Source: Asanoa iriomotensis (GTDB lineage Bacteria; Actinomycetota; Actinomycetes; Mycobacteriales; Micromonosporaceae). Taken from it: 43,963 nt of DNA. The stretch spans positions 1 to 43,963 of the forward strand of contig NZ_BONC01000065.1 of NCBI RefSeq assembly GCF_016862515.1, written 5' to 3'. Below the pieces are notes generated by a model, which did no database searches, was not told the origin of the DNA, and was given only the letters and a program-made list of their open reading frames with translations. Both the position numbers and the translations under genes were made by a program. Below are positions 1-43,963 of the stretch, one piece after another (position 1 is the first letter of the stretch; each line of letters begins with the position of its first letter).

Positions 1-1
1 T

Positions 2-79
2 CGTCGGCAGCGGCGCCCGGCCTGGGCGACGTCTCCCGAGGACGCCGGCCGCAAGATGATCAGCGGCGCCCGGGGCTAG
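2..79 (+). CDS. Possible C-terminal end of a plus-strand gene entering from the left
   Basis: The frame beginning at base 2 is open from the window edge to a TAG at 77-79 and would encode about 25 residues ending ...KMISGARG. It is rich in Arg and Pro and matches no family I recognise. It would be convergent with guaB1, whose stop lies 37 bases further on. The fragment is too short for coding statistics, and an open frame of this length is common by chance at this G+C content. Confidence 0.3.
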   Translation, partial: RRQRRPAWATSPEDAGRKMISGARG

Positions 80-115
80 GGGTCGGCTCGTGAGTCAGCG
101 CGCCACCCCCTTGGC

Positions 116-1588
<1,473 letters not shown>

Positions 1589-3349
1589 CTAAGCGATCGT
1601 GCAGATCGCCGCTCCGGCGCTCACCGTCGCGCCCACCGCCGCGGCCAGCCCGGAGACCGTGCCGGCCTTGTGCGCGTTGATCGGCTGCTCCATCTTCATG
1701 GCCTCGAGTACGACGATCAGGTCGCCCTCGGCCACCTCGTCACCGTCGGCCACCGCGACCTTGACGATCGTGCCCTGCATCGGCGAGGTCAGCGTGTCGC
1801 CGCCCGCGGCGCCCGGGCCGCTGCGGGCACCCGCCCGCCTGCCTGGGCGCACATTTGGAACCGGGCCCGAGTTGGCGCCCGTACCCTGGGAAAAGCCGGC
1901 GGGAAGGCGCACCTCGAGCCGCTTTCCGCCCACCTCGACCACGACGGTCTCGCGTTCTTGCGGCGGCGCGGCCGCGGCCGCCGCCGACGCGTCGAACGGC
2001 TCGACGCCGCCCGCCCACTCGGTCTCGATCCACCGCGTGTGCACCCGGAACGGCTCGTCGGTGAAGGCCGGGTCGCGCACCACCAGCCGGTGGAAGGGCA
2101 GCGCGGTGGCCATGCCCTCGACGACCATCTCGTCGAGCGCGCGCCGGGACCGCTCGATCGCCTCGGCCCGGGTCTCGCCGGAAACGATGATCTTGGCGAG
2201 CAGCGAGTCGAAGTTGCCGCCGATGACGTCACCCTCGGTGATGCCCGCGTCGACCCGGACGCCCGGACCGGCCGGCATCCGCAGCTTCGTGACGGTGCCG
2301 GGAGCGGGCAGGAAGTTGCGGCCCGGGTCCTCGCCGTTGATTCGGAACTCGAACGAGTGTCCGCGCGGGGTCGGGTCCTCGGTGTGGCGCAGCGGCTCGC
2401 CGGCCGCGATCCGGAACTGCTCGCGGACCAGGTCGATGCCGGACGTCTCCTCGGACACCGGGTGCTCGACCTGGAGCCGGGTGTTGACCTCCAGGAACGA
2501 GATCGTGCCGTCGGCGCCGACCAGGTATTCAACGGTGCCGGCGCCCTCGTAGTGGGCCTCCCGGCAGATCGCCTTGGCGCTCTCGTGGATCTGCTTGCGC
2601 TGCTCGTCGTCGAGGAACGGCGCCGGCGCCTCCTCGACCAACTTCTGGTGGCGGCGCTGCAGCGAGCAGTCGCGGGTGCCGACGACCACCACGTTGCCGT
2701 GCCGGTCGGCGAGCACCTGGGCCTCGACGTGCCGGGGCTGGTCGAGGTAGCGCTCGACGAAGCACTCGCCGCGCCCGAACGCCGCGACCGCCTCCCGCGT
2801 GGCGCTCTCGAACAGCGCCGGGATCTCCCCGATCGTGCGGGCGACCTTGAGGCCTCGGCCGCCGCCGCCGAACGCCGCCTTGATCGCGACCGGCAGGCCG
2901 TGCTGCTCGGCGAACGCGACCACCTCGTCCGGCCCGTCGACCGGGTCGGGGGTGCCGGGGACCAGCGGCGCGCCCGCGCGCTGGGCGATGTGCCGCGCGG
3001 TGACCTTGTCGCCGAGGTCGCGGATCGCCTGGGGACTCGGGCCGATCCAGGTGAGGCCCGCGTCGATCACCGCGGTCGCGAACTCGGCATTTTCGCTCAG
3101 AAAGCCATATCCAGGGTGTACGGCGTCAGCGCCGGACCGGGTCGCGACGTCGATCAGCTTGTCGATGCGCAGGTACGTGTCGGCGGCCGTCTCGCCGTCG
3201 AGCGCGTACGCCTCGTCGGCGAGCACCGCGTGCGGCGCGTCCCGGTCGGAGTCGGCGTAGACCGCGACACTGCCGAGCCCGGCGTCGCGGCAGGCGCGGA
3301 TGACCCGTACCGCGATCTCTCCCCGGTTGGCGATCAGAACCTTACGCAT
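1589..3349 (-). CDS. accA3: Acyl-CoA carboxylase alpha subunit (biotin carboxylase plus biotin carboxyl carrier protein)
   Basis: A 586-residue protein that carboxylates its own biotin using ATP and bicarbonate. The carboxybiotin then serves AccD beta subunits making malonyl- or methylmalonyl-CoA for fatty and mycolic-type acid synthesis. It starts [13 protein letters not shown], typical of biotin carboxylases; the ATP-grasp domain contains a glycine-rich loop (AFGGGGRG) and the motif [10 protein letters not shown]. The C-terminal biotinyl domain carries EAMKMEQP, with the biotinylated Lys at about 552, 34 residues from the end. I chose ATG 3349 over an in-frame start at 3409 because the family begins here and because TACACT (3357-3362) ends 7 nt upstream, giving a leaderless start. 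AccD5, AccE and the biotin ligase BirA are encoded elsewhere in the window. The name follows the M. tuberculosis homologue. Confidence 0.93.
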
Positions 3350-3356
3350 ATTCGGG

Positions 3357-3362
3357 AGTGTA
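3357..3362 (-). promoter_or_regulatory. Leaderless -10 hexamer of accA3
   Basis: On the minus strand TACACT is followed by 7 nt and then the ATG at 3349. This spacing puts the transcription start at or next to the start codon. No clear -35 element is seen. Confidence 0.5.
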
Positions 3363-3419
3363 TCGGCGAGGATGATCCACTTACCTGGGAGTTGCTGTGG
3401 GATGTGCAACGCTTGGGGC

Positions 3420-4037
3420 GTGTCGGCTACCCGGATGATGATCCTCGGCGTGGTGCGCCTGGCGCAGCCCGTTCACGGCTACGACGTGCGGCGTGAGCTG
3501 CTCAGTTGGGGCGCTGACCGGTGGGCCAACGTACAACCTGGATCGATCTATCACGGGCTGCGCAAGCTGACCGAGGAGGGCCTGCTGCGCGAGGTCGGCA
3601 CCGACCAGGTCGGCGGGCGGCCGGCACGGACGTCGTACGAGATCACGGACAGGGGCGAGGCCGAGTTCGAGACGCTGTTGCGTGATCTGTGGTGGAACGT
3701 CTCCCCGCCGACCGACCCCTTCTTCGCCGCCTTCTCGTTCCTGCCCGCGTTGCCCCGCTCCGAGGCGTCGGCGGCGTTGCGCAACCGGGCGAGCGTGTTG
3801 CGTGCGTCCGTCTCGGGCATGCGCTCGTCGCTCGAGTCGCGCTGGATCAGCGAGCTCAAGCCGACGCACGTGGCCTGGATGTTCGAGCTCAGCATCGCCC
3901 GGATGGAAGGGGAGATCGCCTGGTGCGAACGGATCGCCGAGTTGATCGACTCGGGAGTGTCGTACCTCCCGGACAGCCTCCGCGAGTCTCCCGAGTTCCG
4001 TGAATATCTCGAAGGGTCAAGCAATACTCAAAGTTGA
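3420..4037 (+). CDS. PadR family transcriptional regulator
   Basis: A 205-residue regulator with the PadR N-terminal winged helix: [14 protein letters not shown], then [15 protein letters not shown] and the wing [12 protein letters not shown] at about residues 13-75. A C-terminal helical dimerisation region (PadR C-terminal, about 95-200) follows. PadR proteins commonly repress neighbouring multidrug exporters. Here the DrrAB-like ABC exporter starts 59 bases downstream on the same strand, so control of that exporter and of itself is the obvious inference. The GTG at 3420 was chosen because homologues begin a few residues before MILGVVR and because AACGCT ends 6 nt upstream; in-frame ATGs at 3435/3438 are alternatives. 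The gene is divergent from accA3 with a 70-bp gap. Confidence 0.87.
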
Positions 4038-4063
4038 CCAGTCGAGTTATATCGCGTTAGAGT
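4034..4063 (+). promoter_or_regulatory. Promoter candidate for the ABC exporter, with a repeated AGTTGACC element
   Basis: TTGACC (4034-4039), an 18-nt spacer and TAGAGT (4058-4063) form a near-consensus vegetative promoter overlapping the padR stop codon. AGTTGACC occurs at 4032-4039 and again at 4077-4084, flanking the expected transcription start. That is a plausible layout for a repressor such as the adjacent PadR. The binding role is inferred. Confidence 0.5.
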
Positions 4064-4096
4064 CCCGGGTGACGTTAGTTGACCCGGGGGTGGTTC

Positions 4097-5059
4097 GTGA
4101 TCATCGAGACGAGCGGGCTGCGGAAGTCATTCCGCTCCCGCCAGGGCAAACACAAGAAGCAGGTCGAGGCCGTCCGCGGCGTCGACCTGCGCGTCGACGA
4201 GGGAGAGATCTTCGGCTTCCTCGGCCCCAACGGCGCGGGCAAGACCACCACGCTGCGCATGCTCGCCACGCTGATCGTCCCCGACGGCGGGGAAGCGACG
4301 GTCGCGGGCGCCGACCTGCTGCGCGACCCGGGCGAGGTGCGCCGCCGCATCGGCTACGTGGCGCAGGGCGGCAGCACGTGGGACGACTCGACGGCGCGTG
4401 AGGAGCTGGTGCTCCAGGCCCGGCTCTACGGCATCGGCAAATCGGTCGCGCTGGAGCGGGCGGCCCGGGCTTTGGCTGCCTTCCAGCTTTCCGAGTACGC
4501 GGACCGCAAGTGCAAGACCTACTCGGGCGGCCAGCGGCGGCGCGTCGACATCGCGCTGGGCATCATCCACGAGCCCCGGGTGGTGTTCCTGGACGAGCCG
4601 ACCACCGGTCTCGACCCGCAGAGCCGGGCGCACATGTGGGATGAGATCCGCCGGCTGCGGTCCGAGGGCATGACGGTCTTCATCACCACGCACTACCTGG
4701 AAGAGGCCGACGCGCTCTGCGACCGCATCGCGATCATGGACAACGGCGAGGTGGTCGCCGAGGGCACCCCGACCTCGCTCAAGCGGTCGATCGCGCACGA
4801 CGTCATCACCGTCGGTCTCAACGGGGCGATCGGCGAGGCGGCGTCCGTGCTCGACTCGGCGGCTTTCGTGGCGCGGCTGGAGAAGCTCGACACCGGCGAC
4901 GGCCTGCGGCTGTTCGTCGACGACGGCGCGACCGCGATGCCGCAGGTGCTGCGCGAGCTCGAGCGCAACGGCGTCACCCTGAAGTCGATCGAGCTGCACC
5001 GGCCGAGCCTCGACGACGTCTTCCTGACCAAGACCGGCCGTTCGCTGCGGGAGAAGTGA
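4097..5059 (+). CDS. ABC transporter ATP-binding protein (DrrA-like, drug or lipid export)
   Basis: A 320-residue ATPase with Walker A GPNGAGKTT (about 43-51), signature YSGGQRRR, Walker B VVFLDEPTTGLD and the switch His in ITTHYLEEAD. A C-terminal extension of about 90 residues resembles the regulatory DUF4162 region of the daunorubicin-resistance subfamily. It should energise the membrane subunit encoded 7 bases downstream; the pair would form an exporter of unknown substrate. I chose GTG 4097 because a GGGGG ribosome-binding stretch lies about 6 nt upstream; TTG 4079 is the longer alternative. A cytosolic insert after residue 10 (RSRQGKHKKQ) is strongly basic. Confidence 0.93.
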   Translation: MIIETSGLRKSFRSRQGKHKKQVEAVRGVDLRVDEGEIFGFLGPNGAGKTTTLRMLATLIVPDGGEATVAGADLLRDPGEVRRRIGYVAQGGSTWDDSTAREELVLQARLYGIGKSVALERAARALAAFQLSEYADRKCKTYSGGQRRRVDIALGIIHEPRVVFLDEPTTGLDPQSRAHMWDEIRRLRSEGMTVFITTHYLEEADALCDRIAIMDNGEVVAEGTPTSLKRSIAHDVITVGLNGAIGEAASVLDSAAFVARLEKLDTGDGLRLFVDDGATAMPQVLRELERNGVTLKSIELHRPSLDDVFLTKTGRSLREK

Positions 5060-5066
5060 CCTCCTC

Positions 5067-5831
5067 ATGAAGTTTCTCCGTGACTGCTGGCTGATCTTCG
5101 CTCGGCAGATGCAACTGTTGCTGCGCAACCCGGTCTGGGTCTTCGTCGGCGTCTTCCAGCCGGTGATGTACCTCCTGCTCTTCGCGCCGTTGCTCAAGCC
5201 GGCGCTGTCGCCGCTCGGTGTCACGACCGACGCGGAGGCCTATCGGGTGTTCGTCCCGGGCCTGCTGGTGCTGCTGGCCATCTTCGGCGGCCTGTTCCAG
5301 GGCTTCGGCCTGATCGCCGAGCTACGGGCCGGTGTGATCGAGAGGTCCCGGGTCACGCCGGTGAGCCGGTTCGCGCTGCTGCTCGGCCGGTCTCTGCGCG
5401 ACGTGGTGTCGCTGATCGCCCAGGCCGGCATCATCACGATCCTGGCGCTCTTCTTCGACCTGCGGGTGTTCATCGGCGACCTGCTGCTGGCCTACCTGAT
5501 GCTGGCGCTGATCGCGCTGATGACCTCGGCCGTGTCCTACGGGGTGGCGCTGGCCGTGAAGAGCGAGGACGCGCTGGCCCCGCTGATGAACACCGTGGCC
5601 CAACCGGTCCTGCTGCTGTCCGGCATCCTGCTGCCTCTGCAGTTCGCGCCGGGCTGGCTGGAAAACGTGGCCAAGTGGAACCCGTTCTCCTGGGCGGTCG
5701 ACGGCACCCGCGCGCTGTTCGCGGGAGACGTCGGCAACGACAAGGTCTGGCAGGGCCTGCTCATCGTGGCGGTGCTGACGGTGCTGTCCGTCTGGTGGGC
5801 GGCGCGCGAGTTCGCGCGCAGCGTGCGCTGA
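5067..5831 (+). CDS. ABC transporter permease (DrrB-like, ABC-2 type)
   Basis: A 254-residue integral membrane protein with about six hydrophobic segments (near residues 20-40, 60-80, 105-130, 135-155, 170-190, 225-245) and the ABC-2 pattern GLIAELRAGVIERSRVTPVSR between the second and third. This is the membrane partner of the ATPase ending 7 bases upstream, and the two together resemble DrrAB-type export systems. The ATG at 5067 directly follows the ATPase stop, indicating one transcript. A strong inverted repeat at 5848-5878 probably ends the operon. The substrate cannot be told from the sequence. Confidence 0.9.
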   Translation: MKFLRDCWLIFARQMQLLLRNPVWVFVGVFQPVMYLLLFAPLLKPALSPLGVTTDAEAYRVFVPGLLVLLAIFGGLFQGFGLIAELRAGVIERSRVTPVSRFALLLGRSLRDVVSLIAQAGIITILALFFDLRVFIGDLLLAYLMLALIALMTSAVSYGVALAVKSEDALAPLMNTVAQPVLLLSGILLPLQFAPGWLENVAKWNPFSWAVDGTRALFAGDVGNDKVWQGLLIVAVLTVLSVWWAAREFARSVR

Positions 5832-5847
5832 CTTTTTCGGGGGTGAG

Positions 5848-5878
5848 GATGTGGTGCCCGCCTGGCGGGCACCACATC
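5848..5878. terminator. Inverted repeat after the ABC exporter operon
   Basis: A perfect 15-bp inverted repeat with a single-base centre: GATGTGGTGCCCGCC, then T, then its reverse complement. It begins 16 bases after the permease stop. No T-tract follows, so it would be an intrinsic terminator of the T-poor actinobacterial kind, or alternatively a protein-binding palindrome. Confidence 0.6.
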
Positions 5879-5957
5879 GCCTCCGCTGTGTGGTGCGTGC
5901 GGTGTGTGCTGTGCCACCGCGCGATTTTCGACGGTCTGTGAGAGCGCGTTCTCCGGT

Positions 5958-5963
5958 TACCGT
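5958..5963 (+). promoter_or_regulatory. Leaderless -10 hexamer of the MFS transporter gene
   Basis: TACCGT is followed by GAGGTC (6 nt) and the GTG at 5970. Confidence 0.5.
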
Positions 5964-5969
5964 GAGGTC

Positions 5970-7169
5970 GTGCCGCGCCTCGTCCATGACCGGATCACCC
6001 TGCTGCTCTATCTCCAGCTGGGTGTCTGGGGCTTTTTCCTCTACGGCTTCGGCCCGGTCGTGCCGCTGCTGCGCGACGAGCAGGGTGTGACCGCGGCGCA
6101 GGCGAGCCTGCACGGCACGGGCCTCGCGGTCGGCATCGTGATCGCGGGCTTCATCTTCTCGCCGGTGTCCCGCCGGCTCGGCCGCGGCCCCACGATCTGG
6201 CTCGGCCTGGCGGGCGTGGCCCTGGTCATCGGGATCCTGTGGGTGGCCCGGCCCTTGCCCGTGACGGTCGGCGCCGCGGTGCTCGCCTCGGTCTTCGGCT
6301 CGCTGATCGTCAACGGGGTCAACGCCGCCCTGTCGGACCACCACGCGGCCGCCGCACCGGCGGCCCTGTCGGAAGCGAACGCGACGGCGGCCTTCACGGG
6401 GGTAGTCGCACCCTTGGTGGTGGGCGGCTTCGTGGCTGCCGGTCTGGGTTGGCGGGCGGCGCTGTCGCTGGTGGCAGTGCTCATCCTGGTCGTGCTGCTG
6501 CTCGCGGCCCGGTGGCGGGTGCCGGTGCCGGCACGGCCGGTCTCCGCTTCGGTTCCGGTGGGCACGGCACCCTTGCCGCGCCCCTACTGGATCACGCTGA
6601 TCCTGCTGGCCGCGACGTCGTCGATCGAGGTGTGCTTCTCGCTGTGGGCGGTCGAGGTGCTCCGCACGCACGCCGGCATGGCCTCGGGCCCGGCGGCGGC
6701 CTCCTTCGCCGCGGTCCTGGCCGGCATGTTCGCCGGGCGCCTGGCCGCGGGCCGGGTCGCGCTGCATGTCCCCACGGTCCGCCTGCTGCTGCTGTCGCTG
6801 GGCCTGACGCTGGCGGGCTTCGCGGTGTTCTGGGTGGCGACGGCGGCGTGGCTGGCGGTCACGGGCCTGTTCGTGGTGGGCCTGGGCATGGCGGTCCAGT
6901 ACCCACTGGTGATCTCGCTGGCGTTGGCCGCGGCCCCGGGCCAGGCGGACCGGGCATCAGGCTTGACCTCATATCCGGTCGCCTTCGGCTTCGGCGTGGC
7001 CCCGGTGATCCTGGGCGCCCTCGCGGACCGCTCAGGCACCCACACGGCGTTCCTGGTGCTGCCGGCCTTCATCGCGGCGGCGGTGCTGCTGACGGTGTGG
7101 CTGGCCCGGGTGCTAGCTCTTCCAAAGGTCGGTGAGCCGCACACCGAGATCGTCGAGCAGGTGGCGTAG
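5970..7169 (+). CDS. Major facilitator superfamily transporter
   Basis: About 399 residues with roughly twelve hydrophobic segments and a basic loop after the second one (SRRLGRGPT), typical of MFS drug or metabolite exporters. The family usually has 400-420 residues, so it is complete. The substrate is unknown; closeness to the PadR-controlled ABC exporter suggests efflux but proves nothing. GTG 5970 is preferred to the longer frame start at 5904 because the extra residues are not membrane-like and TACCGT ends exactly 6 nt before 5970. Its 3' end overlaps the convergent maf gene by 57 bases, so the last codons of both are fixed by each other. Confidence 0.88.
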   Translation: MPRLVHDRITLLLYLQLGVWGFFLYGFGPVVPLLRDEQGVTAAQASLHGTGLAVGIVIAGFIFSPVSRRLGRGPTIWLGLAGVALVIGILWVARPLPVTVGAAVLASVFGSLIVNGVNAALSDHHAAAAPAALSEANATAAFTGVVAPLVVGGFVAAGLGWRAALSLVAVLILVVLLLAARWRVPVPARPVSASVPVGTAPLPRPYWITLILLAATSSIEVCFSLWAVEVLRTHAGMASGPAAASFAAVLAGMFAGRLAAGRVALHVPTVRLLLLSLGLTLAGFAVFWVATAAWLAVTGLFVVGLGMAVQYPLVISLALAAAPGQADRASGLTSYPVAFGFGVAPVILGALADRSGTHTAFLVLPAFIAAAVLLTVWLARVLALPKVGEPHTEIVEQVA

Positions 7170-7745
7170 CAAGGGAAGCGACAGCCCCACGACGGTCCCG
7201 TGGTCGCCCTCGATCCGCTCGACGAACGGCCCACCGAGCCCGTCGATGGTGAAGGCCCCGGCGACGTGCAAGGGTTCCCCGGTGGCCACGTAGGCGGCGA
7301 TCTCGTCATCATCGAGCTCGGCGAAGTGCACGGTGGTGGACCCGACGGCCCCGACGGTCACGCCGGCCAGATCGATCAGGTAGTGCCCGGTGTGCAGCAC
7401 CCCGGACCGCCCCCGCATGCCCTGCCACCGCCGAACCGCATCGGCGCCGTCTCTCGGCTTGCCAAGGATCTCGCCGTCGAACTCGAGCACGGAGTCGCAC
7501 CCGAGCACGAGCAGCCGCCCACCAGGACCAACGCTGATCCCTTCGACCCCAAGCCGCCGAGCCACTTCGGTGGCCTTCATCCGCGCAAGCGTGAGACAAA
7601 GCTCCGCGGCGGTGGGTTCCTGGACGGAGCTTTCATCGACGCCGCTGACCACCACCTCCACGTCGATCCCAGCCGCACTGAGCAACGCCCGCCGGGCGGG
7701 ACTCGCGGACGCCAACACCAAGGTCGTAGATCCAGCGGTACGCAC
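7113..7745 (-). CDS. maf: Maf-like nucleoside triphosphate pyrophosphatase
   Basis: A 210-residue Maf/Ham1-fold enzyme that hydrolyses non-canonical or excess nucleotides to monophosphates in the cytoplasm; relatives were first named for inhibition of septum formation. The signature LVLASASPARRALL (residues 9-22), the acidic GCDSVLEFDGEILGKP segment (about 83-98) and the C-terminal IEGDHGTVVGLSLP match the family. The start is GTG at 7745, only 6 bases after the mycosin stop codon, so it is probably co-transcribed with accE and the PE/PPE-like cassette. In mycobacteria maf sits directly beside accE5; here three genes have come between them. The 3' end overlaps the convergent MFS gene. Confidence 0.92.
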   Translation of the reverse strand: MRTAGSTTLVLASASPARRALLSAAGIDVEVVVSGVDESSVQEPTAAELCLTLARMKATEVARRLGVEGISVGPGGRLLVLGCDSVLEFDGEILGKPRDGADAVRRWQGMRGRSGVLHTGHYLIDLAGVTVGAVGSTTVHFAELDDDEIAAYVATGEPLHVAGAFTIDGLGGPFVERIEGDHGTVVGLSLPLLRHLLDDLGVRLTDLWKS

Positions 7746-7751
7746 GAGCAG

Positions 7752-8837
7752 CTACGCTACCGGCCCCCTTCGGCCGCGATGCCGACGGGCATACACATGG
7801 ACCGCGAACGCCGCGATAACAACCACAACCGCAACCAAACCCCAGATAGCAACCCACCTCCCACCCTGCGGCGACGGCTCCGGAGCATTGGTCGCGATCG
7901 TAGTGTTGGGTGGCGCGATCGAAGGGATGTCGTCCGTGAGGGCGGCAACCAGGTTGAGCGCGCCGTAGCCATACTGGTCGTCGTGGCCTGGCTGCCCTTT
8001 GTCCGTCGCAGTGGCCGTGAGGCGACGTATCACCTCGGCAGCGGTCAGCTGAGGGAATCGACTTCGGACCAGAGCAGCAGCTCCAGACACGATTGCGGCG
8101 GCATCCGAGGTACCTGTTCCGGTGCCGTAAGCCCCACGCCGACGGGTTGTCATAATTTCCACTCCAGGCGCGGCGATCACAATGCTCTCGCCAGTCACTG
8201 AAATGTCAGCATGATTGCCTGAGCGATCGGTTGCTCCGACGGCCAATACGCCGGGGTAGGCGGCAGGAAAACCTACTTGCGACATCGGCCTGTTTCCTGC
8301 GGCCGCAACCACCACAATGTTCTTCCGCAACGCATCCTCAACAGCCAACCGTAGATCCGGTGACGGGTTCCCGCCGCCAGAGATGTTGATGACTGTTGCG
8401 CCATTCGCCGTTGCCCAAGCAATCCCGAGCGCCACGTTGTCTTGTCCACCGAGGTCGGTGCCCAGGCTCGCTGCTACCGGCAGTATCTTTGCCTTCGGGG
8501 CGATGCCGATTGCGCCGGTCCCGCCTCGTCCGTGGGCGGCGATTATGCCGGCCATCGCCGTGCCATGGCCAGTCGGGTCGAGGGCTCCGTCGGAAGCCGA
8601 GTTGCCTAAAAGGTTCACCCCAGGCAGGACGTTGAGGCGGAGGTCTGGATGAAGATCGACGCCGCTATCTATTACGGCTACGGTTACGCCCGCACCCTCG
8701 CTAATCTTGTGTGCCGCGGAGACATCAAGGGCTCCAAGATGCCATTGGGCGCTACGGACGTCGTCGCTGCGCACGCTGGTGGCCGCTGCGAGTGTCAGGC
8801 ACACGATTACGTGGACGGCGTGCCGGACCGAAATCAC
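7752..8837 (-). CDS. Mycosin-like S8 serine protease (type VII secretion associated)
   Basis: A 361-residue membrane-anchored subtilisin-like protease. A hydrophobic N-terminal signal (about 7-21) is followed by the S8 domain with Asp57 (AVIDSGVD), His91 (GHGTAMAG), oxyanion Asn182 (AAAGN) and Ser244 (GTSDAAAIVSGAAAL). A proline-rich linker leads to one C-terminal transmembrane segment (about 329-350) and a basic tail. That order is the mycosin (MycP) architecture, in which the protease faces outward and processes or gates ESX substrates. The motif after the catalytic Ser is DAAAI rather than the more usual MAAP-like sequence. Its GTG start overlaps the preceding stop as GTGA, so translation is coupled to the PPE-like gene. 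G+C is lower than in the neighbours. No EccB, EccC, EccD or EccE gene is in the window. Confidence 0.85.
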   Translation of the reverse strand: MISVRHAVHVIVCLTLAAATSVRSDDVRSAQWHLGALDVSAAHKISEGAGVTVAVIDSGVDLHPDLRLNVLPGVNLLGNSASDGALDPTGHGTAMAGIIAAHGRGGTGAIGIAPKAKILPVAASLGTDLGGQDNVALGIAWATANGATVINISGGGNPSPDLRLAVEDALRKNIVVVAAAGNRPMSQVGFPAAYPGVLAVGATDRSGNHADISVTGESIVIAAPGVEIMTTRRRGAYGTGTGTSDAAAIVSGAAALVRSRFPQLTAAEVIRRLTATATDKGQPGHDDQYGYGALNLVAALTDDIPSIAPPNTTIATNAPEPSPQGGRWVAIWGLVAVVVVIAAFAVHVYARRHRGRRGPVA

Positions 8838-10027
8838 CGCTTCAGCCCTATGGCTGGGCCGGGATCGATTTCCGAACTGACTGATAGCGGCATCATGACC
8901 GGCGGTACACCTTCGCGCGTTGCCCAGTGATAGTCGGCGTCCATTCTCTTGATCTTGGGCTCGCTCGGTTGCCCCCGTTGCGGAGGAGGGGGAGTGGACT
9001 GGCCTCCAGTGATCACGCCGCCGGGTGGGTTGACGCGAGTTGTGCCGGGCGACGTTGCATGATCCGCGCCGGTATGCGGCGTCCCGATCACCCCTCCGGC
9101 GGGTAGGGCGTTGCTGGGTCGCAGACCGTGTTGGCCGCCGGAGGACGTGGAACTTGATGGCAGCCTGCGGTCTTCTAGCGCCCGCGACGAAGCGGGCGCT
9201 GGAATCGTGCCGGCGGTTTGCGCATGTGAGGAACTCGCGGCCTCGCCAAAAGATCTTGGGATCGCGCGAGGTGGCATGAAGGGGGCGATATGTTGCCGGG
9301 CATACGCCATTGGATGCGCGCGCGTTCGGTGGTCAGCAGCGGCGCGTTTTTGCGATGCTCTCGGAGGCTCTAGCGCCGCGACTACCGGAGTCGCCGCGAT
9401 AGGTGGCTGTCTCCCGCCTGAAGGAGTCTCCCAGCGGTCGGACGAGTGGTAGGGGATGGGTTGACGGAGCCTCCCTTGGGCAACGACCAGGGTCTGGCTG
9501 AGGTCTGCCATGACTGCGCGGGCCCTAAGGTTCAGGCGTTCTAGGTCTCCGTCGGAGACGGGGGGTGGGCCGAGGGAGGTTCCTGGGAGTTGCGAGGCCT
9601 TTGCTGACTCGACTAGGGCGTCGTAGTTCCTTCTGGTTTCAAGCTTTTCCGCATATTCCGTGTGGATCGCGGCGACCTGTTTGCGGGCCGATTCCAAAGT
9701 GGTGGTTGCTGTGGTTAGGGCGGTGTAGTTGCCCGCCGCCACCTCGTGCGTTTTGCGGACGTGGTCGATCAGATAGTCCAGGCGGGCGATGAACGTCCTC
9801 GCCGCCCCGCTCTTCTCTGGGGGCCACGCTTCCGCGAGTTCGTCCCGGTAGACCTGCAGCCGCGCCATGTGTGTGGCCGTAAGCTCCGTCAGCTTGCGCA
9901 AGCCCGTCGCGTGCCGCCAGTGCGACTCCGTTTCCTGTGGCGCGAGCATCCGCCACATCGACGGAGCGTCGTGGCGGGACCAGTCCGTCGCGGCCGCCGG
10001 GGTCGTGCCGGCCAGCGTCTCACGCAT
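8834..10027 (-). CDS. PPE-like putative type VII secretion substrate with Pro/Ser-rich tail
   Basis: A 397-residue protein of no family I can name firmly. Residues about 20-190 look all-helical and have a W-x5-G-A-A-x2-F pattern (W68, G74) in a turn, similar in place and kind to the WxG turn of PPE proteins. Residues about 195-397 are rich in Pro, Ser, Thr, Gly and Ala and look disordered. It follows a smaller helical protein with an 8-base overlap and precedes a mycosin with a 4-base overlap, as in PE/PPE/mycosin neighbourhoods. G+C is low for the window (50% in 9601-9660), suggesting transfer. A role as a secreted or surface substrate paired with the upstream protein is inferred; a helical protein of other function remains possible. 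Confidence 0.6.
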   Translation of the reverse strand: MRETLAGTTPAAATDWSRHDAPSMWRMLAPQETESHWRHATGLRKLTELTATHMARLQVYRDELAEAWPPEKSGAARTFIARLDYLIDHVRKTHEVAAGNYTALTTATTTLESARKQVAAIHTEYAEKLETRRNYDALVESAKASQLPGTSLGPPPVSDGDLERLNLRARAVMADLSQTLVVAQGRLRQPIPYHSSDRWETPSGGRQPPIAATPVVAALEPPRASQKRAAADHRTRAHPMAYARQHIAPFMPPRAIPRSFGEAASSSHAQTAGTIPAPASSRALEDRRLPSSSTSSGGQHGLRPSNALPAGGVIGTPHTGADHATSPGTTRVNPPGGVITGGQSTPPPPQRGQPSEPKIKRMDADYHWATREGVPPVMMPLSVSSEIDPGPAIGLKR

Positions 10028-10421
10028 CGGTGGCTCCGGCGGCCGTCTTGTCCAGGGCCGCCTCGACGTCCGTGACCCGGGCCGCAGCGAAAGCGTCCGA
10101 GCCTCGGTAGTTGCGGCTCACCTCGCCCGCCGCGACGGCGAAGCCGCCGGTGACGTCCTGGTAGTAGTACACGGTGTAGGCCGTGTCCTGCGCGGTCGCC
10201 GTATGGCTCTCCAGGAAAAGCAATAGTTCCGGAAAATCCGTGTAAGCCGGCGGTAGCTCCGCAAGGATGTCGTCGAAGATCGGCGCCACGTGGGGCGCCA
10301 GGTTGTCGCGGACCTCGGCGTCCAGTTTGGTGGCGAACTCCTCCAGGCGTTGGATGTCCGCCTCGATCGTGGCGTAGTCGCGCAGCCACGCCGGGGGAAG
10401 GTCCTCGTTGGACTGCGCCAT
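10020..10421 (-). CDS. Small helical PE/WXG100-like putative type VII secretion partner
   Basis: A 133-residue acidic, mostly helical protein with no signal peptide. It has YATIE (16-20) and YRGSD (105-109); the latter matches the YxxxD/E secretion signal of ESX substrates in a position after the helical region, as in PE proteins of about 100 residues. A strong GAGGAGGG ribosome-binding site lies about 8 nt before the ATG at 10421. The stop overlaps the start of the PPE-like gene by 8 bases, which fits two proteins made in equal amounts as a heterodimer. PE genes normally precede PPE genes, as seen here. The gene lies 87 bases downstream of accE on the same strand. Assignment rests on motif, size and context, not on a recognised family. 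Confidence 0.55.
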   Translation of the reverse strand: MAQSNEDLPPAWLRDYATIEADIQRLEEFATKLDAEVRDNLAPHVAPIFDDILAELPPAYTDFPELLLFLESHTATAQDTAYTVYYYQDVTGGFAVAAGEVSRNYRGSDAFAAARVTDVEAALDKTAAGATDA

Positions 10422-10508
10422 ACGTCAAACCCTCCTCGCGGTCACCGAGTGGTTGCTGACCGTGAGGCTAGACCCCGCGCGCCAGAGCGCGCAGCCCCAA
10501 ATGTGCGA

Positions 10509-10706
10509 CTAGCGCGGCAGCGCCGACGCCCGCCAGGCCCCAGGCCCCACCGGCAGCGGGCCCGGACGGGCGGATCGGGCCCAAAGCGACGAAACCGGCG
10601 CCGCCGCCGGCGGGCCCGGACGCAGCGACAACGCGCCGACCAAGGCCGCCAACTCCTCCGCGGTCGGCATGCCGCGGGTGACACGAAACAGGGGTTCCTG
10701 TGACAT
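10509..10706 (-). CDS. accE: Acyl-CoA carboxylase epsilon subunit
   Basis: A 65-residue protein beginning MSQEPLFRVTRGMPTAEELA, the typical start of actinobacterial AccE, the small subunit that binds between alpha and beta subunits and stimulates acyl-CoA carboxylase. The rest is Pro/Ala-rich and variable, as usual, ending with a WARSAR...WRASALPR segment. I chose ATG 10706 rather than the longer frame start at 10772: TACGCT (10713-10718) ends exactly 6 nt upstream, and the residues before it are unlike the family. In mycobacteria accE lies next to accD5; here accD5 is almost 7 kb away. The PE/PPE-like cassette follows on the same strand. Confidence 0.85.
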   Translation of the reverse strand: MSQEPLFRVTRGMPTAEELAALVGALSLRPGPPAAAPVSSLWARSARPGPLPVGPGAWRASALPR

Positions 10707-10712
10707 CCCACC

Positions 10713-10718
10713 AGCGTA
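10713..10718 (-). promoter_or_regulatory. Leaderless -10 hexamer of accE
   Basis: TACGCT on the minus strand is followed by GGTGGG (6 nt) and the ATG at 10706. It may drive the whole accE to maf operon. Confidence 0.5.
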
Positions 10719-10789
10719 CGGTCGGTCTGCGTCACATGGGCAACTGCCGCCCGTGTGGCGATCAGCGGCCACAGGTACGGTTTTGGGTG

Positions 10790-12766
10790 ATGTCGATGAC
10801 TCAGCCGCCGCTCGTCGCCGACCGGTATCGACTGATCGAGCCGCTCGGGCAAGGCGGCATGGGCCGGGTCTGGCGTGCGCTCGACGAGGTCCTGCACCGC
10901 GAGGTCGCGATCAAGGAGCTTGTCCCGCCGCCGGGACTGACCGACGAAGAGCGTCGGGAGATGCGGGAGCGGTCGCTCCGCGAGGCGCGGGCGATCGCCC
11001 GACTGAATCACGTCAACGTGGTACGCATCTTCGACGTCCTCCGTACCGACGGCGACCCGTGGATCGTCATGGAGTACGTCGCCTCCCGCTCGCTACAGGA
11101 CGTGATCGCCGCCGACGGGCCGTTGCCAGCCGTACGCGTCGCGGAGATCGGGCTCGGCATGCTCGCCGCCCTGCGCGCCGCGCACCGGGCCGGCGTCGTG
11201 CACCGCGACATCAAGCCCGCCAACGTCCTGCTCGCCGACGACGGCCGGGTCGTGCTCACCGACTGGGGCCTGGCCACCATGCCCGGCGACCCCAGCGTCA
11301 CCCGCACCGGGCTCGTCCTCGGCTCTCCCGCCTACATCGCCCCTGAGCGCGCCCGCGACGGCACCTCCGGGCCCCGCACCGACATGTGGTCGCTCGGCGC
11401 CACGCTCTACGCCGCCGTCGAGGGGCAGTCGCCGTTCGCGCGGCCGTCGGCGCTGGCCACCCTCGCCGCGCTCGCCACCGAGCCGCCGGCGCCCGCGCGT
11501 CGGGCCGGGCAGCTGCGGCCCGTCCTCAATGGACTGCTCCGCAAAGATCCGGCCGACCGGATCGACCCGGAGGAGGCCGACCGCTTGTTGCGGCGCGCGT
11601 CCGGCCGCAAGACCGTCGCGCGTCGCCCGCTGCTGGAAGGGGTACGCCGGCCCACCGCGCTGCGCGACCGCCACGGCTTCCCGCCCCTGCCGGCCGCCCC
11701 CGCCTCACCGGCCGCGCCCACTCCGCAGAGCCCGGCACCCACACCGCAAAGCCCTGCGCCGCAAGGCCGCGCACCTCAACCCCGCGCGCCGCACGACCCA
11801 CCCGGCGCCGGCGTCTGGCCGATCTCACCCGCCAGCCCCACCGCCGCCCCGTCGAGCCCGGCCGCACCGACCTCACCGGCCGACGACGATCAGGAAACGG
11901 ACCGCCCGGCCGTCATCCCAGGATCCCCGGCCGGACCGACGGCCCGCCCAACCTCCCCGGCGACCCGCCCGATCTCCCCGGCCACGCGCCCGATCTCGCC
12001 CGCCGGCCTCACCGCCCGACCGACCTCCCCGGCCGGCCGCGCCAGCGTCCCGCCGCCCGGCACCTTCCCGCCCGCCAAGCGCCGCAAAGACCAGCGCACC
12101 CGCTCCCTCGCCGTGCTGGCCGGAGCCCTAGCCGCCGTCGTACTCATGATGGCCGTCGTCCTGCTCTTCCTCCGCGACGACGAGCCGGCCGACCAGCGCA
12201 CCGCCAACCCACCCGCCAACGCCACCAAGCCGGCGCCGACCCAGACCACGGCAGGCCAGCCACAGACCACCGAGCCGACCACCAACCCGCCCGCACCGAC
12301 CACGCCGGCGGCGTTCGTCCTCCCGAGCGGCTGGCGGATGCGCGACGACGGCAGCGGCTTCAAGGTGCCGGTGCCCGAGGGCTGGACGTTCAGCCGCGAC
12401 GGTGACGGCCGGCCCCGGTGGAGCGAGCCCAACGGCAACCGCTTCCTGCTCATGGACCAGACCCGGACACCGCGGCCCGATCCGCGCCAGGACTGGCTCA
12501 ACAACGAGCGCGCGCGGCGCAGCGGCTACGCCGACTACCAGCGGATCAGGATCGCGACGGTCCGGTACTGGCAGAAGGCCGCCGACTGGGAGTTCACCTA
12601 CACCTCCAACAGCGGCACCCGGCTGCACGTCCTCAACCGCGGCTTCGTCACCGCCGACGACCAGGCCTACTCGATCTACTGGAGCACGCCCGACAGCCAG
12701 TGGCAGGCCAGCCGCGACATGCTCGACGTCATCTTGAAGGGGTTCGAGCCGGCCCGGCGTGACTGA
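10790..12766 (+). CDS. Transmembrane serine/threonine protein kinase with extracellular domain
   Basis: About 658 residues. The kinase domain (about 12-290) has the glycine loop LGQGGMGRVW, VAIK with Lys42, the catalytic loop HRDIKPAN (Asp140), GSPAYIAPE and TDMWSLG. The metal-binding DFG is DWG here (158-160), an uncommon substitution. A Pro/Ala/Ser/Thr-rich stalk with repeated RPISPAT units covers about 325-450, then one transmembrane helix (about 460-480), a threonine/proline spacer, and an outer domain of about 150 residues rich in aromatic residues that matches no sensor domain I know; PASTA repeats are absent. It probably phosphorylates cytoplasmic targets in response to an envelope signal. 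The start is uncertain: GTG 10787, ATG 10790 or ATG 10796; TACGGT (10776-10781) suggests a leaderless message beginning there. Divergent from accE. Confidence 0.9.
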   Translation: MSMTQPPLVADRYRLIEPLGQGGMGRVWRALDEVLHREVAIKELVPPPGLTDEERREMRERSLREARAIARLNHVNVVRIFDVLRTDGDPWIVMEYVASRSLQDVIAADGPLPAVRVAEIGLGMLAALRAAHRAGVVHRDIKPANVLLADDGRVVLTDWGLATMPGDPSVTRTGLVLGSPAYIAPERARDGTSGPRTDMWSLGATLYAAVEGQSPFARPSALATLAALATEPPAPARRAGQLRPVLNGLLRKDPADRIDPEEADRLLRRASGRKTVARRPLLEGVRRPTALRDRHGFPPLPAAPASPAAPTPQSPAPTPQSPAPQGRAPQPRAPHDPPGAGVWPISPASPTAAPSSPAAPTSPADDDQETDRPAVIPGSPAGPTARPTSPATRPISPATRPISPAGLTARPTSPAGRASVPPPGTFPPAKRRKDQRTRSLAVLAGALAAVVLMMAVVLLFLRDDEPADQRTANPPANATKPAPTQTTAGQPQTTEPTTNPPAPTTPAAFVLPSGWRMRDDGSGFKVPVPEGWTFSRDGDGRPRWSEPNGNRFLLMDQTRTPRPDPRQDWLNNERARRSGYADYQRIRIATVRYWQKAADWEFTYTSNSGTRLHVLNRGFVTADDQAYSIYWSTPDSQWQASRDMLDVILKGFEPARRD

Positions 12767-12817
12767 AAAACCTTCCGGTGGGTAATGACACCCGCGGCAC
12801 GGAAGGAGGTGACGACA

Positions 12818-13015
12818 ATGGTTCACCGGAGACACGGGACTCTGCCGAGCTATCTGCTCTGGGCCCTGGTCGTGATGGGCGACCTCATGCTCGTCGTGGT
12901 CAACGCGGGCGTGACCGTGCTGATCACGCTCCTCTGCCTCGCCACGGGTGGCGCGGTGGCCGGGTGCGCTTCGCGGATGCGGCGCCGGCCGATGCCCATC
13001 AAGCGCGGCGCGTAG
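12818..13015 (+). CDS. Small two-helix membrane protein of unknown function
   Basis: A 65-residue protein with two hydrophobic segments (about 11-30 and 33-52) and basic ends (MVHRRHG, RMRRRPMPIKRGA). The ribosome-binding site AAGGAGGT is one of the strongest in the window, about 8 nt before the ATG at 12818. I recognise no family. It follows the kinase gene by 51 bases and precedes the M50 protease gene by 14 bases, so it may be co-expressed with either. Confidence 0.6.
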   Translation: MVHRRHGTLPSYLLWALVVMGDLMLVVVNAGVTVLITLLCLATGGAVAGCASRMRRRPMPIKRGA

Positions 13016-13029
13016 TACTGTCGCGGGCC

Positions 13030-13770
13030 ATGCGGCTCGACGAGGTCACGAACATCTGGGATCGCCTGTTCGGCGCGCAGCCCGACCCACCGTCCTGGCT
13101 GGTCGTGGTGACCGCGCTGCTGGCGCTCGCGGTCGTGGCCGTGCGCGGGCCCTGGCGGGTGGCGCGCAACGCGATCACGATCGCGCACGAGGGCGGCCAT
13201 GCGCTCGCGGCGCTGCTCACCGGCCGCCGGCTGCGCGGCGTCCGGTTGCACTCCGACACGTCGGGGCTGACGCTCTCGGCGGGGCGGCCGACCGGTCCGG
13301 GCATGGCGATAACCCTCTTCAGCGGGTACGTCGCACCGTCGCTGCTCGGCCTCGGCGGCGCGGTGCTGCTCGGTGGCAACCACATCACGCTGCTCCTCTG
13401 GGTCACGGTCGCGTTGCTGCTGGCGATGCTGCTGCTGATCCGCAACCCGTACGGCGTCTTCTCGGTGGTGCTGACCGGCGCGGTGGTGTTCGCCGTCTCC
13501 TGGTTCGGCTCGCCGCAGGTCCAGGCGATCTTCGCGTACCTGGCGGTCTGGTTCCTGCTGATCGGCGGCGTCCGCCCGGTCGGCGAGCTGCAGACGCTGC
13601 GCAGCCGGGGCCGCCTGCCGGACTCGGACGCGGACCAGCTCGCCCGGGTCACCCACGTGCCCGCGCTGCTCTGGGTCACCTTGTTCGGCGCGGTCGCCCT
13701 CGTCGCCCTGGTCATCGGTGCGTACCTGCTCGGTGACCCGATCCTGACCGCCGCGGGAATCACGTCGTAA
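13030..13770 (+). CDS. M50 family (M50B-like) membrane metallopeptidase
   Basis: A 246-residue membrane protein with the zinc motif HEGGH (53-57) at the end of a hydrophobic segment and about six further hydrophobic stretches. Family members are intramembrane zinc proteases or inactive relatives; the second metal-binding motif is not obvious to me, so activity is not proven. ATG 13030 was chosen because the longer frame upstream overlaps the small membrane protein and is not membrane-like. TACTGT (13016-13021) ends 8 nt before it. The ECF sigma gene starts 27 bases after its stop. In many bacteria such proteases cut anti-sigma factors, which would fit the neighbours, but that is inference. 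Confidence 0.8.
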   Translation: MRLDEVTNIWDRLFGAQPDPPSWLVVVTALLALAVVAVRGPWRVARNAITIAHEGGHALAALLTGRRLRGVRLHSDTSGLTLSAGRPTGPGMAITLFSGYVAPSLLGLGGAVLLGGNHITLLLWVTVALLLAMLLLIRNPYGVFSVVLTGAVVFAVSWFGSPQVQAIFAYLAVWFLLIGGVRPVGELQTLRSRGRLPDSDADQLARVTHVPALLWVTLFGAVALVALVIGAYLLGDPILTAAGITS

Positions 13771-13797
13771 CCAGGCAACCGAAGTCGCCGCCCGAGC

Positions 13798-14304
13798 GTG
13801 TTGCCTTTCGTGGACGGCACGGACTTCGACGAGTTCTACCGGGCCAGCCGGCAGCGGCTGCTCGGATTCGTCTACGTGCTGACCGGCGACCTGTCGGAGG
13901 CGCAGGACGCCGTCCAGGAGGCCTACATCCGGGCCTGGCAGCGTTGGTCGACGGTGCGTGACTACGACGACCCCGAGGCGTGGATGCGGGTGGTGGCCGC
14001 CCGGATCGCGGTGAGCCGGTGGCGCAGCCTGCGCAGCCGGGCCCGCGCCTACCTGCGGCACGGCGCGGTCGAGTCCGTGCCACCGCCGAACACCGACACC
14101 GTCGAGGTGGTCGCGGCGCTGCGCCGGCTGCCGGAGGAGCAGCGCACCGCGATCGCGCTGTACTACCTGATGGGCATGCCGGTCGCGGAGGTGGCGCGGG
14201 AGACCGGCGCACCGGAGGGCACGGTCAAGGCCCGGCTCGCCCGCGGCCGGGTCGCGCTGGCCGGCCTGCTCGCCGTCGAGCTGGGGGAGGTGGCCGATGC
14301 CTGA
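13798..14304 (+). CDS. ECF RNA polymerase sigma factor (SigE family type)
   Basis: About 168 residues with region 2 (FDEFYRASRQRLLGFVYVLTGDLSEAQDAVQEAYIRAWQRW, positions about 9-49, quoted here by its key segment DAVQEAYIRAW) and region 4 (LPEEQRTAIALYYLMGMPVAEVARETGAPEGTVKARL, key segment EGTVKARLARGR). It would direct core polymerase to stress-type promoters. The start is either GTG 13798 or, nearer to family starts, GTG 13810 (VDGTDFDEFY); no clear ribosome site decides. Its stop overlaps the next gene by 8 bases (ATGCCTGA), so a membrane partner is made together with it, the usual arrangement for a sigma/anti-sigma pair. Confidence 0.9.
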   Translation: MLPFVDGTDFDEFYRASRQRLLGFVYVLTGDLSEAQDAVQEAYIRAWQRWSTVRDYDDPEAWMRVVAARIAVSRWRSLRSRARAYLRHGAVESVPPPNTDTVEVVAALRRLPEEQRTAIALYYLMGMPVAEVARETGAPEGTVKARLARGRVALAGLLAVELGEVADA

Positions 14305-15220
14305 CGACGCCGACCTCGCCGCCCGGATCGCGGCCGACCTCGGTCGCGTCCAGTGGCCGGCGGCGGAGGAGATCCGCCGCACCGGCCGCCGGCGCACGCG
14401 GCGCAGCGTTCTCGCCGCCACGCTGTCCGTGCTCCTGCTGTTCTCCGGTGTCTGGGTCGCGGCCATGCGCCCGTTCCAGGCACCGCCCGCGCAGACCGCC
14501 ACCGGGTTCGCCGCGCAGGCCCAGCCCCAGGCCCAGCCCCAGCCCGTGCCGACCACGATCGGCCCCACCGATCCGGCGTGGATACCGCCGGAGGCGTTGC
14601 TGACTCCCGAGGACGTCGGCCAGGGGCTGATCGCCTCCCAGGTCTCGGTCGACCAGGATCGGCCGGTCGGCGACTGGATGTTCACGCTCGCACCGTGCCG
14701 GGAGTTCCTGACCCTGCGCACCTACGAGGGCGTCTACCAGTTCCGTCGCCAGCAGACCCTGCAGTTCCCGCCGAAGATTCCCGACCAGCCGGAGACCGGG
14801 ATGGCGGTGGTGCACCAGACCGTCATGCGGCTGCCCGGCGACGCGGCGCGACAGCTGATGAGCGACGCGGTCACGGTCAACGAGGTGTGCCCGAAGTACG
14901 TGTCGAAGGGGACGCTGTCCGCGGCCGACGCCGCGCGCGGCGACAAGGTGGTCAAGCAGATGCCGGTGCAGACCACGCACGCCTGGCAACTGCTCGACCG
15001 CGGTTTCGCCGGCGACGAGTCGCTGCTGTTCGAGCACCGGATGTCCGCGTCGACCGGCGTGCGCTCCGCCGACCTGGGCGCGTCCGCGGTGGTCGTGCTC
15101 CGGGTCGGTGACCTGGTCGCCACCGTCGAGCAGGTCGACGGCGAGAGCGTGGCCAGCACCCGCAAGCTCGCCACCCGGGCCGCCCGCTGGCTGTGCACGG
15201 CGGCGACGCCGCCCTGCTGA
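14297..15220 (+). CDS. Membrane-anchored protein coupled to the ECF sigma factor (possible anti-sigma or sensor)
   Basis: A 307-residue protein: a short cytoplasmic part (1-36, very basic near the membrane, RRTGRRRTRRS), one transmembrane segment (about 37-58), a short AQPQAQPQAQPQP repeat (about 74-83) and an outer domain of about 220 residues with three Cys (PCREF, EVCPKY and WLC) plus a terminal one. No zinc-binding anti-sigma motif (HxxxCxxC) is present, so it is not a standard ZAS anti-sigma factor. Translation is coupled to the sigma gene by an 8-base overlap with GGGGGAGG upstream of the ATG. A role in restraining or sensing for that sigma factor is inferred only from position and topology. 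Confidence 0.7.
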   Translation: MPDDADLAARIAADLGRVQWPAAEEIRRTGRRRTRRSVLAATLSVLLLFSGVWVAAMRPFQAPPAQTATGFAAQAQPQAQPQPVPTTIGPTDPAWIPPEALLTPEDVGQGLIASQVSVDQDRPVGDWMFTLAPCREFLTLRTYEGVYQFRRQQTLQFPPKIPDQPETGMAVVHQTVMRLPGDAARQLMSDAVTVNEVCPKYVSKGTLSAADAARGDKVVKQMPVQTTHAWQLLDRGFAGDESLLFEHRMSASTGVRSADLGASAVVVLRVGDLVATVEQVDGESVASTRKLATRAARWLCTAATPPC

Positions 15221-15225
15221 CCCGG

Positions 15226-15723
15226 TCAGGTGCCGCGGGCCAGTTCGGCCACCGCGCGCTGGTGCGAGTCGTCCTTGGCCAGCCGGGCCAGCACGGCTCC
15301 GCTGATCTCGGTGAGCGCGTCGAGCTGTTCGGGGGTGAGCAGATCGAGGAGGTACGTCCGGACGGCGGCGACCCGGTCGTCGGTGGCCGCCTCGACCGCC
15401 GCCTTGCCCGCGTCCGTGAGCTGGAAGACGGCGCCGCGCGAGTCCTCGACGCACTCCTCCCGGACCACCAGGCCGCGGGTCTGCATCCGGCCGAGGTGGT
15501 GGGACAGCCGGCTCTTCTCCCACTGGACCTCACAGCGCAGCGCCAGCCCGCGCAGCCGGTGCCCGGGCGCGCCGAGCAGCGCCGACAGGATCGCGAAGTC
15601 GGCGTCGGAGAGCCCGGTGTCGGCCGTCAGCTGCCGGTTGAGCTGGCTCGCGAGCAGGCCCTGCATGCGCCGATACCCGTCCCAGGCCCGCGCCTCGCGC
15701 GGGGACAGCGGAAGAGTGCCCAT
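15226..15723 (-). CDS. MarR family transcriptional regulator
   Basis: A 165-residue winged-helix regulator; the DNA-binding part is around residues 55-100 with RCEVQWEKSRLSHHLGRMQTRGL (key segment KSRLSHHL) and the wing DSRGAVFQLTDAG. MarR proteins bind palindromes as dimers and often respond to small phenolics, oxidants or drugs. It is divergent from the LLM-hemerythrin gene, and the 85-bp gap holds one perfect and one imperfect copy of a palindrome overlapping promoter elements, so it very probably represses that gene and itself. TATCGT (15730-15735, minus) ends exactly 6 nt before the ATG at 15723: a leaderless start. Confidence 0.9.
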   Translation of the reverse strand: MGTLPLSPREARAWDGYRRMQGLLASQLNRQLTADTGLSDADFAILSALLGAPGHRLRGLALRCEVQWEKSRLSHHLGRMQTRGLVVREECVEDSRGAVFQLTDAGKAAVEAATDDRVAAVRTYLLDLLTPEQLDALTEISGAVLARLAKDDSHQRAVAELARGT

Positions 15724-15729
15724 GCTGTG

Positions 15730-15735
15730 ACGATA
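15730..15735 (-). promoter_or_regulatory. Leaderless -10 hexamer of the marR gene
   Basis: TATCGT on the minus strand is followed by CACAGC (6 nt) and the ATG at 15723. Confidence 0.55.
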
Positions 15736-15741
15736 GCCATT

Positions 15742-15784
15742 GGTTGACGCATCATCCAGTTGCGTTATGGTTGACGCGTCAACC
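15742..15784. promoter_or_regulatory. Paired MarR operators overlapping a promoter
   Basis: GGTTGACGCGTCAACC at 15769-15784 is a perfect 16-bp palindrome. An imperfect copy, GGTTGACGCATCATCC, begins 27 bp earlier at 15742-15757. TTGACG (15744-15749), a 16-nt spacer and TATGGT (15766-15771) form a plus-strand promoter whose -35 lies in the imperfect copy and whose -10 touches the perfect one. This is a standard repression layout. Binding by the adjacent MarR is inferred. Confidence 0.75.
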
Positions 15785-15808
15785 GTGTCTCCCGGAGGAG
15801 TACCCCCA

Positions 15809-17347
15809 GTGACCGACTACGGGCATGAGCTCATGTTCGGGACCTTCATCACGCCGCGGGCCGACGCGCCCGAGCGGGTCGTGGCGCTCGCACAGCTCTC
15901 CGAGCAGGCCGGGCTCGATCTCGTCACCGCGCAGGACCACCCTTATCAGGCCGCGTTCCTCGACACCTGGACTCTGCTGTCGATGATCGTCGGCCGCACC
16001 GAGCGGATCCGGGTCTCGCCCAACGTGGCCAACCTGCCGCTGCGCCCGCCGGCCGTGCTGGCCCGCTCGGCCGCCAGCCTCGACCTGCTCAGCGGCGGGC
16101 GCGTCGAGCTGGGCCTGGGCGCCGGCGCCTTCTGGGACGCGATCGCCGCCAACGGCGGCCCGACCCGCACCCCGGCCGAGTCGGTGGAGGCGCTCGCGGA
16201 AGGCATCGCGGTGATCCGCGGGATCTGGGGGCAGGCCGGCCGTTCGGTACGCGTCGACGGCAAGCACTACCAGGTGCGCGGCGCGAAGGTCGGTCCCGAG
16301 CCCGCGCACGACATCGGCATCTGGGTCGGCGCCTACAAGCCGCGGATGCTCCGCCTGATCGGCCGGCTCGCCGACGGCTGGCTGCCGACGCTCGGTTATG
16401 TCCAGCCGGACCAGCTGCCCGAGCTGAACAAGCTGATCGACGACGCCGCCGTCAAGGCCGGCCGGTCGCCAGCGGACATCCGGCGCCTGGCCAACTTCAG
16501 CCCGGGTGGCGGCGTCACCGGCACCGCCGACCAATGGGCCGAGCAGCTCGCGGAGCTGGCTCTGACGCACGGCCTGAGCACGTTCATCCTGGCCGGCGAC
16601 GACGCGACCTCGATACAGCGGTTCGGTGTCGAGGTGGCACCGGCGGTGCGGGAGCTGGTCGCCGCGGAACGGACCCACCCGAGCACACCGCCGGTCGAGG
16701 CCACACCCGAACCCCAACGGGAGCAGGTCACCATCGGCGGCGAGATCCCCGGCCTCGGCCTGACCCCGACCCCCGACGACGGCAAGCGGCTCTCCGCCCG
16801 CGCGCTCTGGGACGAGAGCGAGCGCCCGGTGGCGCCGCGGATCGACGAGGACCGCAGGTACAGCCGGCACGAGCGGGCCCGTGGCCAGCAGCTGATCGAC
16901 ATCCACGACCACCTCCGGCAGGAGCTGGCCCAGGTGCGCGACCTGGTCGACCAGGTCGAGGCCGGGATGCTCGGCATCGGCGAGGCGCGCTCGGCGATCA
17001 ACGAGATGACGCTGCGGCAGAACAACTGGACGCTCGGCACCTACTGCGAGTCGTACTGCCGGCTGGTCACCACCCACCACACCATCGAGGACGCCTCGAT
17101 GCTGCCGAACCTGCGCCGCGCCGACGCCCGGCTCGGCCCGGTGACGCTGCGGCTCGAGGAGGAGCACAAGGTCATCCACGAGGTGATCGAGGCCGTCGAC
17201 CGGGCGCTGGTCGCGCTGGTCGCCGGCGAGGGCGACCTCAAGGGCCTGCGGGACGAGGTCGACCTGCTCACCGACACGCTGCTCTCGCACCTGTCCTACG
17301 AGGAGCGCTCACTGGTCGAGCCGCTGGCGGCCTACGGCGCCCACTGA
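15809..17347 (+). CDS. LLM-class flavin-dependent oxidoreductase fused to a hemerythrin domain
   Basis: A 512-residue fusion. Residues about 5-290 are a bacterial luciferase-like (F420 or FMN dependent) barrel: FGTFITPRADAPERVVALAQLSEQAGLDLV and the SGGRVELGLGAG segment. After a linker (about 290-350) comes a hemerythrin-type four-helix domain with all expected iron ligands: H366/H368, H423xxxE427, H453xxxH457 and H494xxxE498. Such a domain could sense or store O2 for the flavin enzyme, or protect it; this is inference. GTG 15809 is chosen for the GGAGGAG ribosome site about 8 nt upstream; earlier in-frame starts lie inside the operator region. It is probably repressed by the divergent MarR and thus induced by a substrate or oxidant. 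The substrate is unknown. Confidence 0.87.
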   Translation: MTDYGHELMFGTFITPRADAPERVVALAQLSEQAGLDLVTAQDHPYQAAFLDTWTLLSMIVGRTERIRVSPNVANLPLRPPAVLARSAASLDLLSGGRVELGLGAGAFWDAIAANGGPTRTPAESVEALAEGIAVIRGIWGQAGRSVRVDGKHYQVRGAKVGPEPAHDIGIWVGAYKPRMLRLIGRLADGWLPTLGYVQPDQLPELNKLIDDAAVKAGRSPADIRRLANFSPGGGVTGTADQWAEQLAELALTHGLSTFILAGDDATSIQRFGVEVAPAVRELVAAERTHPSTPPVEATPEPQREQVTIGGEIPGLGLTPTPDDGKRLSARALWDESERPVAPRIDEDRRYSRHERARGQQLIDIHDHLRQELAQVRDLVDQVEAGMLGIGEARSAINEMTLRQNNWTLGTYCESYCRLVTTHHTIEDASMLPNLRRADARLGPVTLRLEEEHKVIHEVIEAVDRALVALVAGEGDLKGLRDEVDLLTDTLLSHLSYEERSLVEPLAAYGAH

Positions 17348-17348
17348 T

Positions 17349-17409
17349 TTGCGTTAGGAACGGTCCGTTCCAATCGGATTCCGATTGGAACGGACCGTTC
17401 CTAACGCAA
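17349..17409. repeat. 61-bp perfect palindrome between convergent genes (terminator or repeat element)
   Basis: Two 30-base arms are exact reverse complements around one central T at 17379. It fills the gap between the LLM-hemerythrin stop (17347) and the accD5 stop (17412) almost exactly. It is built of three smaller odd palindromes: GGAACGGTCCGTTCC (17357-17371), AATCGGATTCCGATT (17372-17386) and GGAACGGACCGTTCC (17387-17401), with outer GCGTTA/TAACGC ends. It can therefore fold as one long hairpin or as three short ones. Position suggests a bidirectional terminator. Confidence 0.85.
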
Positions 17410-17411
17410 GC

Positions 17412-19001
17412 CTAGAGCGGGATGTTGCCGTGCTTCTTCGGCGGCAACGTCTCGCGCTTGGTGCGCAGGGCGCGCAGGGCGCGGACGATCTGCACCCGGG
17501 TCTCGTGCGGCGGGATCACCGCGTCGACGTAGCCGCGTTCGGCCGCGATGTACGGGTTGGCCAGCGTGTCCTCGTACTCCTGGATCTTCGCGGCGCGCAG
17601 CGCGACCGGGTCGTCCGCCTCCGCCAGCTCACCGCGGTAGAGGATGTTGACCGCGCCCTGCGCGCCCATCACCGCGATCTGCGCCGTCGGCCAGGCGAAG
17701 TTGAGGTCGGCGCCGAGATGCTTCGAACCCATCACGTCGTACGCGCCGCCGTAGGCCTTGCGGGTGATCACGGTGACCTTCGGGACCGTGGCCTCGGCGT
17801 ACGCGTAGATGAGCTTGGCGCCTCGGCGGATGATGCCGTCCCACTCCTGGCCGGTGCCGGGCAGGAAGCCGGGAACGTCCACGAAGGTCAGCACCGGGAT
17901 GTTGAACGCGTCGCAGGTGCGGACGAACCTGGCCGCCTTCTCGGACGCAGCGATGTCGAGCGTGCCGGCGAACTGCATCGGCTGGTTGGCCACGACACCG
18001 ACCGGCCGCCCCTCGACCCGGCCGTAGCCGACCACGATGTTCTGCGCGTAGAGCGGCATCACCTCGAGGAACTCGCCCTCGTCGAGCACGTGGGTGATGA
18101 CCGTGTGGATGTCGTAGGGCTGGTTGGCCGAGTCTGGCACGAGCGTGTCCAGCTCGCGGTCGGTGTCGGTGACCTCCAGCGTGGCCGGCGTGGGGAAGAC
18201 CGGCGGCTCGTCGAGGTTGTTGGACGGCAGGTAGGACAGCAGCGCCTTGACGTAGTCGATCGCGTCGTCCTCGTCGGAGGCCAGGTAGTGCGCGTTGCCG
18301 CTGCGGGTGTTGTGTGTGCGGGCGCCGCCCAGCTCCTCCATGCCGACGTCCTCGCCGGTGACCGTCTTGATCACGTCGGGGCCGGTGATGAACATGTGCG
18401 AGGTCTGGTCGACCATCACGGTGAAGTCGGTGACCGCGGGGGAGTAGACCGCGCCGCCCGCGCAGGGACCCATGACCAGCGAGATCTGGGGTACGACGCC
18501 TGAGGCGCGGACGTTGCGGAAGAAGATCTCGCCGTAGAGGCCGAGCGAGACCACGCCCTCCTGGATGCGCGCGCCGCCCGAGTCGTTGATGCCGATCACG
18601 GGGCAGCCGGTCTTCATCGCGAGGTCCATGACCTTGACGATCTTCTCGCCGAAGACCTCGCCGAGTGAGCCGCCGAAGACGGTGAAGTCCTGCGCGAACA
18701 CGCAGACCTGGCGGCCGTCGACCGTGCCGTAGCCGGTGATCACGCCGTCGCCGTACGGCCGCGTCCTCTCCAGTCCGAACGCGACCGAGCGGTGCCGGGC
18801 GAGCTCGTCCAGCTCGACGAAGCTGCCCTCGTCCATGAGCATCTCGATGCGTTCGCGGGCGGTCTTCTTGCCCCGGGCGTGCTGCTTCTCGACCGCGCGC
18901 GCCGAGCCCGCGTGGGTGGCGTCGTCGCTCCTGCCCGCGAGGTCGGCGAGCCGCCCGGCGGTGGTGTGGATGTCGACGTCGGCGCTGCGTTGATCTGTCA
19001 C
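17412..19001 (-). CDS. accD5: Acyl-CoA carboxylase beta subunit (carboxyltransferase, AccD5/PccB type)
   Basis: A 529-residue carboxyltransferase that moves CO2 from carboxybiotin on AccA3 to propionyl- or acetyl-CoA. The N-terminal part has [18 protein letters not shown] and the crotonase-like domains contain [14 protein letters not shown] and, in the C-terminal half, [28 protein letters not shown] with [18 protein letters not shown]. It ends KHGNIPL, as PccB/AccD5 proteins do. GTG 19001 is chosen because TACGAT (19008-19013) ends exactly 6 nt upstream and the longer open frame, up to 20111, is antisense to birA. It is divergent from a small membrane gene and birA, whose product loads biotin on the alpha subunit. 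The substrate class (propionyl versus acetyl) is not certain. Confidence 0.93.
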
Positions 19002-19007
19002 GGCCCG

Positions 19008-19013
19008 ATCGTA
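19008..19013 (-). promoter_or_regulatory. Leaderless -10 hexamer of accD5
   Basis: TACGAT on the minus strand is followed by CGGGCC and the GTG at 19001. The same CGGGCC spacer follows TAGTCT before the GtrA gene at 23365. Confidence 0.55.
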
Positions 19014-19037
19014 ACTACGGTTCAGTAACCCGGCCGT

Positions 19038-19442
19038 GTGCGGTTGGTCTCGACACAGCCGTTGCGTTTCGCGAGTATTGCCCGATTCGTTACACGTCTC
19101 GTGATGATGGTCGTCGGGCTGCTGTTCCTCTTCGGAGGCGTCGGCGTCCTCCTCACGATGAACCGGCTGTTGTGGCCGCTCACCGAGGGCGGCCGCGCCA
19201 CCGGCGGTGCGCCCGCGGCACCCCAGGCCCCGCCGATCGCCCACCGACCGCCGGCGGCTCCGAGCGTCCGGCAGCCACCGCCCGTCGCGGCGCGAGCGGG
19301 CCGGCATGCCCGACCGGACCAGCCGGCGGCCGGGTCCGCGCGGGCCCGGCTGCGGGTGGTCACCGTGCCCGACCGCCAGCCCCCGCGCCGCACCGCGCCC
19401 CCGGCCGGCCGGGTCTACGGCGGCGCCCGCCGGGCCAGGTAA
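19038..19442 (+). CDS. Small membrane protein with Pro/Ala/Arg-rich tail (hypothetical)
   Basis: Up to 134 residues: one strong hydrophobic segment (about 22-45, [18 protein letters not shown]) followed by about 85 residues dominated by Pro, Ala and Arg. I recognise no family. The frame lies between divergent accD5 and birA and ends 22 bases before the birA start. The start is open to doubt: GTG 19038 is the longest; GTG 19101, ATG 19104 or ATG 19107, just before the hydrophobic stretch and a few bases after TACACG, are attractive alternatives. The tail composition is partly what any frame gives at this G+C, so the hydrophobic segment is the main support. Confidence 0.45.
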
Positions 19443-19452
19443 CCGCTGGACG

Positions 19453-19458
19453 TAGGCT
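19453..19458 (+). promoter_or_regulatory. Leaderless -10 hexamer of birA
   Basis: TAGGCT is followed by TGCCGG (6 nt) and the GTG at 19465. Confidence 0.55.
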
Positions 19459-19464
19459 TGCCGG

Positions 19465-20346
19465 GTGCCCGGCTCGCCGTACACCGATCTCGACCGACCG
19501 CCGCTCAACGCCCGCGCCCTCGAGCGCGCGCTGACCGGTCCCGGCGAGCTGTGGAACAAGATCGACCTGCGACCCGAGACCGCCTCCACCAACGCCGACG
19601 TCGCCGAGGCCGCCCGGTCCGGCGCGCCGGAGGGGCTCGTGGAGATCGCCGAGCGGCAGACCGCCGGCCGTGGCCGGCTGGGCCGCACCTGGGTCTCACC
19701 GCCGCGCGCCGGCATCGCCGTCAGCGTGCTGCTCCGACCCGGCGCCGCCGACCCCGAGCGGGGCTGGCCGGCGCTGCCGACCAGCGCGTACGCCTGGCTG
19801 CCCCTGCTCGCCGGCGTCGCCCTCGCCGAGGCGGTGATCCGCCTGGCCGAGCTGCCGGACGGCCTGGTGCCCGAGCTCAAATGGCCCAACGACCTGCTGC
19901 TCGACGGTGCCAAGTGCGCCGGGATCCTGGCCGAGGGCGTCCCCGACGGCTCCGGCGGCCCGGCCGTGGTGATCGGGATCGGGCTCAACGTCACGCTCCG
20001 CGCCGACGAGCTCCCCGCGAGCCCGACCGGCCTGCCGGCCACGTCGCTGCGGCTGGCCGGCGCCGAGGTGACCGACCGCGACCCGCTGGTGCGGGCCACG
20101 CTGCGCGGCATCGCGACCTGGTACGACCGCTGGCGCGCGGCCGGCGGCGACGCGGCCGCCAGCGGGTTGCGCGGCGCCTACCTGAGCCGCTGCGGCACGG
20201 TCGGCAAGGAAGTGCGGGTCGTGCTGCCCGGCAACGCCGAGTTCACCGGCACCGCGACCGGCGTCGACGACAACGGCCGGCTGGTCGTGCGTACCCCCGG
20301 CGGCGACCGGACCGTCGCGGCGGGTGACGTGGTCCACCTGCGCTGA
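19465..20346 (+). CDS. birA: Biotin--[acetyl-CoA-carboxylase] ligase
   Basis: A 293-residue class I biotin protein ligase, without the N-terminal DNA-binding domain of the E. coli protein. It makes biotinyl-AMP and transfers biotin to the Lys of the EAMKM motif in AccA3, encoded in this window. The biotin/ATP-binding loop GRGRLGRTW is at about 68-76, KWPNDLL at about 140-146, and the C-terminal SH3-like part contains [12 protein letters not shown] 19465 fits family starts and has TAGGCT ending 6 nt upstream. It is divergent from accD5, as in mycobacteria, and the PH-domain gene follows 56 bases downstream from its own promoter. Confidence 0.94.
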
Positions 20347-20390
20347 GACCCGACAACAAACCAGGGGTACGCGCCGGAGGGGCGAGGCAG

Positions 20391-20396
20391 TAGGTT
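20391..20396 (+). promoter_or_regulatory. Leaderless -10 hexamer of the PH-domain gene
   Basis: TAGGTT is followed by CACCCC (6 nt) and the GTG at 20403. Confidence 0.55.
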
Positions 20397-20402
20397 CACC
20401 CC

Positions 20403-20963
20403 GTGGCTTTCCCAGAGGACGTGTTGACCAGTGAGGAGCGGGTGGTGCTACACGTGCACCCGCACTGGAAGACGCTCACGCGCCCGATCCTGCTCGCCGT
20501 CGTGGTCGCCGCCGCGGCGGTGGTCGCGCTGATCTTCGTGCCGAGCGGCATCGGGCAGCTGATCATCGGCGCCGTCGCGCTGGTCGTGCTGGTCTGGCTG
20601 CTGCTGCGCCCGATCATGGTCCGGCAGACCACCCACTACGTCTTCACCGACCAGCGGATCCTGCTCCAGCTCGGCGTCTTCAACCGCGACCGCCGCGACA
20701 TCCCGCTGAGCCGGGTCAACGACCACTCGATGAACCAGCACTTCGTGGAGCGCCTGCTCGGCACCGGCACGCTCGTCATCGAGTCGGCGGGCGAGCGGGG
20801 CCAGCAGGTCCTGCACGACATCCCGCACGTCGAGAAGGTGCAGACGCTGCTCTACGAACTGGTCGAGGCCGACCACGACCGCGACACCCTCGACGAGGGC
20901 GAGATGCGCGACATCATGCGCGAGCACCGCGAAGCGAAATCGGGCGAAGCCGAAACCGTCTAG
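20403..20963 (+). CDS. PH-domain (bPH2-like) membrane protein
   Basis: A 186-residue protein with two adjacent hydrophobic segments (about 26-47 and 51-70) followed by a bacterial PH domain (about 75-165) with TTHYVFTDQRILLQLGVFNRDRRDIPLSRV (key segment TDQRILLQLGVFNRDRRDIP), then a charged C-terminal tail. The function of this family is poorly known; it is membrane attached with the PH domain in the cytoplasm. A similar gene (Rv3278c) lies beside birA in M. tuberculosis, so the position is conserved. Its stop overlaps the stop of the convergent acetyltransferase gene (20960-20963). Confidence 0.85.
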   Translation: MAFPEDVLTSEERVVLHVHPHWKTLTRPILLAVVVAAAAVVALIFVPSGIGQLIIGAVALVVLVWLLLRPIMVRQTTHYVFTDQRILLQLGVFNRDRRDIPLSRVNDHSMNQHFVERLLGTGTLVIESAGERGQQVLHDIPHVEKVQTLLYELVEADHDRDTLDEGEMRDIMREHREAKSGEAETV

Positions 20964-22141
20964 AACTCGGCGAAGACGTAGGGGCGTTGCGCGGGGAAGA
21001 GGTCGCGGAGGGCCTCGGCCGCCTCGGTCGGGATCGTGCCGAGGCCGCGCAGGGTGATCTCGAGCGGGTCGAGCACCCCGTAGACCAGCGCGGAGAGCCC
21101 GGCCGCGGTCAGTGACGCGGCCGCCGGCGCGTCGCCGCGGTCCACGGCGAGCGTGCCGCCGGTGCCGTCCAGGTGGTAGCGGCCCGCGAGCAGCCGGTCG
21201 TCGACCACGTCGATCGTGATGGCCACCGGTCCCGCCGCGATGCCGTCCAGGCCGTCGAGGGAGAGCACCCGGCCCATCGGCGCGTTCGCGCCGAGGCTGC
21301 GCACGTCGGCCTTGGTCTCGACGCGGAAGTCGTCGGCCCACAGCTCGGGTGTGTCCTCGGGCAGCAGACCGATCTTGACCCGGTCCACCTGGTCCGCGTG
21401 CCGGGCCAGGAAGCTGAGCAGCAGCGCGCGGCCGGCCGGCCCGGTGTGCAGCAGCGTGTCGCCCGACAGCTCACCGAGGTGGTCGTCGATCCGGTAGGTC
21501 AGCGAGCCCGCCACCTCGCCGTCCACGTGGGCGGTGACCACCCACTTGCGGTCGTCCCGCAGCGACACCGCGCGGAACTCCGGGAACATCGCGAAGCCGT
21601 GCCGCTCGTCGAGCAGCCGCCGGGTCAGCGCGCGGTGGTCCGTGTAGCCCTCGGCGATCCGGCGCCAGCGCAGCTCGCCCGGCAGGTCGGCGCGGAGCAG
21701 GTCGGCCAGCCCGTCCGGTGCGAAGGTGGCGGACCGGTGCTGCGGCAGGGTCACGTAACCGAACCGCGCGTAGAACGACGACCGGAACGGGTAGAGCACG
21801 GAGACCGGGTTGCCGTCGTCGCGCAGCTCCTCCAGGAGCTGGTTGAGGAGCGTGCGGACGAGGCCGCGGCGGCGGGCCAGCGGGTGGGTCGCGACGCCCG
21901 CGACGCCGACCATCGGCAGCACCGAGCCGCGCACGTTCTGCTGCATGGGTATGCCGGACACGGCGGCGAGCGTCTCGCCGTTCTCCTCGGCGACCAGCGT
22001 GTGGTTGCCGGAGTGGTACGGAAGGAACTCGCGGTAGTGGCGGGAGACGGCCTGCTCGGTCGGCGACCTGTCGAAGGCGTACGACTGGAGCGGGAAAGAC
22101 GTGGTCAGCCGCTCGTCGCCGCTGATCCGGCGGATTCTCAA
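20960..22141 (-). CDS. Eis-like GNAT family N-acetyltransferase
   Basis: A 393-residue protein of the Eis type: an N-terminal GNAT domain (about 1-150, with acetyl-CoA loop GVATHPLARRRGLVRTLL), a second GNAT-like part and a C-terminal SCP2-like domain (about 290-393), ending with a hydrophobic/aromatic VFAEF as in Eis, where the C-terminal carboxylate takes part in catalysis. Eis proteins acetylate amines, including aminoglycosides; the substrate here is unknown. The start is TTG 22141, whose codon overlaps the GtrA stop as TTGA, so translation is coupled to the GtrA gene. No free ribosome-binding site is needed or seen. Confidence 0.88.
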   Translation of the reverse strand: MRIRRISGDERLTTSFPLQSYAFDRSPTEQAVSRHYREFLPYHSGNHTLVAEENGETLAAVSGIPMQQNVRGSVLPMVGVAGVATHPLARRRGLVRTLLNQLLEELRDDGNPVSVLYPFRSSFYARFGYVTLPQHRSATFAPDGLADLLRADLPGELRWRRIAEGYTDHRALTRRLLDERHGFAMFPEFRAVSLRDDRKWVVTAHVDGEVAGSLTYRIDDHLGELSGDTLLHTGPAGRALLLSFLARHADQVDRVKIGLLPEDTPELWADDFRVETKADVRSLGANAPMGRVLSLDGLDGIAAGPVAITIDVVDDRLLAGRYHLDGTGGTLAVDRGDAPAAASLTAAGLSALVYGVLDPLEITLRGLGTIPTEAAEALRDLFPAQRPYVFAEF

Positions 22142-22743
22142 CGGTGCCGGCGGCCGGGGCTGGCGGACTCGAACTCGCTGACCACTTCGGCCAGTTCGGC
22201 CACCGGGTCGAAGGTCGCGATCACGTCGCCGTTGATCGGGTGGTGGGCGAACTGCCGCACGTGCGCCACCGCGGGCGCCGGCACCCCGGCGGGCTCGGGC
22301 TCGGGCTCCGGCGCGGCTCGGAAGACGAAGGTGCGGTAGGTGTAGAACCGGAAGACCGTGGCGATGCCGATGCCCAGGAACTTGAAGACGTTGAGCACCA
22401 GCAGGCTCTCGGTGCCCAAGCCGTACTTCGCGATGCCCAGCACGCCCAGCTCGATCACGAGGCCGGTGAAGTTGAAGAGGACGAACAGCGTCGTCTCACG
22501 GCGCATCGCCGACTTCGGCCGGTCGCGGTAGGTCCAGTGCCGGTTCATGAAGTACGACGTGAACGTGGCGAACACGGTGGCGACGACGTTGGCCTTGAGC
22601 TGCCCGCCATGGAAGATCGTGAGCGCGAGGGCATTGAACACCGCGAAGTTGATCACGAGGTTGATGCCACCGACGATGCCGAACTTGAGCGCCTCGCTGA
22701 GGAGTTTGTTCCATCGCTCGGGCAGCAGTCGGTCCACGCGCAT
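22138..22743 (-). CDS. GtrA family membrane protein
   Basis: A 201-residue protein with four hydrophobic helices of the GtrA/DPMS type: KFGIVGGINLVINFAVFNAL, then NVVATVFATFTSYFMNRHWTY, FVLFNFTGLVIELGVLGI and FLGIGIATVFRFYTYRTFVF (each given by its key stretch). The Asn-Arg-x-Trp-Thr motif of the second helix is characteristic. GtrA proteins move polyprenyl-linked sugars or assist their transfer in cell-wall glycan synthesis. A C-terminal cytoplasmic tail of about 60 residues is Pro/Glu/Val rich. It is the second of two tandem paralogues, preceded by an AAGGTGG ribosome site, and coupled to the acetyltransferase downstream. Confidence 0.9.
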   Translation of the reverse strand: MRVDRLLPERWNKLLSEALKFGIVGGINLVINFAVFNALALTIFHGGQLKANVVATVFATFTSYFMNRHWTYRDRPKSAMRRETTLFVLFNFTGLVIELGVLGIAKYGLGTESLLVLNVFKFLGIGIATVFRFYTYRTFVFRAAPEPEPEPAGVPAPAVAHVRQFAHHPINGDVIATFDPVAELAEVVSEFESASPGRRHR

Positions 22744-22813
22744 TTGGCCACCTTAAAGGAGACGGGCGGTTCAGTTTGTGCCAACGGCGAGTGCTGGGGG
22801 AGAACTCACTCCC

Positions 22814-23365
22814 CTAGTCACCCTTGGTCACCGTCGCTGGAGCGGACGGTGTTCGTGGTGCTGCCGCCGCATCGATGAAAACGAACCGCCGGTAGGACCA
22901 GAAACGGAAAAGCGTGCCGACCGCCGTGCCGATGAGCTGGCCGGAAATGTTGTCGGCCAGCGTGGTCTGGAAGACCTGTGGCCAGAAGTTACCGAGTACG
23001 TAGTGGCTGATACCCAGGCAGGCGAGTCCTATGCCGAGGCCGACCGCATTGAAGAAGAAATAGAGCAGGTATTCACGACGCAGGCCGCTGCGCTCGCGAT
23101 GCCGCCAGGTCCAGAAGCGGTTGCCGACGAAGGCCAGCGTCGCCGCGATCACCGTGGAGATCGTCTTCGCGAGCAGCACCGGGGTGCCGTCGCCGCTGAT
23201 CAGCAGGTTGAAGATCAGCAGGTCGACCGCGAAGGCGACGCCGCCCACCGTGCCGAACTTGCCGAACTCCTTGACCAGGTGACCGAACCGCTCGCGCAAC
23301 CGCGCCGCCGCCCCGGTCGGGGCGGCCGATGATGACGATTCGTCATCGGCAACGGTTGCGGACAC
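22814..23365 (-). CDS. GtrA family membrane protein (upstream paralogue)
   Basis: A 183-residue GtrA protein with a Ser/Ala-rich 30-residue N-terminus, then four hydrophobic segments with KFGTVGGVAFAVDLLIFNLL, FVGNRFWTWRHR and FRFWSYRRFVF as landmarks. It is clearly a relative of the next gene, although the N- and C-terminal tails differ. GtrA proteins often work with a glycosyltransferase, but none is encoded nearby. TAGTCT (23372-23377) ends exactly 6 nt before the GTG at 23365, a leaderless start that also serves the downstream GtrA and Eis-like genes. Confidence 0.9.
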   Translation of the reverse strand: MSATVADDESSSSAAPTGAAARLRERFGHLVKEFGKFGTVGGVAFAVDLLIFNLLISGDGTPVLLAKTISTVIAATLAFVGNRFWTWRHRERSGLRREYLLYFFFNAVGLGIGLACLGISHYVLGNFWPQVFQTTLADNISGQLIGTAVGTLFRFWSYRRFVFIDAAAAPRTPSAPATVTKGD

Positions 23366-23371
23366 GGCCCG

Positions 23372-23377
23372 AGACTA
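23372..23377 (-). promoter_or_regulatory. Leaderless -10 hexamer of the GtrA operon
   Basis: TAGTCT on the minus strand is followed by CGGGCC (6 nt) and the GTG at 23365. Confidence 0.55.
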
Positions 23378-23428
23378 CCGTCTGTGCGCATCCCCCGTTC
23401 GGCACGCGCTAAAGGTTGACCAGACAGT

Positions 23429-23484
23429 GATCACCGAGGGCGGCGGTGGTGCGGGCGGTGACCGCGCCACCGCCACGGGTGATC
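23429..23484 (-). terminator. Nested hairpin at the end of the zinc-finger sigma gene
   Basis: An outer stem GATCACC (23429-23435) pairs with GGTGATC (23478-23484), and an inner stem GGCGGTGG (23442-23449) pairs with CCACCGCC (23467-23474). It overlaps the stop codon of the sigma gene and lies before the GtrA promoter. No T-tract is present. Confidence 0.5.
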
Positions 23485-24238
23485 AACCGGCCGCCGGGAG
23501 GTCCGCCAACTCGTCGAGCGCGGCCCGGCAGTCGGCGCAGGTGGCCAGGTGCCCGTCGACCGTGTTGCGGGCGCGGCGGGCCAGCCGGCCGCGCACGTAG
23601 CCGGCGAGCCGGGCGGCGACCTGCCGGCAGGCCGGCGTGTCGGCGGGCGCCACGTGCTGCTGCAGGTAGATCTGCCGCAGGCGTTCCCGTGCCCGGAAGG
23701 CCAGCGCGGCCACCCCGCCCGGCGTCAGGCCGAGGCGGCCGGCCACCTGGGCCGCGGACTCACCCTGGACGGCGGTGTGCCAGAGCACCGCCCGCCAGCG
23801 TTCCGGAAGCCGGGCGAAGGCCTGTGCCGCGTAGAGCCGGTCGAGCTGGGCCACCGTGGGGTCGGCGAAGGGCACGCCGGCCTCGTAGCGGCTCAGGTCG
23901 TCGGTGAACTCGACCCGCTGTTCGGCGCGCAGTCGGTCGTACCTCAGGTGACGCAGGGTCGTGTAGAGGTAGGGCCGGAAGGCGCGGGCCGGGCCGCGAC
24001 CGGCCCGGAGCGTGGCGAGCACCTTGACGAAGGTCTCCGCGACGAGGTCGTCGGCGTCGGCCCGGTCCCGGACCAGGGTGCTGGCCAGGCGGCGTACGCC
24101 GCTCGCGTGCCGGACATAGAGGGTGCCGTAAGCGCCGGTGTCACCGGATCGGACGGCGGCCACCAGGTCCGCGTCGGATGGTTCGTCGTCGCCGTCAGCG
24201 GGTTCCGGTCGTAGGTCAGTGGTCGTCGGACTGGTCAT
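23483..24238 (-). CDS. ECF sigma factor with fused C-terminal zinc-binding (ZAS-like) domain
   Basis: A 251-residue protein: sigma region 2 at about 25-95 (LVAAVRSGDTGAYGTLYVRH, DADDLVAETFVKVLATL) and region 4 at about 135-190 (LPERWRAVLWHTAVQGESAAQVAGRLGLTPGGVAAL, key segment LTPGGVAALAFRAR). These are followed by a tail of about 60 residues with DGHLATCADCRAALDEL, the HxxxCxxC motif of zinc-binding anti-sigma domains. A sigma factor carrying its own ZAS-like domain could be self-restrained or redox sensitive; this is inference from the motif. ATG 24238 is preferred to the longer start at 24325 because TGGAGG lies 5-6 nt upstream and the extra residues are not sigma-like. No separate anti-sigma gene is adjacent. 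Confidence 0.87.
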   Translation of the reverse strand: MTSPTTTDLRPEPADGDDEPSDADLVAAVRSGDTGAYGTLYVRHASGVRRLASTLVRDRADADDLVAETFVKVLATLRAGRGPARAFRPYLYTTLRHLRYDRLRAEQRVEFTDDLSRYEAGVPFADPTVAQLDRLYAAQAFARLPERWRAVLWHTAVQGESAAQVAGRLGLTPGGVAALAFRARERLRQIYLQQHVAPADTPACRQVAARLAGYVRGRLARRARNTVDGHLATCADCRAALDELADLPAAG

Positions 24239-24618
24239 GCCGCCTCCAGGGGGAGGAATGGGGCGGAAATGCCTATAGGGAACGTGAGGGAGAAAACCCT
24301 CGTTATGAGGAAAAGCGTAGGTCACTCCGTAGCGTGAGGGAAGAGGCGTTTTGGCAGCCCGGGGCGCCGATGGGTGGTCTGTCGCGGGCCGCCCGGTGAC
24401 CCGGGCGAGCGGCGGATGCGCGAAGGTGCGCGGAAGAGCGCGTCATCCAGCGCCGAATTCCAAACCCACCGTCCCTTGTGCAGATTTTCACAACCGGCCG
24501 CGCTGCCCTGAACGGTCCTTCGGTTTAGTCTGAGTTGAACCCCGAGATGCACTGGTGTGGCGCGAGCCCGCCCTCGTTCGTGCACCCATAGGTCAGCGTC
24601 GACCGCGAGGAGTTCACC
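24239..24618 (+). promoter_or_regulatory. Intergenic region between sigma gene and pckG: ECF-type promoter candidate and pckG leader
   Basis: No convincing gene is seen in these 380 bases. GGAAC (24279-24283), 17 nt and CGTT (24301-24304) match an ECF-type promoter reading towards pckG. The spacer holds an imperfect hairpin, and the octamer GTGAGGGA occurs in it (from 24284) and again near 24335. Closer to pckG, TAGTCT (24526-24531) is a likely -10 element giving a leader of about 80 nt. GAGGAG (24607-24612) is the ribosome site 6 nt before the pckG ATG. Confidence 0.4.
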
Positions 24619-26445
24619 ATGACAGTTCCGGCCACCCTTCCCGGCGCCGACGAAGCCCCGACTTCGCATCCGCGCCTCCTCGCCTGGGTGAAGGAGGTTG
24701 CCGAGCTCACCACACCCGATCGCGTGGTGTGGGTCGACGGGTCCGAACAGGAGTGGACCCGGCTGACCGAGGAGCTCGTCGAGGCCGGCACGCTCGTCCG
24801 TCTCAACCAGACGAAACGCCCCAACTCGTTCTGGGCGCGCACCGACCCGACCGACGTCGCGCGGGTCGAGGAGCGCACCTTCATCTGCTCGGTCGACGAG
24901 GCCGACGCCGGGCCCACCAACAACTGGATGGCCCCGGAAGCGATGAAGTCGGAGATGACTGACCTCTACCGCGGTTCGATGCGCGGCCGGACGATGTACG
25001 TCATCCCGTTCTGCATGGGCCCGATCGAGGCCGAGAGCCCGATGTTCGGCGTCGAGATCACCGACAGCGCGTACGTGGTCGCCTCGATGCGCATCATGAC
25101 CCGGATGGGCACCACCGTGCTGCGCGCGATGGGCGACGACGCCGACTTCGTGCCGGCGCTGCACTCCCTGGGCGCGCCACTCGAGCCGGGCGCCGACGAC
25201 GTGCCGTGGCCGTGCAACCAGACGAAGTACATCTCGCACTTCCCGGAGACCCGGGAGATCTGGTCGTACGGGTCGGGCTACGGCGGCAATTCGCTGCTTG
25301 GCAAGAAGTGCTACTCGTTGCGAATCGCCAGCGTCATGGCGCGCGACGAGGGCTGGCTCGCCGAGCACATGCTCATCATGAAGCTGACGTCGCCCGAGGG
25401 CGTGGTCAAGTACGTCGCGGGCGCGTTCCCGTCGGCGTGCGGCAAGACCAACCTCGCGATGCTGGAGCCGACCATCCCGGGCTGGAAGGTCGAGACGATC
25501 GGCGACGACATCGCCTGGATGCGGTTCGGCCCGGACGGCCGGCTCTACGCCGTCAACCCTGAGTTCGGCCTGTTCGGCGTCGCGCCGGGCACCGACTACA
25601 CGACCAACCCCAACGCGATGCGTACGCTCGCCCGCGGCAACTCGGTCTTCACCAACGTCGCGCTGACCGACGACGGCGACATCTGGTGGGAGGGCATGGG
25701 CGAGCCGCCCGCGCACCTGACCGACTGGAAGGGCAACTCCTGGACGCCGGACAGTGACGCGCCCTCGTCCCACCCCAACAGCCGGTTCTGCACGCCGATC
25801 GAGCAGTGCCCGATCATCGCGCCGGAGTACACCGACCCGCAGGGCGTGCCGATCGACGCGATCCTCTTCGGCGGCCGGCGCAAGACCACGATCCCGCTGG
25901 TGACCGAGGCCCGCGACTGGGTGCACGGCGTCTACCTGGGCGCGACCCTCTCGTCGGAGACCACCGCCGCCGCGGCCGGCCAGGTCGGCGTGGTGCGCCG
26001 CGACCCGATGGCGATGCTGCCGTTCATCGGCTACAACGCGGGCGACTACTTCGCGCACTGGATCGAGATGGGCAAGGGCGCCGGCGCCGACACCGCCAAG
26101 CTGCCGAAGATCTTCTACGTCAACTGGTTCCGGCGTGACGCCGACGGCGGTTTCCTCTGGCCGGGCTTCGGCGAGAACTCCCGGGTTCTCAAGTGGATCG
26201 TCGAGCGGATCGACGGGGAGGGCAAGGCGGTGGAGACCGCGATCGGTCACGTGCCGACCGCGGACGCGCTCGACCTGTCGGGTCTCGACGTCGACCCGGC
26301 CGCCGTCGCCGCCGCGCTGCGCGTCGACGCCGACGAGTGGCGGGCCGAGATCCCGCAGGTCACCGAATGGTTCGAGAAGTTCGGCGACAAGCTGCCGGGC
26401 GTGCTCTGGGCGGAGCTCGACGCCCTGAAGGCCCGCCTTTCTTAG
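24619..26445 (+). CDS. pckG: Phosphoenolpyruvate carboxykinase (GTP)
   Basis: A 608-residue enzyme converting oxaloacetate plus GTP to phosphoenolpyruvate, CO2 and GDP, the entry step of gluconeogenesis in actinobacteria; length and sequence agree with the GTP class. Visible landmarks are the P-loop [13 protein letters not shown] (about 273-285) with its reactive Cys, the metal-binding region around [10 protein letters not shown], and [12 protein letters not shown]. It has its own promoter region and a good ribosome site. A perfect 30-bp palindrome 9 bases past the stop ends the transcript. Together with glpX in this window it covers two gluconeogenic steps, although the two genes are 13 kb apart and separately controlled. 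Confidence 0.97.
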
Positions 26446-26453
26446 TTTTTCGC

Positions 26454-26483
26454 TAAGGAGGCCCGGCGCGCCGGGCCTCCTTA
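26454..26483. terminator. Terminator after pckG
   Basis: A perfect 30-bp palindrome: TAAGGAGGCCCGGCG followed at once by its reverse complement. A T-rich stretch (TTTTT) lies just before it and none after. The TACACT -10 element of the next gene overlaps its end by two bases. Confidence 0.75.
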
Positions 26484-26487
26484 CACT
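26482..26487 (+). promoter_or_regulatory. Leaderless -10 hexamer of the membrane protein gene at 26495
   Basis: TACACT is followed by 7 nt and the ATG at 26495. It overlaps the last bases of the pckG terminator palindrome. Confidence 0.5.
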
Positions 26488-26494
26488 CACGGGC

Positions 26495-27352
26495 ATGGCC
26501 CCGACGGTGCGCGCGTTGGTCGCGCTCCTCTACGCGACGGCTGCCGCCACCGTCGCGGTCGAGCTGCTCAACCTGGCCTACGCGCCCGACCGGGAGTTCG
26601 GCCTGGCGGTGCGCACCGGCTGGGCCGTGCTGCGCGCGTTCGGCTTCCTGATCCTGGTCTGGCACGTCCGGCGCGGCCGGGCCGGCGCCAAGCCGCTGGG
26701 GCTGATCCTCGCCGTCACCACCGTGTTCGCTGTCGGCCGGCTGATCGTGCCCCGCTCCGGCGTGCCGCCGCTGGCGGGCGCGATCGGGTTCGCCGTGCTG
26801 ACCGCGCTGTGCCTGGCCGTGGTCGTGCTGCTCTACCGCGCGCCGGTCGTCGGCGCCCATCTGGTGCGGCACCCCAACCGCCTGGTCATCGACCGGCGCG
26901 GCATCGGTTGGCAGGAGAGCGTGCCGCGCCGCCCGCCCGTCGCCGGGTGGACGCTGACCGCCCGGGTCGCCGCGTTCACCTATCCCGCGCTGATCGCGGT
27001 GCCCGCGCTGGTCGCACTCGGCGAGGGCGGCCTGCGCCGACTGCCGTTCGCGGTGGCCTGGCTGGCGTTCGCGGTCGTCGTGGGCAACGCGCTGCTGCCG
27101 ATCGCCATCTTCCTGGTGCGTGACCGCGGTTGGGCGCGGGTCGCGCTGGTCGTGGTCACGGTCGTGGTGCTCGCGGTCGACCTGCCGCTCTGTTATCTGT
27201 TGCTCGGCCTCGACGGCCTGGTCCGCGACGGCGGACCACTGCTGGTCGCCGCCGCCGTCGCGGTCTGGGGCGTCGCGCGCTCGCGGGCCACGGCCGGTGT
27301 GCGCCTGCCGGCACCGCGCGCGGAGGCCCCGATCCCGGATACGGTTCCGTGA
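26495..27352 (+). CDS. Multi-pass membrane protein of unknown function
   Basis: A 285-residue protein with about eight hydrophobic segments, the first at residues 5-25 and the last ending near 265, with short basic loops such as WHVRRGRAGAK. I recognise no family; it resembles many uncharacterised actinobacterial membrane proteins. It starts 7 nt after TACACT, just past the pckG terminator. Its stop shares one base with the start of the flavoprotein gene (TGATG), so the two may be translated from one message although the second also has its own -10 motif. Confidence 0.75.
   Translation: MAPTVRALVALLYATAAATVAVELLNLAYAPDREFGLAVRTGWAVLRAFGFLILVWHVRRGRAGAKPLGLILAVTTVFAVGRLIVPRSGVPPLAGAIGFAVLTALCLAVVVLLYRAPVVGAHLVRHPNRLVIDRRGIGWQESVPRRPPVAGWTLTARVAAFTYPALIAVPALVALGEGGLRRLPFAVAWLAFAVVVGNALLPIAIFLVRDRGWARVALVVVTVVVLAVDLPLCYLLLGLDGLVRDGGPLLVAAAVAVWGVARSRATAGVRLPAPRAEAPIPDTVP
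27340..27345 (+). promoter_or_regulatory. Leaderless -10 hexamer of the geranylgeranyl-reductase-like gene
   Basis: TACGGT, inside the end of the preceding gene, is followed by TCCGTG (6 nt) and the ATG at 27352. Confidence 0.5.
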
Positions 27353-28506
27353 TGATCGATTACGACGTGCTCGTCGTCGGCGCCGGCCCGGCCGGTGCGA
27401 CAGCGGCGGTTGCCGCCCGCCGCGCCGGTGCCAGCGTGCTGCTGCTCGACCGCGCCAGCTTCCCTCGCGACAAGACGTGCGGTGACGGCATCGCCCCCCA
27501 CGTGCTCGACGTGCTGGGCGGCCTCGGCGTCGAGGACGTCGCGGCCGGCTACGCGCCGGTGCTCTCGCTGAGTCTGGAGACGCCCAACGGCCAGGCGGGC
27601 GGGCGGCTGCGCCGGCCCGACTACACGATCCCGCGGTACGTCCTGGACGCGCGCATCGTCGACGCGGCCGTCGGCGCCGGTGCGGAGCTGCGCCGGCACA
27701 CGGTCCGCGAGGTGCGGGTCGAGGCCGACCGCGTGGTCGTCGACGAGAAGTTCGCCGCGAAGGCCGTGATCGGCGCCGACGGCGCGGGCTCGCTGGTCCG
27801 CCGTTCGCTGGGCCACCCGGCCAACCGGGGCCGGCACCTGGCCGTCGCGATGCGCGGTTACGTGGCCTTCCCCGGGCTGACCGATCAGCGGATCGTCACC
27901 TCGGGGCCGCGCTGGCCCGCGTACGCCTGGGCGTTCCCGATCGGCGACGGCACGGCGAACGTGGGCTACGGCGAGGTGATGCGGGGTCGGCCGCTCAGCC
28001 GCGCCCACCTGCTCGACCGGATGGCCGAGCTGCTGCCCGAGATCGATCTCGCCGACGTGACCCGCCTGCGGGCCCACCACCTGCCGCTGTCGACCAAGCG
28101 GCCGCCACACGGCGACGGCCGGGTGCTGCTCGTCGGCGACGCGCAGTCGCTGATCAACCCGTTCACCGGCGAGGGGATCTTCTACGCGGTGCTGTCCGGT
28201 TCGCTGGCGGGGCACGCGGCCGCGGTGGCACCGGCCCACGCCGCCCGGCAGTACGCCACGGCGCTGCGCCGGCGGCTGGGGCGGCACCTGCGGCACAGCG
28301 CGGCGGCGGCCTGGCTGGCCCGCACGCCCGCGGTGATCCAGGCCGCTGTCCGGGCAGCCGGGAACGACCGCCGGGTCTTCGACTCGATCGTCGAGCTGGG
28401 CCTCGGTGACGGGCTGTTGCAGGCCCGTACGCTGGGCCGTATCGCCCGCGAGTTGACCGTTCGGACACAACAAGCTCGTCCGTTCGTCTATGGCGGAGGT
28501 CGCTAG
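27352..28506 (+). CDS. Geranylgeranyl reductase family FAD-dependent oxidoreductase
   Basis: A 384-residue flavoprotein with the dinucleotide motif VVGAGPAGATAA (about 7-18), the family signature FPRDKTCGDGI (about 38-48) and the second FAD motif VLLVGDAQSLINPFTGEGI (about 259-277). Relatives saturate double bonds of polyprenyl chains on lipids, quinones or chlorophyll precursors. The next gene is a cis-prenyltransferase, so work on a prenyl product is a reasonable inference. ATG 27352 overlaps the preceding stop by one base and has TACGGT ending 6 nt upstream. The longer open frame beginning at 27130 lies inside the previous gene and is rejected. Confidence 0.88.
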   Translation: MIDYDVLVVGAGPAGATAAVAARRAGASVLLLDRASFPRDKTCGDGIAPHVLDVLGGLGVEDVAAGYAPVLSLSLETPNGQAGGRLRRPDYTIPRYVLDARIVDAAVGAGAELRRHTVREVRVEADRVVVDEKFAAKAVIGADGAGSLVRRSLGHPANRGRHLAVAMRGYVAFPGLTDQRIVTSGPRWPAYAWAFPIGDGTANVGYGEVMRGRPLSRAHLLDRMAELLPEIDLADVTRLRAHHLPLSTKRPPHGDGRVLLVGDAQSLINPFTGEGIFYAVLSGSLAGHAAAVAPAHAARQYATALRRRLGRHLRHSAAAAWLARTPAVIQAAVRAAGNDRRVFDSIVELGLGDGLLQARTLGRIARELTVRTQQARPFVYGGGR

Positions 28507-28516
28507 TCTGCAAGTG

Positions 28517-29287
28517 ATGAATCTGCGTGATCTCGTCTATTCGATCTACGAGCGGCGGCTGACCTCCCGGTTGGCCGGCCGGCCCGTGCCTCGGCACGTC
28601 GGCGTGATGTGCGACGGCAACCGCCGGTGGGCGAAAGAGATGGGTTACGTCGACCCCAACGACGGCCACCGGGTCGGCGCGGCGAAGATCAAGCATCTGC
28701 TCGGCTGGTGCGACCAGGCGGGCATCGAGCACGTCACGCTCTACCTGCTGGCGACCGACAACCTGCGCCGCCCGGCGGCCGAGCTCGACCCGCTGCTGCA
28801 GATCATCGAGGACCTGGTGGTCGAGCTCGCCGAGGACGCCAACCCCTGGCGGCTGCGCATCGTCGGCGCGCTCGACCTGCTGCCGGCCCAGACCGCGACC
28901 GCCCTCAAGGCCGCGCAGGAGCGCACCCGCGACCGGGTCGGCGGGGCCGAGGTCAACATCGCGGTCGGCTACGGCGGCCGGCGGGAGATCGCGGACGCGG
29001 TCCGCTCGCTGCTCCAGGAGCACGCGTCCCGCGGCGGCACGCTCGAGGAGCTGGCCGAGGTGCTCGATGTCGACCACATCGCCGAGCATCTCTACACCCG
29101 CGGCCAGCCCGATCCGGACCTGGTCATCCGCACGAGCGGCGAGCAGCGCCTGTCCGGCTTCCTGCTGTGGCAGTCGGCACACTCCGAGTTCTATTTCTGC
29201 GACGCCAACTGGCCCGACTTCCGCCGCGTCGACTTCCTCCGTGCACTGCGCTCGTACGCGAGCCGCCAACGCCGCTACGGCGCCTAG
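28517..29287 (+). CDS. Cis-isoprenyl transferase (short-chain Z-farnesyl diphosphate synthase-like)
   Basis: A 256-residue UppS-family enzyme condensing isopentenyl diphosphate units in cis. The catalytic Asp33 lies in VGVMCDGNRRWA. The usual FSTENW motif is replaced by LLATDNLRRP, a form I associate with the Rv1086-like short-chain enzymes, and the C-terminal RTSGEQRLSGFLLWQSAHSEFYF (key segment RTSGEQRLSGF) is conserved. The product may be Z,E-farnesyl diphosphate, a precursor of decaprenyl phosphate for the cell wall. ATG 28517 lies 7 nt after TAGTCT (28504-28509). It stands next to a prenyl-reductase-like gene, 10 bases after its stop. Confidence 0.92.
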   Translation: MNLRDLVYSIYERRLTSRLAGRPVPRHVGVMCDGNRRWAKEMGYVDPNDGHRVGAAKIKHLLGWCDQAGIEHVTLYLLATDNLRRPAAELDPLLQIIEDLVVELAEDANPWRLRIVGALDLLPAQTATALKAAQERTRDRVGGAEVNIAVGYGGRREIADAVRSLLQEHASRGGTLEELAEVLDVDHIAEHLYTRGQPDPDLVIRTSGEQRLSGFLLWQSAHSEFYFCDANWPDFRRVDFLRALRSYASRQRRYGA

Positions 29288-29340
29288 ACCGACCAAGGGC
29301 GGGTGGCGGCCGTCGATGTGAGACGGCACACTTGCTTCGC

Positions 29341-29811
29341 ATGAGGTTGCGTGGCGTCTTCCAGGTCGGGCTCGTGATCGCCGCCGGGGCGCTGGCCCTC
29401 GGCTGCTCGTCCACGGTGGAGCGCCAGGCGGCACCCCTGCCGTCCGTGAGCGGCGTGCCCCAGACGGCGGTGCCGGCCATCCCGCCCAAGGGCGCGGCCA
29501 CGCCCACCGCCACCAGCGTGCCGGGCACCGAGATGACGCCGCCGCAGGACCGCAACGTCTGCGGGCGGGTGCGCACCGCGACCAACGACTACTCGCGGTC
29601 GTACGACAACGCGGCGCAGGCCGACAAGGCGACCGTCGGCAAGAAATGGTCGGGCTTCATTCGCGAACGGGCCAAGGAGGCCCGCGACCCCAAGCTCGCG
29701 AGCGACCTGACCAAGGTGGCCGACGAGATCGCCTCCTGGTCACCGGGGCAGCCGGACCTGCGCGCCTACACGAGCCTGCTCAACACCGCCTGCGCACCCT
29801 GGGCCGCTTAG
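29341..29811 (+). CDS. Lipoprotein of unknown function
   Basis: A 156-residue exported protein: MRLRGVFQVGLVIAAGALALGC is a lipoprotein signal with the modified Cys at 22 (ALGC). A Pro/Ala/Thr-rich linker follows (about 25-72), then a small helical domain (about 75-156) with two further Cys (NVCGRV and TACAPW) that could form a disulfide. I know no family. The ATG at 29341 lies 53 bases after the prenyltransferase stop. The stop overlaps that of otsB by four bases, convergent. Confidence 0.7.
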   Translation: MRLRGVFQVGLVIAAGALALGCSSTVERQAAPLPSVSGVPQTAVPAIPPKGAATPTATSVPGTEMTPPQDRNVCGRVRTATNDYSRSYDNAAQADKATVGKKWSGFIRERAKEARDPKLASDLTKVADEIASWSPGQPDLRAYTSLLNTACAPWAA

Positions 29812-30632
29812 CGCAGCGCGGCGGCCGCCTTGCCGAGGAAGTCGCCGAGCGCCTCGGGTGAGTCGAAGGTCAGGTCGGCGGCGCCCGCCACCGCCTGGCC
29901 GGTCTCGGGGTTGGCCACCGCGACGCAGACCCCGAAGAACGACGGGTCGCGCTCCTCACGGTCGCGCAGCGCCGCGAACGCCTTGAGGTCGGAGACGTCG
30001 TCGCCGAAGTACCACGCACAGCCGGCCGAGGCCACGGCCTCGCCGATCACCAGGCCCTTGTCGCGGTCGACCGGCGGCTTGAGCTCGAGCACCATCCGGC
30101 CGACCTGCACCTTGAGGCCGAGCCGCTCCGCCTCGGCGCCGCCCCAGCGCTCGACCTCGCCGGCCAGCTCCGGCGCCGTGCGGTAGTGCAGGGCCACCGA
30201 CAGCCGCTTGTATTCGACCAGGATCTCCGGCGGCAGCTCGGCCCGGGCCCGCTCGGCCAGGTCGGCCATCGCGGGCACCCAGGGCAGCGCCGCCGGCTCG
30301 GTTACCGTGGGCCCCGCGCCGTGGCTCTGCTCCAGCCCGTAGAGCCCGTAGAGGTCGACGTCGGCCGCACCGTGGAACCGGTCGCGCAGAAAGTCGACCG
30401 GCCGCGCCGACACGATCGCGACCCGCCGGACCACCGCGGCGAGCGCCGAGATCGCGGCGAGCGCCCGCGGCACGGGCCGCACCGAGGTCGGATCGTCCTC
30501 GACCGGCGCCAAGGTGCCGTCGAAGTCGAAGAAGAGCACGCACTCGTCGGCCCGGTCGGCGGTCAAGCGCCATGCGCTCTCCGCACTCAGCGGGCGGTCG
30601 TCGCGCCCGTGGCCCTGTTCTGACCCCCGCAC
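29808..30632 (-). CDS. otsB: Trehalose-6-phosphate phosphatase
   Basis: A 274-residue HAD-superfamily phosphatase releasing trehalose from trehalose 6-phosphate. HAD motif I is FFDFDGTLAPV (nucleophile and acid Asp), motif II is the IVSARP segment, and motif IV is YFGDDVSDLKAF. The paired OtsA synthase gene is not in the window. GTG 30632 was selected because TAGGCT (30639-30644) ends exactly 6 nt upstream; a TTG two codons earlier is less likely. It converges with the lipoprotein gene by a four-base overlap. Confidence 0.92.
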   Translation of the reverse strand: MRGSEQGHGRDDRPLSAESAWRLTADRADECVLFFDFDGTLAPVEDDPTSVRPVPRALAAISALAAVVRRVAIVSARPVDFLRDRFHGAADVDLYGLYGLEQSHGAGPTVTEPAALPWVPAMADLAERARAELPPEILVEYKRLSVALHYRTAPELAGEVERWGGAEAERLGLKVQVGRMVLELKPPVDRDKGLVIGEAVASAGCAWYFGDDVSDLKAFAALRDREERDPSFFGVCVAVANPETGQAVAGAADLTFDSPEALGDFLGKAAAALR

Positions 30633-30638
30633 AACCAA

Positions 30639-30644
30639 AGCCTA
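30639..30644 (-). promoter_or_regulatory. Leaderless -10 hexamer of otsB
   Basis: TAGGCT on the minus strand is followed by TTGGTT (6 nt) and the GTG at 30632. Confidence 0.55.
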
Positions 30645-30713
30645 CCGGGTGCCGGTCGGCTCCGCGCCGACAGATCAACCGGTTGACAGTGGATCGTTTT
30701 CGGTTGTCGGACC

Positions 30714-31082
30714 TCAGTCGTCGACCACGCCCATCCGCCGTGCGGGACGCTGGTTGAAGGGAACCACCGCACCCGGCTCGTCGCCGTGACTGAGCAAATA
30801 GCCCTCGACGAAGCCGGCGTTGCGGTCGCCGGTGTGCGCGTCGACCTCGTTGAGGCGTGCCGCCACGAACTCAGCGAGGGCGTTCAACCGCCCGACGACC
30901 CGGTTGTACATCTCGGCCATGACCGCCACGACGACGCCGACCGCCGAGATGGCGATGGTGGCCAAGTTGAAGGCGAGTGGGAGTTCCTCTCTCCCCTCCA
31001 GAATTCCCACGATGATGTTGGAACTCATGAACAACGTTGCCGAGACGGCCGCGACCACGACCGCCCCCCATTTCAGGGCCAT
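30714..31082 (-). CDS. Small two-helix membrane protein of unknown function
   Basis: A 122-residue protein with two hydrophobic segments (about 4-27 and 36-59) and a C-terminal soluble part that starts with a likely coiled or amphipathic helix (RVVGRLNALAEFVAARLNEVDAH) and ends basic. The AGGAGGAGGGG ribosome site about 8 nt before the ATG at 31082 is very strong and rules out the longer open frame reaching 31610. No known family. An HTH gene lies upstream on the same strand after 170 bases in which I see no gene. Confidence 0.7.
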   Translation of the reverse strand: MALKWGAVVVAAVSATLFMSSNIIVGILEGREELPLAFNLATIAISAVGVVVAVMAEMYNRVVGRLNALAEFVAARLNEVDAHTGDRNAGFVEGYLLSHGDEPGAVVPFNQRPARRMGVVDD

Positions 31083-31252
31083 CGACAGACCCCTCCTCCT
31101 TGTCCCGCAGGGCTTGGCTGACCTCCGGTGCTCCCCACCCGACCCGAGCCCAAGCAGTACAAACGCGCAGGTTACTGCGCTACGAAGGTAAAGATCGTGC
31201 CATTCGACACAAGAGACTCGGCTTCTTTCGCCATTTGCGCATAAGGCCGCGC

Positions 31253-31813
31253 TCAGACCGCTTTTCCGCGCTTGGATCCGCGATCGGACGGCAATAGCGG
31301 GCGGTAGGCGAGATAGCGAATGGTCTCGCGAATATGGAACTTTTCCGCGTCGGAAACGTTGGGGTCGACCAGTCGGCGCAGCAACGCCTCGACGTCCGGG
31401 TCCATCGGCGGTGCGGCCGGAGCCGGCCGGCCGGCGGCGCCGGTGTCCCAGCCGAGCACGCCGAAGGCCACGGACGGATTGAGGCCGAGGCCGGCGCAGA
31501 ACGCGACCACCCGCTCCGCCTCGGGATCGCTGGACCAGTCGGCGCGGACCCAGCGGTTGATGGTCTGCCGGGACACGCCGGTGCGGCGGGACACCTCGGA
31601 GCCGCTCCACGCGCGGATGGCGCGGGCGTCGTCGAGCGCCTTGCGGACGAAGGCGGCGAACGCGATTTTGCGTCCGGGGGAGGTGTCCGGCACCGGGCGA
31701 CGGTACGGCCAGTTCTCGATCTTCTGGCCGCCCGGCGGGGGCGTGTATCGCGGACGTGACGGTCCGAAGTGGTCGCCGGTAAACGATCGGGCGGGATTTT
31801 CGGGGGGCGTCAC
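31253..31813 (-). CDS. Helix-turn-helix transcriptional regulator
   Basis: A 186-residue protein. The first 50 residues are Pro-rich and probably flexible. Residues about 52-115 form an XRE-like helix-turn-helix with VSRRTGVSRQTINRWVRADW as the recognition part. The C-terminal 50 residues contain a predicted helix pair (DPDVEALLRRLVDPNVSDAEKFHIRETIRYLA, key segment EKFHIRETIRYLA). TAGTCT (31820-31825, minus) ends exactly 6 nt before the GTG at 31813, which fixes the start. It is divergent from the short leaderless ORF at 31902. Small inverted repeats in the 88-base gap (TCACGCGCGTGA near 31870) are possible operators. Confidence 0.8.
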   Translation of the reverse strand: MTPPENPARSFTGDHFGPSRPRYTPPPGGQKIENWPYRRPVPDTSPGRKIAFAAFVRKALDDARAIRAWSGSEVSRRTGVSRQTINRWVRADWSSDPEAERVVAFCAGLGLNPSVAFGVLGWDTGAAGRPAPAAPPMDPDVEALLRRLVDPNVSDAEKFHIRETIRYLAYRPLLPSDRGSKRGKAV

Positions 31814-31819
31814 GTGGTC

Positions 31820-31825
31820 AGACTA
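31820..31825 (-). promoter_or_regulatory. Leaderless -10 hexamer of the HTH gene
   Basis: TAGTCT on the minus strand is followed by GACCAC (6 nt) and the GTG at 31813. Confidence 0.55.
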
Positions 31826-31901
31826 AGTGGACACAGGTCTCACGCTAATCGGCCGAAAAGCCGATGCTGTCACGCGCGTGATACGGATTACGGTGTGTCA
31901 C

Positions 31902-31967
31902 GTGAACGAGACAATGCGTGGGGAATGGCGTCCCCAACACGGGACACCAGAAGGGTTCGAGCGGTGA
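31902..31967 (+). CDS. Short leaderless ORF (21 residues) coupled to the next gene
   Basis: TACGGT (31889-31894) is followed by 7 nt and GTG 31902. The ORF runs 21 codons, starting VNETMRGEW and ending PEGFER. Its TGA (31965-31967) overlaps the GTG start of the next gene as GTGA. The peptide is not hydrophobic and shows no run of identical codons typical of amino-acid attenuation. It could be a leader that couples translation to the downstream gene. Evidence is spacing and overlap only. Confidence 0.4.
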   Translation: MNETMRGEWRPQHGTPEGFER

Positions 31968-32320
31968 CCGAGCTGGCCAGCCGCGAGCAGGCCTTCGGGC
32001 TGATCGCGGCGGGCGTCGCGGCTGGCATCACCGCGCCGTGGCGGCTCTACCTCGCCCACGGGGCCAGGTACGTGTCGCTACAGGTCGCCGACATGGCCGA
32101 GTGGGACGCGTGGCGGATCCACCTCGGGTGCCCGGACTTGCGGATCCGGGTCTACGACACCGGCAGCGAGGTGCGCCGCACCTCCGTCGCCGAGGTCGTC
32201 ATCGACCGGTGCCGGGTCGCCGTCGAGCTCGTCGAGGAAGTCGGCGTCGACGACATCGACCACCTGCTGGCCGGTCGCCCGCACGTCGACCGCGCCCCGC
32301 GCTATCCGGACGAGCGGTAA
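31964..32320 (+). CDS. Hypothetical protein (118 residues)
   Basis: A soluble, mixed alpha/beta protein of 118 residues with no recognised family. It starts VTELASREQAFGLIAAGVAAG and has an acidic C-terminal half with VELVEEVGVDDIDHLL. GTG 31964 has AAGGG about 8 nt upstream and overlaps the stop of the short upstream ORF; an in-frame ATG at 31925 is an alternative start. The gene is divergent from the HTH regulator, and a small membrane-anchored protein gene follows 15 bases downstream. Proximity suggests control by that regulator, which is unproven. Confidence 0.65.
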   Translation: MTELASREQAFGLIAAGVAAGITAPWRLYLAHGARYVSLQVADMAEWDAWRIHLGCPDLRIRVYDTGSEVRRTSVAEVVIDRCRVAVELVEEVGVDDIDHLLAGRPHVDRAPRYPDER

Positions 32321-32335
32321 GGACAGCACGGACCG

Positions 32336-32668
32336 ATGACGCCGTACTTCGCGATCTTCCTCGTGCTCTTGCTCGGCTCGTCCAGCTACGCGGCGGGCCG
32401 GCTGCACGGTGGGTTCAGCTACCGCAACGGATACCGACAGGGCTACACCGACGGCGACCGGGGCGCGTGGAACCGCCGGCGCCGGGAGACGCAGACGGTG
32501 GCGGCGACGTTCCGGGTGCAACCGCGGCAACGGTCAGCATCGGACGTCCCGACCACCATGATCGGTTCGGGAACCACCTATCTCAGCGCCTCCTTCGTGG
32601 GGACCACAACCGACGGCGGACGGCACGCCGTGGGGGTTCGCGAGATCGCGAGCCAACCCGCGGTGTGA
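32336..32668 (+). CDS. Small membrane-anchored protein of unknown function
   Basis: A 110-residue protein with an N-terminal hydrophobic segment (about 5-20) followed by GGFSYRNGYRQGYTDGDRGAW, a short aromatic/glycine stretch, and a basic, Ser/Thr-rich remainder. No known family. ATG 32336 starts 15 bases after the preceding stop, suggesting one transcript. Two hairpins lie between its end and phoH2. Confidence 0.6.
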   Translation: MTPYFAIFLVLLLGSSSYAAGRLHGGFSYRNGYRQGYTDGDRGAWNRRRRETQTVAATFRVQPRQRSASDVPTTMIGSGTTYLSASFVGTTTDGGRHAVGVREIASQPAV

Positions 32669-32719
32669 GTGGTCACTCACGAGCGTGGACCGCCAGGTGA
32701 CCGGCGGTTCGCGCACCCC

Positions 32720-32749
32720 GGGATCGGGCCAGTCCGGTGGCCTGATCCC
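32720..32749. terminator. Hairpin after the 110-residue protein gene
   Basis: A 12-bp stem, GGGATCGGGCCA with TGGCCTGATCCC (one G-U pair in RNA on the plus strand), and a 6-nt loop. It is 51 bases past the stop and may end the small plus-strand operon. Confidence 0.45.
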
Positions 32750-32787
32750 AACGGCGACGACGCGTGAGGGGCGCGTGTCGTAGCCGG

Positions 32788-32821
32788 TGGCCGGCCCGGC
32801 GAGCGCCCGCCGGGCCGGCCA
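32788..32821. terminator. Strong GC-rich hairpin before phoH2
   Basis: A perfect 14-bp stem, TGGCCGGCCCGGCG and its reverse complement, with loop AGCGCC. Together with the hairpin at 32720 it marks the gene-free stretch 32669-32907. Probable terminator without a T-tract. Confidence 0.55.
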
Positions 32822-32895
32822 ACCCCTATGCGAAATCCGGGTAAACGAGTGCTGCTTAGTTCGGCGTGTACTTCCCCCGGACCCCTTGCGCCGGT

Positions 32896-32910
32896 TAGCG
32901 TCTAGCCATG
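32896..32910 (+). promoter_or_regulatory. Leaderless-type promoter and ATG upstream of, but out of frame with, phoH2
   Basis: TAGCGT (32896-32901), CTAGCC (6 nt) and ATG (32908-32910) copy exactly the leaderless pattern used by other genes here. The ATG is in a different frame from phoH2, whose in-frame starts are GTG 33029 and GTG 33053. That frame has no stop for more than 500 codons, all antisense to nothing but overlapping phoH2. See the finding on this point. Confidence 0.4.
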
Positions 32911-33052
32911 GCGAGGGGTCGTCCCGCGCCAGCCGGACGGCCCGGACCTGCGACGACTTCGCCACGGGGCCTGCATCCGACCCCGTGCTCCCGGGCACCG
33001 GAGGAAGCGGAACACGCGGGCGGACCGGGTGCACGCTCGCCGGAGCAGGCCT

Positions 33053-34441
33053 GTGACGACTCAGCGCACCACTTCCCGGGCCACCCAGGACACCCCCGCG
33101 ACCGGCCGCGCCACCCGCGCGCGCAAGTCCGCGGCGAAGGAGGACGGGCCACCGAAGCCCGTCTATGTCCTGGACACCTCGGTCCTGCTGTCCGACCCCG
33201 CGGCCTTCCGCCGCTTCGACGAGCACGAGGTCGTGCTCCCGTTGGTGGTGATCACCGAACTGGAGGGCAAGCGTCACCATCCCGAGCTCGGCTGGTTCGC
33301 GCGGCAGTCGCTGCGCATGCTCGACGAACTGCGGATCAAGCACGGCCGGCTGGACCAACCCGTGCCCATCAACGACCTCGGCGGCACGCTGCGGGTCGAG
33401 CTCAACCACTCCGACGACGGCGTGCTGCCACCCGGGTTCCGCAACGAGTCCAACGACGCGCGGATCCTCTCGGTGGCCCTCAACCTCGCCGGGGAGGGGC
33501 GCGCGGTCACGCTGGTCAGCAAGGACATGCCGCTGCGGGTGAAGGCGGCCGCCGTGGGTCTGTCCGCCGACGAATACCGGCACGGCCAGGCCAGCGATCC
33601 GACCTGGACCGGCATGGCCGAGATCGAGGTGGCCGACGACGAGGTCAACGAGCTCTACGCGGGCGCCGACCTGGCCCTCGACGCCGCTGCCGAGCTGCCG
33701 TGTCACACCGGCCTGGTGCTGCACTCGTCGCGCGGCTCGGCGCTGGCCCGGGTGCTGCCCGACAAGGTGGTCCGGCTGGTCCGCGGCGACCGGGAGGCGT
33801 TCGGCCTGCGCGGCCGTTCGGCCGAGCAGCGGATCGCCCTCGACCTGCTGCTCGACGAGTCGATCGGGATCGTCTCGCTGGGCGGCCGGGCCGGCACGGG
33901 CAAGTCGGCGCTGGCGCTGTGCGCGGGGCTCGAGGCGGTCATGGAGCGCCGCCGGCACAAGAAGGTGATCGTGTTCCGCCCGCTCTACGCGGTCGGCGGC
34001 CAGGAACTCGGCTACCTGCCGGGCAGCGAGTCCGAGAAGATGTCGCCGTGGGCCCAGGCGGTCTTCGACACGCTCGGTGCGGTGGTGCACGAGAACGTCC
34101 GGGAAGAGGTGCTCGCCCGCGGCATGCTGGAGGTGCTGCCGCTGACCCACATCCGCGGCCGGAGCCTGCACGACGCGTACGTCATCGTCGACGAGGCGCA
34201 GTCACTGGAGCGCGGGGTCCTGCTCACCGTGCTGTCCCGGATCGGCCAGGGCTCGCGGGTGGTGCTCACGCACGACGTCGCACAGCGCGACAACCTGCGG
34301 GTGGGCCGGCACGACGGCGTCACCGCGGTGATCGAGGCGCTCAAGGGGCACCCGCTGTTCGCGCACGTGACACTGACCCGCTCGGAGCGGTCCGCGATCG
34401 CCGAGGTGGTCACGGACCTCCTGGAGGACATCCCCAACTGA
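33053..34441 (+). CDS. phoH2: PhoH2-type protein (PIN ribonuclease domain plus PhoH ATPase)
   Basis: About 462 residues. After a basic, disordered N-terminus (1-35) comes a PIN domain (about 37-160) with Asp41 (YVLDTSVLL) and Glu69 (VITELEGK) as metal ligands, then a PhoH P-loop ATPase domain (about 240-455) with [13 protein letters not shown] and [14 protein letters not shown]. Mycobacterial PhoH2 (Rv1095) is described as an RNA helicase/RNase restrained by a small upstream antitoxin, PhoAT. No clear antitoxin gene is visible here. GTG 33053 is chosen as the nearest family-like start; GTG 33029 is possible. A strong terminator follows directly. Confidence 0.9.
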
Positions 34442-34447
34442 GGTCGG

Positions 34448-34471
34448 AGGGGCCCCCGGACGGGGGCCCCT
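34448..34471 (+). terminator. Terminator after phoH2
   Basis: An 11-bp GC-rich stem (AGGGGCCCCCG with CGGGGGCCCCT), a 2-nt loop and a short T run (TTT) beginning at the last stem base, 7 bases past the phoH2 stop. It may also serve the convergent gene. Confidence 0.75.
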
Positions 34472-34478
34472 TTCCTGC

Positions 34479-35069
34479 CTATTTCTTGACGCGGTAGCGC
34501 AGGTGGGTGACCCGGTTGCCCTGCACGCTCTCGAGCGGCCCCTCGAGCTCGACCGGCGCGCTGCCGAGCCCGCTGAAGAACGGCGTGCCGCCGCCCAACA
34601 GCACGGGCACCAGGTCGATCCAGACCTCGTCCAGCAGCCCCGCGTCGAGCGCCTGGCTCGCGATCGTGCCGGAGTTGAGGCCGACCGTCCGGCCGCCGCC
34701 GATCTCGTGCGCCTTGGCGATCGCGCTCTCGATGCCGTCGGTGACGAACGCGAACCACTTGTTGTCCTCGTACCCCGTCGGCGGGTTGTGGGTGAGCACG
34801 ACCGTGGGCACCTCCAGCGGGTGCTTGCCGCCCCAGCCGTTGGTGAAGTCGAACAGCTTGCGGCCGACCACCAGGGCACCCAGCTCGCTGGTGAACGCCT
34901 TCTGGTGGTCGTAGCTCGCCTGGGTCAGGCGGAACGTCATCTCCGGGTTGCCGGTGGGCATGTCGATGTCGCCGTTGCCGTACCAGGCGAACAGGTGCTC
35001 GAACCCGGTCTCGCCGGGGCCCGAGACGTAACCGTCGAGCGACATGCTGGCGCCGGTGCAGACCTTCAT
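34479..35069 (-). CDS. RibD C-terminal/dihydrofolate reductase-like protein
   Basis: A 196-residue protein of the family resembling the reductase domain of RibD and DHFR. It has the N-terminal strand TGASMSLDGYVSGPG (about 5-19), LVVGRKLFDF (about 66-75), a nucleotide-binding segment GGGRTVGLNSGTIASQALDAGLLDEVWIDLVPVLLGGG (key part GLLDEVWIDLVPVLLGGG) and ends with HLRYRVKK. These stand-alone proteins presumably reduce a small molecule with NADPH; the substrate is unknown. AGGAGG lies about 8 nt before the ATG at 35069. It converges with phoH2, the terminator between them spanning the gap. Confidence 0.87.
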   Translation of the reverse strand: MKVCTGASMSLDGYVSGPGETGFEHLFAWYGNGDIDMPTGNPEMTFRLTQASYDHQKAFTSELGALVVGRKLFDFTNGWGGKHPLEVPTVVLTHNPPTGYEDNKWFAFVTDGIESAIAKAHEIGGGRTVGLNSGTIASQALDAGLLDEVWIDLVPVLLGGGTPFFSGLGSAPVELEGPLESVQGNRVTHLRYRVKK

Positions 35070-35193
35070 TTGCGGATCCTCCTCGATTGACTGTCGGCTT
35101 ACCCACGCGTCGTTCGAGGCAGCCGCGGATCGACAGGGTTACGGAAACTTTTTGTCCACGCAGCAATTTGCCCGAACTTGCTCGCTTTTACCC

Positions 35194-35209
35194 CGTGACC
35201 CAAGTCACA
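35194..35209 (+). promoter_or_regulatory. CRP-like binding site upstream of the transglycosylase-like gene
   Basis: CGTGACCCAAGTCACA matches the CRP/GlxR half-sites TGTGA-N6-TCACA in nine of ten positions and is centred about 88 bases before the GTG at 35290. It also contains the exact inverted repeat GTGAC/GTCAC. In M. tuberculosis the CRP homologue Rv3676 controls rpfA, another muralytic gene, which makes the site plausible. Confidence 0.5.
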
Positions 35210-35289
35210 CAATGGTCTCCCTATTTCCCTCGCGACTCACTGTGCGCAATGGTGTCTGGGTCCATGCCCCCGACGAAGGGAACGACTTC

Positions 35290-35964
35290 GTGACTCGGCT
35301 GTGGAGCCGGTTCGGGGTCCGGGCGTTGGCGGTCGGCATCCTCGCAGCGGGGGTGGGCGGCGGCTACTACCTGGGCAACGACCGTAGCCAGGAGCAGGGG
35401 ATCGATACGCGATTCGCCGCAGAGGCACAGCAGGCCGAAAACGTGGTGCTGAAGGAGCACCATCTCGACCACGAGTCGATGATGGCCCAGCGCCGGGATG
35501 CCGAGGCGATCGCCGCACAGCGTGCCCAGGCCGCGGCCAAGGCGGCCGCCGAACGCGCGAAGCGGGCCGAGGAGGCCAGCCGCAAGAAGCGCGAGAAGGC
35601 CGCGGAAGAACCCCCGCCGGCCAAGCCGTACACGGGGCCGATCCCGGCGTCCTGCAACGAGTTCAGCGGCAACCGGAAGATCGGCTGCGCGCTGCTGCTC
35701 GACGAGGGTTTCAAGATCGACCAGATGCCCTGCCTGGACAAGCTGTGGACCAAGGAAAGCGGCTGGAACGAGAAGGCCCGCAACGACAGCTCCGGTGCGT
35801 ACGGCATCCCGCAGGCCCTGCCCGGCAGCAAGATGGCCACCGTCGGCGACGACTGGCAGACCAGCGCGGCCACGCAGATCAAGTGGGGCCTCGGCTACAT
35901 CGAGGGCCGTTACGACGATCCGTGCGGCGCCTGGGCGCATTCGCAGGCCGAGGGCTGGTACTGA
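35290..35964 (+). CDS. Secreted transglycosylase-like (SLT/lysozyme-fold) cell-wall protein
   Basis: A 224-residue protein: a membrane or signal segment (about 11-28, ALAVGILAAGVGGGYYLG), an alanine/lysine/glutamate-rich coiled region (about 55-110, AAERAKRAEEASRKKREK), and a C-terminal lysozyme-like domain with LWTKESGWNEKARNDSSGAYGIPQ (key segment TKESGWN with the likely catalytic Glu), close to actinobacterial muralytic proteins. It probably cuts or binds peptidoglycan outside the cell. GTG 35290 has GAAGGGA about 8 nt upstream; in-frame starts at 35044 and 35212 are longer but lack membrane logic. A possible CRP site lies upstream, and a perfect terminator hairpin follows. Confidence 0.82.
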   Translation: MTRLWSRFGVRALAVGILAAGVGGGYYLGNDRSQEQGIDTRFAAEAQQAENVVLKEHHLDHESMMAQRRDAEAIAAQRAQAAAKAAAERAKRAEEASRKKREKAAEEPPPAKPYTGPIPASCNEFSGNRKIGCALLLDEGFKIDQMPCLDKLWTKESGWNEKARNDSSGAYGIPQALPGSKMATVGDDWQTSAATQIKWGLGYIEGRYDDPCGAWAHSQAEGWY

Positions 35965-35977
35965 CCTGAAACCTGAG

Positions 35978-36013
35978 GCAGAGGGTACGAACACTCGCGT
36001 TCGTACCCTCTGC
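35978..36013 (+). terminator. Terminator after the transglycosylase-like gene
   Basis: A perfect 15-bp stem, GCAGAGGGTACGAAC with its reverse complement, a 6-nt loop (ACTCGC) and a TTTT run shortly after (36017-36020), 13 bases past the stop. Confidence 0.85.
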
Positions 36014-36028
36014 GGCTTTTGCGGCCTC

Positions 36029-36034
36029 TAGGGT
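36029..36034 (+). promoter_or_regulatory. Leaderless -10 hexamer of the S1 protease gene
   Basis: TAGGGT is followed by 7 nt and the ATG at 36042, directly after the terminator of the preceding gene. Confidence 0.5.
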
Positions 36035-36041
36035 TTCAATC

Positions 36042-36839
36042 ATGCGAAGGTTTCGCTTTCGGAGCGCAGTGCTGGTCTCGGTCATCGCCGCGGTTCTGGG
36101 TCTGGTGACCGCGCCGGCCGTGGCGGACGACGGCCAGGAGCGGATCGTCGGCGGCAGCCGGGTCGACGAGGGCACGTACCCGTGGGTGGTGCGGCTCTCG
36201 GTCGGTTGTGGCGGATCCCTCGTCGCGCCGCAGGTCGTGCTGACGGCCGGCCACTGCGTCAAGCGCAGCGGAGCGGACACCTCGATGAAGATCACCGGCG
36301 GGTCGGTCGACCTGGACTCGGCCCGGGCGAAGACGGTCCGGTCGACGCGGGTCTACCGGGCGCCGGGCTACAGCGACGCCACGACGGGCGACGACTGGGC
36401 ACTGATCGCCCTCGACGCGCCGTTGGACCTGCCTACGCTGACGCTGGCCGCGGACACGCGCTACGACGAGGGCCGGTTCACCGTGATGGGCTGGGGGTCC
36501 ACCAAGGAGGGCTCGCTCACGCAGCAGCGCAAGCTGCGCGCGGTCGACGTCGACTTCGTCTCCGACTCGTCCTGCGACCGCAAGTACGGCCGGATCGGGC
36601 TGGAGATCGTCGGCTCCGACATGATCTGCGCCGCCCGCAACGGCAAGGACTCGTGCCAGGGCGACTCGGGCGGGCCGATGGTGCGTCTCGACGGGACCGG
36701 CTCCTGGCTGCAGATCGGCATCGTGAGCTGGGGGTACGGCTGCGCCCGGAAGAACTACCCGGGTGTCTACACCCAGGTGTCCGCGTTCGCGGCAGACATC
36801 GCGGTCGGCATGGCGGTGCTGCGCTCCCGTTTGGCGTGA
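36042..36839 (+). CDS. Secreted trypsin-like serine protease (S1 family)
   Basis: A 265-residue exported protease. The signal peptide is residues 1-28 (cut near APAVA), followed by a short propeptide ending QER before IVGG (35-38), the mature N-terminus made by cleavage after Arg34, as in chymotrypsin-type zymogens. The catalytic triad is His71 (TAGHC), Asp118 (DDWALI) and Ser209 (GDSGGP). Asp203, six residues before the Ser, sits at the bottom of the specificity pocket, so cleavage after Arg/Lys is expected. Autoactivation is thus possible. Several Cys pairs fit the usual disulfides. A rhomboid gene follows 27 bases downstream. Confidence 0.95.
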   Translation: MRRFRFRSAVLVSVIAAVLGLVTAPAVADDGQERIVGGSRVDEGTYPWVVRLSVGCGGSLVAPQVVLTAGHCVKRSGADTSMKITGGSVDLDSARAKTVRSTRVYRAPGYSDATTGDDWALIALDAPLDLPTLTLAADTRYDEGRFTVMGWGSTKEGSLTQQRKLRAVDVDFVSDSSCDRKYGRIGLEIVGSDMICAARNGKDSCQGDSGGPMVRLDGTGSWLQIGIVSWGYGCARKNYPGVYTQVSAFAADIAVGMAVLRSRLA

Positions 36840-36866
36840 GCGCTTCTCGCCTGATAACCCTTGTGC

Positions 36867-37469
36867 GTGTCCCAGTACTGGACGACCGATCCCGATCGCC
36901 TGCGCTTCGGCACCGAACCCTTCTACGCCGCCGTCGGCCGAGCCTTCGTGACCATGTGCGCCGTGGTGCCCGTGCTGTTCGCGATCGAGGCCCTCGACTA
37001 CTGGCTGCACCTCGGTCTGGACCCGCGCGGCGGCATCATCCCGCGCAACGTCTACGGCCTCGACGGCATCGTCTTCTCGCCGCTGCTGCACGCCGACTTC
37101 GGGCACCTCTACGCCAACAGCGTCCCGCTGCTGCTGCTCGGCACGTTCGTGATGGCCGCCGGCGCGCGGCGGGGCATCTGGGCGACCGCGTTCATCATCC
37201 TGGTCAGCGGCCTGGGCGTCTGGCTCGTCGGCGACCCCGGCACGGTCGTGGTCGGCGCCAGCGGAGTGATCTTCGGCTACTTCGGCCTGCTGCTGGCCCG
37301 GGGCATCGTCGAGCGGTCCTGGTGGAACCTGGGCGTGGTGGCGCTGGTCGCCCTGCTCTACTGGTCGGTGCTCTTCGGCCTCCTGCCCGGCGACCCGGGC
37401 ATCTCGTGGCAGGGCCACCTCTTCGGCTTCCTCAGCGGCGCCGTCGCCGCGATCCTGTTCCGTCGCTAG
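36867..37469 (+). CDS. Rhomboid family intramembrane serine protease
   Basis: A 200-residue membrane protein with about six hydrophobic segments. The catalytic Ser is in VVGASGVIFGYFG (GASG) and the partner His in WQGHLFGFLSG; the loop motif HADFGHLYANSVPLLLLG (key segment HADFGHLYANS) is also typical. It cleaves transmembrane substrates within the membrane. The start GTG 36867 (VSQYWTTDP) follows TAACCC by 6 nt, a weak leaderless pattern; TTG 36861 is the alternative. No terminator separates it from the S1 protease, so the two proteases may share a transcript. Confidence 0.9.
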   Translation: MSQYWTTDPDRLRFGTEPFYAAVGRAFVTMCAVVPVLFAIEALDYWLHLGLDPRGGIIPRNVYGLDGIVFSPLLHADFGHLYANSVPLLLLGTFVMAAGARRGIWATAFIILVSGLGVWLVGDPGTVVVGASGVIFGYFGLLLARGIVERSWWNLGVVALVALLYWSVLFGLLPGDPGISWQGHLFGFLSGAVAAILFRR

Positions 37470-37573
37470 TGTCCGGATCGCGCGCGACACGGCGCGGTCC
37501 TTGCCGGTGTGGCACCGCTGTGCATACCGTCGATGTCGACCGGAAGAGGTCGCCTGAAGGGCATTGGTGAGCC

Positions 37574-38542
37574 ATGCGGGAAATCGACGTCGCGATCATC
37601 GGCGCGGGACCATCCGGACTGTTCGCCGCCTACTACGCGGGCTTCCGCGGTCTGTCGGTCGCGCTGATCGACAACCTGCCCGAGCCGGGCGGCCAGGTCA
37701 CCGCGATGTACCCCGAGAAGCAGATCTACGACGTCGGCGGTTTCCCCAGCGTCAAGGGCCGCGAGCTGGTGGCCAACCTGGTCGAGCAGGCCGCGCCGTT
37801 CCAGCCGCAATACATCCTCGACACGAGGGCTGACGACCTGTCATACACCGACGGCAAGCCGGTGCTGCGCCTGTCCAGCGGCGAAGAACTCAGGTGTGGC
37901 GCCGTGATCATCACGGGCGGCATGGGCAGCTTCAAGCCCCGCCCGCTGCCCGCCGCCGAGACCTTCGCCGGCACCGGCATCGTGTTCTTCGTGCCACACC
38001 TGGCCGACCTGTCCGGCCACGACGTCCTGATCGTCGGCGGCGGCGACTCCGCGTTCGACTGGGCGCTGGCGCTGGAGCCACTGGCCAAGTCGGTCACGCT
38101 GGTGCACCGCCGCGACCGCTTCCGGGCGCACGCCGCCACCGTGGCCCGGGTGCAGGACCTGAGCGTCCGGATCGTGGTCAACGCCGAGGTGGCCAAGATC
38201 CACGGCGAGGACGCGGTCACCCACGCCGACATCGCGGTCAAGGGCGGCGAGACGGAGACGATCCCCGTCGACACGGTGGTCGCCGCACTCGGCTTCACCG
38301 CCGACCTCGGCCCACTCGCGGACTGGGGCCTCGACCTCGACCGGCGCCACGTCAAGGTCGACAGCACGATGGCGACCAACCTGCCGAGGGTGTTCGCCGC
38401 GGGCGACATCACCGAATACCCGGGCAAGGTGCGCCTGATCGCGACGGGCTTCGGCGAGGCCGCCACAGCGGTCAACAACGCCGCGGTCGCCATCGACCCC
38501 GCGGCCCACCTCTTCCCGGGCCACTCTTCGGACAACGGCTGA
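37574..38542 (+). CDS. NAD(P)/FAD-dependent oxidoreductase (thioredoxin-reductase-like ferredoxin--NADP reductase)
   Basis: A 322-residue flavoprotein of the thioredoxin-reductase fold: FAD motif VAIIGAGPSGLFAAYYAG (about 6-23), NADPH motif VLIVGGGDSAFDWAL (about 153-167) and the second FAD motif VFAAGDITEYPGK (about 275-287). The CxxC redox pair of true thioredoxin reductases is absent, which is the mark of YumC-type ferredoxin/flavodoxin NADP reductases. It most likely moves electrons between NADPH and ferredoxin. The ATG at 37574 is preceded by a weak GAAGGG. 104 bases separate it from the rhomboid gene. Confidence 0.9.
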   Translation: MREIDVAIIGAGPSGLFAAYYAGFRGLSVALIDNLPEPGGQVTAMYPEKQIYDVGGFPSVKGRELVANLVEQAAPFQPQYILDTRADDLSYTDGKPVLRLSSGEELRCGAVIITGGMGSFKPRPLPAAETFAGTGIVFFVPHLADLSGHDVLIVGGGDSAFDWALALEPLAKSVTLVHRRDRFRAHAATVARVQDLSVRIVVNAEVAKIHGEDAVTHADIAVKGGETETIPVDTVVAALGFTADLGPLADWGLDLDRRHVKVDSTMATNLPRVFAAGDITEYPGKVRLIATGFGEAATAVNNAAVAIDPAAHLFPGHSSDNG

Positions 38543-39080
38543 CCCCTGCTCGGGCGCGCGGTCGGCACGACCGTCGCTCCCGCCAGCCACCGCTCCGCTT
38601 CGCTGCGCTGCCATGTCCGCGTTGGGTCGCCGTGAGGGCGGAATGCCAACGCCTCCAAAGCGCTGCCGCCGGCGTCGGCCGACGGGTGGGCGAGGTGCTT
38701 GGCGGCAGATCTTGGTGATCGGTTGCTGCCGGAACAGCAACCGATTACCAACGTCCGCCGCGCCTGGTCGCCTGCTCTGCCCGTGTCGGAGTGCCTGGTC
38801 TCCCTGGGTCGCCAGGTGTCGGGGCTGACGACGGTGCTGGCCGTCGCGGAAGCCAGGGGCGAGGTCGGCCGTCCGGGGCATCGGATCTGGAGATCTGACC
38901 GCCAGATCCCCGGCCGTCAGGGGCTCATGCCGCCGCCGATCGCAGTTGCGGCCGATCCGGGACAGGTCCGCGCCACCCGAGCCCGGCGGCCGGGCGGACG
39001 CCCGACTCTGCCGGGTGATAGCTGCCTGCGCTGCCGGGCCGCAGTTGGTCACCCTCACCCCGGGCCGGTGTCTTCTGGGG
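38543..39080. other. Long gene-poor intergenic region with a stable hairpin
   Basis: No frame in these 538 bases has the features of a gene. The clearest structure is a 17-bp inverted repeat at 38712-38728 and 38735-38751 (TTGGTGATCGGTTGCTG with one mismatch, loop CCGGAA), flanked by partly pairing GGCGG/CCGCC. A second smaller repeat, GGATCTGG with CCAGATCC, lies near 38883-38910. It may be decayed sequence or a repeat family; no coding remnant is recognised. Confidence 0.5.
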
Positions 39081-40106
39081 CTACGCCTGCTCGGCGATCG
39101 GGCGGCCGTCGAAGTCCACCGACGAGTACAGCGCCAACTTCTCCAACCGGTGGTAGGAGTCGATGATGCGGATCGTGCCGCTCTTGGAGCGCATGACGAT
39201 CGACTGGGTGTAGGCGCCGCCAGCCCGGTAGTGGACACCGCGCAGGAGGTCGCCGCTGGTCACACCCGTGGCGACGAAGAAGGCGTTGTCGCCCGCCACC
39301 AGGTCGTCGGTGTGCAGCACCCGGTCGAGGTCGTGGCCACCGGCCAGCGCCTTCTCCCGCTCGGCGTCGTCCCGCGGCCAGAGTTTCGCCTGGATCGCCC
39401 CGCCCATGCACTTGAGCGCGCAGGCGGCGGTGATGCCCTCGGGCGTACCCCCGATGCCCATCAGCACGTCGACCTCGGACGTGTCGCGGGCCGCGTAGAT
39501 CGCGCCCGCGATGTCGCCGTCGGAGATGAACCGGATCCGGGCGCCCGCGTGGCGCACCTCCTCGACGAGCCGCTCGTGCCGCGGCCGGTCGAGGACGCAG
39601 ACGGTGACGTCGGCGACGCTGGACCGCTTGACCTTGGCTATCCGGCGCAGGTTCTCGACGACCCCGGCGTTGATGTCGATCACGTCGGCGCAGTCCGGGC
39701 CGACGGCCAGTTTCTCCATGTAGAAGACCGCGCTCGGGTCGAACATCGCGCCCCGCTCGGCCACCGCCAGCACGGCCAGCGCGTTCGGCATGCCCTTGCT
39801 CATCAGCGTGGTGCCGTCGATCGGGTCGACGGCGACGTCGACCTCCGGGCCGGTGCCGTCGCCGACCTCCTCGCCGTTGAACAGCATGGGCGCGTTGTCC
39901 TTCTCGCCCTCGCCGATCACCACGACGCCGCGCATCTGGATCGAATTGATCAGCTTGCGCATCGCGTCGACGGCGGCGCCGTCGCCGCCCTCCTTGTCGC
40001 CCAGGCCGACCCAGCGGCCGGCGGCCATCGCCGCCGCCTCGGTGACGCGGACCAGGTCAAGGGCCAGGTTGCGGTCAAGATCCTGTGGAACCCGGGTTCC
40101 ATTCAT
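39081..40106 (-). CDS. glpX: Class II fructose-1,6-bisphosphatase
   Basis: A 341-residue GlpX-type enzyme hydrolysing fructose 1,6-bisphosphate in gluconeogenesis. Landmarks are [19 protein letters not shown] (about 33-51), the metal-binding [18 protein letters not shown] (about 63-80), [14 protein letters not shown] (about 92-105) and [20 protein letters not shown] (key part [13 protein letters not shown]). ATG 40106 has GAGGAGG about 7 nt upstream, against a longer open frame to 40244 with an unlikely Cys/His-rich start. It is divergent from the DUF4245 gene, the same arrangement as Rv1099c/Rv1100 of M. tuberculosis. Confidence 0.95.
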
Positions 40107-40252
40107 CGGGCGGCCTCCTCGCTTAGCGGCGCTGCAGTGTGAGGATCGGTCGTTACCTCTGATCCTGGCATGCCCTGCCGCTGAACGGGCGTTCGGGTGG
40201 CCGTGTCGGCCCGGTGTGGTCGCTTGCGCCGCGTGTCGGCACAATTGCCCTC

Positions 40253-40804
40253 GTGGAGCAGCAGGCCAGCAAAGAGGAGATCATCGAGTCGAGCCAGCGC
40301 AGCGAGCGCCGGCCCCGCGACATGGTGATCTCGATGCTCGTGCTGCTCGTGCCGATCCTGCTGGCGTTCGGCGCCTACCGGATCTTCCTCGACGGCAACG
40401 ACCCGATCGCGGTCGACACCACGGCCGCGATCGACGACGCCCGGCACGCCAACGCCTTCCCCGTGCTCGTGCCGACCGGGCTGTCCGACGACTGGACCAC
40501 CGTCAGTGCCCGGTGGCAGCAGATCGAGGGCGGCAAGGCGCTGCGGCTCGGCCTGGTCAGCCCCGACGGCAAGGGCGCCCAGGTGCTGCAGACCGACGCC
40601 GAGCCCACCACGATCATCCCGGCCGAGCTGACCGCGGACGCCAAGCTCACGGGCGACACCCAGATCGACGGTGCGGCGTGGCAGACCTACGCGACCCGGC
40701 CCGGCGAGCGCGCCCTGGTCAGGCTCGACCCGGACCGCACGGTCATCATCGTGGGCCAGGCCAGCGAGGCGGACCTCGTCACGCTCGCCGACTCCTTGAA
40801 TTGA
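40253..40804 (+). CDS. DUF4245 family membrane-anchored protein
   Basis: A 183-residue protein: a charged cytoplasmic N-terminus (1-24), one transmembrane segment (about 25-44, [19 protein letters not shown]) and an outer domain of about 135 residues with [13 protein letters not shown]. This matches the DUF4245 family, of unknown function and conserved beside glpX in actinobacteria. The GTG at 40253 is preceded by CACAAT ending 7 nt upstream, a weak leaderless pattern; no ribosome site is seen. It is divergent from glpX across 146 bases. A lipoprotein gene follows after 50 bases with its own promoter. Confidence 0.82.
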
Positions 40805-40814
40805 TCTAGTTAGC

Positions 40815-40820
40815 TACGCT
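40815..40820 (+). promoter_or_regulatory. -10 element of the first lipoprotein gene
   Basis: GCTACGCT contains TACGCT at 40815-40820, about 34 bases before the GTG, with AGGAG (40843-40847) as ribosome site. The same GCTACGCT stands before the second paralogue (TACGCT at 41625-41630). Confidence 0.45.
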
Positions 40821-40854
40821 CCCGGGGTTCACGCCGACCCCCAGGAGCCCGACC

Positions 40855-41589
40855 GTGCCGCACTTTCGCCGCACCGCACTGCTGCTCGCCCTGCCGCTGG
40901 CGCTGACCGCCTGTTCGAACGGGTCGCCCGCGCCGGTGGCCGCGCCGACCACCGCCGCGGCGGTGAGCCCGTCTGCTGCCACGGTCGACCTGCGGACTCG
41001 GCTCGCGCTCGCCGCCCGGGACCTCGGGCGGACCAGCTACGCGATCGTCGAGGTGGACGACAAGGTCCGCAGCGTGTGGGAGGTGCACGGGCCGAGCAAG
41101 AGCTTCCGGACGACCCCGTCGAGCGGGCCCGGCGGCGCGATCCAGATCGGCGGTGAGCAGTGGACCACCGGCGTCGTCGCGGGCGGCGGTGGGACCCGCT
41201 GGATCAAGATGCCGAAGTCGGCGGTCTGGCCGATGCCCGACGTGGTCGCCACGCGGCTGGTCGCGGCCGCCACCGGGCTGACCGAGACCGCACCCGGCAC
41301 CTTCACGGGCTCGGTGCCGGAGCAGGTGTGCCGGGACGTCATGCTCTTCACCGTCGACACCGTGCAACTCGTGATCGCCGACCCGCCCAAGCCCGTGCGC
41401 TGGGCCGAGACCGGGACGATCACGGTGCGGCTCGACGAACGGGGCCGGTTCGCCGGGCTCACCGTCGAGGTCGCGTCCGCCGACGGGAAAACGGCGAAGA
41501 AGGTGGCACAAACCTACCGTGACTACGGCAAAGTCGGTCGGCCGGCCAAGCCCGAGGGTGCCCTTGAGCTGCCCGCTTTCCCCGAGTGA
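40855..41589 (+). CDS. Lipoprotein, first of three tandem LppX/LprG-like paralogues
   Basis: A 244-residue exported lipoprotein: signal 1-19 with lipobox LTAC (Cys20), a Pro/Ala/Thr linker (about 25-46), then a mixed domain with repeated short strands such as WEVHGPSKSF, WTTGVV, GTRWIKM and TETAPGTFTGSV, ending with TYRDYGKVGRPAKPE. Architecture and the TETAPGTFTG segment are shared with the next gene. The fold resembles mycobacterial LppX/LprF/LprG carriers of lipids, an assignment made by pattern only. It has two extra Cys (QVCRDV region only one visible) and differs more than the other two from each other. GTG 40855 has AGGAG 7 nt upstream. Confidence 0.75.
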   Translation: MPHFRRTALLLALPLALTACSNGSPAPVAAPTTAAAVSPSAATVDLRTRLALAARDLGRTSYAIVEVDDKVRSVWEVHGPSKSFRTTPSSGPGGAIQIGGEQWTTGVVAGGGGTRWIKMPKSAVWPMPDVVATRLVAAATGLTETAPGTFTGSVPEQVCRDVMLFTVDTVQLVIADPPKPVRWAETGTITVRLDERGRFAGLTVEVASADGKTAKKVAQTYRDYGKVGRPAKPEGALELPAFPE

Positions 41590-41666
41590 ACCCGGCGGGG
41601 CCACAGCGGGTCGCCCGATGCGGCTACGCTACGGCTCTTCTTCAGCGAACTCACAGGAGTTTCCCC

Positions 41667-42431
41667 TTGCGTACGCCAAAACTGGCGGTCGTCTGCGCGG
41701 CCGTCCTTCTCGCCCTGGCCGGATGTGGCCAGGTCACCGAAGCCGGTGGCGCGCCGGCCGCTGCCACCACCGCGCCGGCCGACCCCACCGAGCAGGTCAA
41801 CGCCGCCGCCCGCAAGCTCGAGGGCAGCAGCTTCAAGTTCTCGATCGAGTCCGCCGGCGTCAAGGCCGAGGGCGTTCGGCACAAGCCGTCGGAGAGCACG
41901 CAGCTCAAGATGACCGGTGAGGCCGAAGGCCAGGAGTTCACCATCGAGCTGATCCAGATCGACGCGGACATGTGGATGAAGATGGACCTCGGGCTGGACC
42001 CGGGCGACGACGAGACGCTGCAGGGCCTCGCCGACGCGTTCGGCAAGTGGAACCACATCAGCAAGGAAGAGGCCGAGTCCAGCGTCGGCGGGCTCGCGAA
42101 GGCCGGCGCCGACGCCATGGGCACCGAGATGGTCAAGGGCGCGAGCAACCTCAAGGAGACCGCGCCCGGCACGTTCACCGGCACGATCGACATGACCAGC
42201 AACAGCGATCTCGACCTCACCGACGACGAGACCCTCAAGGCGCTGGGCGACAAGGCCAAGGCGGTGCCGATCACGATCACGATCGACGGCGAGCAGCGGC
42301 TCAGCTCGCTGGTGATGGAGATCCCGGCGGCCGGCGCGGCCAAGGCGCAGACGGCGACGATCAAGTTCTTCGACTTCGAGAACGTCGAGCAGCCGAAGGC
42401 TCCGCCCGCGGACCAGGTGAACGAGAAGTGA
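41667..42431 (+). CDS. Lipoprotein, second of three tandem LppX/LprG-like paralogues
   Basis: A 254-residue lipoprotein: signal LRTPKLAVVCAAVLLALAGC with lipobox LAGC (Cys20), an Ala/Thr-rich linker, and a domain with FKFSIESAGVKAEG, ADMWMKMDL, GKWNHISKEEA and KETAPGTFTGTIDM, ending PKAPPADQVNEK. It is nearly colinear with the next gene and exactly as long, so the two arose by tandem duplication. It starts at TTG 41667, with AGGAG about 7 nt upstream and its own TACGCT promoter. Proteins of this kind may carry lipids or glycolipids across the cell wall; this is inferred. Confidence 0.78.
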   Translation: MRTPKLAVVCAAVLLALAGCGQVTEAGGAPAAATTAPADPTEQVNAAARKLEGSSFKFSIESAGVKAEGVRHKPSESTQLKMTGEAEGQEFTIELIQIDADMWMKMDLGLDPGDDETLQGLADAFGKWNHISKEEAESSVGGLAKAGADAMGTEMVKGASNLKETAPGTFTGTIDMTSNSDLDLTDDETLKALGDKAKAVPITITIDGEQRLSSLVMEIPAAGAAKAQTATIKFFDFENVEQPKAPPADQVNEK

Positions 42432-43195
42432 TGCGCACCCCGAAGCTCGCGCTCGCCGCGACCGCCGTCCTGTTCGCCCTCGCCGGCTGCGGCCAGACCG
42501 CCGCGTCCGGTGGCGACTCAAACGCCGCGTCGACGCCCGCCGACCCGGCCGCGCGCATCGCCGCCGCGGCGACCACCCTCGAGAAGGGCAGCTACCGCTA
42601 CTCGATCGAGTCTCCGGTCGGCAAGATGACCGGTGTCGCGCACGCGCCCTCCGAATCGCAGCAGTTGAGCGCGGTCGGCAAGGACGAGGAGGGCAACGAG
42701 TTCTCCCTCGAGATGGTCGAGATCGGCACCGACCGGTGGATGAAGATGAACATCGACCTCGGCGACACCGACGACCCGGTGATGAAGGAGTTCGCCAAGG
42801 AGTTCAACGTCTGGCGGCACGTGTCGCGCGAGGAGGCGGCGGCCAGTTTCTCCGCGGCCGAGGAGAAGGTCGGCGTGGGAGCAGCCGACCTGCTGAAGAA
42901 GGTCACCGGCCTCAAGGAGTCGGGGGCCGACACCCTCACGGGCACTCTCGATGTTCTCGCGACCCCGTTGGTCGACGTCATCGGCGACACCGAGGAACTT
43001 AAGGCGATGGGCGACAAGGCCAAGGCCATCCCGGTCGCCATCACCCTCGACGCCGACGGCAGGGCAACCTCGGTCGTCTTGGACGTGCCGGCCGGCGCGA
43101 AGAGCCCGGCGTACAAGGCGACGATCGGATTCTCCGACTACGACAAGGTCGAGGCGCCGAAGCCGCCGCCGGCCGACCAGGTCAAGGAGTCCTGA
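42431..43195 (+). CDS. Lipoprotein, third of three tandem LppX/LprG-like paralogues
   Basis: A 254-residue lipoprotein with the signal MRTPKLALAATAVLFALAGC (Cys20), then YRYSIESPVGKMTG, TDRWMKMNIDL, NVWRHVSREEA and KESGADTLTGTLDV, ending PKPPPADQVKES. The matching segments of the previous gene lie at the same positions. The ATG shares one base with the preceding TGA (TGATG), so it has no promoter of its own and is translated by coupling. The stop is 3 bases from the convergent xseB stop, with no hairpin between. Confidence 0.78.
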   Translation: MRTPKLALAATAVLFALAGCGQTAASGGDSNAASTPADPAARIAAAATTLEKGSYRYSIESPVGKMTGVAHAPSESQQLSAVGKDEEGNEFSLEMVEIGTDRWMKMNIDLGDTDDPVMKEFAKEFNVWRHVSREEAAASFSAAEEKVGVGAADLLKKVTGLKESGADTLTGTLDVLATPLVDVIGDTEELKAMGDKAKAIPVAITLDADGRATSVVLDVPAGAKSPAYKATIGFSDYDKVEAPKPPPADQVKES

Positions 43196-43198
43196 GAG

Positions 43199-43405
43199 TC
43201 ACGCCTCGGCGCCGGCCTGTTGACGGGCGGCGTCGAGGCGTTCCCGGGCGCCGTCGAGCCAGTGCTGGCAGATGTCGGCCAGGCGCTCGCCCCGCTCCCA
43301 CAGCGCCAGCGACTCCTCCAGCGAGATGCCGCCCGCCTCGAGCTTCTCGACCACCGACGCCAGCTCGGCGCGGGCCTGCTCGTAGCTCAGGTTCTCGTTG
43401 GTCAC
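43199..43405 (-). CDS. xseB: Exodeoxyribonuclease VII small subunit
   Basis: A 68-residue protein starting VTNENLSYEQARAELASVVEKLE, then LEAGGISLEESLALWERGE and a helical C-terminus ending ARQQAGAEA, all typical of XseB. Several copies bind the large subunit XseA to form exonuclease VII, which degrades single-stranded DNA to short oligonucleotides during repair. Its GTG at 43405 overlaps the xseA stop as GTGA, so translation is coupled. The gene converges with the lipoprotein cluster. Confidence 0.94.
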   Translation of the reverse strand: MTNENLSYEQARAELASVVEKLEAGGISLEESLALWERGERLADICQHWLDGARERLDAARQQAGAEA

Positions 43406-43963
43406 CGGGTCTCCTCCACTGTGGTCGACAGCTCGCCGCGGGCCAGCCGTACCCGCAGCACATCGCCCTTGGCCACGTCGGTCGCGGCGCGCACGACGTG
43501 CCCGGAGGGGCTCTGGACGATGGCATAGCCCCGGTCGAGCGTGGCCGCGGGGGACAGCGCACGCAGCCGGGCCACCGTGTGCCGCAGCTCGTCGCCGGCG
43601 GCCCGGATCCGGTGGTCGAGGCTGCGGGCGGCCCGCTCGCGCAGCGCGGTCACGTCGCCGGCCCGGGCCTCGATCATCACGCCCGGGCGGGCGAGCACCG
43701 GCCGGGACCGGATCGCGTCCAGCCGGTGCTGCTCACGGTCGATCATGCCGAGCACCGCACGGTCGAGCCGTTGCCGGGCGACCTGGATGACCCGCAGCTC
43801 CTCGCCCAGGTCGGGGACGATCCGCTTGGCGGCGTCGGTGGGCGTCGAGGCGCGCACGTCGGCGACGTAGTCGAGCAGCGGCGCGTCGGTCTCGTGGCCG
43901 ATCGCGCTGACCACCGGGGTCCGGCAGGCGAACACGGCGCGGCAGAGCGCCTCGTCGGAGAAC
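43402..43963 (-). CDS. xseA: Exodeoxyribonuclease VII large subunit, C-terminal part (runs off the right edge)
   Basis: The visible 186 or so C-terminal residues begin FSDEALCRAVFACRTPVVSAIGHETDAPLLDYVADVRASTPTDAAK (key segment PVVSAIGHETD), the conserved catalytic-domain region of XseA. A long helical stretch with many Arg follows and the tail TLDRGYAIVQSPSGHVV is the usual C-terminal domain. The family has about 400 residues, so roughly the first half lies beyond base 43963. Its stop overlaps the xseB start. The start codon and promoter cannot be seen. Confidence 0.95.
   Translation of the reverse strand, partial: FSDEALCRAVFACRTPVVSAIGHETDAPLLDYVADVRASTPTDAAKRIVPDLGEELRVIQVARQRLDRAVLGMIDREQHRLDAIRSRPVLARPGVMIEARAGDVTALRERAARSLDHRIRAAGDELRHTVARLRALSPAATLDRGYAIVQSPSGHVVRAATDVAKGDVLRVRLARGELSTTVEETR

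Follow-up and report, generated by a model that had tools for sequence, protein, structure and literature searches.

The genome of the soil actinomycete Asanoa iriomotensis encodes, in three overlapping genes on the minus strand of contig NZ_BONC01000065.1, a PE-like protein, a PPE-like protein and a mycosin, in that order. We interpret this trio, with a probability of about 0.7, as the substrate-plus-mycosin block of a dispersed ESX-4-like type VII secretion system with its core encoded elsewhere. The genes and their main features within the window (the whole stretch of DNA analysed, 43,963 nucleotides) are as follows.

7113..7745, minus strand: maf (flank; PF02545, 181.7 bits)
7752..8837, minus strand: mycosin, 361 aa, GTG start, with signal region and subtilase domain (TIGR03921, PF00082)
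7800-7856, minus strand: single C-terminal TM stretch of the mycosin, residues 328-346 (mean hydropathy 2.73)
8106-8108, minus strand: mycosin Ser244, catalytic triad
8292-8294, minus strand: mycosin Asn182, oxyanion
8565-8567, minus strand: mycosin His91, catalytic triad
8667-8669, minus strand: mycosin Asp57, catalytic triad
8834..10027, minus strand: PPE-like protein, 397 aa, with helical N-domain, Pro/Ser/Gly linker and conserved tail (top Foldseek match PPE41)
8846..8926, minus strand: conserved C-terminal tail W...G...DPGPAIG of the PPE-like protein (alignment)
8993..9430, minus strand: low-complexity, fast-evolving Pro/Ser/Gly linker with GGVIG-type motifs (alignment A2)
9809..9826, minus strand: W68-PPEKS turn between the long helices 34-67 and 74-145 of the PPE-like protein (alignment and model)
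10020..10421, minus strand: PE-like protein of 133 aa with helices predicted at 11-52 and 64-104 (top Foldseek match PE25)
10095..10109, minus strand: YxxxD motif Y105-RGS-D109, candidate T7SS signal after helix 2 (alignment)
10506..10706, minus strand: accE, acyl-CoA carboxylase epsilon subunit (flank; PF13822, 42.6 bits against a cut-off of 25)
10793..12766, plus strand: Ser/Thr protein kinase, divergent conserved neighbour (flank; PF00069, 153.2 bits; start picked by eye)

All three open reading frames are present where the initial annotation placed them, with overlaps of 8 bases (PE-like/PPE-like) and 4 bases (PPE-like/mycosin), and PF13822 and PF02545 matches on either side confirm the location between accE and maf. 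The description of the trio as inserted at this site is incorrect, since the Micromonosporaceae loci examined repeat the order kinase-accE-PE-PPE-mycosin-maf, which is therefore no special feature of the A. iriomotensis genome; a local insertion or mobile element was discarded on the same grounds. In 100 related loci (93 distinct and seven present twice), the kinase is always divergent and the PE, PPE and mycosin genes are found together on one strand in 99, the sole exception being a locus that leaves its contig. Thus, the trio is not a chance arrangement, and the co-occurrence of the three genes, a point raised with the initial annotation, holds for close homologues; the stretches with more distant PE homologues (L185, L186 and L250, with L186 covered by an all-frame check only) contain no mycosin. 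Of 79 named loci, 77 have a distance of -8 to +2 bases between the PE stop and the PPE start, and two gave unusable values; no natural PE-PPE fusion resembling EspB occurs among the 100 loci. The third-position GC content of the PPE and mycosin genes (GC3 of 0.72 and 0.66, compared with 0.83 for maf) had suggested a recent import of the trio, which was dropped because four congeners show the same low values.

The PE-like protein is predicted to be a two-helix hairpin (AlphaFold2 model of moderate quality; pLDDT 76, pTM 0.57). Its YxxxD motif, already noted in the initial annotation, is present as Y105-RGS-D109, and both Tyr105 and Asp109 are invariant in an alignment of 49 sequences; the pattern Y...[DE]A[FL] occurs in 77 of 80 named loci, and the three misses differ in its last letter only. 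In a Foldseek search with this model, PE25 chains took ranks 1-3 and rank 5 (probabilities of 0.94, 0.38, 0.84 and 0.28) and PE8 took rank 21, the best match being 4kxr_A (probability 0.94, TM score by target 0.69) with a weak E-value of 1.0. Neither this protein nor 20 members of alignment A1 matched PF00934, the PE family in Pfam.

The 397-residue protein has the architecture proposed for it, with predicted helices in the N-terminal part and a Pro/Ser/Gly linker evident in the alignment. Its model (pLDDT 89.2) contains a helical hairpin, and the Foldseek ranking is led by chains of PPE41 (ranks 1-4), PPE4 (ranks 6-8 and 13) and PPE15 (rank 10) with a probability of 1.00, TM scores by target of up to 0.69 and a best E-value of 5.4e-3, short of 0.001; BAR-type coiled coils appear among and after the PPE chains. 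In this model, the N-domain has a predicted PPE fold. The turn between its long helices had been read as W-x5-G. The W68-PPEKS-G74 sequence is indeed present; Gly74, however, lies outside the conserved columns, and the conserved core is W-P-P, with Trp68 and Pro70 invariant and Pro69 nearly so among 48 sequences. The linker evolves rapidly (pN of 0.46-0.50, compared with 0.15-0.29 for the N-domain, in four congeners), and the tail motif DPGP[AVT]IG is found in 71 of 79 named loci. No Pfam match was obtained for the PPE-like protein, and none of 17 members of alignment A2 matched PF00823, the PPE family.

The two Foldseek searches were run separately, one for each AlphaFold2 model, against 350,542 PDB chains without any hint, and chain identities were assigned from entry title and length. 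The proteins that head the two lists, PPE41 and PE25, are the partners in one solved heterodimer, with weak E-values. The structural expectation of the initial annotation, a heterodimer of helical hairpins, is matched in part: hairpins are predicted for each chain separately with PPE41 and PE25 on top, at E-values that miss 0.001. Its profile test against PE, PPE and WXG100 gave a negative outcome: Pfam (also searched with orthologues) and NCBIfam assign neither substrate to any family, in agreement with the earlier remark that neither falls in a recognized family, the WXG100 and WXG100_2 profiles (PF06013, PF25547) do not match them, and profile-based sequence searches of the PDB found no related sequence.

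The third gene encodes a membrane-anchored mycosin, as had been proposed. It scores 287.2 bits with the equivalog profile TIGR03921 (cut-off 278.75) and 170.1 bits with PF00082, its signal region has a mean hydropathy of 1.84, and a TM-like C-terminus is present in 77 of 79 mycosins by a crude count. The catalytic triad is intact, so that a pseudo-mycosin was dropped from consideration. Alignment columns for the 79 named loci contain Ser in 79, His in 78 (one gap), Asp in 77 (two gaps) and the oxyanion Asn in 78 (one Asp). In L098 and L140, two frames share the mycosin between them. MycP1 and MycP3 have disulfides, which TIGR03921 does not require; the trio mycosin contains no Cys after residue 25 and thus lacks disulfides of this type. 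A phmmer search with this protein brought up proteases of the subtilisin type; the best 60 of 128 matches contain no mycosin.

Homologues of the three genes are also found in complete clusters of the Micromonosporaceae with the order EccB-EccD-EccC-PE-PPE-mycosin (L181, L184, L235, L236 and L239, together with L238, in which EccB is cut by the edge of the stretch). Homologous PE, PPE and mycosin genes occur in the same order in both settings; in the complete clusters they follow EccC, whereas the trio lies between accE and maf without a core gene. By hhalign, the trio PE and PPE families match those directly after EccC with probabilities of 98.3% in each case (E-values of 2.5e-14 and 1.4e-14, respectively). 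Unlike the PPE-like protein of the trio, those encoded at L181 and L184 exceed the PF25547 threshold of 27, with scores of 28.1 and 28.0. In the mycosin tree, which was built on a chosen set of stretches, trio and complete-cluster mycosins form one group (95/91), separate from the ppa-linked group (98/94) and from the canonical mycosins; L237 is an exception, its complete-cluster mycosin being placed next to the ppa-linked ones. The EccC tree separates canonical sequences from ppa-linked plus complete-cluster sequences with support of 100/100, and the EccD and EccB trees agree (genes broken or swallowed in the ORF calls kept L228 out of both the EccC and the EccD tree, and L231 out of the latter). 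Taken with the mycosin equivalog and the PPE41/PE25 fold matches, the homologues directly after EccC support the earlier reading of the trio as a type VII substrate module.

The observation that no ESX core gene lies near the trio holds for its entire contig, on which profiles for EccC, EccB and WXG100 found no match. The gathering of EccB, EccC, EccD, mycosin and substrates into one cluster, as in an ESX-4-like locus, is thus not found here, and the trio stands alone at accE-maf. It can be called an orphan in this local sense, but the genome holds two EccC loci away from it, at C41 and C29, with EccB at C41 and C27. The locus at C41 is canonical (EsxAB-EccC-EccD-EccE-EccB, with its own PE-like and PPE-like genes). 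The second EccC locus consists of EccC-EccD-mycosin beside ppa and is without recognizable substrates: no PE, PPE or Esx gene accompanies this core in A. iriomotensis or in any of 12 fetched counterparts (for Esx genes, a small WXG100 profile was run on every frame of >=60 codons). The ppa-linked core is present in 31 of 33 genomes with a trio-type PE and in four of 20 without (Fisher 4e-8); by genus, the figures are 12 of 13 and four of 11 (Fisher 0.008), and since the genomes are related these values overstate the association. Of the other two genomes with a trio-type PE, G002, an assembly of 810 contigs, shows no EccD match, and G077 is outside the set examined; a ppa-linked EccD also occurs in four (perhaps five) genomes that lack a PE match.

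These data suggest the following mechanism. The 133-residue protein and the first ~200 residues of the 397-residue protein, predicted to be PE-type and PPE-type helical hairpins, would most likely pair into a cytosolic four-helix bundle, and the YxxxD motif after PE-like helix 2 would be recognized by an EccC ATPase encoded elsewhere, most likely that of the substrate-less EccC-EccD-mycosin core beside ppa, which is favored by the co-occurrence and the trees. The pair would then cross the membrane. On the outer side, where the anchor would hold its catalytic domain, the dedicated mycosin may act on the pair; it would probably cleave the PPE-like protein in the long linker or the conserved tail, dock on the core complex, or do both. 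As suggested with the initial annotation, it may be a protease that works on the two proteins of the trio alone.

Alternatively, the same pair might be exported by the canonical ESX locus, the ppa core serving something else. Such a route would be available at C41 in A. iriomotensis and at L234 in the single-contig genome G072, and EccC is above the cut-off in all 300 family genomes, a survey also proposed in the initial annotation. Furthermore, the ppa core may lack an EccB of its own in Micromonospora lupini, because the one eccB listed in the table of that T7SS account belongs to the canonical cluster (PMC4182475). Export by this route nevertheless appears unlikely, given that the canonical locus is already supplied with PE-like and PPE-like genes, that the canonical PE is less closely related to the trio PE (85.6% compared with 98.3% by hhalign), and that the trio-type PE tracks ppa-linked EccD, whereas EccC as such is found everywhere.

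It is still less probable that the pair stays unsecreted, as adaptors or regulators of the mycosin in the cell or at the membrane, or that the mycosin is a non-proteolytic clamp. Neither protein has a signal peptide (by eye) or a named family, and precedent exists in mycosins that stabilize the membrane complex in a non-proteolytic role and in ESX-1 secretion, for which mycosin protease activity is dispensable (PMC5082899). The catalytic residues are kept in the family, however, with every miss of the triad being an alignment gap, the YxxxD residues are invariant, and the folds match those of secreted PE/PPE pairs. Generic helical hairpins beside a subtilase, with no tie to type VII secretion, would account for the Foldseek E-values above 0.001 and the BAR-type coiled coils, but are very improbable in view of the mycosin equivalog, the homologues directly after EccC in ESX clusters and the appearance of heterodimer partners first in separate searches.

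The proposed export block resembles the mycobacterial pairs PE25-PPE41, PE5-PPE4 and PE8-PPE15, in which a small PE gene directly precedes the PPE gene and the products are helical hairpins with a W-containing turn and a YxxxD motif after helix 2 of the small partner. It differs from them in lacking Pfam PE/PPE matches, in N-termini that show neither PE nor PPE when inspected by eye, and in having the W...DPGPAIG tail and its own mycosin overlapping the PPE gene. EspB, a single PE-PPE-like chain within ESX-1, is likewise a substrate on which a mycosin acts, as proposed for the trio; the trio differs in having two chains and no core. EspB is the mycosin substrate named for MycP1 of ESX-1 (PMC5082899).

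For M. lupini Lupac 08, a second T7SS cluster is given as 'esxA, esxB, mycP' and a third as eccC-eccD-mycP, the latter resembling the ppa-linked core; the T7SS section of that account neither names the pair as PE/PPE-like nor links the clusters to each other (PMC4182475). The identity of the second cluster with the trio is spoken against by the tad genes, which its table places ~16 gene numbers away (PMC4182475), since no TadA-type ATPase turned up in a motif scan that covered 60 kb surrounding the trio in each of G164 and G082.

A wider reading, offered tentatively and with the odds against it, is an 'exploded' ESX system functioning in trans in the Micromonosporaceae, with the core beside ppa, the pair and a maturation mycosin at accE-maf, and, in the A. 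iriomotensis genome, EccB plus a WXG100 pair at a third site. If the accE-maf mycosin served specifically to mature the PPE-like protein by proteolysis, the clamp and protease roles would be split between the two mycosins, over two genes. Proteolysis and core stabilization are tangled where one mycosin does both (PMC5082899); here, core and substrates are at separate loci with separate mycosins, so that each could be deleted alone to learn which performs proteolysis and which stabilizes the core. Published accounts place PE/PPE export pairs in mycobacteria and in some of their mycolic-acid relatives (PMC4791881, PMC11217815), and the order of the Micromonosporaceae is without mycolic acids (PMC4791881). 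The PE/PPE-like pair, unrecognized by Pfam, was matched in 234 of 300 sampled genomes of this family outside the mycolic-acid bacteria.

The three genes described in the initial annotation are all present as overlapping frames on the minus strand, with an overlap of 8 bases between the PE-like and PPE-like genes and of 4 bases between the PPE-like and mycosin genes:

10020-10421, minus strand, PE-like protein (133 residues)
8834-10027, minus strand, PPE-like protein (397 residues)
7752-8837, minus strand, mycosin (361 residues)

On the upstream side lie accE (PF13822) and then a divergent Ser/Thr kinase; maf is the downstream neighbour. The 361-residue protein is indeed a membrane-anchored mycosin: it scores 287.2 bits against the curated mycosin model TIGR03921, above the cut-off of 278.75, has the triad D57, H91 and S244 together with the oxyanion residue N182, and carries a transmembrane stretch at residues 328-346. 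The impression that neither substrate belongs to a recognised family agrees with the profile searches, in which the 133- and 397-residue proteins gave no meaningful match in Pfam or NCBIfam; the same was true in Pfam for 20 aligned members of the PE-like family and 17 of the PPE-like family, and a sequence search of the PDB returned nothing related to either.

The trio had been regarded as inserted between accE and maf. However, the order kinase-accE-PE-PPE-mycosin-maf is found in all 20 fetched relatives, some with extra genes between mycosin and maf, and because it recurs across the Micromonosporaceae the trio is long established in the family and was not inserted into this genome. A named-genome scan confirmed 86 relatives, the best 80 of which (best match among named genomes Asanoa siamensis, 83% identity) were added to the 20 (100 loci, 93 distinct and seven counted twice). 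PE, PPE and mycosin lie together on one strand in 99 of the 100 loci; L107, the only exception, is truncated by the end of its contig. The divergent kinase (window 10793-12766) adjoins accE and the trio in 100/100 loci, and a regulatory link between kinase and trio is possible. accE is present in 99/100 loci (undetected in L103) and maf in 96/100, three of the misses (L107, L113 and L123) ending near the trio and the fourth being L127. In six orders the PPE match is printed before PE because midpoints of long open frames were used; the distance from PE stop to PPE start is -8 to +2 bases in 77 of the 79 loci with placed starts. A single-sequence search with the 133-residue protein gave a match in 234 of the 300 genomes sampled from the family (27/44 genera), and its family profile matched 76/101 genomes and 35/44 genera, weak paralogues included. 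An order-wide sample of 298 genomes gave 47 with a match, 46 of them inside the family. In Actinoplanes couchii (L131) the interval from accE to maf holds a tandem duplication of the whole PE-PPE-mycosin block, and three rearranged accE-maf loci (L242, L244 and L253) have PPE and mycosin ahead of PE.

Within the window (7752-10027), GC3 is 0.72 for the PPE-like gene and 0.66 for the mycosin, compared with 0.87 for the PE-like gene and 0.83 for maf. The dS of the first two to four congeners (1.35-1.9) is about twofold higher than that of maf (0.57-0.75), and their low GC3 is equally present in these congeners. This could reflect repeated recombination or a low codon bias.

Both putative substrates are predicted to form hairpins. 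The AlphaFold2 model of residues 1-207 of the PPE-like protein (48 sequences; pLDDT 89.2, pTM 0.77) has helices 34-67 and 74-145, with W68-PPEKS as the turn linking them, and that of the PE-like protein (49 sequences; pLDDT 76, pTM 0.57) has helices 11-52 and 64-104. Each model was searched separately with Foldseek against 350,542 PDB chains, with all E-values above 0.001. For the PPE-like model, PPE41 chains rank 1-4, PPE4 6-8 and 13, and PPE15 10 (probability 1.00, best E 5.4e-3), with arfaptin and other BAR-type coiled coils between and after them. For the PE-like model, PE25 chains rank 1-3 and 5 and PE8 21 (best E 1.0), with chains of the TelA-LXG/LapA3/LapA4 complex at 4 and 7. PPE41 and PE25, which lead the two lists, are each other's partners in a solved heterodimer. 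YxxxD has the letters of the C-terminal signal motif. Its residues Y105 and D109 are invariant in 49 sequences of the PE-like protein and directly follow helix 2 in the model. A C-terminal signal is described as located on the PE partner (PMC11217815).

The PPE-like protein consists of a conserved N-domain, a fast-changing linker and a tail ending in DPGPAIG, a tail pattern found in 71/79 loci. Its pN to four congeners is 0.46-0.50 for the linker, 0.15-0.29 for the N-domain and 0.27-0.46 for the tail. A layout of this kind, with the linker between conserved N-domain and tail, would fit a substrate whose spacer is cleaved, but is no proof of cleavage. By eye, GGVIG, GGLIGG and GPVLGG motifs are repeated in the linker (window 8993-9430) and in orthologues. 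Also by eye, the PPE-like proteins of otherwise distant ESX loci finish with P/V/L/I-G (PPPVLG, PPPPVLG, DPGPAIG), preceded by an acidic tail that contains W; these ends may serve as a recognition element common to them. The stretches concerned are:

window 8846-8926
L073, 10051-11397
L072, 2922-4427

The initial annotation saw no ESX core gene in the 44 kb, and the window's contig has neither an EccC above cut-off nor an EccB. The genome does hold two of each on other contigs, EccC on C41 and C29 and EccB on C41 and C27. C41 and C95 appear to hold opposite ends of a single canonical locus (EsxAB-EccC-EccD-EccE-EccB type), judging by the single-contig congener G072 (L234). C29 carries EccC-EccD-mycosin adjoining ppa, dacB and tilS (names assigned by eye), and on C27 (L074, 6754-9060) the second EccB is accompanied by two WXG100 genes and has a 703-residue neighbour. 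In twelve ppa-linked regions of relatives, picked by their EccD (L222-L233), EccC, EccD and mycosin are present in 12/12, with no PE, PPE or Esx match in 16-18 kb of any; C29 itself (L070) has none either. In G072 the canonical EccC (2.17 Mb), ppa-linked EccD (2.69 Mb) and trio PE (3.17 Mb) lie on one contig, and therefore the separation of core and trio is no assembly effect.

Homologues of the pair do occur beside EccC. When positions in Micromonospora-like genomes were compared by eye, thirteen weak second PE-profile matches (E 1.9e-5 to 3.9e-4) had a listed EccC ~5-7 kb away. Stronger PE paralogues directly follow EccC in complete EccB-EccD-EccC-PE-PPE-mycosin clusters (L181, L184, L235, L236 and L239); L238 is of the same type with a cut EccB, and L254 and L237 lack EccB in the stretch. 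Window families were compared, profile against profile, with ten loci of this type: L181, L184, L235, L236, L238 and L239, together with L182, L183, L187 and L188, assigned to it by their PE and PPE matches. The comparison gave 98.3% (E 2.5e-14) for PE and 98.3% (E 1.4e-14) for PPE, whereas the PE of canonical loci is more distant (85.6%, 5.5e-6). Two of these loci, L181 and L184, have PPE-like proteins that score above the cut-off of Pfam PF25547 (WXG100_2).

In unrooted trees of EccC (28 rows; 100/100) and EccD (26 rows), canonical proteins split from the ppa-linked and complete-cluster ones. In the EccB tree, also unrooted, the C27 EccB groups with complete-cluster EccB, but on a long branch flagged by the program. 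The unrooted mycosin tree (44 rows) joins trio and complete-cluster mycosins (95/91); ppa-linked mycosins are separate (98/94), both canonical kinds are likewise apart from the trio, and the L237 mycosin, unlike other complete-cluster ones, stands beside the ppa group. A trio-type PE (E <= 1e-40) is present in 33/101 genomes, 31 of which have an EccD beside ppa; the remaining two are G002, with no EccD match, and G077, whose candidate lies outside the examined set. PE matches are absent from 25 genomes; among the 20 of these that were listed, judged by their best EccD loci, four have an EccD beside ppa (G027, G038, G064 and G074), and G059 has one beside dacB only. The comparison sets aside the other 43 genomes, whose PE matches are weaker. 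Fisher tests, which ignore kinship, gave 4e-8 by genome and 0.008 by genus (12/13 versus 4/11).

Alongside the observed gene order, its conservation, and the mycosin family and triad, we propose that the PE-like and PPE-like proteins would pair, that EccC would take up the pair through YxxxD, that the ppa-linked core would export it and that the trio mycosin may act on it. Mycobacterial mycosins are described as having proteolytic and core-stabilising roles (PMC5082899). The clusters reported for Micromonospora lupini (PMC4182475) are a canonical one; one given as 'esxA, esxB, mycP', which may or may not be the accE-maf trio; and eccC-eccD-mycP, which fits the ppa-linked core. Micromonosporales are reported to have ESX-4 clusters, whereas pe/ppe genes are assigned to a subgroup, related to ESX-4, in genera with mycolic acids (PMC4791881). 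We found no description of the trio as PE/PPE-like among the open-access titles, abstracts and passages searched, and neither 'Micromonospor' nor 'orphan' occurs in the main text of PMC11217815.

Further trios occur in stretches without accE-maf and without core genes (L240, L241, L246, L247 and L249). Against a fixed trio count the distant PE homologues of L185, L186 and L250, with no mycosin match in the stretch, and L251, with no PPE match in the stretch. In L185 (G137:C5, 5813-16999) and L186 (G178:C54) the distant PE-like gene adjoins two WXG100-like genes; L185 also has a 661-residue PPE-like gene and a 2087-residue ORF, perhaps a large type VII secretion cargo.
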